A DNA stretch of 64,000 nucleotides, from contig NZ_JACHWH010000003.1 in NCBI RefSeq assembly GCF_014191255.1, positions 439,501-503,500 on the forward strand. Reading direction: 5' to 3'. The notes beneath the pieces were generated by a model. That model saw only the letters and a program-made list of their open reading frames with translations. It was not told the DNA's origin and searched no databases. The translations under genes were made by a program, and so were the position numbers. Numbering within the stretch: position 1 is the first letter of the stretch; the number at the start of each line of letters is the position of its first letter. Below, piece after piece: positions 1 through 64,000 of this stretch. Origin of the DNA: Amycolatopsis bartoniae (GTDB lineage: Bacteria; Actinomycetota; Actinomycetes; Mycobacteriales; Pseudonocardiaceae).

Positions 1-234
1 GCCTTCCCGGCGCGGGCGCGCGGCACCGCGCTGGGGCTGACGTCCGCGGTCGGCAGGCTCGGCTCCATCGTGGGCCCGTTCGTCACGGGCGCGCTCGTCA
101 CCGCGGGTGTCGCGTACCCGTGGGGCTTCTGGTTCTTCGCCGTCGTCGCCGCGCTGGGCCTGGCCGCGGTGGTGTTCCTGCGCGGCCGCTCACCCGCGGC
201 CGCGCCGAGCGAAACCCCCGCGCTGCAGGGCTGA
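1..234 (+). CDS. MFS transporter, C-terminal fragment (cut by window edge)
   Basis: The window opens inside a reading frame that runs 77 codons to a TGA. It reads like the last two helices of a major facilitator transporter: a charged loop (ARARGTALGL), a glycine-rich helix (GRLGSIVGPFVTGALV), then a final hydrophobic helix (FFAVVAALGLAAVVFL) and a short Ala/Pro-rich cytoplasmic tail. The RGTALGL...GRLGSI arrangement is usual just before TM11 in the sugar- and aromatic-acid-porter branches. The substrate cannot be inferred from the fragment, and the start lies outside the window. Confidence 0.75.
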   Translation, partial: AFPARARGTALGLTSAVGRLGSIVGPFVTGALVTAGVAYPWGFWFFAVVAALGLAAVVFLRGRSPAAAPSETPALQG

Positions 235-252
235 ATCCGTTTTCCGGGGTCC

Positions 253-456
253 TCAGAGGACGCCGGGGGCCTCGATGTCGGCGGCACCGAGCTGGCGCAG
301 CCGGCGCCAGGCCAGGCGGTAGGGGTCGCGGGCCAGCACCCGTCCCGTCCGCACGTCGAACCGCGCCCTGGCCAGGGCGAGCTCGGCGGTGGGAGTCGCG
401 ACGTGGTGCTTCTTGCAGCGGGCCCAGAAGACTCGGAGAGCTTGTGCCTCATCCAC
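253..456 (-). CDS. Small hypothetical protein (67 aa)
   Basis: A short basic protein rich in Arg and Ala, probably starting at GTG, convergent with the MFS tail. It has no signal peptide, membrane segment or cysteine pair. Its composition (VATPTAELALARARFDVRTG, then DPYRLAWRRLRQLGA) looks like a genuine compact helical protein rather than random GC-rich readthrough. I do not recognise a family. It could form a unit with the downstream-facing LysR gene, but the 59-base gap and lack of a clear ribosome site leave this open. Confidence 0.5.
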   Translation of the reverse strand: MDEAQALRVFWARCKKHHVATPTAELALARARFDVRTGRVLARDPYRLAWRRLRQLGAADIEAPGVL

Positions 457-515
457 ACGGCAAGCGTGCAGCCTCCCGCCGCCCGCGGCCAGTGCACCCG
501 GGGTGTTTCAACGGG

Positions 516-1469
516 TCAGGTGACACGGGCGGCCCGCCGGACGGCTTGGTCGAGGTCCTCCCGGCTGCCCCGCAGCAGCGCCGCCGTCCTGGTGAACACC
601 TCGCGCAGGGCCGCGGCGGCGGGAGTCAGGCGGTGCTGGCGCGGCCGCGCCAGCAGGATGCGGCGGGCCGGGGCCGACGGGCCGAGCCCCACCGTGGTGA
701 CGTCGTCCCGCAGCCCGGCCAGCGCCAGGCGGGGCGCGAGCGCGATGCCCAGCCCGACGGCGGCCATCGCCTGGGCCTCCTGGTAGTCGTGCGCCCGGTA
801 GGCGATCGCCGGCTCGAAGCCCGCCGCGTGGCAGCTGCGCGTCAGCACCTCGGCCACCGGGTGGTCGTCGCGGACGATCCACTGCTCGCCGGCGAGCTCG
901 GCGAACTTCGCGGACCTCCGCCCGGCCAGCCGGTGCGCGGTGGACACCACCAGCGCGGTCGGATCGTCGAGCAGGTACTCGACCTCGATGCCCGGATCGG
1001 CCATCCGGCGCCATTCGTAGTCCCACAGCAGGGACAGCTCGACCTCGCGGCTGTCGAGCAGCTCCACCAGACCCGCGTTCCGTGCGCTGTGGACGGTCAG
1101 CTCCACCGCGGGGTGGCGGGCGCGGAACTCCCGCACGACGAGCGGCAGGAACGACGCCGCGACGGTGGGGAACGTGCCGACCCGCAGTGACCCGGCGCGC
1201 AACCCGGCCAGCTCGTCCAGCTCCGTCCTGGCGGCGCGCAGCTCCCTGTCGATGCGTTCGGCGCGTGCGAGCAGCGCCTGCCCGGCCTCGGTGAGCGTGA
1301 TGCCGCGCGCGTGCCGTTCCAGCAACGGCTGGCCCGCCTCGGTTTCCAGCCTGCTGATCTGCTGGGACACCGCGGACGGCGTGTAGCTCAGCGCGGCCGC
1401 GGCGCCGGTGATCGAACCCTGGCGGGCGACCTCGGCGAGCAACAGCAGGCGCCGGACGTCGAAGGTCAT
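516..1469 (-). CDS. LysR-family transcriptional regulator
   Basis: A 317-residue LysR-type regulator. The N-terminal winged helix-turn-helix (residues 1-62) carries the hallmark ITGAAAALSYTPSAVSQQIS and ends in the linker start LTEAGQALL. The rest is the periplasmic-binding-protein-like effector domain. The chosen ATG (MTFDVRRLLLL) places the helix-turn-helix at the usual distance from the N terminus; an in-frame upstream codon would add 23 unlikely residues. It is divergent from a PrpF/TcuA/MFS operon, the textbook arrangement for a LysR activator of a neighbouring catabolic operon, and corresponds in position to TcuR of enterobacterial tricarballylate loci. That role is inferred from context. 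Confidence 0.9.
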   Translation of the reverse strand: MTFDVRRLLLLAEVARQGSITGAAAALSYTPSAVSQQISRLETEAGQPLLERHARGITLTEAGQALLARAERIDRELRAARTELDELAGLRAGSLRVGTFPTVAASFLPLVVREFRARHPAVELTVHSARNAGLVELLDSREVELSLLWDYEWRRMADPGIEVEYLLDDPTALVVSTAHRLAGRRSAKFAELAGEQWIVRDDHPVAEVLTRSCHAAGFEPAIAYRAHDYQEAQAMAAVGLGIALAPRLALAGLRDDVTTVGLGPSAPARRILLARPRQHRLTPAAAALREVFTRTAALLRGSREDLDQAVRRAARVT

Positions 1470-1476
1470 CGCAGCC

Positions 1477-1490
1477 TTAACTTCCGCTAA
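1477..1490. promoter_or_regulatory. Candidate LysR-box in divergent promoter
   Basis: The 78-base gap between the LysR gene and the PrpF-like gene holds the partial dyad TTA-N8-TAA (TTAACTTCCGCTAA) in an AT-enriched patch. LysR regulators usually bind interrupted dyads of about this size between divergent genes. Only three to four bases per arm match, so this is a weak call. Confidence 0.3.
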
Positions 1491-1547
1491 AGGGGGCTCA
1501 ACTTTTCCGAGATTGTACTCAAGGCCGTGGTGGCGCATGGTCGAGGC

Positions 1548-2618
1548 ATGCGATACCTGCGTGGGACGTGGATGCGAGGCGGTACCAGCAAATGCTGGCT
1601 GTTCGACGACGAGGCGCTGGCCGGTGCGGACGCGGACACCCTGTTGGCGGCGGCGTTCGGGGCGGGTGACCCGCGGCAGCTCGACGGCGTCGGCGGAGCG
1701 ACCTCGACCACCTCGAAGGCCGCGATCGTGCGCCGCTCGGACCGGCCCGGCGTCGACGTGGACTACGACTTCGCGCAGGTCGGCATCGGGGCGCGCCGGG
1801 TGGAGTGGGGCAGCAACTGCGGCAACTGTGCGACGGCGATCGGCCTGTACGCCCTGCTCACGGGCCTCGTGCCGGCTCAGCCCGGGCGCACCACGGTCCG
1901 GCTGCGCAACACCAACACCGGCACGTTGCTCGCGGCGACCGTGGCGACGCCGGACGGCACGGTGCCCGAGTCCGGCGACGTGCTCGTGCCCGGCGCCGCC
2001 GTCGGCGGGGTCGGCGTCGAGCTGGCCTTCCTCGATCCCGCGGGCGGCACGACCGGCTCGCTGCTGCCGACCGGGCGTGCGGTGGACCGTTTTCCCTTAC
2101 CCGCCACGCTGATCGACGCCGGAGCGCCCGCGGCGCTGTTCCCGGTGAGCGCTTTCGGAAACGCGCCGTTCGAGGACCTGGTGCCCGAGCTGATCCGGCT
2201 GCGCCGGGAAGCCGCGCTGCGCATGGGGCTGGCGACCCCGGACGGCCCGGTGGACCACGCCGTGCCCAAGACCGGGGTGGTCGGGCCGCCCGTGGACTAC
2301 CGCACTGCCGACGGCGTCCCGGTCGCCGCCGGGGAGTACGACGTTGCGGTGCGGATGCTGTCGATGCTCGCCCCGCATCCGGCGGTGGGGCTCACCTCGG
2401 CGGTCGCGCTCGCGGCCGCAGCCACCGTGCCCGGCAGCGTCGTTTCCCCGTACCACCAAGGAAATGTCCTGCGGCTCGGCACGCCCGCCGGAGTGGTCAC
2501 GGTCGGCATCGACCGCGGCCCCGGCGGCGCGCTCGCGGCCGTCCGGATGCGGCGCGCGGCACGCAGGATCGCCGTCGCCGAGATCTCCGTGCCCGAACCG
2601 GCCCTCGCGCCGGCGTGA
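1548..2618 (+). CDS. PrpF-family isomerase (aconitate/oxalomesaconate isomerase type)
   Basis: A 356-residue member of the PrpF/DUF453 family of diaminopimelate-epimerase-fold isomerases. The diagnostic N-terminal motif MRGGTSK occurs at about residues 9-15, and the WGSNCGNCATAIG segment matches the family's conserved SNCGN core. Characterised relatives move double bonds in tricarboxylates: PrpF converts 2-methylaconitate and GalD tautomerises 4-oxalomesaconate. The next gene encodes a TcuA-like flavoprotein whose product would be cis-aconitate, so a role in aconitate isomerisation is plausible but inferred. Start: the first ATG giving MRYLRGTWMRGG; upstream codons are not family-like. It is first in an operon with an 11-base gap to the next gene. 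Confidence 0.85.
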   Translation: MRYLRGTWMRGGTSKCWLFDDEALAGADADTLLAAAFGAGDPRQLDGVGGATSTTSKAAIVRRSDRPGVDVDYDFAQVGIGARRVEWGSNCGNCATAIGLYALLTGLVPAQPGRTTVRLRNTNTGTLLAATVATPDGTVPESGDVLVPGAAVGGVGVELAFLDPAGGTTGSLLPTGRAVDRFPLPATLIDAGAPAALFPVSAFGNAPFEDLVPELIRLRREAALRMGLATPDGPVDHAVPKTGVVGPPVDYRTADGVPVAAGEYDVAVRMLSMLAPHPAVGLTSAVALAAAATVPGSVVSPYHQGNVLRLGTPAGVVTVGIDRGPGGALAAVRMRRAARRIAVAEISVPEPALAPA

Positions 2619-2629
2619 AAGGAAAACAG

Positions 2630-4084
2630 ATGCACAACAGTTGGGACGTCGTCGTCGTGGGCGGCGGCAACGCGGGCTTCTCCGCCGCCCAGTCGGCACG
2701 GGAGCACGGCGCCCGCGTGCTGCTGCTGGAGAAGGCGCCGCGGGAATGGGCCGGTGGCAACAGTTATTTCACCGCTGGTGCCATGCGGACAGTCCACAAG
2801 GGACTCGATGACGTCGCGGAGTTCATCGAGCCGCCTCACACCGACCGGATCGACCTCGACCCGTACCCCGCGGAGGAGTTCCTCGGCGACCTGCGCCGCG
2901 TCACCGGCGGCCGCTGCGACCCGCGGCTCGCCGAGATCCTCGTCGGCGAGTCCCGGGAAACCCTGGGCTGGCTGCACGAACTGGGGCTGCGCTTCGAGCT
3001 GATGTTCCACCGCCAGGCGTACGAGGTGGACGGCCGGTTCCGGTTCTGGGGCGGGCTCGCGGTGGGTGCCGTCGGCGGCGGCAAGGGCATGATCGCCGAC
3101 CACCTCGCCGCGGCGGAGCGGCGCGGGACCACCGTGCGCTTCGGCGCGCACGTGACCGGGCTGCTGACCGACGACGGCGGCGCCGTCCACGGCGTGCGGC
3201 TGTCCGGCGGCGAAACCGTCGAGGCGACGAGCGTGGTGCTGACCAGCGGCGGGTTCGAGGCGAACCCGGCGATGCGCTCGGCGTACCTCGGCCCGGGCTG
3301 GGACCTCGCGCTCGTGCGCGGCACGCCCTACAACACCGGCGACGGCATCACGATGGCGCTCGCCGCGGGAGCGCAGCCCTACGGCCACTTCAGCGGCTGC
3401 CACTCGGTGGCGTGGGACGCCGGGGCCGACCCGACGGGCGACCGGGACCTGACCAACCAGCTGACCCGCGGCGGCTACCCGTTCGGGATCATCGTCAACG
3501 CCGAAGGCCGGCGGTTCGTCGACGAGGGCGCGGACTTCCGCAACTACACCTACGCCAAGTACGGCGCGGAGATCCTCCGGCAGCCGGGCAGCCGGGCGGT
3601 GCAGGTGTTCGACGCGAAGGTGCTGGGCCTGTTGCGACCCGAGGAGTACGAGGCGCCGGGCGTGTCCAAGGTCCAGTCGGACACCCTCGAAGGGCTCGCC
3701 AAGGAGCTGGGTATCGACGAAACCGCGCTGGTGTCCACTGTGGAGGGCTTCAACCGGGCGGTCACGGGTGAGCGGTTCGACCCGACCGTCAAGGACGGCA
3801 AGCACACCGAGGGCATCAGCCCCGCGAAGTCGAACTGGGCGCAGCCCCTCGACACCCCGCCGTACCTGGCCTTTCCCGTGACGTGCGGGATCACCTTCAC
3901 CTTCGGTGGCCTGCGCATCGCCGAGAACGGCGCGGTGCTCGACACCGCCGGGCAGCCGATGCCCGGGCTGTTCGCCGCGGGCGAGCTCGTCGGCGGGCTC
4001 TTCTTCTTCAACTACCCCGGCGGTTCCGGGCTGACGGCCGGTTCGGTCTTCGGCCGCCGGGCGGGCCGCGCCGCGGCCGTCTGA
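2630..4084 (+). CDS. tcuA: FAD-dependent tricarballylate dehydrogenase-like flavoprotein
   Basis: A 484-residue FAD-dependent oxidoreductase of the fumarate reductase/succinate dehydrogenase flavoprotein superfamily. The Rossmann motif GGGNAGFSAA (residues 11-20) is followed by the acidic end of strand 2 (LLLEKAP), and the C terminus has the FAD-closing segment PGLFAAGELVGGLFFFNYPGGSG. The early GGNSYFTAGAMR and later FFFNYPGGSGL pattern resembles TcuA, which oxidises tricarballylate to cis-aconitate. The length is close to the family norm. A ribosome site GAAAGGA lies 6-7 bases before the ATG. TcuA normally hands electrons to TcuB, an iron-sulfur/haem membrane protein; no tcuB is present in the window, so the electron acceptor is unknown. 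Substrate assignment rests on family plus LysR/MFS context. Confidence 0.75.
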   Translation: MHNSWDVVVVGGGNAGFSAAQSAREHGARVLLLEKAPREWAGGNSYFTAGAMRTVHKGLDDVAEFIEPPHTDRIDLDPYPAEEFLGDLRRVTGGRCDPRLAEILVGESRETLGWLHELGLRFELMFHRQAYEVDGRFRFWGGLAVGAVGGGKGMIADHLAAAERRGTTVRFGAHVTGLLTDDGGAVHGVRLSGGETVEATSVVLTSGGFEANPAMRSAYLGPGWDLALVRGTPYNTGDGITMALAAGAQPYGHFSGCHSVAWDAGADPTGDRDLTNQLTRGGYPFGIIVNAEGRRFVDEGADFRNYTYAKYGAEILRQPGSRAVQVFDAKVLGLLRPEEYEAPGVSKVQSDTLEGLAKELGIDETALVSTVEGFNRAVTGERFDPTVKDGKHTEGISPAKSNWAQPLDTPPYLAFPVTCGITFTFGGLRIAENGAVLDTAGQPMPGLFAAGELVGGLFFFNYPGGSGLTAGSVFGRRAGRAAAV

Positions 4085-4115
4085 AAACGCTTCCCCACCC
4101 GTCAAGGAGGACGGT

Positions 4116-5489
4116 ATGACCTCTGCCCAGCTGGCGGCCCGGCTCGACCGGCTGCCGATCGGCCGGTTCCACCGCCGGGTGCTCTACGCGCTCGCCGTGG
4201 CCTTCGTCTTCGAGTTCGGCGACCTCAACACCTTCGCCTACGCCGCGCCCGCGCTGAAGGAGCACCTGCACCTCACGGTCGACGACATCGCGTTCGTGAC
4301 CTCGGCGTCCTTCCTGGGGATGTTCGCGGGCGCGGTGCTCGGCGGCCGGTTCGCCGACCGGATCGGCCGGCGGCGGGCACTGCTGGTCTCGGTGGCGGTG
4401 TTCTCGGTGTGCTCGCTGCTGAACGCGGTGGCCTCGACCGTGCCGACGCTGGCGGTCGCGCGGCTGCTGACCGGAGTCGGCCTGTCGGCGATGACCGTCG
4501 CGGCGACGACGTACATCTCCGAAACCATGCCCGCCGCGCACCGCGGGCGCATGCAGGCGGGCGTGATGGCGATCGGCCTGCTCGGGATCCCGGTGATGTC
4601 GTTCAGCGCGCGGGGCGTGATCCCGTTGAGCGCGGGCAGCTGGCGGCTGGTGTTCGTGTTCGGCGCGCTAGGACTGCTCGCGTTGCCACTGGTCGCGCGG
4701 CTGCCGGAAAGCCCGCGGTGGCTGTTGCGGCACGGGCACGAGGAGCGGGCGGACGCGGTGGTGACGGCGGTCGAGCGGGAGCACGGCCCGCTCCCGGAAC
4801 TGGTGGTGCGCGAGGAACCGGACCCGGCGAAGGTGTCGTACCGGGCGCTGCTGACCGGGAAACTGGGGCGGCGCACGTTGATGCTGGCCGTGGCGTGGGT
4901 GTTCCAGACGCTCGGGTTCTACGGTTTCGTGTCGTGGGTGCCGACGCTGCTGGCCGAGCACGGGTTCGGCCTGGTGCACAGCCTGACGTTCTCGGCGCTG
5001 ACGACACTCGGCGCGGTGCCGGGCGCGTTGCTGGCGTGGGCGATCTCGGACCGGTTCGGCCGCAAGACGCCGATCGTGGTCGTGGCGCTCGCGGTGGCGG
5101 TGTGCGGAGTCGCCTATGGACTGACGTTCAACGCGGTCGCGATCGTGGCGTTCGGGTTCTGCGTCAACGCGCTGATCCAGACCTTCGCGGCGATGCTGTA
5201 CGCGTACACGCCGGAGCTGTACCCGACGGAGCTGCGCAACTCGGGCAACGGCCTCGTGTACGGCCTGGGGCGGCTGAGCAACATCGCGGGCCCGCTGATC
5301 GTCGCCGCGATCTTCGGGGCGTTCGGCTACCAGCCGGTGTTCGTCTACATCGGAGCGTGCTGGCTCGTGGTCGCCGCGACGATCGGGTTCTTCGGCCCCC
5401 GCACGGGCATGCGGAACCTGGAACACCTGACGGGAGAAGCTGCCTCAGCCCTTGACGACGTCGTGGACCAGGTGCGTCGCCCGGGGTGA
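4116..5489 (+). CDS. MFS transporter, probable organic-acid/proton symporter of the tcu-like operon
   Basis: A 457-residue, roughly 12-helix major facilitator protein. The A motif between TM2 and TM3 is GGRFADRIGRRRALL, the central loop has PESPRWLLRHG typical of the sugar/aromatic-acid porter branches, and the second-half A motif is SDRFGRKTPIVV. An AAGGAGG ribosome site sits 6 bases before the ATG. It follows the TcuA-like gene by 31 bases, so it is probably cotranscribed and imports the substrate, in the position TcuC has in Salmonella. The central-loop motif is not that of the citrate:H+ symporter group to which TcuC belongs, so the carrier seems to have been recruited from another MFS branch. 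Confidence 0.85.
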   Translation: MTSAQLAARLDRLPIGRFHRRVLYALAVAFVFEFGDLNTFAYAAPALKEHLHLTVDDIAFVTSASFLGMFAGAVLGGRFADRIGRRRALLVSVAVFSVCSLLNAVASTVPTLAVARLLTGVGLSAMTVAATTYISETMPAAHRGRMQAGVMAIGLLGIPVMSFSARGVIPLSAGSWRLVFVFGALGLLALPLVARLPESPRWLLRHGHEERADAVVTAVEREHGPLPELVVREEPDPAKVSYRALLTGKLGRRTLMLAVAWVFQTLGFYGFVSWVPTLLAEHGFGLVHSLTFSALTTLGAVPGALLAWAISDRFGRKTPIVVVALAVAVCGVAYGLTFNAVAIVAFGFCVNALIQTFAAMLYAYTPELYPTELRNSGNGLVYGLGRLSNIAGPLIVAAIFGAFGYQPVFVYIGACWLVVAATIGFFGPRTGMRNLEHLTGEAASALDDVVDQVRRPG

Positions 5490-5503
5490 CCCCGGTGGCC
5501 GCG

Positions 5504-5899
5504 CTAGTTGGCGAAACCGGTCGTGCCGATCTCCGAACCCGGCGGCCCGGACAGGATCTGCGTCGTGGCGGCGGTGGGCTCGTCGTTCAGGTCGCCCGGC
5601 ACCACGACCCGCGGCCCAGGTGCGCGGTCGCCAGCTCCCGCACGGTGGCGGCCTCCGCCGCCCGCCGGGCTGAACCGGCCGTCGGGAAAGGTCAGGAGCT
5701 TCGACTTGAGGTGGCAGGTGACGACGGTGAGCGGCCGGTCCAGCTCCACCACGACCCAGAGCACGCCGCGGCTCAGCGTGTGCTGCGGCTCGGCGGGCTC
5801 GTCGGCGGTCTGGATCGGCCGCAGGCCCGCGGGCAGCTCGTTCGTGTCGGCGAGGACCGTGAGGGGATGGCGGGACAGGACGGCCACCCGGATGACCAT
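5504..5899 (-). pseudogene. Decayed endonuclease/exonuclease/phosphatase family gene
   Basis: The 131-codon frame holds two islands of an EEP-superfamily hydrolase: an upstream block with TVVTCHLKSKLLTFP (catalytic His context TCHLKSK) and a downstream block PRVVVPGDLNDEPTAATT (metal-site GDLND). Between them, about 5600-5680, the family sequence RAAEAATVRELATAHLG is readable only in another frame, so the frame slips out and back with loss of about 20 residues. The protein also lacks the N-terminal Asn/Glu metal-binding region and ends before the terminal SDH-type motif. These three lesions argue for a remnant, although a short translated product cannot be excluded. Confidence 0.75.
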
Positions 5900-5955
5900 G
5901 GCGGTCTCCCCTCGACGCGGTCGCTCCCCGGAACTCGGAGCACGCGGCGCAGAAG

Positions 5956-6561
5956 TTACGCCTCACTCAACCGGCGCAACCGGGCCACCTGCGGCGGGAC
6001 GAGCAGCAGGAGCAGCACGTAGTACTGGACGCCGGGCACGAAAGCGGCCAGCACGAACGCGACCACCAGCACGCCCACGCTGCCGACCGAGTTGATCAGC
6101 GAGCGGCGGGAGATGCGGGACGGGTCGTGGGCCAGCTTTTCGTTGCCGTGCACGAGGATCGTCATCGCGGACAGGCACAGCGTGTTGGCGAGGATCGTGC
6201 CGATGTAGAACAGCACCGTGAACCGGTCGCGGCCGTACGCGCCGGTGACCTCGGAGGTGAGCGGCACCACGGCGACGGTGAACAACCACGCGAAGTTCAG
6301 CCACACCAGCACGCTGTTGTAGGACTTGACCTGCTCGAACAGGCGGTGGTGGCCGACCCACTGCCGCGCGATCACGACGAAGCTGAGTGCGAAACCGCCG
6401 ATCTGCCAGCCGTTCCCGGTGATCACCTCGACGGCGGGCCGGTGCTCGGCCACCAGCTCCGGCACCGAGTCGGCGAGCGGCAGCACCAGCAGCGTCAGTG
6501 CGATCGCCACCACGGCGTCGGAGAAGAAGACGAGACGTTCGGGCGTTTTCGGGCGGTCCAT
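5956..6561 (-). CDS. TMEM175-family (DUF1211) potassium channel-like protein
   Basis: A 201-residue integral membrane protein. The N-terminal signature RLVFFSDAVVAIALTLLVLPL contains the FSD motif of TM1 that defines bacterial TMEM175 homologues. About six hydrophobic helices follow, including ALSFVVIARQWVGHH and a C-terminal YYVLLLLLVPP. Bacterial TMEM175 proteins form tetrameric K+ leak channels with Ile/Leu constrictions in TM1. The single-repeat length is normal for bacteria. It stands alone, 49 bases from the convergently placed SEFIR gene end, with no sign of cotranscription. Confidence 0.9.
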   Translation of the reverse strand: MDRPKTPERLVFFSDAVVAIALTLLVLPLADSVPELVAEHRPAVEVITGNGWQIGGFALSFVVIARQWVGHHRLFEQVKSYNSVLVWLNFAWLFTVAVVPLTSEVTGAYGRDRFTVLFYIGTILANTLCLSAMTILVHGNEKLAHDPSRISRRSLINSVGSVGVLVVAFVLAAFVPGVQYYVLLLLLVPPQVARLRRLSEA

Positions 6562-6610
6562 CGGCTTTCCCCCGGTTCGGTGATCGACACGGGAAATCTA
6601 CCGGCGGCCG

Positions 6611-7567
6611 TCACGCCAGCGTCGGGTCACCCCAGGCGAGCTCGGGTGGCCGCGACCGGCCGCGCACCGGCGCCCCTGGCGCGACCGGTGCGCCGGGCCT
6701 CGCCATCTCCAGCCGCAGCTTCCGCACGCCGCTGACGTTCACCTCGACGGTCCTCGGGTTGCCCTGCGCGGCCCGCACCACCGGCTGCGGCCGCCCGTCG
6801 AGCACGACCCGGAAGTCCCCGACCTGGAACGGTTCCGCGGCGTCGTCCGGCACGCCCACCACCGCGGTCAGCCGCGCGTACGCGCCGCAGAGGTCCAGTT
6901 CGACGAAGCTCCACGGCTGGGCCGGCACGGACTTCGGGCGCAGCACGATGCTGTCGCCGTAGTGCCCGCCGCCGATCCACGCCTCGCCCGCCCGGACCCC
7001 GGAGCTGTGCGCGAGCCAGGGCAGGTCCTTCGCGGCCGTCGGGTGTTCGCCCCCGCCGCCCCGCCAGATCCCGCGCTCGGGCATCGGGTACTGCCCGTGC
7101 CCGGTGATCGCGGCCAGCAGCGGTTCGACCGCTTCGGGGGAGATCTCGGAAATTTCGTACCTCGTGGTGGAGTACGCGTTGAGGAACGTCGGGATGTCGT
7201 CCACCGAGCAGCCCGGCAGTACGACGGGCAGCACCCGTTCCGTCTCGCGGCTCAGGTTGCGCGTGAGGTTGTTGCGGATGATCGCCGACTCGAACTGCGA
7301 GCCGCGTCCTTCGTCCGGCGGCGCGGTCCCGTCGGCGCGGCTGCGGTAGTCGGGCGAGGCGACCACGACGATGAAGTCGGCCTCGTTGAGCTGCTCGATC
7401 GCCCACAGCGACCAGTCCCGGCGCCGGTGGTCGTCCCACTGGTCCAGGCGGACGTCGAGCCCGATCCGCGACCGCAGGAAGGTCGCGAACCGGAGTACCT
7501 GAGCCTTGTGTTCGGCGGAGTCGTGCGCATAGGTCACGAAGACCCTCGGCGCGTCGCGGTCGGCCAT
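6611..7567 (-). CDS. SEFIR-domain protein with C-terminal NPCBM-like beta domain
   Basis: A 318-residue protein with two parts. Residues 8-155 are a SEFIR/TIR-superfamily domain: strand A VFVTYAHDS, DVRLDQWDDHRRRDWSLW, strand D DFIVVVASPDYRSR, and the GSQFESAIIRNNL helix characteristic of SEFIR proteins. Residues about 185-290 (AWIGGGHYGDSIVLRP, WSFVELDLCGAYARLTAVVGV, FRVVLDGR, VEVNVSGVRKLRLEM) match the beta-strand pattern of NPCBM-type sugar-binding domains. The ATG chosen gives MADRDAPRVFVTYAH, right at the domain start. It is divergent from a TIR/ATPase operon with 135 bases between, so probably a fifth part of that cassette. Predicted cytosolic, with no signal peptide. SEFIR domains are adaptor or effector modules in bacterial conflict systems; enzymatic activity is not evident. 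Confidence 0.85.
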   Translation of the reverse strand: MADRDAPRVFVTYAHDSAEHKAQVLRFATFLRSRIGLDVRLDQWDDHRRRDWSLWAIEQLNEADFIVVVASPDYRSRADGTAPPDEGRGSQFESAIIRNNLTRNLSRETERVLPVVLPGCSVDDIPTFLNAYSTTRYEISEISPEAVEPLLAAITGHGQYPMPERGIWRGGGGEHPTAAKDLPWLAHSSGVRAGEAWIGGGHYGDSIVLRPKSVPAQPWSFVELDLCGAYARLTAVVGVPDDAAEPFQVGDFRVVLDGRPQPVVRAAQGNPRTVEVNVSGVRKLRLEMARPGAPVAPGAPVRGRSRPPELAWGDPTLA

Positions 7568-7702
7568 ACCGGCATTGTGGCCGAGCCTGCCGCCGGCGGC
7601 GGGGTTGTCCGGTTTCTGTCCGCAATTCTGCCTGGTTTCCCGTCGTTTTCCGGCTCTAGCATCGTTTCCGTTCCGTGGGGAGAGCGAAGGAGCGATGAAC
7701 GC
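7568..7702. promoter_or_regulatory. Divergent promoter region of the SEFIR/TIR cassette
   Basis: The 135 bases separating the SEFIR gene from the TIR operon must carry both promoters if the genes are transcribed divergently. For the plus strand a TAGCAT -10-like hexamer lies about 40 bases before the TIR start and an AAGGAG ribosome site (7687-7692) lies 10 bases before the GTG. No strong dyad was seen, so no regulator can be proposed. Confidence 0.4.
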
Positions 7703-8266
7703 GTGTACGAGTACGACGTGTTCATCAGCTACCGGCGCGGGGGTGGCACGTTGCCGGAATGGGTTCGCAACCACTTCCACCCCCGGTTGTCGGCTCTACT
7801 GGAGGATTATCTCGGGGAGTCGCGCGTCTTTCTCGACGACAAGGTGCCGACCGGTGCTTCCCTGCCGTCGGAGCAGCGCGATGCCCTGCTGCGGAGCCGG
7901 ATTCTCGTGCCGGTGTGCTCGCCTCCGTACTTCCACGACGAGTGGTGCCTGTCCGAATGGGCTTCGATGGCCGAGCGAGAACGGCTGCTGGGTGCGGCAC
8001 GGTTGATCTACCCGGTCGTCTTCTGCGATTCGGTGAACTTTCCCGAATGGGCGCACGAGCGGAAGCTGCGCCATTTCAACGAGCTGAACCAGCCCGACGT
8101 CCAGTTCCAGGCTTCACCCGCCTACGTCGACTTCCACCAGGAAATGAAGACCGTTGCGGTCGAACTGGTGGAGCTGATCGGCCAGGCGCCGGAATGGCAG
8201 TCCGGCTGGCCGGTCCTCAGTCCGCGGCCGGATCCGCCGCCGCAGTCCCGATTGCCGAGGTTCTGA
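7703..8266 (+). CDS. TIR-domain protein, probable NAD+-consuming effector
   Basis: A 187-residue cytosolic TIR protein. Strand A with box 1 is YDVFISYRR at residues 4-12, the BB-loop region is VFLDDKVPTGASLPSE, and box 3 is DEWCLSEWASM at 79-89. The Glu in WCLSE (about residue 85) matches the catalytic glutamate of NAD-hydrolysing TIR domains, so enzymatic activity is plausible. The domain fills residues 3-160, with a Pro-rich tail. A GTG start is chosen because it directly precedes the first strand and has AAGGAG ten bases upstream. Its TGA overlaps the next ATG by one base, so it is translationally coupled to the KGGVGR ATPase gene. NADase activity is inferred from the motif and untested. 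Confidence 0.88.
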   Translation: MYEYDVFISYRRGGGTLPEWVRNHFHPRLSALLEDYLGESRVFLDDKVPTGASLPSEQRDALLRSRILVPVCSPPYFHDEWCLSEWASMAERERLLGAARLIYPVVFCDSVNFPEWAHERKLRHFNELNQPDVQFQASPAYVDFHQEMKTVAVELVELIGQAPEWQSGWPVLSPRPDPPPQSRLPRF

Positions 8267-9888
8267 TGCCGGGCACCGTGCTCACCTTCTACTCCTACAA
8301 GGGCGGCGTCGGGCGCAGCTTCGCGCTGGCCAACATCGCGGTCCTGCTCGCGCGCTGGGGCCACCGCGTGCTGTGCCTGGACTGGGACCTGGAGGCGCCG
8401 GGCCTGCACCACTACTTCCGCCCGATGCTCGGCCAGCCCGTGCAGGGCGGCGTGGTCGACCTGGTGGAGGACTTCCGTTCCGGCAGGCTGCGGCCCGGGG
8501 CGCACGCCATCCGGGTGACCGACGCGGGTGCGCTCGACCTCATCCCGGCTGGAGCCGACGGTCCCGACTACGTCTCGCGGGTCCAGGGCCTCGACTGGGA
8601 CGAGCTGTACGACGACGGTTTCGGCGAGTACCTCGAACAGTGCCGGGAACGCTGGATCGCCGACTACGACTACGTGCTGCTCGACAGCCGCACCGGCGTC
8701 TCGGACATCGGCGGCATCTGCACGGCGCACCTGCCGGACCGGCTGGTGGTCCTGTTCACCGCGAACGAGCAGAGCGTGCGGGGCGCGGTGGACATCGCCG
8801 AGCGCGCGAACGTCGCGCGGGACCGGCTGCCGTTCGACCGCCCGCAGCTGACCGTTCTGCCCGTGCTGTCGCGGTTCGACAGCCGGGAGGAGTACGACCG
8901 GGCCGAGGAGTGGCGCGGGCGCTGCTTCGAGCAGGCCAAGGGCTTGTTCCACAACTGGCTGCACCGCAGCGTGCCGGTGGAGACGATGGCGCGGCACCTG
9001 ACGCTGCCGTACGTGTCGTACTGGAGCTTCGGCGAGCAGCTTCCCGTGCGGCAGGAGGAGAACCCGGCGTCGGACCAGATCAGCTTCGCGCTCGAGACGG
9101 TCGCGGCGGTGGTGGCGCGGCACTTCGACCGCACCGACCTGCTGGCGGAGAACCGGGACGCCTACGTGGCCGCCGTGCGGGACAGCAGGCGGGATTTCCC
9201 GGTCGACGTCAGGGTGAGCACGCCTAGGTCCACATTGGACGAAGCCGACGCGCTGATCGACTCGCTGAAGGAGCGGGGCGTGCGGGCGGAGCGGTCGCTG
9301 TCCGGCGATCCGTCCCTGCTCGCCCACGTGAACGACGACGCGCGGCACCTGTGCCTGATCGTGGACCGCGCGGTGAGCCGGTGGCAGTCCGCGGAGGCCG
9401 AGCTGTTCCTGCACCGGTCGTTCGGGCAGGACCGGAGGGTGATCCCGGTGCTCACGGCCGACGCCGACGCCCAGGCCTTGCCCGGTCCGGTGCGCAACCT
9501 GCGGTACCTGCGGCTCGGGCTGACGCGGGGTCCGGCGGAGGTGGCGCGGGAGATCGCCGGGCAGCTCGGCCGGACCTCGTTGACCGACAACGGCGACCTC
9601 GACCTCGTCGGCGCGCTGCGCCAGGCCGCCGGGGCCCGGCTGCGGCCGCTGCTGTGGGAGCTGGTGGACGAGACCGTGCGCGCGCTGGTCGCCGCGGTCG
9701 AGGCCGGGGACGACGCGCAGGCGCAGGACCTCGCCGCCGACCTCGCGCTGGCGCTGCGGCCCCGTGCGACGCCGGGGGAGGAGCACCTGCGGGTGCCCGC
9801 GCCGCGCGACACGGGGGAACAGATCGAACAGGGCCTGCGGCTGCTCTCCGGCCGCGGAAACCACCACAGTGGAAGGGATTTCCGATGA
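8266..9888 (+). CDS. KGGVGR-motif ParA/MinD-like ATPase with TIR-like C-terminal domain
   Basis: A 540-residue protein. The N-terminal half is a SIMIBI (ParA/MinD-type) ATPase: the P-loop at residues 12-18 is KGGVGRS, the variant in which Arg replaces the usual Lys of KGGVGKT; DWDLEAPGL (39-47) and DYVLLDSRTGVSD (135-147) follow as switch and Walker B segments. Residues about 312-435 (DVRVSTPRSTLDEADALIDS, HLCLIVDRAVSRWQS, RRVIPVLTA, LRYLRLGL) have the alternating beta-alpha pattern of a degenerate TIR/SEFIR-type domain without a clear catalytic Glu. The C terminus is helical. No parB or parS accompanies it, so it is not a partition protein. Family knowledge: KGGVGR ATPases occur beside TIR-like proteins in actinobacterial conflict loci. 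It overlaps the next gene by four bases (ATGA). Confidence 0.85.
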   Translation: MPGTVLTFYSYKGGVGRSFALANIAVLLARWGHRVLCLDWDLEAPGLHHYFRPMLGQPVQGGVVDLVEDFRSGRLRPGAHAIRVTDAGALDLIPAGADGPDYVSRVQGLDWDELYDDGFGEYLEQCRERWIADYDYVLLDSRTGVSDIGGICTAHLPDRLVVLFTANEQSVRGAVDIAERANVARDRLPFDRPQLTVLPVLSRFDSREEYDRAEEWRGRCFEQAKGLFHNWLHRSVPVETMARHLTLPYVSYWSFGEQLPVRQEENPASDQISFALETVAAVVARHFDRTDLLAENRDAYVAAVRDSRRDFPVDVRVSTPRSTLDEADALIDSLKERGVRAERSLSGDPSLLAHVNDDARHLCLIVDRAVSRWQSAEAELFLHRSFGQDRRVIPVLTADADAQALPGPVRNLRYLRLGLTRGPAEVAREIAGQLGRTSLTDNGDLDLVGALRQAAGARLRPLLWELVDETVRALVAAVEAGDDAQAQDLAADLALALRPRATPGEEHLRVPAPRDTGEQIEQGLRLLSGRGNHHSGRDFR

Positions 9889-10514
9889 CGGACCGGCTGG
9901 GACACAAGCAGACCGCCGCCATGTTCGCCCTGCTCGCGCTCGGCCGGGAGGTGTCGAACAACGAGCTGAAGGAGTTCGCGGGCTTCGCGCTCACCGGGGC
10001 CGAGCGCACGGAGCTGAACAGGCGCGAGTACGTCCAGAGCAACACGGAGAAGGCGCCCCACCGGCACAAGCTGACCGAGCGCGGCCGCGAGTGGTGCCTC
10101 GAAGAGCTGTCCCACGGCCGCCCGCCCGCGCCCAAACCCCGCACCGTGCTCGCCGCGCCGCTCTACGCCGTCCTGGGCGAGTTCGCGCGGTACCTCAAGC
10201 AGCAGAACGTGTCGCTGGACGAGGTCTTCGGGTCCGCGGAGCCGCTCACCGAGGAGGAAATCGAGCGCCGGATCCGGGAGAACTACCGGAAGCTGGTCCG
10301 GTCTCCGGACGGCTGGGTGGGGCTGGCCGACCTGCGTCCGCTGATCGGCGCCCCGGCCGAGGAGGTGGACGTGGTGCTGAAGAAGCTCAGCCGGGCCGGA
10401 AAGGCGCACCTCGTCCCCGAACCCAACCGCAAGGCGCTCACCGAGAAGGCGCGCCAGGCGGCCTTCCGCCTCGGCGGTGAGGACAACCACCTGGTCAGGA
10501 TCGAGGCACTGTGA
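9885..10514 (+). CDS. Winged-helix-like linker protein of the TIR/ATPase cassette
   Basis: A 209-residue soluble protein of unknown family. The N-terminal third (HKQTAAMFALLALGREVSN then LTERGREWCLEEL) and the C-terminal third (GWVGLADLRPLIGAPAEEVD then LVPEPNRKALTEKARQAA) each look like a winged helix: an opening helix, a recognition-like helix and a basic LTE-R/LTEKAR wing. The middle is helical (YAVLGEFARYLKQQNVSLDEV). Two winged helices in one chain suggest nucleic-acid binding or a scaffold between ATPases. It overlaps both neighbours, by four bases upstream and one or four downstream, so all four proteins are probably made together. The function is inferred only from fold-like patterns and context. 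Confidence 0.7.
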   Translation: MTDRLGHKQTAAMFALLALGREVSNNELKEFAGFALTGAERTELNRREYVQSNTEKAPHRHKLTERGREWCLEELSHGRPPAPKPRTVLAAPLYAVLGEFARYLKQQNVSLDEVFGSAEPLTEEEIERRIRENYRKLVRSPDGWVGLADLRPLIGAPAEEVDVVLKKLSRAGKAHLVPEPNRKALTEKARQAAFRLGGEDNHLVRIEAL

Positions 10515-13500
10515 TGGATCCACTCAGTGCGCTGACGATGCTGCGTTTCGACTGGGCGGACACCCCCGACCAGGTCTGGCGGGATTCGCCCTACCACGTC
10601 GAGGGTCTGCACTCCGACGTGTCGTCGGCGGTGGACGGGGCGGTCCGCGACGCCGCCACCAGCGACGGCCCGAGCCCCATCGGACTCGTGCTGCAGGGCC
10701 AGAAGGGCGTCGGCAAGACCCACCTGCTGGGCCTGGTCCGGCGGCAGACCCACCGAGCGGGCGGCTACTTCTTCCTCGACGACCTGACCGCACCCGACGC
10801 CTTCTGGGGGAACACGGCCGATGCGCTGCGCAGCGGCCTGGGCCGCACCGACGACTCGGGGAGTCCGCAGGCGCGCAGGTTCCTGCAACGGATCTGCCAC
10901 CGGAGCGGGGTGGATCCGCGGGTGGCCGAGACGATCGTGACGGGACACCGCCTGGGCAAGAACGACGTCGACGCCTTCGTCCTGGGCCTGCGCGTGCTCG
11001 ACCGGCAGCTGGCGACCGAAGCGGCCGATGTCGCGCGAGCGCTGGTGCTCTGTGGCAGCGAGGACGCCGAGCTGAACCGCCTGGGTGACGACTACCTCGG
11101 CGGGCGCGAGGAGTGGAAGAAGGGTGAGCGGCGGAAATGGGGAATCCGGCCCGAGCCGAAGCCGGAGCAGCAGCAGGTCCGCGACATCACCCGGCTGCTG
11201 GCGCTGACCGGTCCCGTCGTCATCGCCGTGGACCAGCTCGACACGCTCATGGCCCAGTCCGGGCTCGCGGCTCACGACACGGCCACGGACTCGGCGAAGT
11301 CACTGCTCGTGGCGCAGATCGCGGACGGGCTGATGCGCCTGCGGGAGCTCACGCGGCGGACCCTGACCGTGCTGGCCTGCCTGCCGGGAACCTGGGACCA
11401 GATCAAGGCGAACGCGACGGACTCGGTGCCGGACCGGTTCCGGGAGGCGCTGACCCTGGGGCGCATTCCGACCGCCGCCCTCGGCCGCGCGCTCGTCGAA
11501 CGGCGGCTCGGGGTGGCCTACGAGGGCATGGGCTTCCGGCCCCCGCAGCCGACGTGGCCGGTGGCGCCGTCGGCCTTCGAGGGGGAGTGGGACCAGTACA
11601 CGCCCCGTGAGCTGCTCAAGCGCATCGGGGCGCACATCGAGAACTGCCTGCGGGCCGGGCAGGTCCGGGAGCTGACCAGCTTCGACGGCGAGGCCCGGCC
11701 GGTGTCGCCGGTCCGCGTCGAGGAGCCGGATCGCTTCGCCGAGCTCGACACCCGGTTCGCGCAGCTGCGGGCACAGGCCGACGTGCGCATGCTGCTGAGC
11801 CAGAAGGCCGAGGACAAGGTGATGCCCTCGCTGCTGAACGCCGCGTTGCGGGGGTGGATCACCGAGGTCGGCAACGACAACATGGAGTGGGAGCCGCAGC
11901 CGCGCGAAGGCGGGGACGTGCACGCGTGGCTCACCCGGACCGTCGACGAGGCATCCGACCTCCAGGAGCACTGGGCGTTCCGGGTCATCTCGGCTTCGCA
12001 CCACCTGGCGGTGCTGACCCGGCTGCGGAAGGCGACGTCGGCCGCCGGTCTGCGGCCTGGCGTCGGCAACCGGCACCTGATCGTCCTGCGGAACGCGAAG
12101 TGGTCCCCGGGTCCGAAGACCCAGCAGGAACTGGCCGCCTTTCGCGCGGCGGGCGGGAAAACACTGGCACTGTCCGAAGAGGACGTTCGTACTTTCTGGG
12201 CCCTGGAGCAGATGCTCGCGCAGGGCGGGACGGAGCTGCACGAGTGGCTGGTGGAGCGCAGGCCCGCCGGGAAGTCCGGGCTGCTGTCGGCGGTGCTGCC
12301 CGACGAGCCGCAGCAGGCTCCGGGCGTCGACGACGAGCTGACGCTCGGCACCGAGACCGGCTCCGGGGAGCCCGTGCGCATCGGCCTCGCGGCGTTGCGG
12401 CAGCACACCGTCGTGTTCGCCGGGTCCGGGTCGGGGAAAACAGTGCTGCTGCGGCGGATCGTGGAGGAGTGCGCGTTGCGCGGGGTGTCGGCCATCGTGC
12501 TCGACCCCAACAACGACCTGGCCCGGCTCGGGGACGCGTGGCCGCAACCGCCGTCCGCGTGGGGGCCCGGTGACGACCGGCTCGCGGCGCGGTACCTCGC
12601 CGGGACCGACGTCGTCGTGTGGACGCCGGGGCGGGCGAACGGCAGGCCGCTGACCTTCCAGCCGCTGCCGGACTTCGCGGGTGTCCTCGACGACGAGGAC
12701 GAGTTCGCCGCGGCCGTGGAGGTGGCGGTGGCGACGCTCACCCCGCAGATCGGGCTCACCGGCAGCACCCAGAAGGCCAGCAGGGGCCTGGCGGTGCTGC
12801 GGCAGGCGGTGGTGCATCACGCCCGCACCGGGTCGCGGAGCCTGCCGGGGCTCATCGAGGTCCTGTCCGACCTGCCGGAGGACGCGAGCGACCTCAACGG
12901 CGCCGCGCGGATCGCCGCCGACCTGGCCGAGTCCCTCAAGGCGGCGATGGTGAACGACCCGTTGTTCGCGGGCAAAGGCGACCCGGTGGACCCGGGCAGG
13001 CTGCTCACGCCCGCGGTGGGCAAGCGGGCGCGGGTGAGCGTGATCAGCTTCGTGGGGTTGCCGGCGGACGAGCAGCGGCAGAACTTCGTCAACCAGCTGC
13101 AGATGGAGCTGTTCGCGTGGGCGAAGCGGAACCCGTCCGACCGGCCGCTGGGCGCGTTGTTCGTGATGGACGAGGCGCAGACGTTGGCCGCGTCGGGCAC
13201 GTTGACGGCCAGCACCCGCAGCACGATTGTGCTCGCGTCGCAGGCGCGGAAGTACGGGCTGGGGTTGCTGTTCGCGACGCAGGCGCCGAAGGGGCTGCAC
13301 AACCAGATCGTGGGCAACGCGATGACGCAGTTCTTCGGGCGCCTCAACAGCCCGGCCCAGATCGCGGCGGCGAACGAGATGGCAAGGGCGAAGGGCAGCC
13401 CGGTCGCCGACATCTCGCGGCTGGAGCGCGCGCAGTTCTACGTCTCGGGCGAGGCGTTCGGCTTCCGCCAGGTGACGACCCCGCTGTGCCTGACCCACCA

Positions 13501-13567
13501 CCCCGCGAGCCCGCTCCGCCTGGAGGAGGTGCTGGACCGAGCCCGCAAACCCCTGGACGACGAGTGA
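10514..13567 (+). CDS. Two-P-loop ATPase: N-terminal AAA/STAND-like half, C-terminal HerA/FtsK-like half
   Basis: A 1017-residue protein with two nucleotide-binding sites. The first has Walker A GQKGVGKT at residues 62-69 and Walker B VVIAVDQLDTL at 235-245, an AAA/STAND-type pattern. The second has GSGSGKT at 637-643, the HerA-type IVLDPNNDLARLG after it, Walker B ALFVMDEAQTL at 881-891 and a sensor LLFATQAP at 918-925, as in HerA/FtsK hexameric DNA translocases. Between them, residues about 485-575 (HLIVLRNAKWSPGPKTQQEL) may be a nuclease-like or linker domain that I cannot name. No membrane segment is seen. The start is the ATG overlapping the upstream TGA by one base; a GTG one codon earlier would give a GTGA overlap. 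It is last in the operon and the likely motor or sensor of the system. Confidence 0.88.
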   Translation: MDPLSALTMLRFDWADTPDQVWRDSPYHVEGLHSDVSSAVDGAVRDAATSDGPSPIGLVLQGQKGVGKTHLLGLVRRQTHRAGGYFFLDDLTAPDAFWGNTADALRSGLGRTDDSGSPQARRFLQRICHRSGVDPRVAETIVTGHRLGKNDVDAFVLGLRVLDRQLATEAADVARALVLCGSEDAELNRLGDDYLGGREEWKKGERRKWGIRPEPKPEQQQVRDITRLLALTGPVVIAVDQLDTLMAQSGLAAHDTATDSAKSLLVAQIADGLMRLRELTRRTLTVLACLPGTWDQIKANATDSVPDRFREALTLGRIPTAALGRALVERRLGVAYEGMGFRPPQPTWPVAPSAFEGEWDQYTPRELLKRIGAHIENCLRAGQVRELTSFDGEARPVSPVRVEEPDRFAELDTRFAQLRAQADVRMLLSQKAEDKVMPSLLNAALRGWITEVGNDNMEWEPQPREGGDVHAWLTRTVDEASDLQEHWAFRVISASHHLAVLTRLRKATSAAGLRPGVGNRHLIVLRNAKWSPGPKTQQELAAFRAAGGKTLALSEEDVRTFWALEQMLAQGGTELHEWLVERRPAGKSGLLSAVLPDEPQQAPGVDDELTLGTETGSGEPVRIGLAALRQHTVVFAGSGSGKTVLLRRIVEECALRGVSAIVLDPNNDLARLGDAWPQPPSAWGPGDDRLAARYLAGTDVVVWTPGRANGRPLTFQPLPDFAGVLDDEDEFAAAVEVAVATLTPQIGLTGSTQKASRGLAVLRQAVVHHARTGSRSLPGLIEVLSDLPEDASDLNGAARIAADLAESLKAAMVNDPLFAGKGDPVDPGRLLTPAVGKRARVSVISFVGLPADEQRQNFVNQLQMELFAWAKRNPSDRPLGALFVMDEAQTLAASGTLTASTRSTIVLASQARKYGLGLLFATQAPKGLHNQIVGNAMTQFFGRLNSPAQIAAANEMARAKGSPVADISRLERAQFYVSGEAFGFRQVTTPLCLTHHPASPLRLEEVLDRARKPLDDE

Positions 13568-13658
13568 GGCTCACCCCCCCCGAAACCTTTCGCTGACACC
13601 TCCGCCCCGTGAAAGTGAATTCCCCACCCCTGGACAGGCCTTCCCGCCGATGTGACAC

Positions 13659-13678
13659 TTCCCGCTGCCAGGCGGGAA
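13659..13678. terminator. GC-rich dyad downstream of the TIR/ATPase operon
   Basis: A perfect 7-base inverted repeat, TTCCCGC and GCGGGAA with six bases between, lies in the 135-base gap after the large ATPase gene and 24 bases before the next start codon. It could be a weak terminator for the cassette or an operator for the following MFS gene. An additional TTCCCGCC copy occurs about 20 bases upstream, which favours a protein-binding role. No U-tract follows, so the call is uncertain. Confidence 0.35.
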
Positions 13679-13702
13679 CCTACGCGGCAAAGGAGCCGAG
13701 GA

Positions 13703-15078
13703 GTGGACCAGGCCGAACTGAGGGCACTGAGCGACCGCGCGGCCCGGCACGTGCTCAACCGCGAGGGCACCGGCGACGGGCGCAAGGCCGGCTGGCTCAT
13801 GATCTCCACCATCCTCGTCGAGGCGTGGGACCTCTACGCCATCTCGTTCCTGCTCCTGTTCATCCGCGACGAGCTGCACCCCAGCCCCGCGATGCTCGGC
13901 CTCGCCTCGGGCGCCGTGCAGGCCGGGGCGCTGCTCGGCGCGGTCTTCGGCGGCTGGATCGCCGACCGGCTCGGTCGGCGCCGCGTGTTCCTCGCGACCA
14001 TGATCCTGTTCATCGTGCTCGCGGTGGCGCAGGCGTTCGCCGCGAACATGTGGCAGCTGGTGCTCATCCGGCTGCTGCTGGGCTTCCCGCTCGGCAGCGA
14101 CATCTCCACCGGCTACGCCTACATCATGGAGAGCATGCCCCGCGGCAAGCGCGAGGTGATGGGCAACCGCTGGCAGGCGATGTTCGGTCTCGGCGAGATC
14201 GTCGCCATCATCGTCGTGACGATCATGTACCTCTCCGGCGTCGACCACGGCCTGTTGTGGCGCATCGGGCTCGGCCTCGGCGCCGTGCCCGCGCTGGTTC
14301 TGCTCACCCTGCGCCTCGACGTGCCCGACACCGCGCTCGCGCTGATCCAGCGGGGCCGCTTCGCCCAGGCGAAACGGGTGTCGCGGCAGATGTTCGACGA
14401 CGACCTGGACATGCTGCCCGACCGCGACTACCGCATCGAACGCCCACGCACCCGCGACTTCCTCGCCAACATCTGGGCCGATCCCGTGCGGCGCAAGGCG
14501 AGCGTCTTCGCCTGGATCTCCAACGCCATGCAGGGCGCGGAGTTCGCCGCCTTCGGCTTCTACCTGCCGACGATCCTCGTGCTCACCGGCGTCACCGGGG
14601 TGGCCGCGACGAACTTCGTCACCGCGGGGATCTACGTCATCGCCACCATCGGCGGGTTCACCGCCCCTCTCGCGACCCCGAAGATCGGCCACCGCGGCGT
14701 CGCGCGCGTCGGCTACGGCATGGCGTTCGTGTCGCTGCTGCTGGCCGCGCTGTTCCTGCGCGTGGACTGGAAACCCCTGGTGCCGCTCGCCGCGGCCGGG
14801 CTCATGTTCGGGCACTACTGGGACGCCTCGAACGGGATGACGATCGCCTCGATGGTGGCGCCCTCGCGGTACCGGGCGACCGCGTCCGGCTTCGGCTACG
14901 TCTTCGTGAAGCTGGCGTCGTTCGTGTCGATCTTCTTCTTCCCCATCCTGTTCTCCGGGCTCGGCGTGCCGCTCGCGACCGTGCTGGTCTCCCTGCTGTC
15001 CTTGACCGGCTTCCTCGCCGCGACCTACGTTCTTCCCGAGGTCTACGGCTACGTGGAGCAGGAACAGGAGGAGACAGC

Positions 15079-15082
<4 letters not shown>
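13703..15082 (+). CDS. MFS transporter coupled to a 2-hydroxyacid dehydrogenase
   Basis: A 459-residue transporter of about 12 helices. It has the motif GGWIADRLGRRRVFLA after TM2, the PLGSDISTGYAYIMESMPRGKR segment seen in sugar/acid porters, and a long cytoplasmic loop with FAQAKRVSRQMFDDD. A GTG start with AGGAG eight bases upstream is used; an earlier in-frame codon lacks a ribosome site and would add a charged leader. It overlaps the following FMN-dependent dehydrogenase gene by four bases, so it likely imports that enzyme's substrate, perhaps lactate, mandelate or another 2-hydroxy acid. That substrate is inferred only from the pairing. Confidence 0.85.
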
Positions 15083-16338
<1,256 letters not shown>

Positions 16339-16367
16339 GCCCGCCCGGCGCGGGTACCTTGGGGTTC

Positions 16368-16877
16368 GTGGAGACCACGGATGCGCTCGCCTCGCGGCGG
16401 AACGTCAGGAAGTACGAAGATCGCCCGATTCCGGCGGCTGACCTCGACGAGATCCTCGACGCGGCGCGACGGTCGCCGTCGTCGCGCAACACCCAGCCGT
16501 GGGACTTCGTGGTGGTCACCGAGCGTGCGCACCTGGAGCGGCTGGCCACGGTGTGGCGGGGCGCCGGGCACGTGGCGTCCTCGGCCGCGACAGTCGCGTT
16601 CATCGCGCCCCGCGAACCCGCCGAGGGTATGCGGATCGAGTACGACCTCGGCCAGGCGACGATGTGCCTGATGCTCGCGGCCGCCGACCTCGGGGTGGGC
16701 ACGGCGCACGCGGCGGTGGGCGACCAGGAGCTGGCACGCGAGCTGCTGGGCTTTCCCGAGGACCGGTACTGCGCCTACCTGATCGCGCTCGGGTATCCGG
16801 CCGACGGCCCGCTGCGTCCGGTTCGCAAGCTCGACCGCCGGGCGTTCGACGACGTCGTGCACCGCGAGCGCTGGTAG
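16368..16877 (+). CDS. Nitroreductase-family FMN oxidoreductase
   Basis: A 169-residue compact nitroreductase-fold protein. The FMN phosphate-binding start is ASRRNVRKYEDRPIP, followed by the conserved SPSSRNTQPWDFVVV, the dimer-core helix GQATMCLMLAAADLGVGTAHAA and a C-terminal IALGYPADGPLRPVRKL. Members use NAD(P)H to reduce nitro groups, quinones or enoates; nothing here fixes the substrate. The GTG start directly precedes the FMN motif. It lies 29 bases after the 2-hydroxyacid dehydrogenase gene on the same strand and may share its transcript, although no functional link is obvious. A second nitroreductase, unlike it in sequence, occurs 10 kb downstream. Confidence 0.9.
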   Translation: METTDALASRRNVRKYEDRPIPAADLDEILDAARRSPSSRNTQPWDFVVVTERAHLERLATVWRGAGHVASSAATVAFIAPREPAEGMRIEYDLGQATMCLMLAAADLGVGTAHAAVGDQELARELLGFPEDRYCAYLIALGYPADGPLRPVRKLDRRAFDDVVHRERW

Positions 16878-16980
16878 CCCCACATCTTGTCCGGATTCTT
16901 GTCCTGCCGGGCTTCTTGACCTTCACCGGGGTGAACGCAGAAGCTTCCTGTCAACGTTGTCAGCGTGGACGGGAGCTTCG

Positions 16981-19900
16981 ATGGCGCACGACTCCAGCGG
17001 GATCTCACGGCGGAACGTGCTGTCCGCGGGCACCGGGCTGCTCGCCGGGTTCGGGGTGGCGGCGGCACTGCCCGCCGCGGCGTCCGCGGCGCCCGCGCAG
17101 GCTCCCGCGAAGACCGACCTCGCGTTGTTCCGCCCGGTCACGGTGTCCTCGACCGACTACGCCGCCACCCCGGCCGAGTTCGCGGTCGACGGGCTGGCGC
17201 AGGTCGGCGTGCGGGGGTCGGGCTGGCGGGCCGCGCAGGGCGACGGGCAGTGGATCGTCGTCGACCTGCAGGGCCGCTGCGAGATCAGCTCGGTGGTGCT
17301 GACGTTCGAGGCCCAGCCCGGCGATCCGGCGTTCGATGGGAGCGCTTCCCGCAGTCACACCACCGGGTTCGAGGTCCAGTCGAGCTACGCGGTGTCCTTC
17401 GACCTGGACGTCTCGCCCGACGGCCGGACCTGGCGCACCGTCCACCACACCGACTCCGGCACCGGGGGAGTGGTCACGATCCCGCTCGCGCCCGCGGTGT
17501 CCGCGCGCTGGGTGCGGCTGTCGGCCTCCCGCCGGTCGACGACGAACCCGTTGGGGCTCAACGGCTTCCAGGTGTACGGCACGAGCCAGGGGCCGCGTCC
17601 GGCCGTGCGCGGCTGGACCAGCTGGCCGGTGCGGCAGCGGGACGACGCGCCGGACCTCGCGGTCGCGGCCGACGGCACGGTGCCGCTCGAGTCCGGGTGG
17701 GTGCTCACGATGCAGGACTGGGCGCCGAGCACGGACGGCGCGGTGCTGTCGGGCACGCCGGTGGACACGCGCGGCTGGCTGCCCGCGACCGTGCCGGGAA
17801 CGGTGCTGGCGTCGCTGGTCGAGCAGGGGCAGCTGCCGGATCCGGTGTCGGGGATGAACAACCTGCACGTGCCGGAAGCGCTTTCCCGGCACGCCTGGTG
17901 GTACCGGCGGTCCTTCCGGCTGCCGCGCGGGCTGGACACGTCGGCCGGACGGCACGTGTGGCTGGAGTTCGACGGGGTGAACCACGAAGCCGAGATCTGG
18001 CTCAACGGCGCGCGAGTGGGCGATCTGGCGCACCCGTTCGGGCGCGCGGCGCTCGACGTCACCGCGGCATTGCGGCGCGACGGGGACCAGGCCGTGGCCG
18101 TGCGGATCTCGCCGATGCCGCACCCCGGCAGCCCCGCCGACAAGGGCCCTTCGGGCAGTTCCTGGGTCGACGCCGGCGGCACGATGTTCGAGGACTCGCC
18201 GACGTACCTCGCGGTGTCCGGCTGGGACTGGATGCCGGCGGTGCGCGACCGGGCGTCGGGGATCTGGAACCACGTGCGGCTGCGCTCGACCGGCGCCGTC
18301 GTGTTCGGTGACGCCCGCGTGGACACCGTGCTGCCGAACCTGCCGGACACGAGCGTCGCCGAGGTCACCGTCACGGTGCCGGTGCGCAACGCGGGCACGG
18401 GCACCCAGCGGGTGAAGGTCACCGCGGCGTTCGCGGGTAAGGAGCTGAGCAGCACGGTCACGGTCGCCGCCGGGCAGGAGGCGCAGGCCGTGTTCTCGAA
18501 GGTCCGGATCGACAAGCCGGAACTGTGGTGGCCCAACGGGTACGGCGATCCCACGCTGCACGACCTGACGTTGACGGCGTCGCTCGGCAGGACGGTCAGC
18601 GACCGGCGGACGCTGCGGATCGGGCTGCGGCAGATCGGGTATCAGTACGACCTGCCCATCGTGGTCTCGGACGGCCGCGCGGACCAGACCGTCGACTTCC
18701 CCCGGCAGCAGGCCCGGTACGTCCGGATGCAGGGCGACCGGCGGGCGACCAGCTGGGGCTTCTCGCTCTGGACGATGTCCGTTGTGGACAGTGCGGCGCC
18801 GGGAACCGATCTGGCGCAGGGCAAGACAGCCACTTCGTCCTCTGTGGGCGACGGGAACCCGCCGGGCAACGCGGTGGACGGCAACCCGTCGACGCGGTGG
18901 TCCTCGGAGTACCAGGACGGCCAGTGGCTGCAGGTCGATCTCGGCGCGACCGCGGAGTTCGACCGCGTGGTGCTGACGTGGGAGACCGCGTACGCGCAGA
19001 CGTACCGCATCCAGGTGTCGCAGGACGGGCAGACGTGGACGGACGTGGCGTCGGTGGACAACACGGCGAAACCGCTGACCATCCTCGTCAACGGTGTCAA
19101 GGTGTTCTGCCGCGGCGGGAGCTGGGGCTGGGACGAGCTGCTGCGCCGGATGCCGCCGGAGCGGGTGGACGCGGCCGTCGCGATGCACCGGGACATGAAC
19201 TTCACGCTGATCCGCAACTGGATCGGCTCCTCCTACCGCGAGGAGCTGTTCGCCGCGTGCGACCGGTACGGGATCCTGCTGTGGAACGAGTTCTGGGACG
19301 GCTGGTCGACGGATCCGGCGAACCACGACGTGTTCCTGGCGCAGGCGAAGGACACCGTGCTGCGCTACCGGCACCACCCGTGCGCCACGGTCTGGTTCGG
19401 CTGCAACGAGGGCACGCCGCCCGCGGTGATCGACAACGCGCTGCGCGAGATCGTCACCGGCAACACGGACCTGCTGTACCAGGGCAACTCGGCGGGTGGG
19501 GTGATCACCGGGGACGGGCCGTACTTCTGGCTCGACCCCAAGCTGTACTTCACCGGGCAGGCGACGGGTGGGAAGTCCGGGTTCTGGAGCGAGATCGGGC
19601 TGCCGACGGTGTCGGTGGTGGAGAGCATGCGCAACCTCGTCGGCGAGGGTGAGCCGGGATGGCCGATCGGTGACGCGTGGTACCTGCACGACTGGTCGAC
19701 GCAGGGAAACCAGGCGCCGCAGGGCTACCTGGCGGCGATCGACGCCCGGCTCGCGCCGTCGAGCAGTCTGGACGAGTTCTGCCGCAAGGCGCAGTTCGTC
19801 AACTACGAGAGCATGCGGGCGATCTTCGAGGCGTGGAACGCGAAGCTGTGGCAGGACGCGACAGGGGTGCTGCTGTGGATGTCGCATCCGGCGTGGCACA

Positions 19901-20559
19901 GCACGGTGTGGCAGACCTACGACTACGACCTGGACGTCAACGGGAGTTACTACGGGGCGCGGAAGGGTTGCGAGGCGCGGCATGTGCAGGCGGACCTGTC
20001 GACGTGGCAGGTGAAGGCGGTCAACCACACGCGCGACACCTTGAGTGGCGTGACGGTCTCGGCGCAGTTGTACGGTTTGGACGGTCGCGCTCTGGGTGCC
20101 CCGGTGCGGCAGGTTCTGGACGTGGCGCCGGTCTCGACGGCTTCCGCCTTCACGGTGCCGTTCGGGAGTGACCTGCCCGCGCTGCACCTGCTGCGCCTGA
20201 CGCTGACCGACGGTCGCGGGACGGTGTTGTCGGAGAACACCTACTGGCGGTACACAGTGGACACCGCGATGCGGGCGCTGAACCAGCTGGCGCCGGCGAG
20301 CGTGTCGGTGGACTTCCGCGCGGCACGCGAGGGCTACACGGCGACGATCCGCAACACGGGCCGCACGGTGGCCGCGATGGTGCGCCTGTCGCTACGCGAA
20401 CACGACGGCGAGGAGCGCGTGCTGCCGACCCTGTACGAGGACAACTACTTCTGGCTGCTGCCAGGGGAAAGCCGTGAGGTCACGGTATCCCCCCGGCGGC
20501 CCGTGCAACGCCCGCGGCTGCGGGTGGAGGGCTACAACGTCCCGGGAAAGCTGTGGTGA
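16981..20559 (+). CDS. Secreted GH2 glycosidase (exo-beta-glucosaminidase-like) with discoidin modules
   Basis: A 1192-residue exported enzyme. A Tat signal starts at residue 9 (SRRNVLSAGTGLLAGFGVAA) and ends near ASAAPA. An F5/8-type C (discoidin) domain spans about 45-200. GH2 sugar-binding and Ig-like domains run about 220-555. An extra discoidin-derived block at about 556-697 interrupts the chain before the TIM barrel, which begins LVNGVKVFCRGGSWGWDELL. The acid/base is Glu810 in WFGCNEGT and the nucleophile Glu871 in FWSEIGLP, as in CsxA-type exo-beta-D-glucosaminidases. The second start candidate 24 bases upstream would weaken the signal peptide. It acts outside the cell on chitosan- or galactoside-like polymers; substrate choice is tentative. 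It overlaps the convergent downstream gene by 28 bases. A LacI-type GGAAGCGCTTTCC lies inside it. Confidence 0.88.
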   Translation: MAHDSSGISRRNVLSAGTGLLAGFGVAAALPAAASAAPAQAPAKTDLALFRPVTVSSTDYAATPAEFAVDGLAQVGVRGSGWRAAQGDGQWIVVDLQGRCEISSVVLTFEAQPGDPAFDGSASRSHTTGFEVQSSYAVSFDLDVSPDGRTWRTVHHTDSGTGGVVTIPLAPAVSARWVRLSASRRSTTNPLGLNGFQVYGTSQGPRPAVRGWTSWPVRQRDDAPDLAVAADGTVPLESGWVLTMQDWAPSTDGAVLSGTPVDTRGWLPATVPGTVLASLVEQGQLPDPVSGMNNLHVPEALSRHAWWYRRSFRLPRGLDTSAGRHVWLEFDGVNHEAEIWLNGARVGDLAHPFGRAALDVTAALRRDGDQAVAVRISPMPHPGSPADKGPSGSSWVDAGGTMFEDSPTYLAVSGWDWMPAVRDRASGIWNHVRLRSTGAVVFGDARVDTVLPNLPDTSVAEVTVTVPVRNAGTGTQRVKVTAAFAGKELSSTVTVAAGQEAQAVFSKVRIDKPELWWPNGYGDPTLHDLTLTASLGRTVSDRRTLRIGLRQIGYQYDLPIVVSDGRADQTVDFPRQQARYVRMQGDRRATSWGFSLWTMSVVDSAAPGTDLAQGKTATSSSVGDGNPPGNAVDGNPSTRWSSEYQDGQWLQVDLGATAEFDRVVLTWETAYAQTYRIQVSQDGQTWTDVASVDNTAKPLTILVNGVKVFCRGGSWGWDELLRRMPPERVDAAVAMHRDMNFTLIRNWIGSSYREELFAACDRYGILLWNEFWDGWSTDPANHDVFLAQAKDTVLRYRHHPCATVWFGCNEGTPPAVIDNALREIVTGNTDLLYQGNSAGGVITGDGPYFWLDPKLYFTGQATGGKSGFWSEIGLPTVSVVESMRNLVGEGEPGWPIGDAWYLHDWSTQGNQAPQGYLAAIDARLAPSSSLDEFCRKAQFVNYESMRAIFEAWNAKLWQDATGVLLWMSHPAWHSTVWQTYDYDLDVNGSYYGARKGCEARHVQADLSTWQVKAVNHTRDTLSGVTVSAQLYGLDGRALGAPVRQVLDVAPVSTASAFTVPFGSDLPALHLLRLTLTDGRGTVLSENTYWRYTVDTAMRALNQLAPASVSVDFRAAREGYTATIRNTGRTVAAMVRLSLREHDGEERVLPTLYEDNYFWLLPGESREVTVSPRRPVQRPRLRVEGYNVPGKLW

Positions 20560-21059
20560 GAGCCCGTCGGGGGTGACCCGAGCAAACCCCACGGTGCGAT
20601 GTTCACCAGGCACAGCCGGCACAGGCCGCGCACGTAGCGGCTCGACCGGTTGTCCTGGGGCAGCACCAGGGTGGGGCGGGTCAGCACCGCGCCGTTGTAG
20701 TGCGTCGCCAGCAGGGCCGGGCGCGCGCCGAACTCCGGGTCGATCTCCGCCAGTGACAGGGCCACCTGGTAGCCGTCCTCGGAGTTGGCCACCACGACCA
20801 CGTTGAGCAGGCCCCGCTTGTGCCGCGCGTCCACGTCGAAACCCGCCTCGGCGAGCACGTCGTACAGCGGCACTGCGTACACGTGGTGCACCTCGCGCCG
20901 CCGCCTGGTCACGTACGGCACCTCGTACCGCTCCCGCGCGCGGGCCGCCAGCTCCGCCGTCTCCAGCACCCGCTCGGCGGCCACCGCACCGGTGATCAGC
21001 ACCTGCGCGGGCCCCAGCGGCGTGCGCGGCGCGGGGATCGGCGGCGCGGCGGGCTCCAT
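20532..21059 (-). CDS. Small molybdopterin-binding-oxidoreductase-like protein
   Basis: A 175-residue cytosolic protein with a pattern like the C-terminal part of the sulfite-oxidase/oxidoreductase molybdopterin-binding fold: VLITGAVAAERVLETAELA, then HVYAVPLYDVLAEAGFD, LNVVVVANSEDGYQVALSLAEIDPEFG, and the closing PTLVLPQDNRSSRYVRGLCRLCLVNI. The segment SEDGYQVALSLAEI with a later RYVRG is shared by minimal members that lack the cofactor cysteine; I see no convincing Mo-ligating Cys. Its role is unknown. The start is the ATG giving MEPAAPP; codons upstream give an unlikely basic leader. It ends inside the last codons of the convergent GH2 gene. Confidence 0.65.
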   Translation of the reverse strand: MEPAAPPIPAPRTPLGPAQVLITGAVAAERVLETAELAARARERYEVPYVTRRRREVHHVYAVPLYDVLAEAGFDVDARHKRGLLNVVVVANSEDGYQVALSLAEIDPEFGARPALLATHYNGAVLTRPTLVLPQDNRSSRYVRGLCRLCLVNIAPWGLLGSPPTGSHHSFPGTL

Positions 21060-21234
21060 GATCCCACGGTAGGACGGCGAATCCCGCCACGACATCCACC
21101 AACCGGGTCGAATCCGCGGAAACGGAACCATCGATCCAGACAAGCACGCACCAGCGGCGAAGAGGGGCCCAGGAAGCCGCAAGCAACCAAACCGCCACCG
21201 GACACCACCAGCGTACAAAGGAAGCCAAGAGGTG

Positions 21235-22359
21235 ATGTCCTTGTCCGTGGTGCGGGGTGCCCGGCGGCGCCGGTGGGCCGTGGTGGTGGTCGTGGCGGTG
21301 CTGCTCGTCGCCGTTCCCCTCGTCGTTTCCGCGCTGCGCCCCGCCGGGCACTCCCTCGACGCCGCCCGCCTGCGCGACCTCGTGCTCGCCTCGGAGTCCG
21401 TGCCGTACCAGGGTTACGCGCAGAGCACCGGCTCGCTCGCGCTCCCGCAGCTGCCCGACCTCGCCGACGTCTCGGCCCTGTTCTCCACCACGACGACCAC
21501 GCACGCCTGGTACGCCGCCCCGGACCGCTACCGCGTCGCCGTCCTCACCACCGGCGGCGAGCGCGACCTCTACCGCCTGCCCGAGGGCGAGTACACCTGG
21601 GACTACGGCGCCGACCAGCTCACCGAGCTGCAGGGCGAAGCGCCGGTCCGCCTGCCACGGGCGGCCGACCTGCTGCCGCCCGAGCTCGCCCGGCGGATCC
21701 TGCGCACCGCCCCGCGGGACGCCGTCACCACGCTGCCCGCCCGCCGCGTCGCCGGGATCGCCGCGTCCGGACTGCGCCTCGTACCGGCGGATTCCGGCAC
21801 CACCATCGGACAGGTCGACGTATGGGCCGACCCCGGCAGCGGCCTGCCGCTGCGCGTCGAGGTCACCGCGCGCGGGCAGCGGGCGCCGATCCTCGTCAGC
21901 GAGTTCCAGCAGGTCGGCCAGACCGCGCCCGTGGTCACCGCGCCCGTCCCCGCTCCGTCGAGCGGCTTCACGGTGACGACGGCGCCGGACCTTTCCCGCG
22001 CGCTCAACGCCCTCGGCCAGGTCCGCCTGCCCGGAACCCTCGCCGGGCGCCGGGCGAGCCAGACGAACGTCGGCATCCAAGGCGCCGCGCTGTACGGCGA
22101 GGGGCTGGCGACGTTCGCCGCGGTCGCCATCCCACGCAACGTTGCCGACTCCGCGGCCGACGCGGCGGCGAAAGCCGGTGCTGCCACCGTTCCGCTGACC
22201 TTCGGGGACGCCGTGCTGCTCTCGATCGCGCCGCTGTCGCTGGCCGTCGTGCGCCCGCCCGGCGGCCGTCGCGCGTTCCTGCTCGCCGGGCTGGTCACGC
22301 CGGCCGTGCTGCAGGCCGCGGGCGAGGACCTGACGCACCTGCCGCGGAGCTTCCGATGA
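21235..22359 (+). CDS. LolA-like membrane-anchored protein preceding an ABC exporter
   Basis: A 374-residue protein with an Arg-rich N terminus and a single transmembrane or signal-anchor segment (AVVVVVAVLLVAVPLVVSAL, residues 15-34). The extracellular region has a LolA/LppX-like beta pattern: VLASESVPYQGYAQSTGSL, HAWYAAPDRYRVAVLT, YRLPEGEYTWDYGAD, GQVDVWADPGSGLPLRVEVT. Such proteins carry acyl chains or act as sigma-factor regulators in actinobacteria. A GTG one codon earlier is an equally possible start, with AAAGGAAG about ten bases before. Its stop overlaps the ABC ATPase start by four bases, so the three genes form an operon: outer-face binding protein, ATPase and permease. What is moved is unknown. 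Confidence 0.8.
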   Translation: MSLSVVRGARRRRWAVVVVVAVLLVAVPLVVSALRPAGHSLDAARLRDLVLASESVPYQGYAQSTGSLALPQLPDLADVSALFSTTTTTHAWYAAPDRYRVAVLTTGGERDLYRLPEGEYTWDYGADQLTELQGEAPVRLPRAADLLPPELARRILRTAPRDAVTTLPARRVAGIAASGLRLVPADSGTTIGQVDVWADPGSGLPLRVEVTARGQRAPILVSEFQQVGQTAPVVTAPVPAPSSGFTVTTAPDLSRALNALGQVRLPGTLAGRRASQTNVGIQGAALYGEGLATFAAVAIPRNVADSAADAAAKAGAATVPLTFGDAVLLSIAPLSLAVVRPPGGRRAFLLAGLVTPAVLQAAGEDLTHLPRSFR

Positions 22360-23264
22360 TCGTCACGAGGGCGCTGACCAAGCGCTACGGCCGGGTGCTG
22401 GCCGTCGACGAGGTGGACCTCGACGTCCGGGAGGGCGACCGCTACGGCTTCCTGGGGCCCAACGGCTCCGGCAAGACCACGCTCGTCCGGATGCTCCTCG
22501 GGCTCGTCTTCGCGACCAGCGGCGAGATCGAGGTCCTGGGCCGCCCGGTGCCGAAGCGCGTCGCGGAGGCGCTGCCCGAGCTGGGCGCGCTCGTCGAAGG
22601 CCCCGGCGCGTACCCGCACCTGTCGGGCCGCCGGAACCTCGCGTTGCTCGACGCCGTCGGCAAAGGCGCGCGCCGCACCCGCCGGCAGCGGATCGAGGAG
22701 GCGCTGGAACGCGTCGGGCTCGTGACGGTCGACCAGCGGCCGGTGAAGGCGTACTCGCTGGGCATGCGCCAGCGCCTCGGGCTCGCCGCCGCCCTGCTGA
22801 ACCGGCCGCGGCTGCTGATCCTCGACGAGCCCACGAACGGCCTCGACCCGCAGGGCATCAAGGAGATCCGCGAGCTGCTGACCGGGCTGAACCGCGACGG
22901 CACGACGGTGTTCCTGTCGAGCCACCTGCTGACCGAGGTCGAGCAGCTGTGCACGCGCGTCGGCATCGTCGACCGCGGCCGCCTGGTGCTCCAGGACGAC
23001 CTCGCCGCCCTGCGCGGGGAGACCGGCCGCGTCGTGCTCGCCACCCCCGACCCGGCGGCCGCCGTCGCGTTGCTCGACGGGCGGGTGGAGCACCGCGACG
23101 GGGACCGGCTCGTGGTCCGGCACGACGACGCGGCCGAGCTGAACGCGAGCCTCGTCCACGCGGGGGTGCGCGTCCATTCCCTGGTGCCGCACCGGCGGAC
23201 GCTGGAGGACGTCGTGCTCGACGTGACGGGACCGGGTTCGGACCGCTTCGGGGAGCGCCCGTGA
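22356..23264 (+). CDS. ABC transporter ATP-binding protein (DrrA/CcmA type)
   Basis: A 302-residue ABC ATPase. Walker A GPNGSGKT lies at residues 34-41, the signature is YSLGMRQRLGLAAALL (LGMRQ variant of LSGGQ), Walker B is LLILDEPTNGLDP and the switch His is in FLSSHLL. A C-terminal domain of about 80 residues (VVLATPDPAAAVALL, LVVRHDDAAELNASL) is typical of exporters in the drug/natamycin group. It is translationally coupled upstream to the LolA-like gene and downstream to the permease. It energises export of an unidentified, probably lipophilic, compound or lipid. Confidence 0.93.
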   Translation: MIVTRALTKRYGRVLAVDEVDLDVREGDRYGFLGPNGSGKTTLVRMLLGLVFATSGEIEVLGRPVPKRVAEALPELGALVEGPGAYPHLSGRRNLALLDAVGKGARRTRRQRIEEALERVGLVTVDQRPVKAYSLGMRQRLGLAAALLNRPRLLILDEPTNGLDPQGIKEIRELLTGLNRDGTTVFLSSHLLTEVEQLCTRVGIVDRGRLVLQDDLAALRGETGRVVLATPDPAAAVALLDGRVEHRDGDRLVVRHDDAAELNASLVHAGVRVHSLVPHRRTLEDVVLDVTGPGSDRFGERP

Positions 23265-24094
23265 TCGGCGTGGAACTGCGGAAACTGGTGCTGCGGCCGC
23301 GGGTGTGGGCCAGCGTGCTGCTGCTGTGTCTGCTGCCCGCGATCGTCGCGGTGTTCCTCGCGACCGCCGACTTCGCGCCGCCGCCGGGACAGGGCGGGGC
23401 GTTCCTGAGCGCCGTGGTGTCCGACGGCACGCTCTACCCGGCCGCGGCGCTGGCGCTCGTGCTGCCGCTGTTCCTGCCGATCGCGGTCGCGGTGACGGCG
23501 GGCGACGCGATCGCGGGCGAGGCGGCCGGGGGCACCCTGCGCTACCTGCTCGTCCGGCCGGTCGGGCGCACGCGGGTGCTGACGGCGAAGCTCGTGGCGA
23601 TCGCGGTGTACGCGACGGCGGCGATCGGCATCGTCGTGCTCACGTCGCTGGTCATCGGGGTGCTGCTGTTCGGCACGGGCGCGCAGGCGGTGCCGGGGGG
23701 GCCGCCCGCGGGCGCGGTGTCGCTGTCCGGGGTGCCGCTGACCTCGTCGTCGCTGGCGTTGCGGCTGCTCGGCGCGGTGGGGTACATCGTGCTGTCGATG
23801 GTCGGCTTCGCGGCGATCACGCTGTTCCTGTCGACGGTCACCGAGTCCGCGGTCGGCGCCGCGCTCGGCGGGCTCGCCGTGCTGATCACCAGCTCGGTGC
23901 TGGAAACGCTCGACGCGGCGGCGCCCGTCAAGCCGTACCTGCCGACGCACTACTGGCTGTCGTGGCTCGACTTCTTCCGGGATCCCGTGCTGTGGCGCAA
24001 CATCGACTCCGGGCTGCTGCTGCAGGCCGGGTACATCGTGGTGTTCTTCGGTGCGGCGTGGGCGAACTTCGCGACGAAGGACATCACGGACTGA
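23261..24094 (+). CDS. ABC-2-type permease
   Basis: A 277-residue membrane protein with about six helices. It begins VIGVELRKLVLRPRVWAS, the cytoplasmic amphipathic entry typical of ABC-2 permeases, followed by LYPAAALALVLPLFLPIAVAVTAGDAIAGEAAGGTLRYLLVRP, where the GDAIAGE...GTLRYLL stretch is the conserved coupling-helix segment that touches the ATPase. The GTG start overlaps the ATPase stop by four bases. Together with the ATPase it forms a homodimeric half-exporter. Two bases beyond its stop the convergent hydrolase gene ends, so the operon finishes here. Confidence 0.9.
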   Translation: MIGVELRKLVLRPRVWASVLLLCLLPAIVAVFLATADFAPPPGQGGAFLSAVVSDGTLYPAAALALVLPLFLPIAVAVTAGDAIAGEAAGGTLRYLLVRPVGRTRVLTAKLVAIAVYATAAIGIVVLTSLVIGVLLFGTGAQAVPGGPPAGAVSLSGVPLTSSSLALRLLGAVGYIVLSMVGFAAITLFLSTVTESAVGAALGGLAVLITSSVLETLDAAAPVKPYLPTHYWLSWLDFFRDPVLWRNIDSGLLLQAGYIVVFFGAAWANFATKDITD

Positions 24095-24095
24095 T

Positions 24096-24884
24096 TCACG
24101 GACAGCTCGCCGGTGCGGCCAGGGGAGCGGTGCCGAGCGCCCGCAGCACGAGTGCCGTGGTCGCGGGATCAGTCGGCAGATCGCCGTGTGCCGCATGGTT
24201 TCCGGGACAGACCTGTTGCAGCGGCACGTTCACCGCGCCTTCGAGCCGGGCCGAGTCCGGCGGCACGACGGTCTGGTCGTCCTGCGTCCACACCGACAGC
24301 CACGGCAACCCGGGCGGCAGCGGCGGGAGTTGGCGAAGCAGCGCGCTACCGGGCGTGAGCTGCTGGCACGCCACCGGGCACGCGCCCGGCACGAGCGCCC
24401 CGCCGGCGGACGCGACGGTGGTCCCGTGCATCGGCGCGCCGAGCGTGACGACGCGGCGCGCCTGGTGCTCCCCGCCTCGGTCCGCGACCCACAGCCGCGC
24501 CACGACGCCGCCCGCCGAGTAGCCGATCACGTCGACCGAGGGGGCACCCTGTGCGTACGCGCGCTGCACGGCGTCGGCGAGAACTCCGGCCTGCTGCCGG
24601 AGATCGCCCGTGCCGTCCCCGGCGAGCGTGAGCACGTCGGCCTGCCGCCCGGTGTCGCGGATGGCCGCGGCGAGCCGTTCGAGCGCGTCGCGGCTCCCGC
24701 CGTAGCCGGGCACGAGCAGCACGGGACCGAGGGCGTCCTGACCCGGCCGGCCGCTCTGGGGTGCGGGATCCTCGCTGACGGCGAGCCCGGTGCCGACCGC
24801 GGCGACGAGCACGACCGCGACCCCGGCGAACACCAGCCGTCGGCGGAGACTCAGGGCGCGCCACCGGTCGAGGACGCTCACCAC
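24096..24884 (-). CDS. Membrane-anchored alpha/beta hydrolase, triacylglycerol-lipase-like
   Basis: A 262-residue hydrolase with an N-terminal signal anchor (RRLVFAGVAVVLVAAVGTGLAV). The fold markers are VLLVPGYGGSRDALERLAAA near the oxyanion hole, the nucleophile elbow VIGYSAGGVVARLW with Ser in GYSAG, and a late GNHAAHGDLP that may supply the His. Four cysteines in the second half (GACPVACQQL and ...VCPG) suggest disulfides outside the membrane. This resembles secreted class-2 lipases and esterases of actinomycetes (LipA/EstA). The start is one of two adjacent GTG codons; longer frames add an unlikely non-hydrophobic leader. It is convergent with the ABC permease gene. Confidence 0.8.
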   Translation of the reverse strand: MVSVLDRWRALSLRRRLVFAGVAVVLVAAVGTGLAVSEDPAPQSGRPGQDALGPVLLVPGYGGSRDALERLAAAIRDTGRQADVLTLAGDGTGDLRQQAGVLADAVQRAYAQGAPSVDVIGYSAGGVVARLWVADRGGEHQARRVVTLGAPMHGTTVASAGGALVPGACPVACQQLTPGSALLRQLPPLPPGLPWLSVWTQDDQTVVPPDSARLEGAVNVPLQQVCPGNHAAHGDLPTDPATTALVLRALGTAPLAAPASCP

Positions 24885-24955
24885 GGCCGCCGTTCCGGGA
24901 GGGGAGGCCCGGATCCCTTGATTCCGTCCACGCTCCCGATTGTCCCGCCGGTTGT

Positions 24956-25318
24956 TCACCCCAGCGCCAGCACGAGGCCGAGCGCGACGAACACCGCGGC
25001 GGTGAGTCCGTGGACGCCCAGCGCGGTGAAGCGCTTTCCGCCGTTGGTCAGCACGATCACGGCGTCCGCCGTCGGTGTGAGGGCTGTGGCGACCAGCGCC
25101 CAGCCGAGCGCCGTGCTGCCGGCGGCGGCCCACACCACGAGCAGCACCACCCCGGCGGTGAGGTCGCGAACGGCCTTGATGGCGGTCAAGGCACGCAGAT
25201 TGTCCGCGGCGACCCCGTAATCGAGGGTCGCCTGCCGGGGTGCCAGCAGGAAGCGGGCGCCGAGGGTGAGGCCGACGGCACAGACGAGGAGCGCGATGAC
25301 GAGTCCGGCGAGAGACAT
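24956..25318 (-). CDS. DUF4267-type small membrane protein
   Basis: A 120-residue protein with four predicted helices: LAGLVIALLVCAVGLTLGARFLL, LTAGVVLLVVWAAAGS, LGWALVATALTPTADAVIVL and a C-terminal LTAAVFVALGLVLALG. The conserved core ALTAIKAVRDLTAG and the LTPTADAVIVLTNG segment fit the DUF4267 family of unknown function. It is divergent from a TetR regulator, and the 59-base gap is filled by a strong dyad, so it is probably repressed by that TetR protein. A role in handling a small toxic or lipophilic compound is only a guess from such pairings. Confidence 0.8.
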   Translation of the reverse strand: MSLAGLVIALLVCAVGLTLGARFLLAPRQATLDYGVAADNLRALTAIKAVRDLTAGVVLLVVWAAAGSTALGWALVATALTPTADAVIVLTNGGKRFTALGVHGLTAAVFVALGLVLALG

Positions 25319-25339
25319 GGGGGGACATCCTTCCGAGTT

Positions 25340-25371
25340 AGTCTAGCAACGTTATCTAACGATGCTAGACT
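25340..25371. promoter_or_regulatory. Near-perfect nested dyad, probable TetR operator
   Basis: A 32-base inverted repeat fills the centre of the divergent gap. The outer arms are AGTCTAGCA and TGCTAGACT (nine bases, perfect) and the inner arms CGTTA and TAACG (perfect), separated by two bases; only the two connecting positions and the two-base centre fail to pair. It ends six bases before the TetR ATG, which has no obvious ribosome site, so that mRNA may be leaderless. Its position lets one repressor control both genes. Confidence 0.8.
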
Positions 25372-25377
25372 ACGCTC

Positions 25378-25920
25378 ATGTCACCCAGACCAGCTCCGGA
25401 TCTCGAACAACGACGTGCTCAGGTTCTCCGTGCCGCCCGCGAGCTCGCCGAGGCCGACGGCTGGCCCGCCGTCACGGTGCGCCGCCTCGCCGGGGAGCTC
25501 GGCGTCACCCAGCCGGTGATCTACTCGGCCTTCGCCGGCCGCCAGGCGGTCATCGACGCGGTGGCGCTCGCGGGTTTCGACGAGGTCGCCGCGGCACTCG
25601 AGGCGGTGGACCCGTCGCCCAGGGCACGGATGCGCGCCTACCTCGACTTCGCCGCCGCGCACCCCCGCGTCTACGAGGCGATGTTCTCGCTGCCCTCGGG
25701 GTGGGCCTTCGCGACCGACGACAGCCCGGAACCGCTCCGGCGCGCGTTCTCGGCTCTCCAGGCCGCGTTCCCGGACGCCGACGGCACCCGGGCGGAAGTC
25801 GCCTGGGCGGCCCTGCACGGCCTGGCCACCCTCCAGGCCGGCGGGCGCCTGCGCGCGAGCCACGCCCAGGCCCGGCTCGACCTCGTCCACCGCATGCTCA
25901 CCCAGGAGGAGACCCGCTGA
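25378..25920 (+). CDS. TetR/AcrR-family repressor
   Basis: A 180-residue regulator. The N-terminal helix-turn-helix is in place: QVLRAARELAEADGWPAVTVRRLAGELGVTQPVIYSAF, with the usual T-V/L-I-Y-S-F ending. The ligand domain begins about residue 75 and includes HPRVYEAMFSLPSGWAF and AEVAWAALHGLATLQAGGRLR, typical of the WHG/TetR_C type. Its last base is shared with the start of the following DUF1772 gene, so the two are coupled. The dyad immediately upstream indicates autoregulation and control of the divergent DUF4267 gene. The ligand is unknown. Confidence 0.93.
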   Translation: MSPRPAPDLEQRRAQVLRAARELAEADGWPAVTVRRLAGELGVTQPVIYSAFAGRQAVIDAVALAGFDEVAAALEAVDPSPRARMRAYLDFAAAHPRVYEAMFSLPSGWAFATDDSPEPLRRAFSALQAAFPDADGTRAEVAWAALHGLATLQAGGRLRASHAQARLDLVHRMLTQEETR

Positions 25921-26393
25921 TGCACACCCTCGTCGAAATCCTTGCCGGTCTGGCGATCCTTGCCAACGGCGTCGTCTACGGCACCGACGTCTTCGGCGCG
26001 ATCGTCCTGCGCCCCGCCGTTGCCGCGGTCGACGACCGCACCCTCACGCAGCTGCTCGGCCACATCCACCGCATCGCCGACCGCCGTTTCGCGGCCGTCG
26101 GCGCCGGTGGCCTGCTCGCCGCCGTGGCGACGGCCGTGCTCGCCGCCGCGAGCGCCCGCTGGGTGAGCGCCGCGGCCGGTGCGCTCGCCACCCTCGCCCT
26201 GGTTGTCTTCCTGGCGATCTACGCGCGGATCAGCAAGCCCGTGAACACAGCGCTGACGGCGGCGGCCCTCGCGGACCGCGTGCCGGCCGACGCCCGCCGG
26301 CTCCAGGCCCGCTGGGACTCGGTGATCAACGGGCGCGTCGCGCTCCAGACCTTCGCACTCGCCGCACTGTGCGTCGGGCTCGTCGCGGCCTGA
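25920..26393 (+). CDS. DUF1772 membrane protein (anthrone-oxygenase-like)
   Basis: A 157-residue four-helix membrane protein of the DUF1772 family, related by sequence to small anthrone oxygenases and to uncharacterised integral proteins. Signatures are the glycine/polar first helix ILAGLAILANGVVYGTDVFGAIV, the basic loop LTQLLGHIHRIADRRF, and the C-terminal NTALTAAALADRVPADARRLQARWDSVINGRVALQT, whose N...W...H/R pattern is family-conserved. Its ATG overlaps the TetR stop by one base, so it belongs to the repressor's transcript. Whether it is an enzyme or only a membrane protein cannot be told from sequence. Confidence 0.8.
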   Translation: MHTLVEILAGLAILANGVVYGTDVFGAIVLRPAVAAVDDRTLTQLLGHIHRIADRRFAAVGAGGLLAAVATAVLAAASARWVSAAAGALATLALVVFLAIYARISKPVNTALTAAALADRVPADARRLQARWDSVINGRVALQTFALAALCVGLVAA

Positions 26394-26423
26394 TGTTCGC
26401 AACGGCCACCCGTCCGGCCGCGG

Positions 26424-27017
26424 TCAGCTCCAGCGGCCGCGGTGCACCACGGTGTCGACGGGCTTCCGGCGCGAACGCAGGTCGCGGGGCGGCTCGTCGC
26501 TGTAGCCGAGGGAGATGGCGCCGATCGGCCAGTACTCCGGCGGCACTCCGAACGCCGCGCGGTAGGAGTCGACGCGGTCCTTGGGCAGGCCGAAGAAGCA
26601 CGCGCCGAGGCCCTCGTCCACTGCGGTGAGCAGCATCAGCAGCGAGGCGAAACCGGTGTCGATGTCCCAGTACGGCGCGGGCCACCAGGAGTCGTCGCGG
26701 TCGGTGAAACCCTTGTCGGGCTCGGCGTAGCGGTCGAGGTAGGCGGACTTGTTCGAGTGCGCCACGATGAGCAGCGGCGCGTCGAACGTGGCGGCGAACC
26801 AGTTCTCGGGCTGCTCGTCGGGCCGCACCGAGTCGCGGAACAGCGCGAGGTCGCGCGGTTCGTCGAGGACGAGGAAACCCCAGCCCTGGGAGAACCCGCC
26901 CGACGGCGCCCGCAACCCGTTCCGCACGATCCGGTCCACCACCTCCGGGGGCACCCGCCGTCCGCGGTCATAGGTCCGGACCATCCGCCTGCGCCGCACG
27001 ACATCCTGGAATTCCAT
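26424..27017 (-). CDS. Nitroreductase-family oxidoreductase (second)
   Basis: A 197-residue nitroreductase-fold enzyme. The FMN motif is VVRRRRMVRTYDRGRRVPPE, followed by LRAPSGGFSQGWGFLVLD and, in the middle, WWPAPYWDIDTGFASLLMLLTAVDEGLGACFFG, which forms the flavin-dimer core; the C terminus has GAISLGYSDEPPRD and R..PVDTVVHRGRW. It resembles the F420/FMN-linked nitroreductases common in actinobacteria. It is monocistronic, convergent with the DUF1772 gene (30-base gap) and separated from the S1 protease gene by a terminator hairpin. Confidence 0.9.
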   Translation of the reverse strand: MEFQDVVRRRRMVRTYDRGRRVPPEVVDRIVRNGLRAPSGGFSQGWGFLVLDEPRDLALFRDSVRPDEQPENWFAATFDAPLLIVAHSNKSAYLDRYAEPDKGFTDRDDSWWPAPYWDIDTGFASLLMLLTAVDEGLGACFFGLPKDRVDSYRAAFGVPPEYWPIGAISLGYSDEPPRDLRSRRKPVDTVVHRGRWS

Positions 27018-27059
27018 GCGTCCCAAGGTAGAAGGCCGCCGCCGGGGGCGGAAGTGGTT

Positions 27060-27086
27060 CGCCCGGCCCGGGATGCGGGCCGGGCG
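27060..27086 (-). terminator. Strong hairpin terminator after the S1 protease gene
   Basis: An 11-base perfect GC stem, CGCCCGGCCCG and CGGGCCGGGCG, encloses the five-base loop GGATG. It starts 11 bases past the protease stop codon on the minus strand and ends before the nitroreductase start. It lacks a U-tract, as is common in high-GC actinobacteria, and is well placed to separate the two minus-strand transcripts. Confidence 0.8.
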
Positions 27087-27097
27087 AGAGGCACCAC

Positions 27098-28216
27098 TCA
27101 GGCCGTCACCAGTGACAGCCCGTACCGCTGCAGGATCTCGTTCACCGGCTGGAACCACGTGTGCCCGCCGGACGTGCAGTTGCCCGTCGTGCCCGAGGTG
27201 ACGCCCTGCGCCTGGTCGCCGGAGATGAACGAGCCACCCGAGTCGCCCGGCTCCGCGCACACCGTGGTCTTCGTCAGCTGGTACACCAGGCCCTGGGAGT
27301 AGTTCACCGTCTCGTTCAGCGCTTCCACGACACCGCAGTGCCAGTGCGTCGTCGAGCCCGAGCGGCAGATCGACGTGCCCGGCGCGGCCACCGCCGAGCC
27401 GCGCACCAGCTGGTCGCTCACCGTGCCCCAGCCCAGCACGACCGGCGTGGTCCACCAACCGTTGCCGATGGTGATGTAGGAGTAGTCGTCGCCGGGGAAG
27501 GACGAGCCGACGAACGTGCCCTGCGCCGAGCCGTCCCAGCCCGTGGTGGTGGAACCGGGGCTGCCGCAGTGCCCGGCGCTCACGAACCCGCCCTGCACCG
27601 AGAAACCGATGGAGCAGCGGACGTTCCCGTTGATGTAGTACGGGTCGCCGCCGACGGTGCCCGCAGACACGGTTTCCGGCCGCTGCCCCGTCTCCACGGT
27701 GACCGGGACCCCGGTCTGCCGCGCCCGCGCGAGGAACGCGTCGGCGTCCGTCGCGCCCGGCAGCACCGTCACGACGAGGCTGCCGCTGCGCGGGTCGGTG
27801 CGCCAGCTGGTGACCGAGGCCGGGACGGACTGGGCCTTCGCCGACTCGTCGAGCGCGTTCTTCGCGCCGTCCAGCGCGGCCGCGCTGACCCGGGCCGGGA
27901 CCGTCGCGGCGCCGGTCCGCTCGACCGCCGCGGCGGCCGCCGGATCCGTGACGCCGACGACGAGCTTGCCCTGTGCGGCGTCGAACCACGCGCCGCCGAA
28001 CGCCGCGCCCGCGGCGCGCTCGGCCGCGGGCAGCACGTCGGTGGCCGTGTGCTCCTGGCTCAACCTGGTCTGGACCTGTTCGGCGGTGAGGCCGAAATCC
28101 CGTTGCATGGCCGCGAGCAGCCCGGGCGACGCCTGCGCGGCGGGGGTGAGGGTGGCGGCGGTGGTGAGGGCGAGCGCTGCCGCACCACCGAGGGCCAGTG
28201 CGATTCGTCGACGCAT
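27098..28216 (-). CDS. Secreted alpha-lytic/streptogrisin-type S1 serine protease with pro-domain
   Basis: A 372-residue secreted protease. The signal peptide is MRRRIALALGGAAALALTTAATLTPAAQA; a pro-region of about 150 residues (MQRDFGLTAEQVQTRLSQE onward) matches the alpha-lytic protease pro-domain that folds the enzyme. The mature protease begins near TVGGDPYYINGNVRCSIGF. Catalytic residues are His in FVSAGHCG, Asp in PGDDYSYITI and Ser in EPGDSGGSF. Cysteine pairs flank the His and Ser. The length and layout match streptogrisins. The chosen ATG gives a classical signal; 11 further upstream residues are possible but non-basic. It ends in a strong hairpin. Confidence 0.95.
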   Translation of the reverse strand: MRRRIALALGGAAALALTTAATLTPAAQASPGLLAAMQRDFGLTAEQVQTRLSQEHTATDVLPAAERAAGAAFGGAWFDAAQGKLVVGVTDPAAAAAVERTGAATVPARVSAAALDGAKNALDESAKAQSVPASVTSWRTDPRSGSLVVTVLPGATDADAFLARARQTGVPVTVETGQRPETVSAGTVGGDPYYINGNVRCSIGFSVQGGFVSAGHCGSPGSTTTGWDGSAQGTFVGSSFPGDDYSYITIGNGWWTTPVVLGWGTVSDQLVRGSAVAAPGTSICRSGSTTHWHCGVVEALNETVNYSQGLVYQLTKTTVCAEPGDSGGSFISGDQAQGVTSGTTGNCTSGGHTWFQPVNEILQRYGLSLVTA

Positions 28217-28384
28217 GGGATGCACCTCCAGGGGGACCGGGAAAAACACACCGTGCAGGCAGTGTGCGAGGTGCTACCGATATTGGTCTAGACTTTTTCG
28301 CCGCTCTGTCCGATTCCTGTCCCGGACTGCTCCGTTCGGCCCCGGCCGAAAGTTCTGGCGTGTGTCCACACAGGAGGAACGTGA

Positions 28385-28564
28385 ATGTACGGCGGCACTG
28401 ACGGTGTGGCCGACGAGGGCCCCGCCGTGGTGCCCGCCCGCAACTTGCTGTGTGCCGGGGCTGCGTCAAACCTGGCACCCCCGGCACGGCCCCGCGAACG
28501 GAGGGGGTGGATCGCGGAGGCGTTCGCGCTGGGCGCGGCGGTTCATCTCGACGCGGGCGCGTGA
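28385..28564 (+). CDS. Small hypothetical ORF (59 aa) with strong ribosome site
   Basis: A perfect AGGAGG (28372-28377) lies seven bases before this ATG, unusual support for so short a frame in this genome. The peptide starts MYGGTDGVADEGPAVVPARN and ends RGWIAEAFALGAAVHLDAGA. In the overlapping frame the sequence goes on with AREELGSPPRHRDMLAVLARS to a TAG at 28622, so a one-base slip would give an 80-residue protein; the gene could be frameshifted or simply short. I recognise no family. It is alone in the 500-base gap between the protease and the Nudix gene; the rest of the gap shows nothing clear. Confidence 0.4.
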   Translation: MYGGTDGVADEGPAVVPARNLLCAGAASNLAPPARPRERRGWIAEAFALGAAVHLDAGA

Positions 28565-28716
28565 GGAACTCGGCTCGCCGCCCCGGCACAGGGACATGCT
28601 GGCGGTCCTCGCGCGGAGCTAGAGTCGGCACGAGGAGGAATATTCACCTTGCTGTAACGATCTGTTCATTGGCGGCGACCCAGCAGTGACTCGAGCGTGG
28701 TCACCGGAGGTTCGCT

Positions 28717-29910
28717 GTGCGCAAGGTCGTGATGTTGCGGGTGAGTTTGTGGCGACTTTGGACCTTTCTTCGTCGCCGTCCATGGGCTATCGGCCTGGGT
28801 GTCGCGTTGCTGGCGTCGGATCTCTTCACCCCGAAGAATTCCGCACACTTGCTGCTGCTCGCGGTCACGGCGATCGTCGTGGTGAAGGGCCTGGCGGACG
28901 TCGTGTGGCCGGCGGTCAAGGATTTGATGACAATCTTCCGAGTGCAGTCACGTCCGCGCCCCGCGCCCGTGCTCCGTCCGTATTCGGGGGTGTATAAGAG
29001 CTGGCAGCGCCTGGTCCGCGGCGGCGACGAAGCCATTCACGATCCGGTGCTGGACGCGGAGCTTGCTGATGACGTTTTCATCAAGATCGAGCACAATTCC
29101 AAGCTCTGGCTGCCCGGTGGTGAGTACGAGGAGCTGCGAAAGCTGAAGGTCTCGACTCTCCATTTCGACGAATACAAGGCGCGACTCGAGTCCGACCTGC
29201 TGCCTGGTGGCAAGTCGGTGCGCCTTCAGAAGACGCTTTACTCGGCGTTTTTGGTCACCAACAGGCTTGCGTCGTCCGAGTACCGGATGCGTGGGAGCCT
29301 GCAGGAGTACCTCAGTTTCGACAAGATCGCGTTGGACGACAGGAAACGGATCCCTCGGTTCCCTTTGAGTACCTGCTCCAACCATGTGGGCGTTGACGTG
29401 CTCGCGATCTGCGACGGGAAGCTGCTTCTGCAACGGCAAGGTCAGGCGGCCATGGTCAACCCTGGTAAAATCGTGGCTTCCGCCAGTGGCTCTGCGGACT
29501 GGGGCGATGCCGAGAACGTGAAAGACCTTTTGACGTTCGTTCGCGCGGCTATGGCTCGGGAAATGAAGGAAGAACTCGGTCTGAGCCGGCAACCCGCTTC
29601 GGCCCGAATCAAGGTCTTGGGATACAGCCGACTGACGTCGCTGGCGGGCAAACCACAATTCTACGGCATCGCGAACATCGATCCGTCCAAACAGAAGGTC
29701 AAGGGACTTGACCACGTGTTCGTGGACGATTACGTGGTGCAGCAGTTCGATCCGGACGGCGGGACTCGCGATCTTCTGAAGGCTCTCGACAGAGTGGAGA
29801 AGAGATACAAAGATCAACTCTCTTTTCCGCTGCACATCACGTTCTGCATGGTCCGTCAATGGCTCGCCAGGGAGCCGGCAGCCGCGAAGTGGTTAGGTAT
29901 CGCCGCTTAA
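28717..29910 (+). CDS. Membrane-anchored Nudix-domain protein
   Basis: A 397-residue protein. Residues 1-22 are basic, 23-60 hold two hydrophobic segments (PWAIGLGVALLASDLF and AHLLLLAVTAIVVVKGLADVV), and the rest is cytosolic. The C-terminal domain from about 222 is Nudix-like: VGVDVLAICDGKLLLQRQ, then the box G-x5...REMKEELGL at 281-289 with the catalytic Glu residues, and HVFVDDYVV after it. The box is preceded by an unusually long ADWGDAENVKDLLTFVRAAMA insert. Residues 80-220 form an unrecognised alpha/beta region. The GTG start has GGAGG seven bases upstream. It is visibly less GC-rich than its neighbours (32 of 60 bases in 29041-29100), suggesting transfer. It overlaps the convergent PP2C-like gene by 18 bases. 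The nucleotide substrate is unknown. Confidence 0.75.
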   Translation: MRKVVMLRVSLWRLWTFLRRRPWAIGLGVALLASDLFTPKNSAHLLLLAVTAIVVVKGLADVVWPAVKDLMTIFRVQSRPRPAPVLRPYSGVYKSWQRLVRGGDEAIHDPVLDAELADDVFIKIEHNSKLWLPGGEYEELRKLKVSTLHFDEYKARLESDLLPGGKSVRLQKTLYSAFLVTNRLASSEYRMRGSLQEYLSFDKIALDDRKRIPRFPLSTCSNHVGVDVLAICDGKLLLQRQGQAAMVNPGKIVASASGSADWGDAENVKDLLTFVRAAMAREMKEELGLSRQPASARIKVLGYSRLTSLAGKPQFYGIANIDPSKQKVKGLDHVFVDDYVVQQFDPDGGTRDLLKALDRVEKRYKDQLSFPLHITFCMVRQWLAREPAAAKWLGIAA

Positions 29911-30708
29911 CCGGACGCGGATGTAGGCGCGATCGTCGAAGGAGTTGGCCCCTCGCCCTACTCCTTTCGTCGCTGTCGGCTCCTCGATCATCAACGGGTC
30001 GCGCTCGATGCGGCCGGCCAACAGCTTCTCGGACTCGCCCAGCGTGGGTGCGATCGTGACGTAACCATCGGTCGCTATCACGATGTCGTGATCTCCGTCG
30101 CGCAAGGGAATGATCTCGGTCAAGTGATCGGGAACCGGGTTCCCGTCTATGGCTGCGTGGGCGAAACGGGACGTCGCAGAGTTGCGCAGCTCCACCAGGG
30201 ACCGTAGCAGGGGCTCCACAGCGGCGCGGCCGCGATCCACATCGCGGAGGGACTCAGGAGTTTCGCCGGCCGCCAGGAAACTCTCGATCGCCAGTGCTCG
30301 TGCGGTGGCGACGACGTCTTCGGCTTGACCGGGAGTGGGAACAGGCCGACCATCGATCATGACCCGTGCCTCGCCCACCCGCCAGATCTGCCTTTTCGCC
30401 GGCTGCAGGACGCAAAACGAGACGGCAGAACCACGACCAGGGCGGATGCCGGCCTGGGCCAACATCTCGGCGACCTCGGCCGTCGCCGCCCGGACCGCTT
30501 CGGCAAAATCGGCCCCCCTTGGCAGGTTCGCCAGGAGAGTGGAAACCGCGTCGGCCAGAATCGCGCCGTCAGGGCCACGCGGGTCGTCCCACGGCTTTGC
30601 GGTTGCGCCGTCCGCGACTCCCCAAGTCGCTGGTCCCGCGATCAGTCGATCGGCGCAGGGGCTATGGTCGGACTTCGGCACCACGACCGACTCGACTACC
30701 TCGATCAT
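29893..30708 (-). CDS. PP2C-like phosphatase-fold protein
   Basis: A 271-residue cytosolic protein with the ordered motifs of PP2C (PPM) phosphatases in divergent form: KSDHSPCADRLIA near the first metal-binding strand, TWGVADGAT (the DG motif, residues 29-36), GRGSAVSFCVLQ, DGDHDIVIATDGYVT (the second DG pair) and the terminal NSFDDRAYIRVRL replacing the usual DD/DN-T. Enough acidic residues remain for two metals. It starts four bases after the stop of the upstream unknown gene, so the pair is an operon. It is convergent with the membrane Nudix gene, and both share lower GC content. A signalling phosphatase role is inferred; the target is unknown. Confidence 0.65.
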   Translation of the reverse strand: MIEVVESVVVPKSDHSPCADRLIAGPATWGVADGATAKPWDDPRGPDGAILADAVSTLLANLPRGADFAEAVRAATAEVAEMLAQAGIRPGRGSAVSFCVLQPAKRQIWRVGEARVMIDGRPVPTPGQAEDVVATARALAIESFLAAGETPESLRDVDRGRAAVEPLLRSLVELRNSATSRFAHAAIDGNPVPDHLTEIIPLRDGDHDIVIATDGYVTIAPTLGESEKLLAGRIERDPLMIEEPTATKGVGRGANSFDDRAYIRVRLSGDT

Positions 30709-30712
30709 CGTC

Positions 30713-31303
30713 CTAGTCGTGCCCGGCCCAGAACGCGCACGCGAACTTCGCCAGCGCGCCTGCTTGCCCGCCGAGTTCCGTCGTGGCTTCCGCTATCGAT
30801 TCGGCACTGAAGTACCTTTGCGCCGTCGTCACGAAGTCGAGTAGTAGGTACGTTCCGACGAACCGGGCGGCGACGGCTCCGGAAGCCGCCTCGGACAGCG
30901 AAAGCTCTTCCCGAATGACCTTCGCTACCGGCTCCGCCAGGTTTCCGCCGGCCGGGTGATGCCGGTTGCCATCCAATGTCGAGAATCCCAGTCTCAGTGC
31001 CAGCTCGGCGACGCCTTTCCCTGCGGCAAGGTCGTTCGCGATCTGGAGGGGATTCAATTTCTCGGCGCTTCGGCTGATCAGGGGAAACTGCGCCATCGCG
31101 TTCGTGACGGAAAGCAAAGGGGAAGGCTGGACTGCCCTGAGCGTGTCGGCCAATCCCGCTTCGCGCACCTGCCGATCCGCATCCGCGGCCACCCTGGTCT
31201 GCGCCATCAGCTCCGCGGCCGTCGCCCTCATCGGGTCGCTGGCGAGTAGACGCTCTGCCAGTATCTGGGCGGTGGTGGGATCCGCCGGAGCCGGTCTGGT
31301 CAT
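30713..31303 (-). CDS. Unknown helical protein paired with the PP2C-like gene
   Basis: A 196-residue, almost all-helical soluble protein with no recognisable domain. Notable stretches are AQILAERLLASDPMRATAAE, LLSVTNAMAQFPLISRSAEK, and GVAELALRLGFSTLDGNRHH. There is no signal peptide, membrane segment or metal motif except the isolated GNRHHPAGGN. It is the first gene of a two-gene operon with the PP2C-like protein (four-base spacing), so it may be its regulator or substrate. The GC content is lower than that of the surrounding chromosome. The 237 bases upstream of it hold no gene or clear signal that I can see. Confidence 0.65.
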   Translation of the reverse strand: MTRPAPADPTTAQILAERLLASDPMRATAAELMAQTRVAADADRQVREAGLADTLRAVQPSPLLSVTNAMAQFPLISRSAEKLNPLQIANDLAAGKGVAELALRLGFSTLDGNRHHPAGGNLAEPVAKVIREELSLSEAASGAVAARFVGTYLLLDFVTTAQRYFSAESIAEATTELGGQAGALAKFACAFWAGHD

Positions 31304-31540
31304 CCGCAGATCATAGCTGGTGGTCGACGCGAGGAAACTGCTCCGATTGCCCTTGACCGGTGCAATTCGGAAAAGCCGATCAGCCGACGACGCGCACTAC
31401 TTACGCGGCGCTAGAGTCGGCTCGTAGACGTCACCTCGGGCGTGCGACGGAGCGGTTGCTCCTCGCGCAGCGGCGTTGTCCTGGCAGTTCGGGGCGCTCG
31501 AGGGGAGGTCGACTTCGACGAAGCTGTTCCTGAAGCCGTC

Positions 31541-32461
31541 TCAGGGCGTCCGGCGCGCGCCGGTCGCGTAGTCGCGGAAGGTGCGCACCGCGGGCAGTAG
31601 CGGGCGCTCCGCCGACCAGACCAGCCCGATCTCCCGGAAAGCGGGCGACTGCAAGGGGATCTCCACTGTGCCGGGGTTGGGCAGCGGCTCCGACTCCGGC
31701 AGGACCGCCACGCCGAGCCGGGCGGCCACCATGCCGCGCAACGTGTCCGCCTCCTCGCCCTCGAACGAGATCCGCGGCGTGCAGCCCGCCTCGGCCAGCA
31801 GCCCGTCGATGATGCCCCGCAGCCCGAAGCCCGGCTTCAGCGACACGAACTCCGACTCGGCGAGCTCCGCGAGCCGCACCCGGCGGCGGGTCGCGAGGCG
31901 GTGGCCCGCGGGCACCACGGCCACCAGCGGCTGCTGCGCGAGGGCCCGCGTGTGCAGCGCGGGGTCGTCGGCGGGCAGCGGCGCGGTCAGCACCAGGTCC
32001 GCCTCGCCCGTCCGCAGCCGCTGCAGGATCTCCTCGTGCGCGCCCTGCACGAGGTCGAACCGGACGCCGGGGTGCGCGGTCCGGAACCCGGCGAGCAGCT
32101 CGGGGACGCGGACGCCACCCATGGTGTGCAGGAAGGCCAGCGACACCTGCCCGCGCTCGGGGTCGGCCTCGGCCAGCGCCGCCCGGTAGCCGAGCCGCAG
32201 CTCACCCGCCGCCCGCCGCGCGGCCTCGGCCAGGCGCTGCCCTGCCTTGGTCAGCCGGATACCGCGCCCGGCCCGCGTCACCAGCGGCGTGCCCAGCTGT
32301 TCGCCCAGCTCCGCCAGCCAACGACTCGCGGTCGGCTGCGGGACACCGGCGAGTGCCGCCGCACGGGTGAGGTTGCTCTCCTCGGCCAGCGCGTCCAGGA
32401 GCGCGACGCGAGGCGCCAGCGCCGGAACGCTCGCGGTCAGCGGGTCGTCCATTCGATTCAT
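31541..32461 (-). CDS. LysR-family regulator divergent from an MFS exporter
   Basis: A 306-residue LysR protein. The helix-turn-helix is LLDALAEESNLTRAAALAGVPQPTASRWLAELGEQLG; the effector domain contains VSLAFLHTMGGVRVPELLAGF, GEADLVLTAPLPADDPALH and VAARLGVAVLPESEPL, which form the ligand pocket walls. A second ATG three codons downstream (MDDPLT) is an equally good start. It is divergent from an MFS gene with a 71-base gap carrying a TATT-N8-AATA dyad. This is the common LysR/efflux layout, and it probably regulates the carrier. The effector is unknown. Confidence 0.92.
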   Translation of the reverse strand: MNRMDDPLTASVPALAPRVALLDALAEESNLTRAAALAGVPQPTASRWLAELGEQLGTPLVTRAGRGIRLTKAGQRLAEAARRAAGELRLGYRAALAEADPERGQVSLAFLHTMGGVRVPELLAGFRTAHPGVRFDLVQGAHEEILQRLRTGEADLVLTAPLPADDPALHTRALAQQPLVAVVPAGHRLATRRRVRLAELAESEFVSLKPGFGLRGIIDGLLAEAGCTPRISFEGEEADTLRGMVAARLGVAVLPESEPLPNPGTVEIPLQSPAFREIGLVWSAERPLLPAVRTFRDYATGARRTP

Positions 32462-32492
32462 CCACTCATGGAGGTTTCGAGCACGATCTTCG

Positions 32493-32508
32493 TATTGGAC
32501 GCATAATA
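32493..32508. promoter_or_regulatory. TATT-N8-AATA dyad between LysR and MFS genes
   Basis: An AT-rich interrupted dyad, TATT and AATA separated by eight bases, sits midway in a short divergent promoter within otherwise GC-rich DNA. The second arm overlaps a -10-like CATAATATG for the MFS gene. The size fits LysR sites (T-N11-A class), so autoregulation plus control of the MFS gene is likely. Confidence 0.5.
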
Positions 32509-32532
32509 TGTCACTGCTTAGCGTAGGAAGAC

Positions 32533-33750
32533 GTGGACACGAAGACCCAGCCCGCCGTACTCCGGCACCTGCGCGGCACCCCCGGCTTCCGGCGCATCAC
32601 CCTCGCGCTGTTCGCCTCCGGGCTCGCGACCTTCACCACGCTCTACTGCGTGCAGGCGCTGCTGCCCGCGTTGAGCACCCAGTTCGGGCTGTCGCCCGCG
32701 GAGTCGAGCCTCGCCGTGTCGTTCGGCACGGCCGGGCTCGCGGTGGGCGTGATCCCGCTGACCGCGCTGTCGGGCGTCGTCGGGCGCACGCCGATGATGA
32801 CCGTCTCGCTGTTCACCGCCGCGCTGCTGGGGATCGCGCAGGCGCTGAGCCCGTCGTTCACGGTGCTGCTCGTGCTGCGGGCGCTGCAGGGGCTCGCGCT
32901 CGCCGGGCTGCAGGCGACCGCGATGTCGTACCTGTCGGAGGAGATCGACCGCCGCTCGCTGGGCTACGCGATGGGGCTCTACATCGCGGGCAACGGGATC
33001 GGCGGCATGGCCGGGCGGCTCATCGGAAGTCTCGTGCTGGACCTGTCGAACTGGCGGTGGGCGCTGGCCGTCGTCGGGCTCGTGGCACTGGGCTGCGCGG
33101 TCGTGTTCCGCGTCGCCATCGTGCCGTCGGCGTTCTTCGTGCCCAGCCCGCCGCGCGTGCGGCACCTGGCGGCGTCGGTGGGCCGCGCGTTCACCGATTC
33201 CGGCCTCCTCCGCCTGTTCGCGTGCGGTTTCCTGCTGATGGGCTGCTTCGTGACGGTCTACAACTACCTGGGCTTCCGGTTGCTGGCCCCGCCGTTCGCG
33301 TTGTCCCCGGTGGTCGTCGGGCTGATCTTCGTGGTGTACCTGGCGGGTTCGGTGTCCTCCACCGTCGCCGGGCGGCTCGTCGACGTGCTGGGGCGGCCGC
33401 GGATGCTGCCGGTGACCGCCGTGCTGACGCTGGCCGGGCTCGTGCTGATGCTGTCGTCGAACCTGGTGGTCGTCGTGGTGGGGCTGGTGATCACCACGGG
33501 CGGCTTCTTCGCGGCGCACTCGGTGGCCAGCGGCTGGGTCGGCCCCCGCTCGGCGACGCTGGGCGTGCAGGGGCCCGCGGTGTACCTGTTCTGCTACTAC
33601 CTCGGCTCCAGCGTGGGCGGTTCGGTGGGCGGGCTCGCCTACGGGGCCGACGGCTGGCGCGGCGTCTCGTACTACGCCGGCGCGTTCGTGGTGGCCGTGC
33701 TGGTACTGGCCTTCACGCTGCGGAAGCTGCCCCAGGCACGGCCCCGCTGA
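32533..33750 (+). CDS. MFS transporter (YnfM/Bcr-like), LysR-linked
   Basis: A 405-residue, 12-helix drug-type major facilitator. The N-terminal helix is ITLALFASGLATFTTLYCVQALLPALS; the motif-A-like loop is weak (LSGVVGRTPMMTVS), as in YnfM proteins, and TM5 region GNGIGGMAGRLIGSLVLDLSNWRWALAVVG is the antiporter motif C area. The second half has VVYLAGSVSSTVAGRLVDVLGRPRML. A GTG start with TAGGAAG seven bases upstream is used. The divergent LysR gene and antiporter-like motifs suggest export of a small metabolite or drug, unidentified. Confidence 0.88.
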   Translation: MDTKTQPAVLRHLRGTPGFRRITLALFASGLATFTTLYCVQALLPALSTQFGLSPAESSLAVSFGTAGLAVGVIPLTALSGVVGRTPMMTVSLFTAALLGIAQALSPSFTVLLVLRALQGLALAGLQATAMSYLSEEIDRRSLGYAMGLYIAGNGIGGMAGRLIGSLVLDLSNWRWALAVVGLVALGCAVVFRVAIVPSAFFVPSPPRVRHLAASVGRAFTDSGLLRLFACGFLLMGCFVTVYNYLGFRLLAPPFALSPVVVGLIFVVYLAGSVSSTVAGRLVDVLGRPRMLPVTAVLTLAGLVLMLSSNLVVVVVGLVITTGGFFAAHSVASGWVGPRSATLGVQGPAVYLFCYYLGSSVGGSVGGLAYGADGWRGVSYYAGAFVVAVLVLAFTLRKLPQARPR

Positions 33751-33770
33751 CGTCCGCAACAGCGCACACA

Positions 33771-33782
33771 ATTGTAAACAAT
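33771..33782. promoter_or_regulatory. ATTGT-N2-ACAAT palindrome upstream of MFS gene
   Basis: A 12-base palindrome (ATTGTAAACAAT, arms perfect) stands out as AT-rich in the 82-base gap before the next MFS gene, 50 bases from its start. The spacing and sequence are like GntR/FadR-type operators. No GntR gene is in the window, so the binding protein would be encoded elsewhere. Confidence 0.45.
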
Positions 33783-33832
33783 CTGGTACACAGTCTTGTC
33801 GCCGAACGGACGAACGGCTACCGTCCTGCCGC

Positions 33833-35248
33833 ATGTCCGCCCCTGAGATCCCCGTCGACGCCGCCCGGGTCCTCGCTCGCCTCGACCGGCTCCCGCGCCG
33901 CGCGGTGTCGTTCGCCGCGACCGGAATCGCCGGCGCCGCCCTGTTCTTCGTCTTCTACTGCAACTTCGACATCAACGTCTCCTTCATCCAGACCTGCACG
34001 CAGATCCGCTCCGGCTGCACGCCCGGTACCTCGCAGGGCTGGCTGGTGCTGCCGACCTGCCTGTACCTCGTCGGCTACTTCGCGGGCGGGCTGCTGTTCG
34101 CCCCGGTGTCGGACCGCATCGGGCGGAAACGCGCGCTGGCCATCGGACTGTCCTTCGCCTGCGTCGGTTCGCTGCTCGCGGCCGTCGCGACGGGCTATCC
34201 GCTGTTCGTGCTCGCCAGGGCGCTGACGGGGATCAGCATGGGCGCGGTGCTGCCGGTCGCGAACACCTACATCGGCGAGATCGCGCCCGCCGCGGCGCGG
34301 GCGAAGTACACCGCGGTCACGTTCGTGCTGTGCACGCTCGGCGCGATGTGCGGCATCGGATTCGGGCTGCTGCTGACCACCGAGGCGGCGTCGTTCCCGG
34401 AGGGCCTGCCGTTCGCGCTCGGGCTGGAGTCCGGCTGGCGCTGGATGTACGCGATCGCGACGGTCGTCGGCCTGTTCGCGTTGCTCAACACCGCCCGGCT
34501 GCCCGAGTCCCCGCGCTGGCTGATCGAACACGGCCGGGCGGCGGAAGCGGACACCGTGGTGTCGGCGCTGGAGCAGCGGGCGCGCGGACCGCTGCCGGAA
34601 CCGGCGGCGACCGTTCCGCTGCCGCCCCGGCAGGCCGAGCACGCGTACCGGGAGTTGTTGTCCAGCAAGCGTTACCGGCGCCGGGTGCTGTTGCTCGTCG
34701 CGATGTGGTTCACCGGCTACGCGACGGTGTTCAGCTACTCCACCGGGTCCACGGTGATCCTCACCAGCCTGCACTTCACCGCCCCGGTCGCGGGCATGAT
34801 CTCCGCCGTCGGCGGGGTCGGGTTCTTCGTGCAGGGCCTGTTCTCCGCGCGCTGGTCCGAGCGGCTGGACCGGCGTTACTGGCTGCCGATCGGGGCGGCG
34901 CTGACCGTGCTCGGCGGCATCCTGATCGCGACGCTGGGCACGAACATCGGCTGGGCGTTCGCGGGGTCGTTCCTGGTGTTCTTCGGGTTCAACGTGTGGG
35001 TGCCGCCGACCTTCGCGCTCTCGGCCGAGAGCTTCCCGACGCGGGTCCGCTCCGCGGGCTTCGGCCTGGTCGACGGCGTCGGCGTGCTCGGCGGGGCGAT
35101 GGGCGTGCTGGTGATCGCGCCGCTCGTGCCGCGGCTGTCCCCGCTGCCCGCCCTGCTGCTGATCGCCGCTTTCCTGGTGGTTTCGGCGATACTGGCGCAG
35201 TTCACCCCGCACACCCGCAACCGGGTGCTGGAGGACGTCTCGCCCTGA
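33833..35248 (+). CDS. MFS transporter, sugar/organic-acid porter branch
   Basis: A 471-residue carrier with about 12 helices and a long first periplasmic loop (FIQTCTQIRSGCTPGTSQG) holding two cysteines, a feature of organic-cation/sugar-like MFS families. Motif A is APVSDRIGRKRALA, the central-loop motif LPESPRWLIEHGR, and the second half has FNVWVPPTFALSAESFPTRVRSAGFGL, matching the PESFPT-R box of this branch. It is monocistronic, preceded by an operator-like palindrome, and convergent with the GH31 gene across a shared hairpin. It could take up a product of that glycosidase, but this is only positional. Confidence 0.87.
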   Translation: MSAPEIPVDAARVLARLDRLPRRAVSFAATGIAGAALFFVFYCNFDINVSFIQTCTQIRSGCTPGTSQGWLVLPTCLYLVGYFAGGLLFAPVSDRIGRKRALAIGLSFACVGSLLAAVATGYPLFVLARALTGISMGAVLPVANTYIGEIAPAAARAKYTAVTFVLCTLGAMCGIGFGLLLTTEAASFPEGLPFALGLESGWRWMYAIATVVGLFALLNTARLPESPRWLIEHGRAAEADTVVSALEQRARGPLPEPAATVPLPPRQAEHAYRELLSSKRYRRRVLLLVAMWFTGYATVFSYSTGSTVILTSLHFTAPVAGMISAVGGVGFFVQGLFSARWSERLDRRYWLPIGAALTVLGGILIATLGTNIGWAFAGSFLVFFGFNVWVPPTFALSAESFPTRVRSAGFGLVDGVGVLGGAMGVLVIAPLVPRLSPLPALLLIAAFLVVSAILAQFTPHTRNRVLEDVSP

Positions 35249-35274
35249 CCGGCGGAGGACCACCGGCCAGGGCG
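35241..35274. terminator. Bidirectional hairpin between MFS and GH31 genes
   Basis: A 12-base stem, CGCCCTGACCGG and CCGGCCAGGGCG, with one mismatch and a ten-base loop, spans the last codons of the MFS gene and most of the 34-base gap before the convergent GH31 stop. It is placed to end both transcripts. Confidence 0.7.
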
Positions 35275-35282
35275 AGCGCGTG

Positions 35283-38200
35283 CTACGGGTGCAGCGTCCG
35301 CACCGTGACGGGGCGGTTCGCCTGCGCGGGCGTCTTCACCGTCACGGTGTTCGACGCCGCGTCCCAGGTCCAGCTGCCCGCGGCGGCGAGCCGGTTGTCG
35401 ACGAACACGGCCAGCGGCCGCGTCGCCGCGGTGAACCGGACCGTCCACGTGTGCCGGTCGGGCCGGTAGGCGCCCTGAGGAGCACCGATGGTGACCGTCG
35501 AGGAGAAGCGGTCCTCGGCGTAGGTCACCTTCATGGTCGCGCTCTTCGGGGCGGCCTTGCCGTCGTCCTCGTAGAGGGTGAACGAGCCGTTGTGACCGCT
35601 CGTGACGTTCACCGTGAGGTCGCCCGCCTTGCCGGTGACGACGATGCCGCCCGACCGGACGAACACCGGCATGGTGTCCAGGGTCGTGGTGACCTGCGCC
35701 GAGGTACCACCGCGGTAGGTCTTGCCGGTGAAGTAGTCCGTCCAGTCGCTGCCGGGCGGGAACCACACCGAGGTGGTCGCGGTGGTGCCCGGCGTGGTCA
35801 CTGGCGCCACCAGCACGTCCGGGCCGTACAGGTACTCCCCGCCGGCCTGGGCGTACGCCTCCTGCTCACCCGGGTACTGCAGGTACAGCGGCCGCACGAT
35901 GGGCTGTCCGGTCGCGGTCGCCTGCTGGGCGAGCGTGTAGGTGTAGGGCAGCAGGTCCTCCCGCAGGTTCAGGAACTTCGTCGCGGACGCGTCGGCCGCG
36001 GCGCCGTACTGCCACGGGAGCCGGTCGCTGTGGTTGGAGTGCAGCCGGTCGATCGGCTGGAACGTGCCGAACTGCACCCACCGCGCGTACAGGTCGTCGG
36101 GCAGCTTCGTGCTACCGGGCTCGCTGCCCGGCTCCTGCAGCCCGTTCGTGTGGCCGCCGATGTCGTGGCTGACCGAGGGCAGGCCGGTCGCCGCCGACTC
36201 GCCGGGCGTGTAGCCGACCTCGAAGCCGAGCGTGGCCCAGTCGGAGATCGTGTCCCCGGTGAAGTGCAGCGTCGTGCGCTTGTCGGCCCACGGTCCCGTC
36301 GGCACGGCGGTCGGCGAGCTGTACCCGCCGGCCTGCAACGAGCCGTACGCGCGGGAGAAGGCGAAGCCGCGCGTACCGTCCGGCGTCGGCTCGTTGGCGT
36401 ACTGCTGGTTGATCCACGCGTCCGGCGTCACGCCGGGCAGGCTCGACTGCGAGCCGTCGCAGCACCAGTCCAGCCACCAGAAGTCGACGCCCTGCTGCTC
36501 CATCGTGCGGTGCAGCCCGAGGTAGGCGTTGAGCTGGTCCGGGTCACCGAAGTCGAACACGTAGCAGTCGCTGCCCCCGCCACCGCAGCCGCCGGGCTTG
36601 AGCTTGCCCTTCGCGGCCGCCTGCGCCGCCGGGAACTGCGGGTCCGAGGCCAGGATGCTCGGGTGGATGTTCAGCGTCGTGTGCAGGCCCTGGTCGTGCA
36701 CCCACTGGAAGAACGCCACCGGGTCCGGAATGCGGGTCGGGTCGATCTCCCAGCCGTTCCAGCGGTTCGGGGACTTGTAGTCGGTGTCGACGACCAGGAC
36801 GTCGAGGGGCACGCCCTCGGTGCGGAAGCGGTTCACGATGTCCTGGTACTCCGCGGCCGTGCGGTCGAAGTACTCCGAGTACCAGACGCCGTAGGTGTAC
36901 TGCGGCAGCAGCAGGGCCGGGCCGGTCAGCGTGGCGAGGTCCTTCAGCGCCTGGGAGTAGTCCTGCCCGTAAGCGAAGACGTAACCGTCCTGGTAGGCGT
37001 CCGCGGCGTGCGCGGGCCGCTGGGTGACCTTGCCGGTCTTCGGGTCGTACAGGGCCGACGCCGTGTCGTCGAGCAGCGACCAGCCGTCCTGGTACAGGAT
37101 TCCCGGCGCGGTGACGGCGGTGCCGTCCACGCCGTCGAGGCCGCGCCGGTAGCCGCCGAGCGCCGCGTGCGGGGCGAGCAGCGGTGAGTGCGACGGGGTG
37201 ACGGCGACGGTGTCGAGGTTGACGTGGCAGCTCGTGGCGTCGGGGCAGCCGATCGTCACGGTCTGCGTGCCCGCCTTGAGCCGCACCGGCACGGCGACGG
37301 TGCGCCACGAGTTCCAGCTGCTCGTCGAGGCGAGGCTGACCGTCGAGGCGGTACCGTTCCCGACCTGCACCGAGACGTTCCGGGACTGGACGGGATCCTT
37401 GCCCGCGGCCGCGTTGGCGTACCGCAGCTGCAGGTCGTACTGGCCGTCCTTCGGCACACCGGTCACGGTGAGGGTGTCGGACGCGCCGGCCTGTTCGAGA
37501 CCCGCGAGAAAGCCCTTTCCGGAGTACCCGTCGTGGTCGTTCGCCAGGTGCCCGCCCCCGGCCGCGGTGCCCTGCTCGGCCTCGCAGATCGCGGCGAAGG
37601 AACAGGAAACCGCCGCCGGCGGGGTCGGCCCCGGATAGGCCGCGCCCTGCTGGACCAGCGCGAGGCTGTCGATGTTGACGTCACCGGAGTCGGTGGCCGT
37701 CCGCTGCACCGTCACCTCGTGCTGCCCGGCGGGCAGGGTGACCGGCACACTGGTCAGCGCCCAGGTGTCCCAGTCGGCGGTGGGGGGCAGCGTGACCGTG
37801 CCCGCCGCGCCGCCGTCCACGAGCACGGTGAGCGTGCGCTGCGTGTGCTGGCCGTCGCCGCCGGTCGCGTTGGCGTAGCGCAGGTCGAGCTGGTAGTCGC
37901 CCGCCGCCGGGGCCTGGACGCGGAACGCCAGCGAGTTGCCGGTGTTCTCGAAACCGGCCGCGAAGCCGCGCCCGGTGTAGCCGCGATGGTCGGTCGCCAC
38001 GCCCAGCCCGCTCAGCCGCAGGTCCTCCGCCTCGCAGAGGGCGCCGAAGGTGCAGGCGGGGGTCAGCTTCCCGGCCCAGGGGTTCGCGGTGACGGTCTGC
38101 GCGCCCGCGCGCAGCTGCACGGTCAGGTTGTCGTCGCCGAACGGGCCCGACCCGACCTTGTATCGCAGCCGGGCGCCGCTGGTCTCGATGGTGAGCCAGC

Positions 38201-38486
38201 CGTCCTTCGTCGTTGTGGTGTAAGGAGTCCTGGCGAAGTCCCCACGGCCGACCGCGTTGAACGTGCCGGCGTCCACGAACCGGGAGTCGCCCGCGTACTC
38301 GGTCCGGATGAGCGTGGGGGAGAGGACCTCGAACCGGGCCTGCCCCGCCGTCACCACCTGCCCGGGGGTGTGGGCGGGGGTCGCCACCGCGGCGGCCTCC
38401 GTCGCCGTCAACGCCGCCACCACACACGCCACACCGGCTACTGCCACCGAGGCCCGTCTCCGGACCCTGCGCGCCATTGTCGCCAC
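35283..38486 (-). CDS. Secreted GH31 glycosidase with two nested CBM35-like modules
   Basis: A 1067-residue exported enzyme. A basic N terminus and hydrophobic signal (SVAVAGVACVVAALTATEAAA) precede the GH31 N-terminal beta-sandwich. That domain is interrupted by two tandem CBM35-like modules at about 145-285 and 294-430, each starting with C-x-F-x2-(L/I)CEAE and containing (D/N)DHxGYxGxGF, then resumes at LLAPHAALGGYRRGL. The barrel holds the nucleophile Asp673 in WWLDWCCD and the acid/base Asp745 in HFTGDTISDW, plus SHDIGGH. The C-terminal beta domains include SFTLYEDDGK. GH31 enzymes cleave alpha-glucosides or related linkages; CBM35 binds uronic acids or alpha-glucans. A GTG with GAGGAGG five bases upstream is preferred; an ATG three codons further is possible. 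Confidence 0.9.
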   Translation of the reverse strand: MATMARRVRRRASVAVAGVACVVAALTATEAAAVATPAHTPGQVVTAGQARFEVLSPTLIRTEYAGDSRFVDAGTFNAVGRGDFARTPYTTTTKDGWLTIETSGARLRYKVGSGPFGDDNLTVQLRAGAQTVTANPWAGKLTPACTFGALCEAEDLRLSGLGVATDHRGYTGRGFAAGFENTGNSLAFRVQAPAAGDYQLDLRYANATGGDGQHTQRTLTVLVDGGAAGTVTLPPTADWDTWALTSVPVTLPAGQHEVTVQRTATDSGDVNIDSLALVQQGAAYPGPTPPAAVSCSFAAICEAEQGTAAGGGHLANDHDGYSGKGFLAGLEQAGASDTLTVTGVPKDGQYDLQLRYANAAAGKDPVQSRNVSVQVGNGTASTVSLASTSSWNSWRTVAVPVRLKAGTQTVTIGCPDATSCHVNLDTVAVTPSHSPLLAPHAALGGYRRGLDGVDGTAVTAPGILYQDGWSLLDDTASALYDPKTGKVTQRPAHAADAYQDGYVFAYGQDYSQALKDLATLTGPALLLPQYTYGVWYSEYFDRTAAEYQDIVNRFRTEGVPLDVLVVDTDYKSPNRWNGWEIDPTRIPDPVAFFQWVHDQGLHTTLNIHPSILASDPQFPAAQAAAKGKLKPGGCGGGGSDCYVFDFGDPDQLNAYLGLHRTMEQQGVDFWWLDWCCDGSQSSLPGVTPDAWINQQYANEPTPDGTRGFAFSRAYGSLQAGGYSSPTAVPTGPWADKRTTLHFTGDTISDWATLGFEVGYTPGESAATGLPSVSHDIGGHTNGLQEPGSEPGSTKLPDDLYARWVQFGTFQPIDRLHSNHSDRLPWQYGAAADASATKFLNLREDLLPYTYTLAQQATATGQPIVRPLYLQYPGEQEAYAQAGGEYLYGPDVLVAPVTTPGTTATTSVWFPPGSDWTDYFTGKTYRGGTSAQVTTTLDTMPVFVRSGGIVVTGKAGDLTVNVTSGHNGSFTLYEDDGKAAPKSATMKVTYAEDRFSSTVTIGAPQGAYRPDRHTWTVRFTAATRPLAVFVDNRLAAAGSWTWDAASNTVTVKTPAQANRPVTVRTLHP

Positions 38487-38601
38487 TATCGCCTCCTCGA
38501 CAAATCTCACGCGAAACTAACCGAGGATCGATCAAGGACGAACGGTTCGCGGCAATCCTGGCCGGTGTTCTGTCTCGTTCAAGCCCTTGCGGTGGCGGGG
38601 C

Positions 38602-40380
38602 TCACTCCAGTGCGCCGCCGAGCACGCCTCTCGTCACGCGGTCGTCGAGCGAGCTGACCGGGGACTCGGTGCGCACCCAGCGGTCGCCGCCGAAGTAGGT
38701 GGTCACGATGTTCTCCGCGGTGCGCGTCGCCAGTGCCTGCGTGGTCAGCGTGGGGTTCGGGCCGCCGAGCGAGTTGGCCAGCGCCGAGTTGTCCGCGACG
38801 AACAACCGGTCCACCCAGCGGGCTTCGGCGTTGTCCTTCAGCACCGAGTCCGCCGGGTCGGTGCCCATGCGCATGGTGGAGTGCACGTGCAGCGGCACCG
38901 ACGGGAAGTCGATGCGCAGCACCCTCGTCGCGCCCGCGGCCCGCGCGATCCGCGCCGCCTGGTCGCACAGGAACTCGCGGTTGCGCTGCGTCCGCGCGGT
39001 GCGGTCGCGGTACTCGAACTCCACCTTCGGGATCGGGCCGTTCTCGTCCGGCGGGAAGGCCGACCGGATCACCCGGTTGTCCGGTTCCACGTCGTCGTCG
39101 GTGAGCACGAGGATACTCAGCAGATTGTCCACATCGGACAGCACGTCCTTGAGCTCCGCGCCCATGACGCGGCCCGACTTGCCGTCCCAGGACCCGGTGA
39201 ACCCGCGACCGTTGTCGTAGTCACCGCGCACGCCACTGGCCGACAGCCCCATGGCGAGCGCCTGCAGCGCGGGCGGCAGGCCCGACTGCTGGATGGAGCC
39301 GCGCCCGGGGTAGTCGGCGCGCGCGGCGGACGACGGGCCCCGGGAGTTGCCGGTGTACTCGTCGAAGACGCCGATGACCCAGTCGATGGCGTGGTCGGTG
39401 TAGCCGCGGCCGACCCAGTCGTTGGGGTCGGGCAGCCCGCTGTTGAGCCACAGCCGCGGGTTTTCGGTGCAGCCGGCGGACAACACGACCACCGACGCGG
39501 TCTCCTCGTGCTGCTCGCCGGTCTGCGTGTCGCGCCACCGCACCCCGCGCGCTACCGTGCTCCCGCCCTGCTGTTCGGTGAGCACCTGGGTGACGAACGC
39601 GTTCGGCACCAGGGTGACGCGGCGGCCGCCCGGCGCCCACAGGTCGGCGGTGAGCATCATCGGCAGGTAGGAGTTGTCCGCCTGCCGCTTGGCTTTCAGG
39701 TTCCGCGGGGCGCGGCGGGGTTCGAGACAGCCCTGGAAGCAGTAGCCGCAGAAGGTGCAGCCGGTGGCTTCCGGATACCGCAGTCGCGCGTCGTCGTCCG
39801 TGCGGCCCGCGGTGCCGCCCGGTTGCAGGATCGCGTTCTCCTGCGGCCGGAAGCTGTCGCGCAGGATGTCCTTCGTCGCGTTCACCGGCAGCCCGAGGCG
39901 CTCGCAGCCGCGGAAGAACACCGCCTCCTTCGTGCCCACCGCCGCGGTCTGGACCGGCAGTGTCGCCTCGACCCACTCGTAGTACGGGATCAGCTCCCGG
40001 TAGCCGAGCGGGAACCGGTGCGCCACGTCGTAGGCGTCGCTGTCCGCGCCGGTGTAGTCCGAGAACACGCCCGGCATCGCGCGTGGCGAGTTGCCGAAGT
40101 AGTGCTGCGTGGTGCCGCCGGTGCCGGCGAGCTGGAACACGAACGAGTACTGCGGCAGCTCCCGGAACCACGGCGGGTGCTCGAACCGGTCCGCCGCCCC
40201 GAACCGGAAGTACCCGTCGGCCGGGTTGTTGCAGTCGTTCTCGTACCGCGACCACTGCGTCTCCGGGTCCCGGTAGAACGGGCCCCCTTCCAGGACGAGG
40301 ACGTCCAGCCCGCGCCCGGCCAGCTCCTTGCTCACCACGGTCCCGCCGCCACCGGAACCGACCACGATCACGTCCGCCAT
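38602..40380 (-). CDS. GMC oxidoreductase with ferredoxin-like cysteine motif
   Basis: A 592-residue GMC-family flavoprotein. The FAD-binding start is VIVVGSGGGGTVVSKELAGRG and the C terminus has the catalytic pair: His in LHVHSTMRMG and Asn in GGPNPTLTTQALA. Four cysteines are arranged GCTFCGYCFQGCLEP (Cys208, 211, 214, 218; C-x2-C-x2-C-x3-C), as in iron-sulfur-containing bacterial GMC dehydrogenases such as the catalytic subunit of FAD glucose dehydrogenase. It has no signal peptide, but the overlapping upstream gene encodes a Tat-signal partner, so export as a complex is likely. The substrate may be a sugar, alcohol or sterol. The start ATG shares one base with the upstream stop. Confidence 0.88.
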   Translation of the reverse strand: MADVIVVGSGGGGTVVSKELAGRGLDVLVLEGGPFYRDPETQWSRYENDCNNPADGYFRFGAADRFEHPPWFRELPQYSFVFQLAGTGGTTQHYFGNSPRAMPGVFSDYTGADSDAYDVAHRFPLGYRELIPYYEWVEATLPVQTAAVGTKEAVFFRGCERLGLPVNATKDILRDSFRPQENAILQPGGTAGRTDDDARLRYPEATGCTFCGYCFQGCLEPRRAPRNLKAKRQADNSYLPMMLTADLWAPGGRRVTLVPNAFVTQVLTEQQGGSTVARGVRWRDTQTGEQHEETASVVVLSAGCTENPRLWLNSGLPDPNDWVGRGYTDHAIDWVIGVFDEYTGNSRGPSSAARADYPGRGSIQQSGLPPALQALAMGLSASGVRGDYDNGRGFTGSWDGKSGRVMGAELKDVLSDVDNLLSILVLTDDDVEPDNRVIRSAFPPDENGPIPKVEFEYRDRTARTQRNREFLCDQAARIARAAGATRVLRIDFPSVPLHVHSTMRMGTDPADSVLKDNAEARWVDRLFVADNSALANSLGGPNPTLTTQALATRTAENIVTTYFGGDRWVRTESPVSSLDDRVTRGVLGGALE

Positions 40381-41252
40381 CAGCTCTCCCCGTACTCGGG
40401 CGCGGTGGAGACCGCGCGCCGTCCCTGGTAGTAGCCGAGGAACTCGGCCCAGCCGTCCGCCGGCGTCGTCCGGCCCGGCATGTAGTCGCTGGTGTCCCAG
40501 CCGACCGGCCGGGCGGTGACCGTCCTGGTGGCCCGGTCGAACACCCCGAACTCCGTGTACGCCGTGAAGGTCGACAGCGTCAGCACCAGGCCACCGGCGA
40601 ACCGCAGCAGCCCGGACGCGGACTTCGTCAACGGTTCCGGCAGGTGTGCGTCGATCAGCGCGACCAGGTCCGGGTCCGCCTGCTCGATCCGCTGGCAGGC
40701 CTGGGCCTTCTCGGCGTGGCCGAGGTTGGCGAACGGCGAACCGGGGAACGGGCCGAGCACCGCGGTCGGGCGGACCTGCGTGGCGGCGAGGTTGAACAGC
40801 AACGCCAGCACCAGCGACGCCGGGAGCGCGTTGTCGTTCAGCGCCAGGCGCAGCAGGTCGGCGAGCGTGGCGCCGCCGGGCAGCGGGACGTTCCCGGCGC
40901 CGTCCAGGAAGGCCTGGGTAAGCGCTTCCAGGTACTCCAGCGGCCAGGACACGAAGAAGTCCACCGTGTGCTCCATCAGCTCCGGTGCTCGTGCCTCGAT
41001 GCCACCCGGCGTCGGACTGGTCAGGGCCTGCACGATCGAGTAGCGGTCCGGACCGGGCACGGCGAACACCGAGATCCCCGCGAACGTGTCGTAGGCGAGC
41101 AGGTCCAGCGCGGGCTGGACGACGGGTTCCGCGGCGGCGGACGCCGGCACCGACAGCGCGCCCGCCGCGGCGAGCGCACCGATGAGTCCCGCGCGGATCA
41201 GCAGGTCGCGTCTGCCCCATTCCCGCGGGATCGAGGCGTGGTTCTCGGTCAT
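40380..41252 (-). CDS. Tat-exported small subunit partner of the GMC oxidoreductase
   Basis: A 290-residue protein with a Tat signal (WGRRDLLIRAGLIGALAAAGALSVPASAAAEP). The rest is helical and resembles small or gamma subunits and DUF5987-like partners that precede GMC dehydrogenases: YDTFAGISVFAVPGPDRYSIVQALT, and near the end DTSDYMPGRTTPADGWAEFLGYYQGRR. It is translationally coupled to the flavoprotein gene by a one-base overlap. By analogy with the gamma subunit of FAD glucose dehydrogenase it may carry the signal-less flavoprotein across the membrane. No cytochrome subunit follows. Confidence 0.75.
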   Translation of the reverse strand: MTENHASIPREWGRRDLLIRAGLIGALAAAGALSVPASAAAEPVVQPALDLLAYDTFAGISVFAVPGPDRYSIVQALTSPTPGGIEARAPELMEHTVDFFVSWPLEYLEALTQAFLDGAGNVPLPGGATLADLLRLALNDNALPASLVLALLFNLAATQVRPTAVLGPFPGSPFANLGHAEKAQACQRIEQADPDLVALIDAHLPEPLTKSASGLLRFAGGLVLTLSTFTAYTEFGVFDRATRTVTARPVGWDTSDYMPGRTTPADGWAEFLGYYQGRRAVSTAPEYGES

Positions 41253-41290
41253 TCAGCCATCATGGCGACGGTTCCCGGGTCTCGCGTGAT

Positions 41291-41327
41291 CGACTTCATT
41301 TTCCCTTGTGGAGAGGGGAAAAAGTCG
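41291..41327. promoter_or_regulatory. AT-containing dyad upstream of the GMC operon
   Basis: An inverted repeat about 40 bases before the Tat-subunit start: CGACTT then TTTTCCC on one side, GGGAAAA then AAGTCG on the other, with a ten-base loop and a two-base bulge. It is the only conspicuous structure in the 263-base divergent gap. It could be an operator for the GMC operon or a 5'-leader hairpin. Confidence 0.4.
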
Positions 41328-41515
41328 TGTGTCGGTGACAAACTTCCCGGGCGTCTTCATCATCGCCACACGATCCGGGCGCCGCCGGGTCCGCTGGCCG
41401 GGGACTCGGCGCTGACCGGGGCGGGCGTGCTCTCCGGGTTCCGGACTCCGCCCGCGCGGGCACCGTCCGCAAAGGACATTCGACAGTTTTCCCGGAGCGC
41501 GGAATACTGGGCCGC

Positions 41516-42115
41516 ATGCGCCTCGGTGACCTTCCGTTGCCCGACACCGCCGCCTGTTCCCACGCCCTCGAAGTGACCACCACCTACAGCTCGCCCGCGC
41601 TGGTGAACCACTGCCTGCGGGCCTACGTGTGGGCGGCGGCTTTCGGCGAGGCACGCGGCATCGCGTTCGACGCCGAGCTGCTCTTCGTCGCGGCGATGCT
41701 GCACGACCTCTCGCTCGTCGAGGAGTTCGACAACCACACCGTGCCGTTCGAGGTGGCCGGCGGGCACGTCGCCTGGGTCTTCGCCGCGGGCGCCGGCTGG
41801 CCGGCCGACCGGCGCCGGCGGCTCGCGGAGGTCATCGAGCGGCACATGTGGGCCGAGGTGGATCCGGCCGGGGACCCGGACGGGTTCCTGTTGTGCACGG
41901 CCACCGGGGTCGACATCAGCGGGCGCCACGCCGACGAGCTTCCCGCCGGGTTCCGGGCGGAGGTGCTGGCACAGTATCCCCGCCTGACGCTGACCGAGGA
42001 GTTCCTGCGTTGCTTCCAGGACCAGGCGAACCGCAAGCCGGACAGCTCCGCCGCGGCCGCGATGCGCAACGGCCTGCCCGCGAGGATGGCCCGGAACCCG
42101 CTGGAGCAACCCTGA
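41516..42115 (+). CDS. HD-domain phosphohydrolase-like protein
   Basis: A 199-residue soluble protein of the HD superfamily. The pattern starts with LVNHCLRAYVWAA (first His), then ELLFVAAMLHDLSLVEEFD (the HD pair), HVAWVFAAGAGWP and EVIERHMWAEVDPAGDPDGFLL (later His/Asp ligands). This arrangement is found in cyanamide-hydratase-like and other actinobacterial HD hydrolases. Ten bases after its stop a frameshifted oxidoreductase gene begins with its own ribosome site, so the two are likely cotranscribed. The substrate is unknown. Confidence 0.85.
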   Translation: MRLGDLPLPDTAACSHALEVTTTYSSPALVNHCLRAYVWAAAFGEARGIAFDAELLFVAAMLHDLSLVEEFDNHTVPFEVAGGHVAWVFAAGAGWPADRRRRLAEVIERHMWAEVDPAGDPDGFLLCTATGVDISGRHADELPAGFRAEVLAQYPRLTLTEEFLRCFQDQANRKPDSSAAAAMRNGLPARMARNPLEQP

Positions 42116-42125
42116 GGAGACGTCC

Positions 42126-43050
42126 ATGCGAGCTGTCACCAATCAAGGACCGCCAGGCCGGTCTCGGCGGGCTCGCCCTGACGGACGTGCCGTACCCGCA
42201 CGCGTCGGAGAACGACGTCGTCGTGCGGGTGCACGCCGCCGGGTTCACCCGAGGCGAGCTCGACTGGCCCGCCACGTGGACGGACCGCGCCGGCCGCGAC
42301 CGGACGCCGAGCGTGCCCGGGCACGAGCTGTCGGGGGTCGTCGTCGAGCTGGGGTACGGGACCACCGGCCTGACCGTCGGCCAGCGGGTGTTCGGGCTCG
42401 CCGACTGGGCCCGCGACGGGACGCTCGCGGAGTACGTGGCGGTGGAGGCGCGCAACCTGGCGCCGCTGCCCGCGGACGTCGACCACGTCGTGGCCGCCGC
42501 GACGGTCATCTCCGGCCTGACCGCGTGGCAGGGCCTGTTCGAGCACGGCCGTCTCGCCGCGGGGCGGACCGTCCTGGTGCACGGGGCCGCGGGTGGCGTC
42601 GGTTCGCTGGCCGTGCAGCTCGCGCGCGAGGCGGGCGCCCGGGTGGTCGGCACGGGCCGGGCGGGTGACCGGGACACCGTGCTCGGGCTCGGCGCGGACG
42701 CCTTCCTCGACCTGGAAGCCGGGCCCCTCGACGGAGTCGGCGAGGTGGACCTGGTGTTCGACGTGATCGGCGGTGAGATCCGCGACCGCTCGGCCGCGCT
42801 GGTGCGCGCGGGTGGCGTCCTCGTCACGATCGCCTCGCCGCCGGAGGTCCGGCCCGCGGCCGGGCAGGCGGTCTTCTTCGTCGTCGAACCGGACCGCGCG
42901 CAGCTGGTGGAGCTGGCACAACGGCTTCGCGACGGGCGCCTGCGCCCGATCGTGGGCGCGGTGCGCCCGCTCTCCGAGGCGCCCGCCGCCTTCGCGCCCG
43001 GCCGCCGCACCCGCGGCCGGACGGTCATCCGGGTCGCGGAAAACGGATGA
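42126..43050 (+). pseudogene. Zinc-type/quinone oxidoreductase (MDR family) with frameshift at codon 6
   Basis: Beginning at an ATG with AGGAGA ribosome site the sequence reads MRAVT, then an extra A at 42141-42142 throws the frame; the adjacent frame continues IKDRQAGLGGLALTDVPYPH and runs intact to the TGA. The body is a normal medium-chain reductase of about 300 residues: GHELSGVVVELG, VFGLADWARDGTLAEYVAVE, VLVHGAAGGVGSLAVQLA (NADPH site), DLVFDVIGGE and the C-terminal GRTVIRV. No alternative in-frame start with a ribosome site was found. Either the gene is broken or the base is a sequencing error; the rest shows no decay, which favours a recent or artefactual change. Confidence 0.8.
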
Positions 43051-43057
43051 CCCATCC

Positions 43058-43071
43058 GGGACCAAAGCCCC
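43058..43071. promoter_or_regulatory. DevR/DosR-box-like sequence
   Basis: GGGACCAAAGCCCC matches 12 of 14 positions of the mycobacterial dormancy box core GGGACTWWAGTCCC. It lies 65 bases upstream of the alpha/beta hydrolase start, beside a CCCCC-TGTGC-GGGGG hairpin. Control by a DevR-type two-component regulator is inferred; no such regulator is in the window. Confidence 0.45.
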
Positions 43072-43135
43072 CTGTGCGGGGGAGCGCGCCCGGCTAGCGT
43101 GCGGGGCACCACGGCCGCACCTTCGAGGAGGCGTC

Positions 43136-43969
43136 ATGCCCCACGTCACCGTCGGCACGGAGAACGGCGCCGACATCCAGCTCTACTACGAGGACCACGG
43201 CGACGGCAGGCCCGTCGTGCTCGTCCACGGCTATCCGCTCGACGGCCGTTCCTGGGAACGGCAGGAACGGGTGCTGCTGGCCGCGGGGTACCGCGTGATC
43301 GCCTACGACCGGCGGGGTTTCGGCAAGTCCGGCAAACCCGTGATCGGCTACGACTACGACACCTTCGCCGCCGACCTCGCCACTCTGCTGGACCACCTGG
43401 ACCTGACCGGCATCGTGCTCGGCGGGTTCTCGATGGGCACCGGCGAGGTGACCCGCTACCTCGGCCGATACGGCTCGGAGCGCGTCGCCAAGGCCGTGAT
43501 GTTCGGTGCGATCCCGCCGTTCCTGCTGCGGACGGAGGACAACCCCGAAGGCGTCGACGGGAAGGTGTTCGAGGACATCAAGGCCACCGTGCTCGCGGAC
43601 CGCTACGCCTGGTTCGAGAAGTTCCTCGACGACTTCTACAACGTCGACAAGCTCGGGCCGGAACGCATCAGTCCGTACGCCTGGCAGGCCGCTTTCGCCG
43701 TCGCGGCAAGCAGTTCGCCGCACGCCTCCTACGTCTGCGTGGACGCGTGGCTGACGGACTTCCGCGACGACCTGCCGAAGATCGACGTGCCGACGCTCGT
43801 GGTGCACGGCACCGAGGACCGCATCCTGCCCTACGACGCCACGGCGAAACGGCTGCCGGGGCTGATCAGGGACCTCAAGCTGGTCACCGTCGAGGGCGGC
43901 CCGCACAACATCGGCTGGACCCATCCGGAGGAGGTCAACAGCGCGCTGCTGGACTTCCTCGGCGACTGA
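43136..43969 (+). CDS. Alpha/beta hydrolase, non-haem chloroperoxidase/esterase type
   Basis: A 277-residue alpha/beta hydrolase of the cofactor-free haloperoxidase group. It begins VTVGTENGADIQLYYEDHG and has the oxyanion strand VVLVHGYPLDGRSWE, YDRRGFGKSGKP, the nucleophile elbow LGGFSMGTGEV (Ser in GFSMG), the acid in VHGTEDRILP and the His in EGGPHNIGWTHPEE. These enzymes are serine esterases that can perhydrolyse acids. GAGGAGG precedes the ATG. It is preceded by a DevR-like box, so it might respond to hypoxia or redox stress; it is not obviously in an operon with the genes after it. Confidence 0.93.
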   Translation: MPHVTVGTENGADIQLYYEDHGDGRPVVLVHGYPLDGRSWERQERVLLAAGYRVIAYDRRGFGKSGKPVIGYDYDTFAADLATLLDHLDLTGIVLGGFSMGTGEVTRYLGRYGSERVAKAVMFGAIPPFLLRTEDNPEGVDGKVFEDIKATVLADRYAWFEKFLDDFYNVDKLGPERISPYAWQAAFAVAASSSPHASYVCVDAWLTDFRDDLPKIDVPTLVVHGTEDRILPYDATAKRLPGLIRDLKLVTVEGGPHNIGWTHPEEVNSALLDFLGD

Positions 43970-44027
43970 CGTCGCCGGTGCGCTGAACGGCCTGGGTTCG
44001 CCGCCGGATTCCTGCCATCCTGGACCG

Positions 44028-44468
44028 ATGTTCGAGCGGTTCAACGACGAGGCCCGCCGGATCGTGGTCCGGGCGCAGGAGGAGTGCCTGCGGCTCGGGC
44101 ACCGCCACATCGGTACCGAACACTTCCTGCTCGCCCTCGCCCGTCAGGACGCCGGCCGCGCCGCGGCGGTGCTGTCCGCCGCGGGAGTTCCGCACGCCCG
44201 GGCCGAGGCGGCGGTCGAACGGCGGGAAGGCAGGGGACACGGCGTGCGGTCGGGTCACCTCCCGTTCACGCCGGGCGCCAAGGCGATCCTGGAACGGGCG
44301 CCGTCGGTGGCCGACGAGCACCAGCACGAGGTGGTCACCCCCGAGCACCTGTTCCTCGCGTTGCTCACCGATCCGGACGACACGGTGGTGCGGGTGCTCA
44401 CCGCGCTGGACGTCGATCCCGCCGCGCTCCTCGGCGACGTCACGGCGCTGGTCGACGGCGCGTCCTGA
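44028..44468 (+). CDS. Stand-alone ClpC-type N-domain protein
   Basis: A 146-residue protein consisting only of the double Clp N-terminal repeat. The first repeat is FERFNDEARRIVVRAQEECLRLGHRHIGTEHFLLAL and the second FTPGAKAILERAPSVADEHQHEVVTPEHLFLALL. There is no AAA+ domain. Isolated ClpN proteins may act as adaptors or decoys for ClpC, or bind arginine-phosphorylated or damaged proteins. It has its own upstream gap. The following lipoprotein gene starts 64 bases later and may share its transcript; a link to the protease locus downstream is possible but unproven. Confidence 0.9.
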   Translation: MFERFNDEARRIVVRAQEECLRLGHRHIGTEHFLLALARQDAGRAAAVLSAAGVPHARAEAAVERREGRGHGVRSGHLPFTPGAKAILERAPSVADEHQHEVVTPEHLFLALLTDPDDTVVRVLTALDVDPAALLGDVTALVDGAS

Positions 44469-44532
44469 AAGCGTGTCTGCCTTCCGGGGACGCGGTCGTA
44501 ACGGCGCGGTGACCGCGTGCGACCGTTATGTC

Positions 44533-45186
44533 GTGATCCTTTTTCGACCGCTGCTGCCCTGCGTCCTGCTCGCCGCCGTCGTCGCCGGGTGCTCCAGCTC
44601 GCAGGGCGGGCAGGCGCAGTCGGAGCAGGCCGCCACCCAGGTGGTCACCGTCGTCGCGGTGGACAAGCTCGGCAATCCGGCGCCGGGCTACGAGGTCGAG
44701 GCCTCGGACGGCTTCGTCGAGTCGTGCTACGCGAGCCCAGCGGGTGGCGAAGGGCTCGCGTCGTGCTCGCCCACCGCCGCGGGCGCGGACGTGTGCTGGG
44801 TGGACAGCGACCGCGTGACCCTGTTGTGCGGCACGGATCCCTGGGAGAAGAAGCTCGTCCGGATGACGTCGGACGAGGAGATCGGCACCCTGACCCCGAA
44901 GCCCACGCCCGACCCGTGGGGGCTCGTGCTCGCCGACGGCGCGCGCTGCCGGCTGCGCAACGGCGGCTCGTGGGGCGGCCGCGCCGATGGCTGGGTCGGC
45001 GCGTACTCCTGCGACCGCGGCGAGGGCGAGTACGTACTGGTGGACCAGAACGCCCCGGACACCGTGGTGGACCGCTCCGGTCCGGTGTGGCACGTGCGCA
45101 TCGGCGCGCTGGGCGGCGCGGACGAGCAGTTCCCCGCGCCCACGCCGATCGCCGTGACGACGGCCTACTTCGCCGGGACCCCGTAG
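44533..45186 (+). CDS. Secreted lipoprotein of the trypsin-like protease locus
   Basis: A 217-residue predicted lipoprotein. The signal ILFRPLLPCVLLAAVVAGC ends in a good lipobox with Cys at about residue 20. The mature part is acidic and Gly-rich with five or more cysteines in its middle (SCYASPAGG, SCSPTAAGADVCW, LLCGTDPW, RCRLRNGG, YSCDRG), suggesting disulfides; TQVVTVVAVDKLGNPAPGYEVE resembles an Ig-like strand pair. A GTG giving the ideal signal length is chosen; the frame is open back to 44473, but that leader is charged. The family is unknown. It ends two bases before the membrane protease gene. Confidence 0.65.
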   Translation: MILFRPLLPCVLLAAVVAGCSSSQGGQAQSEQAATQVVTVVAVDKLGNPAPGYEVEASDGFVESCYASPAGGEGLASCSPTAAGADVCWVDSDRVTLLCGTDPWEKKLVRMTSDEEIGTLTPKPTPDPWGLVLADGARCRLRNGGSWGGRADGWVGAYSCDRGEGEYVLVDQNAPDTVVDRSGPVWHVRIGALGGADEQFPAPTPIAVTTAYFAGTP

Positions 45187-45188
45187 CC

Positions 45189-46694
45189 ATGCCCGTTCGG
45201 GACTACCTCGGGCGTGTCGTCACCCCGGACGGCGAGGCGGCGGGCACCTGCTTCCAGATCGCGCCGGGCCTGCTGGTCACCGCCTGGCACGTGGTCGCCG
45301 GCCTGCCCGCCGTGGCGGTGGAGGCGCTCGACGGCTCCGGCGAACGCGCCGACGCGCACGTGCTGCGCGCCGACGAGGTGCACGACCTCGCCCTGCTGCA
45401 CAGCACCGGCCCGCTGCCCGGCTCCGTGCGCCGCTGGCTCGCCAGCGACGGCGTGCCGCTCAACACCGAGGTCGTCGTCACCGGGGTGAGCCGGGTCGAC
45501 GACGAGGACCGGGAGTACCGCTACCTCGACGCCCCGGGCACCTGGGCCGGCGGCACCACGCGCGACGGGGACGTGGCGCTCGGCCGGTTCTCCTCCGGCG
45601 ACGTCGTGCTCGGCATGAGCGGGGCGCCCGTCCGCCGGGTCGCCGACGACCGCGTGGTGGGTGTCGTGTCCGCCCGCTACAACAGCGCCGACGGCTGGCT
45701 CGCCGGCACGGTGTGGGTCGCGCGCACCGAGGATCTGCGCCGCCTGCTGGAGGACGTCCGCGCCGCGCCCGGCCCGCGGCCGGTGCACTGGGACGAGCTC
45801 GGCGGGCTGCTCGACCTGCCCCGCACCGCCGCGGTGCCCGCGCGGGTGAAACCGCTGACCGCGCTCCTCGCGGTGGCCGCGGCGATCGTGCTCGCCGTCG
45901 CCGTCACGCTGGTCGTCCTCCGCCCGGGCAGCGACGCGAGCCCGCCGCCGGGCACGCCCGTCCGGTCGGCGGCCAACGCCAGCCCGGTGCCCGCCGATCC
46001 GGCCGCGCCGCCGGTGCTCGTCGAGAACGTCACGGCGTTGCGCGACAACGCGAGCGACGGCAGCTTCGCCCTGCCCGAGCCGCTGGCCATGACCCCGGCC
46101 GAGCTGGCGCGGTTCAACCAGGAGGTCTCGCCCAGCACGCGGGACTGGGAGGGCTGGTACGGCGACCGCGGCGGCGCCGCGCTCGGCTCGGGACTCACCA
46201 CGATCACGGTGCGCGGCAACAAGGACGAGCAGGTCCGGATCGTCGACCTCAAGGTGGTCAAGCAGTGCGGACCGCCGTTCGACGGCACGTTCTTCCAGGG
46301 CTACAGCCAGGGCACCGGCGACAACGTCACGATCGGCTTCGACCTCGACCAGAACGACCCGTCGGCGCAGGAGATGGCGTTCACCGGCGCCCGCGGGCTC
46401 TTCCCCACGGGCGACCACTTCTTCGACCGCCACACCGTCACGCTCGCGCCCGGGGAGGTCGAGACGATCACCGTCGGCGCCTTCACCACGCAGCACTCCT
46501 GCACGTTCCGCCTGCAGCTCATGGTCGCGACCGCCGAGGGATCGTTCACCGAGGACGTGACGAACGCGGGCAAGCCGTTCGTGGTCACCGCGATGGCGCC
46601 GCCCGTGACGGCGGGCAAACCGCTGTCGGGCTACCGCCAGGCGTACCGGCTCGACGAGGGCCGGGAGTGGATCCAGGTCGCGCCGGGCGCCTGA
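45189..46694 (+). CDS. Membrane protein with N-terminal trypsin-like protease domain
   Basis: A 501-residue protein. Residues 1-195 form a trypsin-2-type serine protease without a signal peptide: the His is in LLVTAWHVVAG, the Asp in EVHDLALLHS and the Ser in VVLGMSGAPV. A single transmembrane segment follows (LLAVAAAIVLAVAVTLVVL, about 222-240), then a 260-residue extracellular domain with the two-cysteine segment VVKQCGPPFDGTFF and TTQHSCTFRLQLMV. The protease therefore faces the cytosol. Such GMSGAP proteases occur in actinobacterial conflict loci with Trypco domains, and a Trypco1 gene lies 1.2 kb downstream. It may be a sensor that cleaves a partner on signal. It is followed after 16 bases by the propeller-like gene. 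Confidence 0.82.
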   Translation: MPVRDYLGRVVTPDGEAAGTCFQIAPGLLVTAWHVVAGLPAVAVEALDGSGERADAHVLRADEVHDLALLHSTGPLPGSVRRWLASDGVPLNTEVVVTGVSRVDDEDREYRYLDAPGTWAGGTTRDGDVALGRFSSGDVVLGMSGAPVRRVADDRVVGVVSARYNSADGWLAGTVWVARTEDLRRLLEDVRAAPGPRPVHWDELGGLLDLPRTAAVPARVKPLTALLAVAAAIVLAVAVTLVVLRPGSDASPPPGTPVRSAANASPVPADPAAPPVLVENVTALRDNASDGSFALPEPLAMTPAELARFNQEVSPSTRDWEGWYGDRGGAALGSGLTTITVRGNKDEQVRIVDLKVVKQCGPPFDGTFFQGYSQGTGDNVTIGFDLDQNDPSAQEMAFTGARGLFPTGDHFFDRHTVTLAPGEVETITVGAFTTQHSCTFRLQLMVATAEGSFTEDVTNAGKPFVVTAMAPPVTAGKPLSGYRQAYRLDEGREWIQVAPGA

Positions 46695-46710
46695 GCGGAA
46701 GGGAGATCGC

Positions 46711-47901
46711 GTGCGGGTCAAGACGCTGCTCGTGCTGCTGGCGGCGGTCGTGCTGCTCGCGGCAGCGGTCACGGTCGTCGTGGTGGTCAAGCCCTTCGCG
46801 GGCTCGTCCGCCGCCGACGACGGCACCTACGCCTACACGACCGAGCGCGAACTGGTGGTGATGCGGGACCGCACGGTGGTCAGCCGGGTGAGCCGGATCT
46901 TCGACCTCGCCGACCCGATGCACGACAAGGTGGTGTGGACCGACGACGGCCAGCGCGTCGCGGTCCTGTCCGACACCGCGATCCGCCAGGAGGACCCGCA
47001 GGAGACGGAACTGCTGTGGGTCGACGTGCGGTCGGGGGAGCAGCACCGCAGTCCCTGCCCCCACTGCGACGACCTCGCCGCGGCGGGCGGCTCGTCCCTG
47101 CTGCTGATGACCTGGGAGTCCGAATCGCGGTCCACGTTCACCACGCTCGACCTCGCCGACCCCGCACACCCCACGCCCGTCGCATTCCCGCCTGCCGCCG
47201 ACAGCAGCTACCTGCGGATGTTCCTCACCTCCGGCGGCGGCAGGCTGCTGACCCGGCAGGGCGTTTCCGGGCAGCGCAACACCTACTTCCAGCGGGTGGA
47301 GCTCGTGCGGATCGGGGATCCGGAGGGCGTCGCGGTGGGCCGGTTCGAGTCGAACGACTACCCGGTGGCGACGGCGAGCTCCGGCGGCGACGGCGGATTC
47401 GCGGTGGCGTTCCGGCCGGCTCCGGGGGAGTGCGTGGCGGACTTCCCGGTCTACCTCGTCGACACCGCCGGGCACGCGACGAAGACCGACCTGTCCCAGG
47501 CGTATCCGCCCGGGTACGTCCGCGGCACGCAGGGCGGGATCGAGGTCCACGACCTGTGGTGGGGACGCGAAAACCGGCTCTACGCCACGATTTCCTCGTG
47601 GACGTGCGACGAGGGCAAGCAGGCCGAGGACGAGAAGCAGGTGCCCGTCCGGCCGTCCTCGGTGTGGCGGCTGGACGGCAACCGGTGGGTGCCCGACGCG
47701 GGCGAGGGCGTCACCTCCGCCCGCGAGATCGGCCCGGCCCGGATGGAGCTCGCCGTCCCGTCCTGCACCGGCCCGCGGCCGCCGGGGGCGGACACGGACC
47801 CGGCCTACTGCCGCACCGGCCCGCTGTACCGGGCCGAGGACGGGCGGCGTGACCTGGTCGCCGACCACGTGCTGGCGCTGTCCGCGCCACCCCGGGGCTG
47901 A
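46711..47901 (+). CDS. Membrane-anchored propeller-like protein
   Basis: A 396-residue protein with an N-terminal signal anchor (LLVLLAAVVLLAAAVTVVVVV) and an extracellular repeat-like region: TTERELVVMRDRTVVSRV, VVWTDDGQRVAVLSDTAI, ELLWVDVRSGEQHRS, SSLLLMTWESESRSTFTTLDLADP and LYATISSWTCDEGKQ resemble WD40/TolB-type blades. Cysteines CPHC, TCDEG and SCTGPR may pair. The GTG start with GGAAGGGAG seven bases upstream is used. It is last in the protease operon and convergent, without any gap, with the Trypco1 gene. It could be the outer-surface sensing part of the locus; no function is recognised. Confidence 0.7.
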   Translation: MRVKTLLVLLAAVVLLAAAVTVVVVVKPFAGSSAADDGTYAYTTERELVVMRDRTVVSRVSRIFDLADPMHDKVVWTDDGQRVAVLSDTAIRQEDPQETELLWVDVRSGEQHRSPCPHCDDLAAAGGSSLLLMTWESESRSTFTTLDLADPAHPTPVAFPPAADSSYLRMFLTSGGGRLLTRQGVSGQRNTYFQRVELVRIGDPEGVAVGRFESNDYPVATASSGGDGGFAVAFRPAPGECVADFPVYLVDTAGHATKTDLSQAYPPGYVRGTQGGIEVHDLWWGRENRLYATISSWTCDEGKQAEDEKQVPVRPSSVWRLDGNRWVPDAGEGVTSAREIGPARMELAVPSCTGPRPPGADTDPAYCRTGPLYRAEDGRRDLVADHVLALSAPPRG

Positions 47902-48231
47902 TCAGGCGCGGGGCCCGGCCTCGTAGGTCAGCTTCACCTTGACCGTCGCGTCGAGGGAACCACCCGCGACGATGATGTTGCCCTTCGCCGAGAACCCCAG
48001 CCCGAACTCGATCTCCAGCTTGTCCGGGGACACGGCGTTCTCCAGCCTGCCGAACATCTCCGCGGTGGAGCGTGCGGTGCTCACGATGACCTCCTGGGCC
48101 GTCTCGAGCAGGTCCACCGCCCGGCCGCCCGCGTCGCTCAGCCGTGACGTCGGTTCCGAACCCGGCACCGGCACCGTTTCCACGAGCACGTCGACCCCAC
48201 CGAACCGCATCCGCTCCAGGCGTCCTGCCAC
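47902..48231 (-). CDS. CU044_2847/Trypco1-domain protein
   Basis: A 109-residue protein matching the Trypsin-co-occurring domain 1 family. The body is [83 protein letters not shown]; the LEIEFG-L-FSAKGN-IVA pattern is diagnostic. Family knowledge: Trypco1 genes sit next to trypsin-like proteases in ternary conflict systems, where the domain is thought to be an adaptor. Here it faces the protease operon, with its stop abutting the stop of the propeller gene. The GTG start has AAAGGAAA seven bases upstream; an ATG seven codons later is possible. Confidence 0.85.
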
Positions 48232-48323
48232 CGCGCGTTTCCTTTCGCTCGACCCCGCGACAATCTACGCGGACGGTGTTTCACTGGTGGTGTCCCGGGC
48301 GATCCCGGGGGCGGGAGGCCATC

Positions 48324-49991
48324 ATGAGCCCTGTGACGCCGACCAGACGGGCCGGATTCCTGTCGCGCCGAAGCACGGAGGCGGCCCGGAACGTCGACCA
48401 GCGTTATCACGCCTCGGCGGGCCTGCGGCGGCAGCTGAACAAGGTGTTCCCCACGCACTGGTCGTTCCTGCTCGGGGAGCTGGCGCTGTACAGCTTCATC
48501 GTGCTGATCGCGACGGGCGTGTACCTGACGTTGTTCTTCGACCCGTCGATGCGCGAGGTCACCTATCAGGGCAGCTTCCGGGACCTGCAGGGCGTGGAGA
48601 TGTCGCGGGCGTTCGCGACGACGCTGGACATCTCGTTCGACGTGCGCGGCGGGTTGTTCGTGCGGCAGCTGCACCACTGGGCGGCGCTCGTGTTCGTGGC
48701 GGCGATGATGGTGCACATGTGCCGGATCTTCTTCACCGGCGCGTTCCGCCGTCCGCGTGAGGCGAACTGGCTCATCGGGGGCCTGTTGCTGATCCTCGGG
48801 ATGTTCGAGGGCTTCTTCGGCTACTCGCTGCCGGACGACCTGCTGTCCGGCACCGGGGTGCGCGCGACGTTGTCCGGCATCGTGCTGTCGGTCCCGGTGA
48901 TCGGCACGTGGTTGCACTGGGCGTTGTTCGGCGGGGAGTTCCCGGGTGACGTGATCGTGCCGCGCATGTACTCGCTGCACATCCTGCTGCTGCCGGGGAT
49001 CATGCTGGCGCTGGTCGGGGTGCACCTGGCGCTGGTGTGGTACCAGAAGCACACGCAGTTCCCGGGCGTGCGGCGCAAGGAGACCAACGTCGTCGGCGTG
49101 CGGATCATGCCGGTGTTCGCGCTCAAGGCCGGGGCCTTGTTCGCGATCGTCACCGGCGGTCTCGCCCTGATGGCGGGGGTCTTCCAGATCAACCCGATCT
49201 GGAACATCGGGCCCTACAACCCGGCGCAGGTCTCGGCGGGCTCGCAGCCGGACTGGTACCTCGCCTGGGCCGACGGCGTGCTGCGGGTGTTCCCGGCGTG
49301 GGAGCTGTACCTGGGCCGGTACACGGTGCCGCCGGTGTTCTTCGCCGGGGCCATCGGGCTGACGGTGCTGTTCACCCTGCTGCTGACCTACCCGTTCCTC
49401 GAACGCAGGCTGTCGGGGGACACCGCGCACCACAACCTGCTGCAGCGCCCGCGTGACGCGCCGGTGCGCACCAGCATCGGCATCATGGCGCTGAGCTTCT
49501 TCATGCTGCTGGAGCTGTCGGGGTTCAACGACATCATCGCGCTAAACTTCGACATCTCCCTGAACGCCACGATCTGGGCGGGCCGCATCGGGCTGCTGGT
49601 GGTGCCGCCGCTGGCGTACTTCCTGACGTACCGGATCTGCCTGGGTCTGCAGCGGGCCGACCGCGAGGTGCTGGAGCACGGCATCGAGACGGGCATCATC
49701 AAGCGGCTGCCGCACGGCGAGTTCATCGAGATCCACCAGCCACTCGGCGGCGTGGACGGGCACGGGCACCCGCTGCCGCTGGAGTACCAGGGCGCGCCGC
49801 TGCCGAAGAAGGTGAACAAGCTGGGCCTGGCGGGCACCCCGGTGCCGGGCAGCCTGCTGCGCCCGGACCCGGACGAGGAGAGCCGCGCGCTGATCCGCGC
49901 CCGCCACGCGAACGGCGACGCCGAGGACCGCAGTCAACCCGCGAGAAGCACCACCTCGACCGGCGCCCCGTCGCAGGAACTGCCACCGTAA
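48324..49991 (+). CDS. qcrB: Cytochrome b subunit of the bcc complex (QcrB), isolated copy
   Basis: A 555-residue actinobacterial cytochrome b. Haem ligands lie in [18 protein letters not shown] and in the later [23 protein letters not shown]; the Qo-site PDW motif is [12 protein letters not shown]. The chain has eight or more helices plus the long C-terminal cytosolic extension with [13 protein letters not shown] typical of actinobacteria. GGAGG precedes the ATG. Functional bcc complexes need QcrC and QcrA, normally encoded directly upstream as qcrCAB with cta genes; none is here, so this is an extra, orphan qcrB paralogue or an alternative subunit. All core motifs are intact. Confidence 0.9.
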
Positions 49992-50022
49992 CGGGCGGGA
50001 GTGTGAAGTGCGCCTTTCGTGC

Positions 50023-50291
50023 GGCCGCCGCTGCTTCCCGGCGTCCGGTGGGGCGCTTCGTGGGGTCGCTGCTTTCCGGGTGTCCCGGTGGCCGGGCCTC
50101 TCGTGAGGCCGCCACTGCTTCCTGGTGGGGGGCTGGCCCTCCGTGGGCTCGCCGCTGCTTCCTGGTGGTCTGATCGGGTCGCTGTTTCCCCGGCCCGTCA
50201 CGACGCGGGGCCTGCCATCACCGGATTTCCGGCCCATCGCCACGACCGCATGGGCCCGACCGCGTTGGCGGCCGCCGCTGCTTCCCCGCGG
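50023..50291. repeat. Degenerate tandem repeat, about six units
   Basis: The 332 bases between qcrB and the next gene contain no credible gene but six related units at about 50023, 50063, 50107, 50145, 50176 and 50270, each with the core GSYCGCYRCTGCTTCCYGG. The first four are preceded by a (G/C)GC-YTTCGTG-GG-like stretch, giving a unit of about 40 bases. Spacing is 31-44 bases except before the last copy. The copies are imperfect, with no constant spacer length, so it is not a CRISPR array. Function is unknown. Confidence 0.7.
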
Positions 50292-50323
50292 CCTGACCAG
50301 CCCCGCCCGCCCGCCTCCGGAGG

Positions 50324-50776
50324 TCAGTCCGTCCCCGCGGCGGCGAGGCCGATGAGGTACCGGTGCCGCTGGGCGAGTTCGTCCAGGTCCGGGATGTCGG
50401 TGACCAGCGTGCGGGGTTCGCCCGCCGCCCTCGGGGGGAGCAGGATCAGCAGCGTCTGCCGCCGCTCGGCGGTGGTGGCGATCCAGTCCTCCGGCATCGC
50501 CAGCGGGCCGGTGCCGACGCGCAGGTGGTGACCCGCGGCGGCCACGATGAGGCCGGTTCCGTCGGCGGCGGCGAGGACGCGGCAGCCCGCGGCGAGCGGC
50601 CACAGGCCGTGGCGCCACTCCCACGGGTTGAGCGGGGCCAGCCCGGCGCGGGCCAGCACCGCGACGAGGCACCGGTGTTCGTCCGGCCCACCCGGTTCGA
50701 GCAGGAGCAGCGGATAAGGAGTGGCGTCGTCGTCGTACGAGACGAGCTCGAACTGCCAGCGGCCTGCCAGTGACAT
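50324..50776 (-). CDS. Hypothetical protein, 150 aa
   Basis: A cytosolic protein without a recognised family. It starts MSLAGRWQFELVSYDDDATPY (or a GTG two codons earlier) and shows alternating strands and helices: LLLLEPGGPDEHRCLVAVLARA, WEWRHGLWPLAAGCRVLAAAD, GTGLIVAAAGHHLRVGTG and RTLVTDIPDLDELAQRHRYLIG. The pattern suggests a small alpha/beta protein. It is followed by the tandem-repeat region and lies about 190 bases from the IclR-site-containing promoter, in the opposite orientation to the iclR gene. No link to the catabolic locus is visible. Confidence 0.6.
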   Translation of the reverse strand: MSLAGRWQFELVSYDDDATPYPLLLLEPGGPDEHRCLVAVLARAGLAPLNPWEWRHGLWPLAAGCRVLAAADGTGLIVAAAGHHLRVGTGPLAMPEDWIATTAERRQTLLILLPPRAAGEPRTLVTDIPDLDELAQRHRYLIGLAAAGTD

Positions 50777-50965
50777 CAGCACGGGGACCCGCCTTTCGGC
50801 GTGCGGAGGGAGGGACGCCCGGTGGCTGCAGGCGGCGCGGACCGGAGTCCGGTCACCGCGTGGTACCCCGCCGCGGCGGCGGAAAAACCGGGATTTCCCG
50901 GCGTTCGGCGCTGTCCCCGGTCCTCCGGCGGAACCGGTCCCGCTTCGGGTAGCCTCACGAGGCGT

Positions 50966-50980
50966 GTTCACGAAGTGAAC
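50966..50980. promoter_or_regulatory. IclR-type operator, copy 1 (upstream of iclR gene)
   Basis: A perfect 6-base dyad, GTTCAC-GAA-GTGAAC, 41 bases before the IclR gene start. Two similar elements precede the MFS gene and the catabolic operon, which suggests autoregulation by the encoded IclR protein. Confidence 0.7.
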
Positions 50981-51021
50981 AGCGTTCCCAGGCTCTCGAT
51001 CACCGTCCGGCGGAGGCTCCC

Positions 51022-51807
51022 GTGACCAAACCGACCCGGTCGGACGCGGCCCGCGGGGGCGACCAGGCCGACATCCAGGCCGTGAGCCGGGTCAGCCAGA
51101 TCCTGTCGCTGTTCGACCCGGCCACGCCCGAGGTGACGCCGGGGATGGTCGCCGAGCGGCTGGACCTCAACCGCACCACCGCGTACCGGTACTGCACCTC
51201 GCTGGTCGCGGCCGGCCTGCTCGAACGCAGCGCCGAGGGCGGCTACGTGCCCGGCGCCCTGCTGCTGCAGCTGGGCGCGTTCGCCATCGGCCACCGCCGG
51301 GTCGTCAACCTCGCGCCGCGGCACATGCAGGCCCTTTCGCGCGCCACGCAGTGCAGTGTCGTGCTCAGCCTGTGGGGCCTCACCGGCCCGGTGGTGTCGC
51401 GGGTGGAGGAGAACACCTCGACCATCGTGATCGTGTCCGTGCGCGTCGGCAGCCACCTGCCGATGGACACGGCGCAGAGCAAGGTCTTCCTCGCCTACCA
51501 CGCCGACCAGCTGTCGATGGAGCGCCTGATGGCGAACCTGCCCGGCCCGGCGCGGGACGAGCTGCGCGCCGAGGTCGAGCGCGTCCGCGAGGTCGGCTAC
51601 TGCACGGCGATGAGCACGCCCGGCGTGGTCGCGGTGGCCGCCCCGGTCTTCGACGAGTACGGCATCTGCGCCACCATCGCCATCGTCGGCCCGGACAACA
51701 CGCTCTCGATGTCCGACGACGCGCCGGAGCTGCGCGTGGTCATCGACACCGCCCGCGGTCTCACCCACGAGCTCGGCGGCCACTACCGCCCGGACGGCGC
51801 GGTGTAG
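51022..51807 (+). CDS. IclR-family regulator of the adjacent catabolic locus
   Basis: A 261-residue IclR protein. The N-terminal winged helix is VSRVSQILSLFDPATPEVTPGMVAERLDLNRTTAYRYCTSLVAAGLLE with the recognition helix NRTTAYRYCTSL. The effector (GAF-like) domain spans about 85-255 and includes CSVVLSLWGLTGPVVSRVEE, LPMDTAQSKVFLAYH, GYCTAMSTPGVVAVAAPVFDE and GICATIAIVGP. The GTG start is near the end of a promoter carrying a perfect dyad. Its 3' end overlaps the convergent dihydroorotate-dehydrogenase-like gene by 25 bases. Shared operator-like sites predict control of both catabolic transcripts; the ligand is unknown. Confidence 0.92.
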   Translation: MTKPTRSDAARGGDQADIQAVSRVSQILSLFDPATPEVTPGMVAERLDLNRTTAYRYCTSLVAAGLLERSAEGGYVPGALLLQLGAFAIGHRRVVNLAPRHMQALSRATQCSVVLSLWGLTGPVVSRVEENTSTIVIVSVRVGSHLPMDTAQSKVFLAYHADQLSMERLMANLPGPARDELRAEVERVREVGYCTAMSTPGVVAVAAPVFDEYGICATIAIVGPDNTLSMSDDAPELRVVIDTARGLTHELGGHYRPDGAV

Positions 51808-52796
51808 GGCAGCCAGGCGGGCGACGGGTTCGGCGGGATGTCCGCGTAGTCCCGCGTCCCGGCGAGGGCGCTGCCGGCGAACTCCTCCGGATCGCGCCCG
51901 GACAGGTACGCCTCGACTCCGGCGACCAGGTCCGCCAGCACGCCGGGCCCCTTGATCCACAGTGCGGTGACGACCTCGACGGCACGGGCACCCGAGGCCA
52001 GGAACCGCAGTACGTCCGCCGCGGTGCGCGCGCCGTTCGTGCCGATCAGCGGCGTACCGGGACCGAGCGCGAGACGCGTTTTGGCGACCCAGTACAGGCT
52101 CATCGGCAGGCACGCCGGTGAGCCCCACGCGCCCCACGACCCGAGCACCGCGCCGCCGTCGAGGTCCGGCAGGAAACCCGGGTAGCGGCCGACGAGCCCG
52201 ACGGCGTCCGCCCCGGCCGAGCGCGCGGCCCGGGCGAGCGCCACGACGTCGGACGCCTGCCCGGGCAGCTTGACGAACAGCGGCACGTCGACCGCGGCCC
52301 GCACGGTCCGCACCGCGTCGTGCACGGCGTCCACTTCGGTCAGCTGGCGCACCGCGCGGGCCTCCCGGCCGTGGGGCGCGCCGACGTTCAGTTCGACGGC
52401 GGGCACCACCGCCGCCATGGCACGCCCGATCCGGGCGGCCGCGTTCGCGTCGCCGAGGGTGATGCTGCCGAGCACCGGGCAGTTCCCCGGCGCGCCGTGC
52501 TCGACCGCGGCGGCCAGCACGCCGAGCCATTCGTCCAGCTCCACCTGCGCGAGCCCGGACCGGTTCAGCAGCCCGTCGCCGAGGTCGGCCGAACCGGTGG
52601 GGCGGACCCGCCGGTCGCCGGAGACGAAGGCGTAGCCGGCGATGTCCAGCTGCCGCCGCGCGGCGGCGCTCTCGTTCACCGACTTCGCCACCACGGCCCC
52701 GGCTCCCGCGTCGATGCACGCGGTGATGCCGTCGAGCGTCATGGTCAGTTCCGACGAGCCCACCCACACCGGGTTGGCGGTGCGCAGCACGTCCAC
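51783..52796 (-). CDS. Dihydroorotate-dehydrogenase-like flavoenzyme
   Basis: A 337-residue TIM-barrel protein with the FMN-dependent dihydroorotate/dihydropyrimidine dehydrogenase layout: VWVGSSELTMTLDGI, GAGAVVAKSVNE, VPAVELNVGAPHGREAR, VPLFVKLPGQASDVVALARAA, TPLIGTNGARTAADVLRFLASGARAVEVVTAL. The catalytic Ser/Cys base loop between the fifth strand and helix is not canonical for pyrimidine synthesis, and the context is catabolic, so a role as a reductase of an unsaturated cyclic or acyl substrate is more likely than PyrD. Its GTG follows the MFS stop directly, so the two are cotranscribed. It overlaps iclR at its end. Confidence 0.8.
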   Translation of the reverse strand: MDVLRTANPVWVGSSELTMTLDGITACIDAGAGAVVAKSVNESAAARRQLDIAGYAFVSGDRRVRPTGSADLGDGLLNRSGLAQVELDEWLGVLAAAVEHGAPGNCPVLGSITLGDANAAARIGRAMAAVVPAVELNVGAPHGREARAVRQLTEVDAVHDAVRTVRAAVDVPLFVKLPGQASDVVALARAARSAGADAVGLVGRYPGFLPDLDGGAVLGSWGAWGSPACLPMSLYWVAKTRLALGPGTPLIGTNGARTAADVLRFLASGARAVEVVTALWIKGPGVLADLVAGVEAYLSGRDPEEFAGSALAGTRDYADIPPNPSPAWLPYTAPSGR

Positions 52797-54167
52797 TCAG
52801 GACAGTCCGGGGATCGTGCGGTCGTCGGCCATGTCGACGTCCTTCGTCTCCGGGCCGAGGAAACCGCCGAGGCTGATCAGCAGCCCGGCGAGCGCGATCA
52901 GCACGGCCGGTGCCAGGTGCGCGGGCAGCACGCCGTCGAGGCGCTGCAGGTAGAACTGGTAGAACGCGGGCGCGATCAGGGCGAGGCTGTAGCCGACGCC
53001 GTACGCGGTGGAGCGGATGCTCGCCGGGAAGCGCTCGGTCAGGTAGGCCGCGATGGGGCCGAACGTGCCCACGGTGAAGATCCCGATCAGCACGCCCCAC
53101 CCGAGCGCCGCGCCGAAACCGCTGTGCGACACCATCAGCAGGGAGTAGGACCCGGCGCCGAGCACCACGACCGACAGGCCGTAGCCGATGTAGAACCGGC
53201 GCCGCCCGATCCGCTGCGACAGCAGGCCGAACAGCGGGTACGACAGCGCCGCGGCGGCGTTGATCACCAGCATGGTGAGCGTGACCTGCTTGCTCGACAG
53301 GTGCAGGTGCGAGGCCAGCTGCCCGGGCGTCACGGCGGCCTCCATGTTGGTGGCCAGCCAGGTGCCGGTCATCAGCACGAACACCTGGGCCAGCGCCTTC
53401 GGGTAGCGCGCCAGCAGCCGCACGAACGGGAGCTTGTGCCGCTCGCCGGTCACCGCCGCCGGCGGTTCGTGCACCTGGCGCAGGTAGTAGCGGAACAGCA
53501 CCACGGCCAGCAGCGCGCCGATGACGAACGGCACCCGCCAGCCCCACTGCACGTAGGCGCTGTGCAGGCCCTGCGACGGCAGCAGCTGGAGCATCAGCAG
53601 GGTGATCGCGGCGATCATGACGTACGCGCCGGGCGAGGTCGAGGTGATGATCGAGGCGTACAGGCCGCGTTTGTGCCGCGGGCTCCACTCCATCGCCAGC
53701 GGGACAGCGGTGGTGTACTCGCCGCCGAGGAAGATCCCGTCGACGAACCGCAACGCGATCAGCAGGCCGACCGACCACACGCCGATCGTCTCGTGGCCGG
53801 GCAGGCACGCGGTCGCGAGCGTGATCGTGCCGAACCCGCCGACGGCCACGAGTGTCGTGCGCTTGCGCCCGACGGTGTCCGCGAAGTGGCCGAAGATGAT
53901 CGCGCCGAGCGGGCGCCCGATGAGCGTCGAGGCGAACACCAGCGACGACAGCAGGGCCGTCGTGCTCGCACTCAGGTTCGCCGCCTGGAAGTAGGCCGTC
54001 GCCGGGGCCAGCACGACGATCGGCAGGTAGATGTCGAACTGGTCGACGAAGTAGGCGAGCGTGCCGCCGCGCACGGCGGCGCGGACCTTGGCGGGATCCG
54101 GGGCGTGCGCGGTGCGGGGCGGGTCCAGGGCCGCGGTCGGTTCCGTGGCAGGGGACGGTGTGGACAT
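52797..54167 (-). CDS. MFS transporter (metabolite:H+ symporter type) of the IclR locus
   Basis: A 456-residue carrier of the MHS/ProP-like branch. Features are GTLAYFVDQFDIYLPIVVLAPA (TM1 with Asp/Phe pattern), GRPLGAIIFGHFADTVGRKRTTLVAVGGFGT (motif A), GIFLGGEYTTAVPLAMEWSPRHKRGLYAS (TM5 motif of MHS symporters) and GTFGPIAAYLTERFPASIRSTAYGVGYSLA. MHS relatives take up citrate, alpha-ketoglutarate, shikimate or betaine, so the substrate is probably a small carboxylate. GGAGG precedes the ATG, and an IclR-type operator lies 21 bases upstream. It heads an operon with the dihydroorotate-dehydrogenase-like gene. Confidence 0.9.
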   Translation of the reverse strand: MSTPSPATEPTAALDPPRTAHAPDPAKVRAAVRGGTLAYFVDQFDIYLPIVVLAPATAYFQAANLSASTTALLSSLVFASTLIGRPLGAIIFGHFADTVGRKRTTLVAVGGFGTITLATACLPGHETIGVWSVGLLIALRFVDGIFLGGEYTTAVPLAMEWSPRHKRGLYASIITSTSPGAYVMIAAITLLMLQLLPSQGLHSAYVQWGWRVPFVIGALLAVVLFRYYLRQVHEPPAAVTGERHKLPFVRLLARYPKALAQVFVLMTGTWLATNMEAAVTPGQLASHLHLSSKQVTLTMLVINAAAALSYPLFGLLSQRIGRRRFYIGYGLSVVVLGAGSYSLLMVSHSGFGAALGWGVLIGIFTVGTFGPIAAYLTERFPASIRSTAYGVGYSLALIAPAFYQFYLQRLDGVLPAHLAPAVLIALAGLLISLGGFLGPETKDVDMADDRTIPGLS

Positions 54168-54187
54168 CGTCGTCCTCCGAACTTCCA

Positions 54188-54202
54188 GTTCGCGAAGTGA
54201 AC
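54188..54202. promoter_or_regulatory. IclR-type operator, copy 2 (upstream of MFS gene)
   Basis: GTTCGCGAAGTGAAC differs from copy 1 by one base and lies 21 bases upstream of the MFS start on the minus strand. Placement just before the start codon fits repression. Confidence 0.65.
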
Positions 54203-54281
54203 AGCCCATACCGTAATCAGGCCGAAGTGCTGGCACAAGAGGCTCGACGGGGTTGACTAACGGTCCTATAGTGAACTGTGA

Positions 54282-54296
54282 CTTCACATTACGAAC
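54282..54296. promoter_or_regulatory. IclR-type operator, copy 3 (upstream of catabolic operon)
   Basis: On the minus strand this reads GTTCGTAATGTGAAG, matching copy 2 at both arms (GTTCG and GTGAA) with the same spacing. It lies 14 bases before the first gene of the operon and just after a TATAGT -10-like hexamer at 54267. A second GTGAA/TTCAC pair (54271-54287) overlaps it. Confidence 0.55.
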
Positions 54297-54309
54297 GAAG
54301 GGCGTCCCT

Positions 54310-55200
54310 ATGAGCCAGCGTCCCGCCGTCGCCGCCGTTCTGGACGGTCTGGTCGACATGCACGTCCACTCCGGCCCCAGCCCGTTCCCCCGGCGCTTCG
54401 ACCACGTCGAGGCCGCGCAGGACGGCGCGCGGATCGGGATGCGCGCGATGGTCGCGAAGTCCCACCACCACAACACGCAGATGGACATCCTCGCGATGAA
54501 GGGCCGGTTCGCCGGCGTGGCCGCGCAGGCGTTCGGCGGCATCGCGCTCAACAGCACGGTGGGCGGGCTCAACGTGCACGCCGTGCGCATGTGCCTGCGC
54601 ATGGGTGGCAAGGTCGTGTGGTTCCCGACGATCTCCTCCGGCAGGCACATCGAATGCCACCCCGAGGACGGCGCGTTCCCCACCACCACGGTGCCGCTGA
54701 CCCTGGAGCGCATCGACATCGTCGACGAGCGCGGGGAGCTCAGGCCCGAGGCGGGCGAGATCCTCGACGAGATCAAGGAGCAGGAGGCCGTCGTCAACGG
54801 CGGCCACATGTACCCCGAGTACATCCGCACGCTCTTCCAGGCGGCGAAGGACCGCGGCATCACGCGGATGGTGGTGAGCCACCCGGACTTCGTGATCGGT
54901 GCCGACCCGGACCTGTGCCGCGAGCTGATCGAGCTGGGTGCGTTCGTCGAGCACGAGGTCGGCATGTACGACCCCGAGGGCACGCAGAAGTGGGACCCGA
55001 AGCAGCTGCTGAACTGGATCGAGGCGCTGGGCCCCGAGCACACCGTGCTGGCCTCGGACTTCGGGCAGAAGGCCAACCCGAAGCCGGTCGACGCGTGGCT
55101 GCGGGTGAGCGAGGCGCTGCTCGACCTCGGTCTGTCCGAAAAGGACCTACGACGGATGGTCCGTGACAACCCGACGTACCTGCTCAACCTGGACGCCTGA
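54310..55200 (+). CDS. DUF6282-type amidohydrolase-like protein
   Basis: A 296-residue TIM-barrel hydrolase. The metal-binding start LVDMHVHSGPSPFPRRFDHVEAA has the H-x-H of the amidohydrolase superfamily; further ligands may be VAKSHHHNTQ, VNGGHMYPEY and VVSHPDF, and the closing Asp is in VLASDFGQKANP. This pattern fits DUF6282, whose members have no assigned substrate but occur in catabolic operons. It may hydrolyse a cyclic amide, lactone or ester of the pathway's substrate. It is first gene of a six-gene operon, and GAAGGG lies nine bases upstream of the ATG. Confidence 0.78.
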   Translation: MSQRPAVAAVLDGLVDMHVHSGPSPFPRRFDHVEAAQDGARIGMRAMVAKSHHHNTQMDILAMKGRFAGVAAQAFGGIALNSTVGGLNVHAVRMCLRMGGKVVWFPTISSGRHIECHPEDGAFPTTTVPLTLERIDIVDERGELRPEAGEILDEIKEQEAVVNGGHMYPEYIRTLFQAAKDRGITRMVVSHPDFVIGADPDLCRELIELGAFVEHEVGMYDPEGTQKWDPKQLLNWIEALGPEHTVLASDFGQKANPKPVDAWLRVSEALLDLGLSEKDLRRMVRDNPTYLLNLDA

Positions 55201-55212
55201 AAGGACTCCCCG

Positions 55213-56079
55213 GTGTACGAAAAGGACGATCCCCGGTCGGCGCTCGCCACCGCGGCCCGGCCCGACAGCGGCGACGCCATCGCGGCGCCGCAGTACTTCG
55301 ACCTGCGCGAGCACCCGGTCGTGCGGGCGCAGAACGTCATCCTGGTGCACACCGATGCGCACGCCGGTGACGACCTCGACAACGGGACGCTGGAAGGCGA
55401 ACTGGCGGTGATCGTCACGGACGCGTCACCGGCGTTCACAGTGCTCACCGCCGACGGCGCGACGAAGGTGACCGAGCCCGGGCTCGTCGTCGTCCCGCCC
55501 GGCGCCTCGCGGATCAGCGTGCACGGCGACGGGCCGCTCGTGCGGCTGGTCGAGGCGACCGAACCGGCGTGGCGCGACCGCGTGGCGAACGCCGACGCCT
55601 ACGCGCAGGACGCCCCGCGGGTGTCCTTGTTGCGGCGCTGGCCGGAACCCGTTGGCGGACAACGGGTCCGCGTCTACCCGCTGTCCGAGGTGCCCGACGA
55701 TCCGAAGCGGTTCGGCCGCATCTTCCGCACCCGCTCGTTCATGGTGAACTTCCTGCCGCTGCAGGACGGGCCACGGGACCCGCGTAAGCTGTCGCCGCAC
55801 TCGCACGACGACTTCGAGCAGCTTTCCCTTGCCGTGCAAGGGGAGTACGTGCACCACATCCGCACGCCCTGGCTCACCGACAGCACCGCCTGGCGCGAGG
55901 ACGAGCACGTGCGGATCGGCAGCCCGTCGGTCACGATCATCCCGCCGCCCACCGTGCACACCTCCGCGGCGAGCGCCCCGGGCGTGAACCAGCTGATCGA
56001 CATCTTCAGCCCGCCGCGGGTGGACTTCTCGGAGAAACCGGGCTGGGTCCTGAACGCCGACGACTACCCGATGCCGTGA
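55213..56079 (+). CDS. Cupin-fold protein, possible isomerase or dioxygenase
   Basis: A 288-residue bicupin-like protein. The N-terminal half has a degenerate jelly roll (AQNVILVHTDAHAGDDLDNG, VVVPPGASRISVHGDGP). The C-terminal half retains metal-ligand candidates in KLSPHSHDDFEQLSLAVQGEYVHHI (H-x-H and Glu) and PPPTVHTSAAS (later His), consistent with a one-metal cupin. The layout is close to uronate isomerase-like or dioxygenase cupins, but no specific activity is assigned. The GTG start follows the previous stop by 12 bases and its stop overlaps the aldolase start by four. Confidence 0.7.
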   Translation: MYEKDDPRSALATAARPDSGDAIAAPQYFDLREHPVVRAQNVILVHTDAHAGDDLDNGTLEGELAVIVTDASPAFTVLTADGATKVTEPGLVVVPPGASRISVHGDGPLVRLVEATEPAWRDRVANADAYAQDAPRVSLLRRWPEPVGGQRVRVYPLSEVPDDPKRFGRIFRTRSFMVNFLPLQDGPRDPRKLSPHSHDDFEQLSLAVQGEYVHHIRTPWLTDSTAWREDEHVRIGSPSVTIIPPPTVHTSAASAPGVNQLIDIFSPPRVDFSEKPGWVLNADDYPMP

Positions 56080-56846
56080 GCGCGCGCACGGGCGGTGGGC
56101 TGTTCTCCCGCGACCGGACTCCCGTCGGCACCTGGCTGAAGATCGCGTCGGGCGAACCGGTGGAGATCATGGCCTACGCCGGGTTCGACTTCGTCGTGGT
56201 CGACCTGGAGCACGCGCCGCTGGACCTGCAGACCGCGTACCAGATGATCAACTCGGCGGCCGCACTCGGCCTGGCGCCGCTGGTGCGGGTGCCGGACAAG
56301 ACGCCGTCGACGATCCAGAAGATCCTCGACGCGGGCGCCATGGGCATCCTCGTGCCGCACGTCGACACCGTCGAGCAGGCGGCCGCGGTGGGGCAGGCGT
56401 GCCGGTTCCCGCCCCAAGGCGTCCGCGGCGCGGGTGGCACCAGCCGAGCCGGGGCGTGGGGGCTGCGCCCGAACGCCGAGTACCTCGCGACCGGCAACGA
56501 CGACGTGCTGTGCATCCCGCAGCTGGAAAGCGTCGAGGCGATCAAGGCGGCGCCGGAGATGCTGGCACTGGACACCGTGGACGCGGTGTTCGTGGGTGCG
56601 GCCGACCTGTCGATGTCGATGGGCAGCACCCCGGCCTCACCCGAGGTGCTGGAGCTGGTCGCGTCGGCGATCGAGGCCGCGCACGCGGCGGGCAAACGCT
56701 GCGGCCTCGCGTTCGGCGGTGTCCCGGCCCGCGCGGCGCAGGCGGTCCGTGACGGGTGCGACTTCGTGCTGCTGAGCAACGACACGTCGATGCTGGCCGA
56801 GGCCGCGCGCGGGCTGGTCACGGCGTTCCGGGACGCGGCGGGATGA
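56076..56846 (+). CDS. HpcH/HpaI-family class II aldolase
   Basis: A 256-residue aldolase of the HpcH/HpaI family. The motif GTWLKIASGEPVEIMAYAGFDFVVVDLEHAPLDLQT carries the catalytic acid-base region and PLVRVPDK the conserved Arg for the oxo-acid. The metal-binding Glu is in IPQLESVEAI and the Asp in DAVFVGAADLSMSMG. Such enzymes cleave 4-hydroxy-2-oxo acids into pyruvate and an aldehyde, using a divalent metal. It overlaps both neighbours (GTGA and ATGA), so the stoichiometry is tight. It is a plausible carbon-carbon-cleaving step of the pathway. Confidence 0.9.
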   Translation: MSARTGGGLFSRDRTPVGTWLKIASGEPVEIMAYAGFDFVVVDLEHAPLDLQTAYQMINSAAALGLAPLVRVPDKTPSTIQKILDAGAMGILVPHVDTVEQAAAVGQACRFPPQGVRGAGGTSRAGAWGLRPNAEYLATGNDDVLCIPQLESVEAIKAAPEMLALDTVDAVFVGAADLSMSMGSTPASPEVLELVASAIEAAHAAGKRCGLAFGGVPARAAQAVRDGCDFVLLSNDTSMLAEAARGLVTAFRDAAG

Positions 56847-57685
56847 CGCTTTCGCTGCCCCGCACGGCATTGTCGCTGGCCGAGCTGGACGACCTCGATC
56901 ACGAAGGCGTCGTCCGGTTCGTGCGGAGGCTCGAAGAGTACGGCCACCGGATGGTGTGGCTTCCGGAGATCAACGGCCGCGAGGCGTTCACGACCGCGGC
57001 CCTGGTGCTGGCGTCGACGGAGCGGCTGGTCGTCGGCAACGGCGTGGCCCGCGCGCTCGAACGCGTGCCGAAGTCGGCGGGGTCGGCGGCGCGGGGCCTC
57101 GCCGAGGGCTATCCGGGACGGTACGTCCTGGGCCTCGGGGTCAGCGGTGCTGTCCGTGCACGCGGGACCGGGCCGCTGCCGTTCCTGCGCGAGTACCTCG
57201 ACGGCGTCGACAAGGTGGCCGCGGGCGTGCCACGGGTGCTGGGTGCCTACTCGCCCGGAATCACCCGGCTGGCGGCCGAACGCGCCGACGGGCTGATCAC
57301 GTTCCTCGTTCCGCCGGAGCACACCCGGTGGGCGCGGGAGACCGTCGGTCCGGACCTGTTCCTGTCGGTCGTGCAGTGGGCGGTGGTGGGCCGGGACCGC
57401 GCCGCCGCGCGTGAGGTCGCCCGCCGGCGCCTGGCCTACTACCTGACGCTGCCGCACCAGATCGCGAAGCTGACGCGGCTCGGGTTCACCGACGCCGACC
57501 TGGCGCCGCCCGGGTCGGACCTGCTGGTCGACGCGCTCGTCGCCGGCGGCACCCCGGAGCAGGTGCGCGAGGCGCTGCGGCGGCAGTACGACGCGGGCGC
57601 GACCCAGGTGGCCGTCAGCCTCCTCGGCCCGCTCGACGACGCCAAGCTCGACGCCTACCGGGCCCTCACCGATTCGGAGAACTGA
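56843..57685 (+). CDS. LLM-class (luciferase-like) flavin/F420 oxidoreductase
   Basis: A 280-residue protein of the luciferase-like TIM-barrel family. The chain has VVRFVRRLEEYGHRMVWLPEINGREAFTTAALVLASTERLVVGNGVARALER (strands 1-3 with the cofactor-lining region), YPGRYVLGLGVSGAVRA and VPRVLGAYSPGITRLAAERADGLITFLVPPE. It lacks a signal peptide. F420- or FMNH2-dependent members reduce or oxidise alcohols, imines or ring carbons; F420 usage is typical of actinobacterial members but not proved here. It overlaps the aldolase gene by four bases and the BKACE gene by one base. Confidence 0.88.
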   Translation: MTLSLPRTALSLAELDDLDHEGVVRFVRRLEEYGHRMVWLPEINGREAFTTAALVLASTERLVVGNGVARALERVPKSAGSAARGLAEGYPGRYVLGLGVSGAVRARGTGPLPFLREYLDGVDKVAAGVPRVLGAYSPGITRLAAERADGLITFLVPPEHTRWARETVGPDLFLSVVQWAVVGRDRAAAREVARRRLAYYLTLPHQIAKLTRLGFTDADLAPPGSDLLVDALVAGGTPEQVREALRRQYDAGATQVAVSLLGPLDDAKLDAYRALTDSEN

Positions 57686-58605
57686 TGCGTGCAGCTGAGA
57701 AGGTCATCATCACCACGGCGGTCACGGGGTCGGTCAACGTGCCGTCCCAGAGTCCCTACCTGCCGCTGTCCGCCGACGAGGTCGCCGAGTCCGCGCTGGA
57801 GGCGGTCGAAGCGGGCTCGGCCGTCGTGCACCTGCACGCCCGCGAGCCCGACGGGCGGCCCACGGCAGACCCGGAGGTGTTCGAGAAGATCGTCGGGCGC
57901 ATCACCGAGCGGACCGACGCCGTCATCAACATCACCACCGGCGGCGCGTCGTCGATGACCATGGAACAGCGGCTCGCGGCGGCGCTGCGGCTGCGGCCGG
58001 AGCTGGCGTCGCTGAACATGGGCTCGATGAACTTCGTCTACTCCGGCATCGCCGACAAGGTGACGGAGTGGCAGCACGACTGGGAGAAACCCTACGTGCT
58101 CAACACCTACTCCCACCCGTTCGTCAACACGTTCGACAGCATCGAGAACACGTTGCGGACGCTGGGGGAGTCCGGCACCCGCTTCGAGTACGAGTGCTAC
58201 GACATCGGGCACCTGTACTCGCTCGCGTACTTCGCCGACAAGGGCCTGGCGAAGCCGCCTCTGCTGATCCAGGGCGTGTTCGGCGTTCTCGGCGGGATCG
58301 GCGCGGACCACGCGAACCTGGAGCACATGGTGCGCATCGCCGACAAGCTCTTCGGCGACGACTACACGTTCTCCGCGTTCGCCGGCGGGCGCGACCAGCT
58401 GGCGTTCGGCACGCACAGCGCGTGGCTCGGCGGCCACGTCCGGGTCGGGCTGGAGGACAGCCTGTGGCTCGGCAAGGGGCGGCTCGCGGAGAGCAACGCC
58501 CAGCAGGTCACCAAGATCCGGGCCGTGGTGGAGGACCTGGGCAAGCAGGTCGCGACCCCGGCCGAGGCACGGGCGATGCTCGCCCTGCGGGGAAAGGAAA
58601 GCTGA
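57685..58605 (+). CDS. Beta-keto acid cleavage enzyme (BKACE, DUF849)
   Basis: A 306-residue DUF849 TIM-barrel enzyme. The zinc/substrate motifs are VIITTAVTGSVNVPSQSPYLPLS, SAVVHLHAREPDGRPT (two His ligands) and DAVINITTGGAS; the late YECYDIGHLYSLAYF and FGGRDQ-type AGGRDQLAFGTHS complete the active site. BKACE enzymes react a beta-keto acid with acetyl-CoA to give acetoacetate plus an acyl-CoA; individual members vary in substrate. Its presence predicts a beta-keto acid intermediate in this pathway. Coupled on both sides by one-base overlaps. Confidence 0.93.
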   Translation: MRAAEKVIITTAVTGSVNVPSQSPYLPLSADEVAESALEAVEAGSAVVHLHAREPDGRPTADPEVFEKIVGRITERTDAVINITTGGASSMTMEQRLAAALRLRPELASLNMGSMNFVYSGIADKVTEWQHDWEKPYVLNTYSHPFVNTFDSIENTLRTLGESGTRFEYECYDIGHLYSLAYFADKGLAKPPLLIQGVFGVLGGIGADHANLEHMVRIADKLFGDDYTFSAFAGGRDQLAFGTHSAWLGGHVRVGLEDSLWLGKGRLAESNAQQVTKIRAVVEDLGKQVATPAEARAMLALRGKES

Positions 58606-59351
58606 TGCTCGCCGGAAAGACCATCCTCGTCGTCGGGGCGAGTTCGGGGATCGGGGCGGAGGCCGCCCGCGTGTTCGCGGAGGACGGCGCGTCGGTGATG
58701 CTCGTCGCCCGCACCGAGGAACCCCTTGCGGCGCTGGCGAAAGACCTGGAGTCGGCGGGGCACGACGTCGCGTACGCCACGGGCGACGTCGCCGACGCGG
58801 CGAGCGTCGCCGCGTTCGTCGACGCCACGGTCTCGCGGTTCGGCCGGCTCGACGGGGCGTTCAACGCGGCCGCGATGGGCCAGGGCGGGCGCCTCGACGC
58901 GGTGCCGGAGGAGGACTTCGACCGCATACTGGCGGTGAACGTGAAGGGCACGTGGCTGTGCCTCCGCGAGGAGGTGCGCGTCATGGCGGCGCAGGGCTCG
59001 GGCTCGATCGTGAACGTGAGCAGCATCGGCGGGCTGCGCGGCAGCTCCGGCATGGGCGCCTACCAGGCCACGAAACACGCGGTGATCGGCCTGACCCGCA
59101 CCGCCGCCCACGACTTCGGGCCGCTCGGCATCCGCGTCAACGTCCTCGCCCCGGGCCCCACCGAAAGCCCGATGCTGGACGAGCTGCGCCGGACGATCCC
59201 CGGCGGGGTGGAGGCACGGATCGCCGCCACGCCGCTGCGCAAGGCCGGCACGGGCCGCGAAGTCGGGGCCACCGCGGCGTTCCTGCTGAGCGACCGGGCG
59301 AGCCACCTCAACGGCGTGGTGCTCCCGGTCGACGGCGGCTTCACGGCGTGA
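58605..59351 (+). CDS. Short-chain dehydrogenase/reductase
   Basis: A 248-residue classical SDR. The NAD(P) site is ILVVGASSGIGAEAARVFAEDG, the NAG-equivalent motif is FNAAAMG, and the catalytic Ser-Tyr-Lys are in NVSSIGG and GAYQATKHAV. The acidic or basic residue after strand 2 (MLVARTEEP) suggests NADP preference. The C-terminal HLNGVVLPVDGGFTA is typical. It is the last gene of the operon, coupled to BKACE by one base. It probably oxidises or reduces a hydroxy/keto intermediate. Confidence 0.94.
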   Translation: MLAGKTILVVGASSGIGAEAARVFAEDGASVMLVARTEEPLAALAKDLESAGHDVAYATGDVADAASVAAFVDATVSRFGRLDGAFNAAAMGQGGRLDAVPEEDFDRILAVNVKGTWLCLREEVRVMAAQGSGSIVNVSSIGGLRGSSGMGAYQATKHAVIGLTRTAAHDFGPLGIRVNVLAPGPTESPMLDELRRTIPGGVEARIAATPLRKAGTGREVGATAAFLLSDRASHLNGVVLPVDGGFTA

Positions 59352-59373
59352 GGTGCCGGCGCCCTGCCGGAAT

Positions 59374-59385
59374 TGGTCTGTACCC
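59374..59385. promoter_or_regulatory. DasR-site-like element before the GH76 gene
   Basis: TGGTCTGTACCC matches 9 of 12 bases of the streptomycete DasR core TGGTCTAGACCA. It lies about 80 bases upstream of a secreted glycosidase, where a carbohydrate-responsive GntR regulator would be expected. No dasR is in the window, and the right half-site is imperfect. Confidence 0.3.
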
Positions 59386-59466
59386 ATCACCTGCACGGCG
59401 GTGTGCTCCGCGCGATCTCCGCCGTATGGTCCAGTCCACTGAGGGGGACTGACCCGGAGGTGTGCC

Positions 59467-60927
59467 ATGCCACGGAGACTTCCCCCGCTGTTCCAGGCCG
59501 CGTTCCTCGCCGCGGCCACCGTCGCCGCGATGGCGGTGCCCGCGGTGGCCGACGCGGCGCCGGCCGCGACCGCCGCGATCTGCGACAAGTACTGCGACGC
59601 CAGGGATCCCGCGCTCACTTCGGGGGACCGGATCGCCACGGCCGTGACGTCCGGGTCCCGCCGGTTCGAGCTGCACCTGGACGACGGCGACGACATGGGC
59701 TGGGCCGGGGTCAGCGGCAGCGCCGCCGGGGACCAGGTGTGGCTGGACCGGTCCTTCGACGGTGGCCGGACGTGGGCTTCGGGCAGCAGGCTCGGCAACA
59801 CCACCACGCCCTCGGGCTACTCCGGCTGGCGGACACTGATGTACAACGTCGACGACTGGAACGCACGCGCGGTCGGGCTGCTGCGGGCGTGCGGCCAGCC
59901 CTCCGGCGGCGGCATCGTGTGCACCGGCTGGGCGCGCACCACCTGGAACGCGGGCGACCGGCGCACGGCGGCGGCCACCGCGCTCATGGGCTTCTACAAC
60001 CAGGGCACCGGGCTGTTCGACACCACGGGCTGGTGGAACTCCGCCAACGCGGTCACGGCGATCATCGACAACATCCGCGCCAGCGGCATGGGCAGCTACA
60101 CCTACGTGGTCGCGAACACCTACGACCGCAATATCGGCGCGCAGGGCGGCAACTTCACCAACGACTACCTCGACGACACCGCCTGGTGGGGCCTGGCCTG
60201 GGTGGATGCCTACGACCTCACCGGCGACAGCCGCTACCTCAACACGGCGCGCGCCGACGCCGACCACATGTTCGCGTACTGGGACGGCACATGCGGCGGC
60301 GGAGTGTGGTGGAACACCACGAGGACCGCGAAGAACGCGATCACCAACGCGCTCTACATCGAGCTGAACGCCGCGCTGCACAACAGGATTTCGGGCGACA
60401 CCGCGTATCTTTCCCGGGCAAGCGCGGGCTGGACGTGGTATTCCGGCTCAGGCATGATCAACTCGCAGAACCTGGTGAACGACGGCGTGAACCTGAGCAC
60501 CTGCCGCAACGACGGGAACCCGGTGTACACGTACAACCAGGGCGTCCCGCTCGCGGCGCTGACCCAGCTCTACCGCGCGACCGGCGACAGCAGCCTGCTC
60601 GACCGCGCCCGCGCGCTGGCGAACGCGTCCACCACGAGCACTTCGCTCAACAGCAACGGAATCCTGCACGACCCGGGCGAGACGGCGGGCGGCGGTGGCC
60701 CCGACGGCCCGTCGTTCAAGGGCGCGTACGTGCGAGGGCTGTCGCAGCTGAACGCGGCGCTGTCGGACCACCCGTACACGGCGTACCTGCAACGGCAGGC
60801 GAACTCGGCGTACGCGAACGACCGCAACACCGCCGACCAGTACGGCCTGATGTGGGCGGGCCCCCTCGACACCCCCGACGCGGCGCGGCAGCAGTCCGCG
60901 CTCGACCTGATGAACGCGGCGGGCTGA
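59467..60927 (+). CDS. Secreted GH76 alpha-1,6-mannanase
   Basis: A 486-residue secreted glycosidase. The signal peptide is PPLFQAAFLAAATVAAMAVP and is cleaved near ADAAPA. A short N-terminal beta region (RFELHLDDGDDMGWAGVSG, DQVWLDRSFDGGRTW) precedes the (alpha/alpha)6 barrel, which holds the catalytic DD pair (Asp236-Asp237) in TNDYLDDTAWWGLAW and the later NDGVNLSTCRNDGN and TYNQG. GH76 enzymes cleave alpha-1,6-mannan of fungal walls or actinobacterial lipomannan. The layout matches streptomycete mannanases. It is monocistronic; ribosome site GGAGG lies eight bases before the ATG. Confidence 0.92.
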   Translation: MPRRLPPLFQAAFLAAATVAAMAVPAVADAAPAATAAICDKYCDARDPALTSGDRIATAVTSGSRRFELHLDDGDDMGWAGVSGSAAGDQVWLDRSFDGGRTWASGSRLGNTTTPSGYSGWRTLMYNVDDWNARAVGLLRACGQPSGGGIVCTGWARTTWNAGDRRTAAATALMGFYNQGTGLFDTTGWWNSANAVTAIIDNIRASGMGSYTYVVANTYDRNIGAQGGNFTNDYLDDTAWWGLAWVDAYDLTGDSRYLNTARADADHMFAYWDGTCGGGVWWNTTRTAKNAITNALYIELNAALHNRISGDTAYLSRASAGWTWYSGSGMINSQNLVNDGVNLSTCRNDGNPVYTYNQGVPLAALTQLYRATGDSSLLDRARALANASTTSTSLNSNGILHDPGETAGGGGPDGPSFKGAYVRGLSQLNAALSDHPYTAYLQRQANSAYANDRNTADQYGLMWAGPLDTPDAARQQSALDLMNAAG

Positions 60928-60964
60928 ACCCGCGAAGGGCGCCCGGCTCGGTACCATCGGGCGG

Positions 60965-62251
60965 ATGGGGGTAGCTCGCGATCGTCCATCCGCGGGGCTT
61001 CCGCTGCTCGCCGTCGGGATCGTCGTGCTGGAGTTCGCCGCCGCGGTGACCAGTTTCGTCGCTTCCACCCTCCTGCCGGTCGTCGCCGGCGACCTGGGCG
61101 CGCGGGACCGGCTCGCGCTCCTGGTCGCCGGCTCGACGCTGGGGTTGTTCGTCGCGCTGCCGCTGGCGGACCGGGTGCTGCGGCGGCTCGGTACGCGCGG
61201 CACCCTGGCCGCCGGGATCGCCGCCTACACCGGCGGGCTCGTCCTCGCCGCCACCGCCCGGTCCGCGGAGGTGTTCGCGCTGGGCCAACTGGCCACCGGC
61301 CTGGCCAGCGGGCTACTGGCGGTGTTCGGGGTCAGCTCCGCGATCCGGCACCTCGACGACCGGGTGCGCCTCCGGGTGGTCGCGGCGTCGTCGGCGATGT
61401 GGCTCCTGCCGGCTCTGGTGGGCCCGGCCGCGACGCTCGGCCTGGACCACCTCGTGGGCTGGCGCTGGACGTTGCTGGTGCCGGTACCGTTCGTCCTCTT
61501 CGGACGGTTGCTCGTCGTGCGTGCCGTCCGGCACGACCCACCGGACCACGGCGCGCCCCGGCCGCTGTGGCGCACCCTGTGCATCCCGCTCGGCGCGGCG
61601 TGCGTGGTGCTGAGCGGGGATCGGTGGCCGCTCGCGGTCCTCGGCACGCTCGTCACCGTCGCCGGGACGGTCGCGGTCCTGCCCGAGGGGACCGCGCGCC
61701 TGCGGCCGGGAACTCCCGCCGCGCTCGCGGCCATGGTGTTGTTCGCGGTCGGCTACTTCGGCGCGGACAGCCTGGTCACCGTGCTGCTGACGGCCGGGTT
61801 CCGGGTGAGCCTCGGGCAGGCGGCGATCGTGCTGAGCGCGGCACCGTTGTGCTGGGCCGCGACGAGTCTGGTCGCCACGCGGTTCACCTCGCGGGGATTT
61901 CCCGCGGCCGGCCTGGGCCTGACCGCCCTCGGCACGGCCGTGCTGGCGGCCGACCTGGCCGCGGGCGGGTCGTTCGCCGTGGCGCTCGTCGCGTGGGCCG
62001 TGGCCGGAGTCGGCGTCGGGCTCGCCTATCCCGGTCTGTACCTCCGGGCGACCACCGCGGGCACGAGTGGCTTCACCGCGGCGGAGCTGGCCGCGGCGGT
62101 CATCACGGCCGAGTGCACCGGCCAGCTCCTGGGCCGCACCCTCGGCGGCACCTTGAGCTCGGCCGACGAGACCGGCGGCCTGTTCGCCTCCTACGTGCTG
62201 TTCGCGGTCGCGCTGGCCGCGGCGGCGGTGCTCACCGTGCGCGGCAGGTGA
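60965..62251 (+). CDS. MFS transporter (14-helix-like drug type, short)
   Basis: A 428-residue carrier. Helices include LLAVGIVVLEFAAAVTSFVASTLLPVVAGDL, ALLVAGSTLGLFVALPLADRVLRRLGTRG (motif A), GLASGLLAVFGVSSAIRH and GVGVGLAYPGLYLRATTAG. The GDLGARDRLALLVAG start and LPLADRVLRRLG loop resemble EmrB/QacA proteins lacking the two central helices. An ATG with no obvious ribosome site begins it; the 37-base gap after the mannanase gene suggests possible cotranscription. The substrate is unknown. Confidence 0.82.
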   Translation: MGVARDRPSAGLPLLAVGIVVLEFAAAVTSFVASTLLPVVAGDLGARDRLALLVAGSTLGLFVALPLADRVLRRLGTRGTLAAGIAAYTGGLVLAATARSAEVFALGQLATGLASGLLAVFGVSSAIRHLDDRVRLRVVAASSAMWLLPALVGPAATLGLDHLVGWRWTLLVPVPFVLFGRLLVVRAVRHDPPDHGAPRPLWRTLCIPLGAACVVLSGDRWPLAVLGTLVTVAGTVAVLPEGTARLRPGTPAALAAMVLFAVGYFGADSLVTVLLTAGFRVSLGQAAIVLSAAPLCWAATSLVATRFTSRGFPAAGLGLTALGTAVLAADLAAGGSFAVALVAWAVAGVGVGLAYPGLYLRATTAGTSGFTAAELAAAVITAECTGQLLGRTLGGTLSSADETGGLFASYVLFAVALAAAAVLTVRGR

Positions 62252-62307
62252 CAGAACAGGACAGGATTCCCCGTGCCACGGGAAAAGACCGGCTACCGCG
62301 TGGTGCA

Positions 62308-64000
62308 ATGCCAGACGTGCGCAAACTCCGAGCGGGTATCGCGATGTTCGCCGCCGCGGCCCTGTGCAGTGCGGCCCTCGGCTACGGGGCGGGTGGTGCG
62401 CAAGCGATTGCGCCCCCGTCCACGCCCTCGCTCGAGTTCGCCAACCCCGACAGTCAGGCGCTTTTCGGCACCGCGTACGACGAGGCGCTGAAGAACCTGC
62501 TGCAGACCAACACGATCGCGGCCGACCCCGCGCGGTACGGCAAGAGCGGGCTGCTCGACCCGGACACCGGGATCGTCCGCGCGGGCGGGGGATACGGCCA
62601 GCCGTGGACACGCGACGCGTCGGTGAACAGCTGGAACGCGACGAGCCTGCTCTCGCCCGCGCTGGCGGAGAACACGCTCTGGGCGGTGGTCGACAAGGAC
62701 GCCGCGGGCAACCTGCGGGTGCAGCAGGACGACCAGCAGTGGGACCAGGTCATCTGGGTGACCGCCGCGTGGCACCACTACCTCGTCACGGGGGACGCGG
62801 GCTTCCTCGGCAACGCCTACCGGACGGCCGCCGACACGCTGGCGATCCGGGAGCACGCCACGACGGCCGGCTTCAACCCGCGGTACGGGCTGTTCACCGG
62901 CGCGTCGTTCTTCAACGACGGCATCGCCGGCTATCCCGCGCCGCCCGCCGACGCCACGGAGTCCGTGAGCACCGGCAGCATGCCCTGGCCGGGCGTCTCG
63001 ACCGGAATGTTCCTGAGCACCAACGAGGTCTACTACGCCGCGTACACCAACCTGGCGAACATGGCGGAGAAGCTGGGCAGGCCCGGCTGGGAGGTCACCG
63101 GGTACCGCGTCAAGGCCGCCGCGCTGAAAACCGCCATCAACAAGCACTTCTGGAACGCCGAGACCGGGTCGTACGACTACCTGCTGCTCGCCGACGGCAC
63201 CACCGGCGCGTACCAGGAAGGCACCGGGCTCGCGTTCGCGGTGATCTTCGGCATCGCGAACCCGGCGCAGGCCCGGTCAATCCTCGCGCACACCACGGAA
63301 ATGCCGTGGGGCATCCCGGACACGTACCCGAACTGGACGCGCTACTCCGACGAACAGCCCGGCCGCCACAACGCGATCGTGTGGCCCCTCGTGCAGGGCC
63401 TGTGGGCGAAAGCGCTTTCCCAGCAGGGAGACCAGGCCGCGTTCGCGTCCGAGACCGCGCGCCTGGCCAAGCTCGCCGGCAACAACAGCGGGTTCTGGGA
63501 GATCTACAACGGCAACACCGGCGTCGTCGACGGCGGCTGGCAGCGACTCGGCGACACCGTGAAGTTCCACTGGGGCTCGGAACCGGACCAGACCTGGTCG
63601 GCCACCGCGTTCCTCGACATGGTCCACTCCGGACTGTTCGGAATGGACTTCACCGACCACGGCCTGTCGTTCACCCCGGACCTGCCCGCGGGCTGGGGCG
63701 ACGTGACGTTGCGGGACCTGCACTACCGCGACGCGGACCTGACCATCGCACTGCACGGCGCGGGCACGCGGATCCGGTCGTTCACTGTGGACGGTGGAAA
63801 CGTGCCGGGAAACGACATTCCGGCTTCCTTGCGCGGCAAGCACACCATCGACATCACCCTCACCGGAGCGACGGCCGGGGACCGCGACGGTGACGGCGTG
63901 ACCGACGCGCGGGACCTTTGCCCGGACACGGCGGGCACGACGGCGTTGCACGGATGCCCCGATCCCGCGCACCTCGAAGCGGAGGACGCGCTCAACACCG
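62308..64000 (+). CDS. Secreted six-hairpin glycosidase with calcium-binding repeat and CBM start (partial)
   Basis: An open frame from this ATG runs off the window (564 codons). The signal peptide is KLRAGIAMFAAAALCSAALG, cleaved near AQAIAPP. The catalytic part resembles (alpha/alpha)6 GH63/GH15-type glycosidases: GQPWTRDASVNSWNATSLL, QQDDQQWDQVIWVTAAWHHYL, DTYPNWTRYSDEQPGRHNAIVWPLVQGLWAKAL, WEIYNGNTGVVDGGW and SEPDQTWSATAFLDMV. Near the end a DRDGDGVTDARDLCPDTAG repeat is thrombospondin-type-3-like and calcium-binding, followed by a CBM start (HLEAEDALNT). A perfect GAAAGCGCTTTC lies within it. The substrate is not identifiable. Confidence 0.8.
   Translation, partial: MPDVRKLRAGIAMFAAAALCSAALGYGAGGAQAIAPPSTPSLEFANPDSQALFGTAYDEALKNLLQTNTIAADPARYGKSGLLDPDTGIVRAGGGYGQPWTRDASVNSWNATSLLSPALAENTLWAVVDKDAAGNLRVQQDDQQWDQVIWVTAAWHHYLVTGDAGFLGNAYRTAADTLAIREHATTAGFNPRYGLFTGASFFNDGIAGYPAPPADATESVSTGSMPWPGVSTGMFLSTNEVYYAAYTNLANMAEKLGRPGWEVTGYRVKAAALKTAINKHFWNAETGSYDYLLLADGTTGAYQEGTGLAFAVIFGIANPAQARSILAHTTEMPWGIPDTYPNWTRYSDEQPGRHNAIVWPLVQGLWAKALSQQGDQAAFASETARLAKLAGNNSGFWEIYNGNTGVVDGGWQRLGDTVKFHWGSEPDQTWSATAFLDMVHSGLFGMDFTDHGLSFTPDLPAGWGDVTLRDLHYRDADLTIALHGAGTRIRSFTVDGGNVPGNDIPASLRGKHTIDITLTGATAGDRDGDGVTDARDLCPDTAGTTALHGCPDPAHLEAEDALNT

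What the first reader, a model, noticed from the sequence alone, without database searches (positions are those of the whole stretch)
6611..13567. Five-gene TIR/SEFIR/KGGVGR-ATPase/winged-helix/HerA-like cassette: candidate novel conflict system
The sequence shows a SEFIR protein divergent from four genes with overlaps of one, four and one (or four) bases. The proteins are a TIR with the catalytic-type Glu, a KGGVGR ATPase fused to a TIR-like domain, a double winged-helix-like protein and a two-P-loop ATPase whose C half looks like HerA. TIR and SEFIR domains, NAD depletion and HerA translocases each occur in known antiphage systems (Thoeris, SIR2-HerA, DUF4297-HerA), but I know of no described system with exactly this gene set. 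The inference is that an ATPase complex senses or translocates DNA and triggers the TIR to consume NAD+.
Basis: partly seen in the sequence, partly recalled or inferred. Interest (0 to 1): 0.85.

Follow-up and report, generated by a model that had tools for sequence, protein, structure and literature searches.

The report
HerA defence core with NADase effectors
This looks like a conserved cluster of bacterial immunity genes in which a DNA-pumping motor and its DNA-binding partner form a fixed core, while the weapon beside them (here two predicted NAD-consuming enzymes and an ATPase switch) is exchanged for other weapons in related bacteria.

Summary
In detail: a SEFIR gene lies divergent to four overlapping genes (TIR, KGGVGR ATPase, double winged-helix, AAA+/HerA ATPase) with motif residues invariant among the relatives aligned. 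All five genes recur in 35 of 58 loci of one genome scan. They are not the unit of the system, though. The core is the winged-helix/HerA pair (together at 32 of 32 places in 150 genomes). Beside 84 HerA genes the partners are lineage-specific: DUF559 nuclease (19), AIPR/AbiU (5), PDC-M02 (3), TIR+KGGVGR (13), the same plus SEFIR (36), SEFIR alone (1), none recognised (7). By parsimony TIR+KGGVGR joined once and SEFIR later. The core resembles the "HerA/FtsK capture" Orc/CDC6 systems predicted by Rakesh et al. 2024 (PMC10853773); the TIR/KGGVGR/SEFIR version was not met in ten searches of the held papers. Likely mechanism (inferred): the core engages invading DNA and switches on NAD-consuming effectors. 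Unexpectedly, the second winged-helix domain is shared with proteins of actinobacterial plasmids and probable integrative elements, hinting at such elements as targets. No function was tested. New variant of a known kind.

The parts
6611..7567 (-). SEFIR protein with C-terminal NPCBM-type domain (318 aa); invariant Glu93; conserved C-terminal tail LAWGxP
   Evidence: Pfam SEFIR 6e-19, NPCBM 3e-6; PADLOC bSEFIR 3e-29; alignment A5, 13 sequences
7568..7702 (.). 135-base divergent intergenic region, presumed to hold both promoters (inference, not scanned)
   Evidence: coordinates; median 225 bases over 35 called SEFIR/TIR pairs
7703..8266 (+). TIR protein (187 aa); catalytic-type Glu85 (codon 7955-7957) in the WCxxE motif
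   Evidence: Pfam TIR_2 8.5e-11; W81, C82, E85 invariant in 15 of 15; profile matches plant TIR structures
8266..9888 (+). KGGVGR-variant ParA/MinD-like ATPase (540 aa), TIR-like middle (weak), CATASP C-terminus; KGGVGRS at 8299-8319
   Evidence: NCBIfam NF047398 1.9e-45; CATASP 5e-10 and weak TIR_2; motif invariant in 14 of 14
9885..10514 (+). Double winged-helix protein (209 aa), first half of the core; second domain (about residues 118-205) shared with plasmid/element proteins
   Evidence: AlphaFold mean pLDDT 88.4; beside HerA at 32 of 32 places; homologues of the second domain
10511..13567 (+). AAA+ / REase-like / HerA ATPase (1018 aa), second half of the core
   Evidence: Pfam DUF87 5e-9, AAA_22 1e-7; Foldseek HerA, DndH-C, DUF4297-HerA, Sir2-HerA; alignment A1, 23 rows
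10697..10720 (+). First Walker A of the HerA protein (K69); its Walker B-type DQ(L/I)D lies at residues 241-244
   Evidence: K69, T70, D241, Q242, D244 invariant in 23 of 23
11873..12166 (+). Beta-beta-beta-alpha-beta domain (residues about 455-552), possibly an inactive REase-fold domain
   Evidence: AlphaFold secondary structure; no conserved D...ExK seen in the 23 rows
12419..12442 (+). Second Walker A (HerA half, K643)
   Evidence: K643, T644 invariant in 23 of 23
13169..13180 (+). HerA Walker B (D887 E888 A889 Q890); R913 and sensor-1-type Q924 follow
   Evidence: invariant in 23 of 23

Best explanation
An accessory immunity system. The double winged-helix protein and the AAA+/HerA ATPase form the sensor core: a probable ring on double-stranded DNA that engages invading replicons. 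When it captures or pumps foreign DNA it releases the effector module beside it. Here that module is a TIR enzyme held by a KGGVGR ParA/MinD-like switch, plus a separately transcribed SEFIR enzyme; both would consume NAD+ and stop the cell before the invader spreads. Shown: the genes, domains, intact motifs, constant core, co-inheritance and effector replacement by lineage. Inferred: ring assembly, DNA engagement, NAD+ consumption, order of signalling, abortive outcome.
For: Core pair together at 32 of 32 places in 150 genomes; 63 of 81 winged-helix/HerA joins overlap by 4 bases. All 16 full-length KGGVGR matches lie beside HerA. Distance matrices agree: TIR-KGGVGR rho 0.92, KGGVGR-HerA 0.88, winged-helix-HerA 0.88. 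Other lineages have defence-type genes in the same place: AIPR/AbiU in 5, PDC-M02A/B in 3, DUF559 nuclease in 19. On the HerA tree TIR+KGGVGR and SEFIR each need one gain. TIR Glu85 is invariant in 15 of 15 and the profile matches plant TIRs. HerA fold hits include DndH-C, DUF4297-HerA and Sir2-HerA. Mokosh-like genes adjoin the cassette in L025 and L004; pPIWI-RE genes adjoin the core in L039. Patchy in the genus: 5 of 19 genomes. Analogue in print: SIR2-HerA depletes NAD+, and phage defence needs the SIR2 active site and HerA (PMC11559045, passages read).
Against: No activity was measured. The six window neighbours scanned are metabolic or transport genes, not a defence island (the glycosidase matches a CARF-beta-galactosidase PADLOC profile over its enzyme part only). 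KGGVGR changes the P-loop Lys to Arg, so the switch may not hydrolyse ATP; MinD/ParA-like domains in another class of conflict systems were called inactive (PMC7159879, passage read). No relative was confirmed in viral contigs by a two-pattern scan. Seven of 84 HerA genes show no recognised effector. SEFIR distances track the others loosely (rho 0.43-0.57; shuffled maxima 0.33-0.50), and SEFIR domains are common elsewhere (30 shorter matches in the 150 genomes). One flank group chains 23 of 84 rows, so much inheritance is vertical.
Confidence: 0.6

Rival explanations
1. Two separate systems share an operon: a TIR-KGGVGR(-SEFIR) module related to other TIR/KGGVGR pairs, and an independent winged-helix/HerA system.
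For: A TIR + KGGVGR-TPR pair without HerA exists (L109), and a KGGVGR protein beside two weak TIR-profile matches (L115); TIR matches FxsC_Nterm at 4e-13, below its cut-off.
Against: All 16 full-length KGGVGR matches in 150 genomes lie beside HerA (E limit 1e-30, 9 candidates scored per genome); association made once by parsimony and kept in 49 of 50 rows of its group; TIR and KGGVGR distances track HerA at rho 0.87 and 0.88.
Confidence: 0.15
2. TIR and SEFIR act mainly as signal makers or adaptors (cyclic ADP-ribose-type messenger, or scaffolds) rather than as NAD-depleting killers; the AAA+/HerA protein or an unlinked protein is the effector.
For: TIR domains make messengers in Thoeris (recalled); the SEFIR protein has a conserved extreme C-terminal tail that could be a docking peptide.
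Against: No SLOG, Macro or CARF match in the five proteins; related cores carry nuclease-type or Abi-type genes in the same place.
Confidence: 0.15
3. A regulatory or developmental cell-death device of multicellular actinomycetes, not aimed at invaders.
For: The TIR version was seen only in Pseudonocardiaceae-type genomes among those fetched; MinD/ParA-like and TIR domains recur in conflict systems of multicellular bacteria (PMC7159879, passages read). CATASP is named after CATRA conflict systems (Pfam name; CATRA mentioned in one passage of PMC8195603).
Against: Patchy within a genus (5 of 19); nuclease and AbiU alternatives; defence genes beside several loci.
Confidence: 0.08

Closest known systems
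HerA/FtsK capture systems, Orc/CDC6 branch (Rakesh, Aravind, Krishnan 2024, PMC10853773)
   Same: AAA+ ATPase, HerA/FtsK ATPase and a rapidly evolving protein with two or more winged-helix domains, with effectors; possibly a REase-like domain after the AAA+ core; sensor-1 Gln and upstream Arg as they describe for HerA/FtsK
   Different: AAA+ and HerA are one 1018-aa chain; the effector here is TIR + KGGVGR + SEFIR rather than an active REase (the DUF559 relatives do have a REase-type gene). Their TIR mention concerns Orc/Cdc6-TIR fusions in neighbourhoods without HerA
SIR2-HerA (called Nezha in PMC11559045)
   Same: Predicted NAD-consuming effector coupled to a HerA motor
   Different: SIR2 versus TIR/SEFIR; solved HerA chains there are about 570 residues without an AAA+ half; no KGGVGR or winged-helix protein (recalled)
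DUF4297-HerA (PMC11291478, abstract read)
   Same: HerA coupled to an effector in one complex; fold match
   Different: Nuclease effector, two components only
bSEFIR (PADLOC) and Thoeris TIR proteins
   Same: SEFIR domain matches the bSEFIR model at 3e-29; TIR fold
   Different: bSEFIR is a single-gene system (recalled); best Thoeris model 17.6 bits against a cut-off of 220
FxSxx-COOH systems (FxsC TIR protein)
   Same: TIR protein related to FxsC; pairing with a KGGVGR ATPase is recalled and fits L115
   Different: FxsC model 49.6 bits against a cut-off of 130; peptide and radical-SAM genes not searched for
MADS (mad8)
   Same: HerA half matches the PADLOC mad8 profile at 7e-17
   Different: Only residues 619-980 match; no other mad profile was listed for the five proteins

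Membership tests
HerA/FtsK capture, Orc/CDC6 branch | HerA/FtsK ATPase domain with sensor-1 Gln and upstream Arg | tested here: met
   DUF87 5e-9; fold hits; R913 and Q924 invariant in 23 of 23
HerA/FtsK capture, Orc/CDC6 branch | Orc/CDC6-family AAA+ ATPase | tested here: inconclusive
   AAA_22 1e-7 above cut-off, AAA_16 1e-6 below it; the ORC-CDC6-like model itself only E 0.22
HerA/FtsK capture, Orc/CDC6 branch | inactive REase domain after the AAA+ core | tested here: inconclusive
   beta-beta-beta-alpha-beta domain in the model, no conserved catalytic motif seen; the domain was not searched on its own
HerA/FtsK capture, Orc/CDC6 branch | protein with 2-4 winged-helix domains | tested here: met
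   two in the model; Foldseek hits are mostly winged-helix regulators, none with E below 0.001; kinship to DndG not tested
HerA/FtsK capture, Orc/CDC6 branch | active REase in the neighbourhood | tested here: not met
   none in the window cassette; a DUF559 nuclease stands beside 19 of 84 related HerA genes
SIR2-HerA / DUF4297-HerA | two-gene unit with SIR2 or DUF4297 effector | tested here: not met
   no SIR2 or DUF4297 match; NCBIfam HerA_antiphage 26 bits, cut-off 800
Thoeris | ThsA/ThsB or ThcB-type proteins | tested here: not met
   best Thoeris model 17.6 bits, cut-off 220
FxSxx-COOH | FxsC TIR protein | tested here: not met
   NF040588 49.6 bits, cut-off 130
FxSxx-COOH | FxSxx-COOH precursor peptide | not tested
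   no search for small precursor ORFs was made
KGGVGR-variant AAA ATPase (NF047398) | profile score above the curated cut-off | tested here: met
   155.5 bits, cut-off 90
TIR NADase effector | catalytic Glu in the WCxxE motif | tested here: met
   E85 invariant in 15 of 15; its catalytic role in plant and SARM1 TIRs is recalled
TIR NADase effector | NAD+ hydrolysis | not testable with these tools
   needs an enzyme assay

The most novel reading that the evidence does not exclude
A general immune chassis with exchangeable weapons: one winged-helix/AAA+-HerA sensor that in different lineages drives a nuclease, an Abi protein or NAD-destroying TIR/SEFIR enzymes, so that one trigger is read out by chemically unrelated killers. 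Its second winged-helix domain was taken from, or is shared with, the DNA-handling proteins of actinobacterial plasmids and integrative elements, so the system recognises conjugating elements by binding the same kind of site as the element's own protein.
Probability: 0.3. Interest if true: 0.85.

Novelty: new variant of a known kind. Interest (0 to 1): 0.62.

Why it matters
It links two arms of bacterial immunity usually described apart (TIR/SEFIR proteins and AAA+/HerA capture machines), and gives a tree-ordered series of effector changes on one conserved core, so one can ask directly how a DNA motor switches on unrelated effectors. The shared winged-helix domain offers a testable idea of what such cores recognise.

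Tried and rejected
The winged-helix profile against PDB sequences returned calmodulins in all 60 rows shown of 186 (best E 1.7e-5); treated as spurious, because the AlphaFold model is winged-helix. PADLOC PDC-M28B matches the KGGVGR protein (3.7e-27) only over its ATPase part, so it was not filed there. A viral-contig scan gave 39 pattern hits and no confirmed relative. In the plasmid collection 3 of 72,556 records held the HerA protein; the Nonomuraea record is 11.85 Mb and the Tsukamurella record holds a ribosomal operon, so those two are probably chromosomal sequence. The winged-helix protein gave weak matches in two records of one Gordonia phage, in a tape-measure gene; not pursued. I first took small genes around the Rhodococcus loci for a prophage; Pfam showed ribosomal proteins. 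L102's DUF5682/VWA neighbour, L097's WD40 protein and L086's aminotransferase were not counted as effectors.

Rows dropped: of 102 rows, 13 short or repeat loci and 5 near-identical ones were left out, giving 84 HerA genes from 83 loci (L044 has two HerA genes and one DUF559 gene, counted twice). Eight loci with a short, broken or truncated HerA frame as called (L033, L041, L047, L052, L055, L056, L058, L059) never entered that table. L016 and L019 were put by hand in the SEFIR+TIR+KGGVGR class from tblastn evidence, because my simple gene caller split or missed the TIR gene. Several Rhodococcus DUF559 frames were called short. L072's flank was cut; a longer stretch (L118) showed no DUF559, AIPR or PDC-M02B match. 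My AIPR and PDC-M02 profiles were built from the very proteins they label, so each of these was checked with Pfam or PADLOC. The HerA tree is a quick one, midpoint-rooted; L106 and L107 are long branches whose place is unsure. The genome searches scored a capped number of candidates per genome (5, 9, 2), so extra copies may be missed; G049's HerA match holds one in-frame TGA.
Full report
Check of the observation. The window lies on contig 3 of a 7.76 Mb genome; the nearest named relative in the HerA tree is the Amycolatopsis sacchari locus L031 (75% identity in the HerA protein). All five genes are present at the stated places. The SEFIR gene runs from 7567 down to 6611; 135 bases away the TIR gene starts with GTG at 7703. 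TIR and KGGVGR genes overlap by one base, KGGVGR and winged-helix by four, winged-helix and HerA by four (GTG start) or one (ATG start).

Domains. SEFIR passes its Pfam cut-off and carries an NPCBM domain behind it; TIR passes; the ATPase passes the NCBIfam KGGVGR-variant model and ends in CATASP (CATRA-associated small protein). Its middle, aligned to TIR_2 below the cut-off, keeps W373, Q374 and E377 in 14 of 14 aligned sequences, so a degenerate or atypical TIR is plausible. The 209-aa protein matches no family, but AlphaFold gives two winged-helix domains, mean pLDDT 88.4, pTM 0.59; the Foldseek hits are mostly winged-helix regulators, none with E below 0.001. The large protein has two P-loops, both intact in 23 of 23 aligned sequences. 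Its model (mean pLDDT 77, pTM 0.47) shows an AAA+ half, a beta-beta-beta-alpha-beta domain, and a HerA half; fold hits include TrwB, archaeal HerA, DndH-C, DUF4297-HerA and Sir2-HerA.

Conservation. One scan of the genome collection (84,980 species, six peptide patterns) gave 58 loci. All five genes are present in 35, TIR+KGGVGR+core without SEFIR in 4, SEFIR+core in 1, core without any of the three as neighbour in 16, and HerA fragments in 2 (L039 has a distant SEFIR hit). In 150 genomes (the window's own included), HerA matches over both halves occur at 32 places in 30 genomes, always with a winged-helix match beside them (in G082 the winged-helix match comes in two pieces). Full-length KGGVGR matches number 16, all beside HerA; four weaker ones lie elsewhere. 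TIR has 18 places, 16 at the cassette. Of eight long SEFIR matches seven are at the cassette; 30 shorter ones were also found. Within the genus 5 of 19 genomes carry the core, one of them (G004, L098) with AIPR instead of TIR. Across the phylum 6 of 396 do, at E 1e-60.

Effector replacement. Gene calling around the loci and Pfam/PADLOC scans show what takes the place of TIR/KGGVGR beside 84 distinct HerA genes. A DUF559 nuclease stands beside 19, with VE.DG..H and DR.RD conserved at 90% or more in 13 aligned rows; hosts include Rhodococcus, Williamsia, Tsukamurella, Nonomuraea and a Methylobacterium plasmid. An AIPR protein follows HerA in 5, and all five match PADLOC AbiU at 8e-109 or better. 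PDC-M02A and PDC-M02B genes precede the core in 3 of 3 scanned. Seven show nothing recognised. On the HerA tree, TIR+KGGVGR rows form one group of 50 (support 100) with one loss (L022), split into 13 without and 37 with SEFIR (each 100); AIPR rows form one group (99); DUF559 is scattered over at least two places. In all there are 9 changes, against a mean of 43 in shuffles, which near-copies alone could explain in part. Distances among TIR, KGGVGR, winged-helix and HerA proteins agree at rho 0.86-0.92 in 45-49 loci (shuffled maxima 0.19-0.50); SEFIR agrees only at 0.43-0.57. The 84 rows fall into 31 flanking contexts by my rule, the 36 five-gene rows into 11; one chained group holds 23 rows, so much inheritance is vertical.

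Defence setting. Two genes downstream of the window cassette (13685-16311) are 80% identical in G006 and G004. G006 has no HerA match and G004 has one on another contig; similarity to G006 begins 57 bases after the HerA stop. This fits an accessory insertion, though the left side does not align. L025 and L004 have a SEFIR gene with MkoA-like and MkoB-like genes (Mokosh-like) next to the cassette. L039 has pPIWI-RE genes and AIPR around the core. The six window neighbours scanned are two transporters, a FAD oxidoreductase, a TMEM175-type channel, an FMN dehydrogenase and a glycosidase.

An unexpected clue. The second winged-helix domain, alone or doubled, occurs in other proteins of the same genomes. 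Their neighbours include DUF2637, DUF3631, C5-methylase and FtsK-like genes, which I read as integrative or plasmid-like elements; that reading is inference. On named plasmids, 8 of 72,556 records match the winged-helix protein, six of them only from residue 134 on. So the sensor shares a DNA-binding-type domain with the kind of element it may guard against.

Mechanism. I propose that the winged-helix/AAA+-HerA core assembles on invading DNA and thereby licenses the effector module. In this version the KGGVGR ATPase, a ParA/MinD relative whose P-loop Lys is Arg, would hold and release the TIR protein, with SEFIR as a second arm. Only the anatomy and evolution are shown; DNA engagement, NAD+ consumption and cell arrest are inferred from known TIR enzymes (recalled) and from SIR2-HerA, where SIR2 active-site residues and HerA are needed for defence (PMC11559045, passages read).

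Known or new. PMC10853773 (outline, passages, and sections 21, 22 and 26 read) describes HerA/FtsK capture systems with Orc/CDC6 ATPases, REases and multi-winged-helix proteins; PMC12839542 (passages read) adds a BREX-related one. Our core resembles these; the Orc/CDC6 and inactive-REase assignments stay inconclusive here. In ten paper searches none of the listed titles and abstract openings, nor the passages I read, describes the TIR/KGGVGR/SEFIR version; the word KGGVGR gave one unrelated paper. Supplements, preprints and most subscription papers were out of reach, including the 2020 paper I recall as defining CATRA, so prior mention cannot be excluded.

Noticed in passing
L046:6770-13565, L107:6922-16985: In Rhodococcus (L046) and Tsukamurella (L107) the core sits between the rpsQ (S17) and rplN (L14) genes, with VapBC-type genes and a DEAD/DEAH helicase also there in Tsukamurella; gene clusters suggest the same place in several other Rhodococcus loci. 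It looks like an insertion hot spot for defence genes.
   Followed up: partly
L110:8014-9807, L111:7967-8887, L112:7443-8486, L113:8065-8598, L114:8316-8579: The second winged-helix domain of the core protein is found single or tandem in uncharacterised proteins, most of them beside genes typical of mobile elements.
   Followed up: partly
L109:8347-11258: A TIR gene overlapping a KGGVGR-TPR protein without any HerA core: the TIR/KGGVGR pair is itself portable.
   Followed up: no
L025:13372-18952, L004:333-5901: A SEFIR protein (with a weak kinase match in L025) beside MkoA-like and MkoB-like genes, a possible SEFIR-bearing variant of Mokosh, directly next to the cassette.
   Followed up: partly
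L044:2435-9579: Two diverged HerA-core paralogues in tandem in one Rhodococcus locus.
   Followed up: no
window:6614-6643 and window:8252-8263: Conserved extreme C-termini: LAWG in 13 of 13 SEFIR proteins, LPRF near the end in 9 of 15 TIR proteins; possible docking tails.
   Followed up: no
plasmid record NZ_LR134464.1 (L107): Listed as a plasmid but carries the ribosomal protein operon; probably chromosomal sequence.
   Followed up: no
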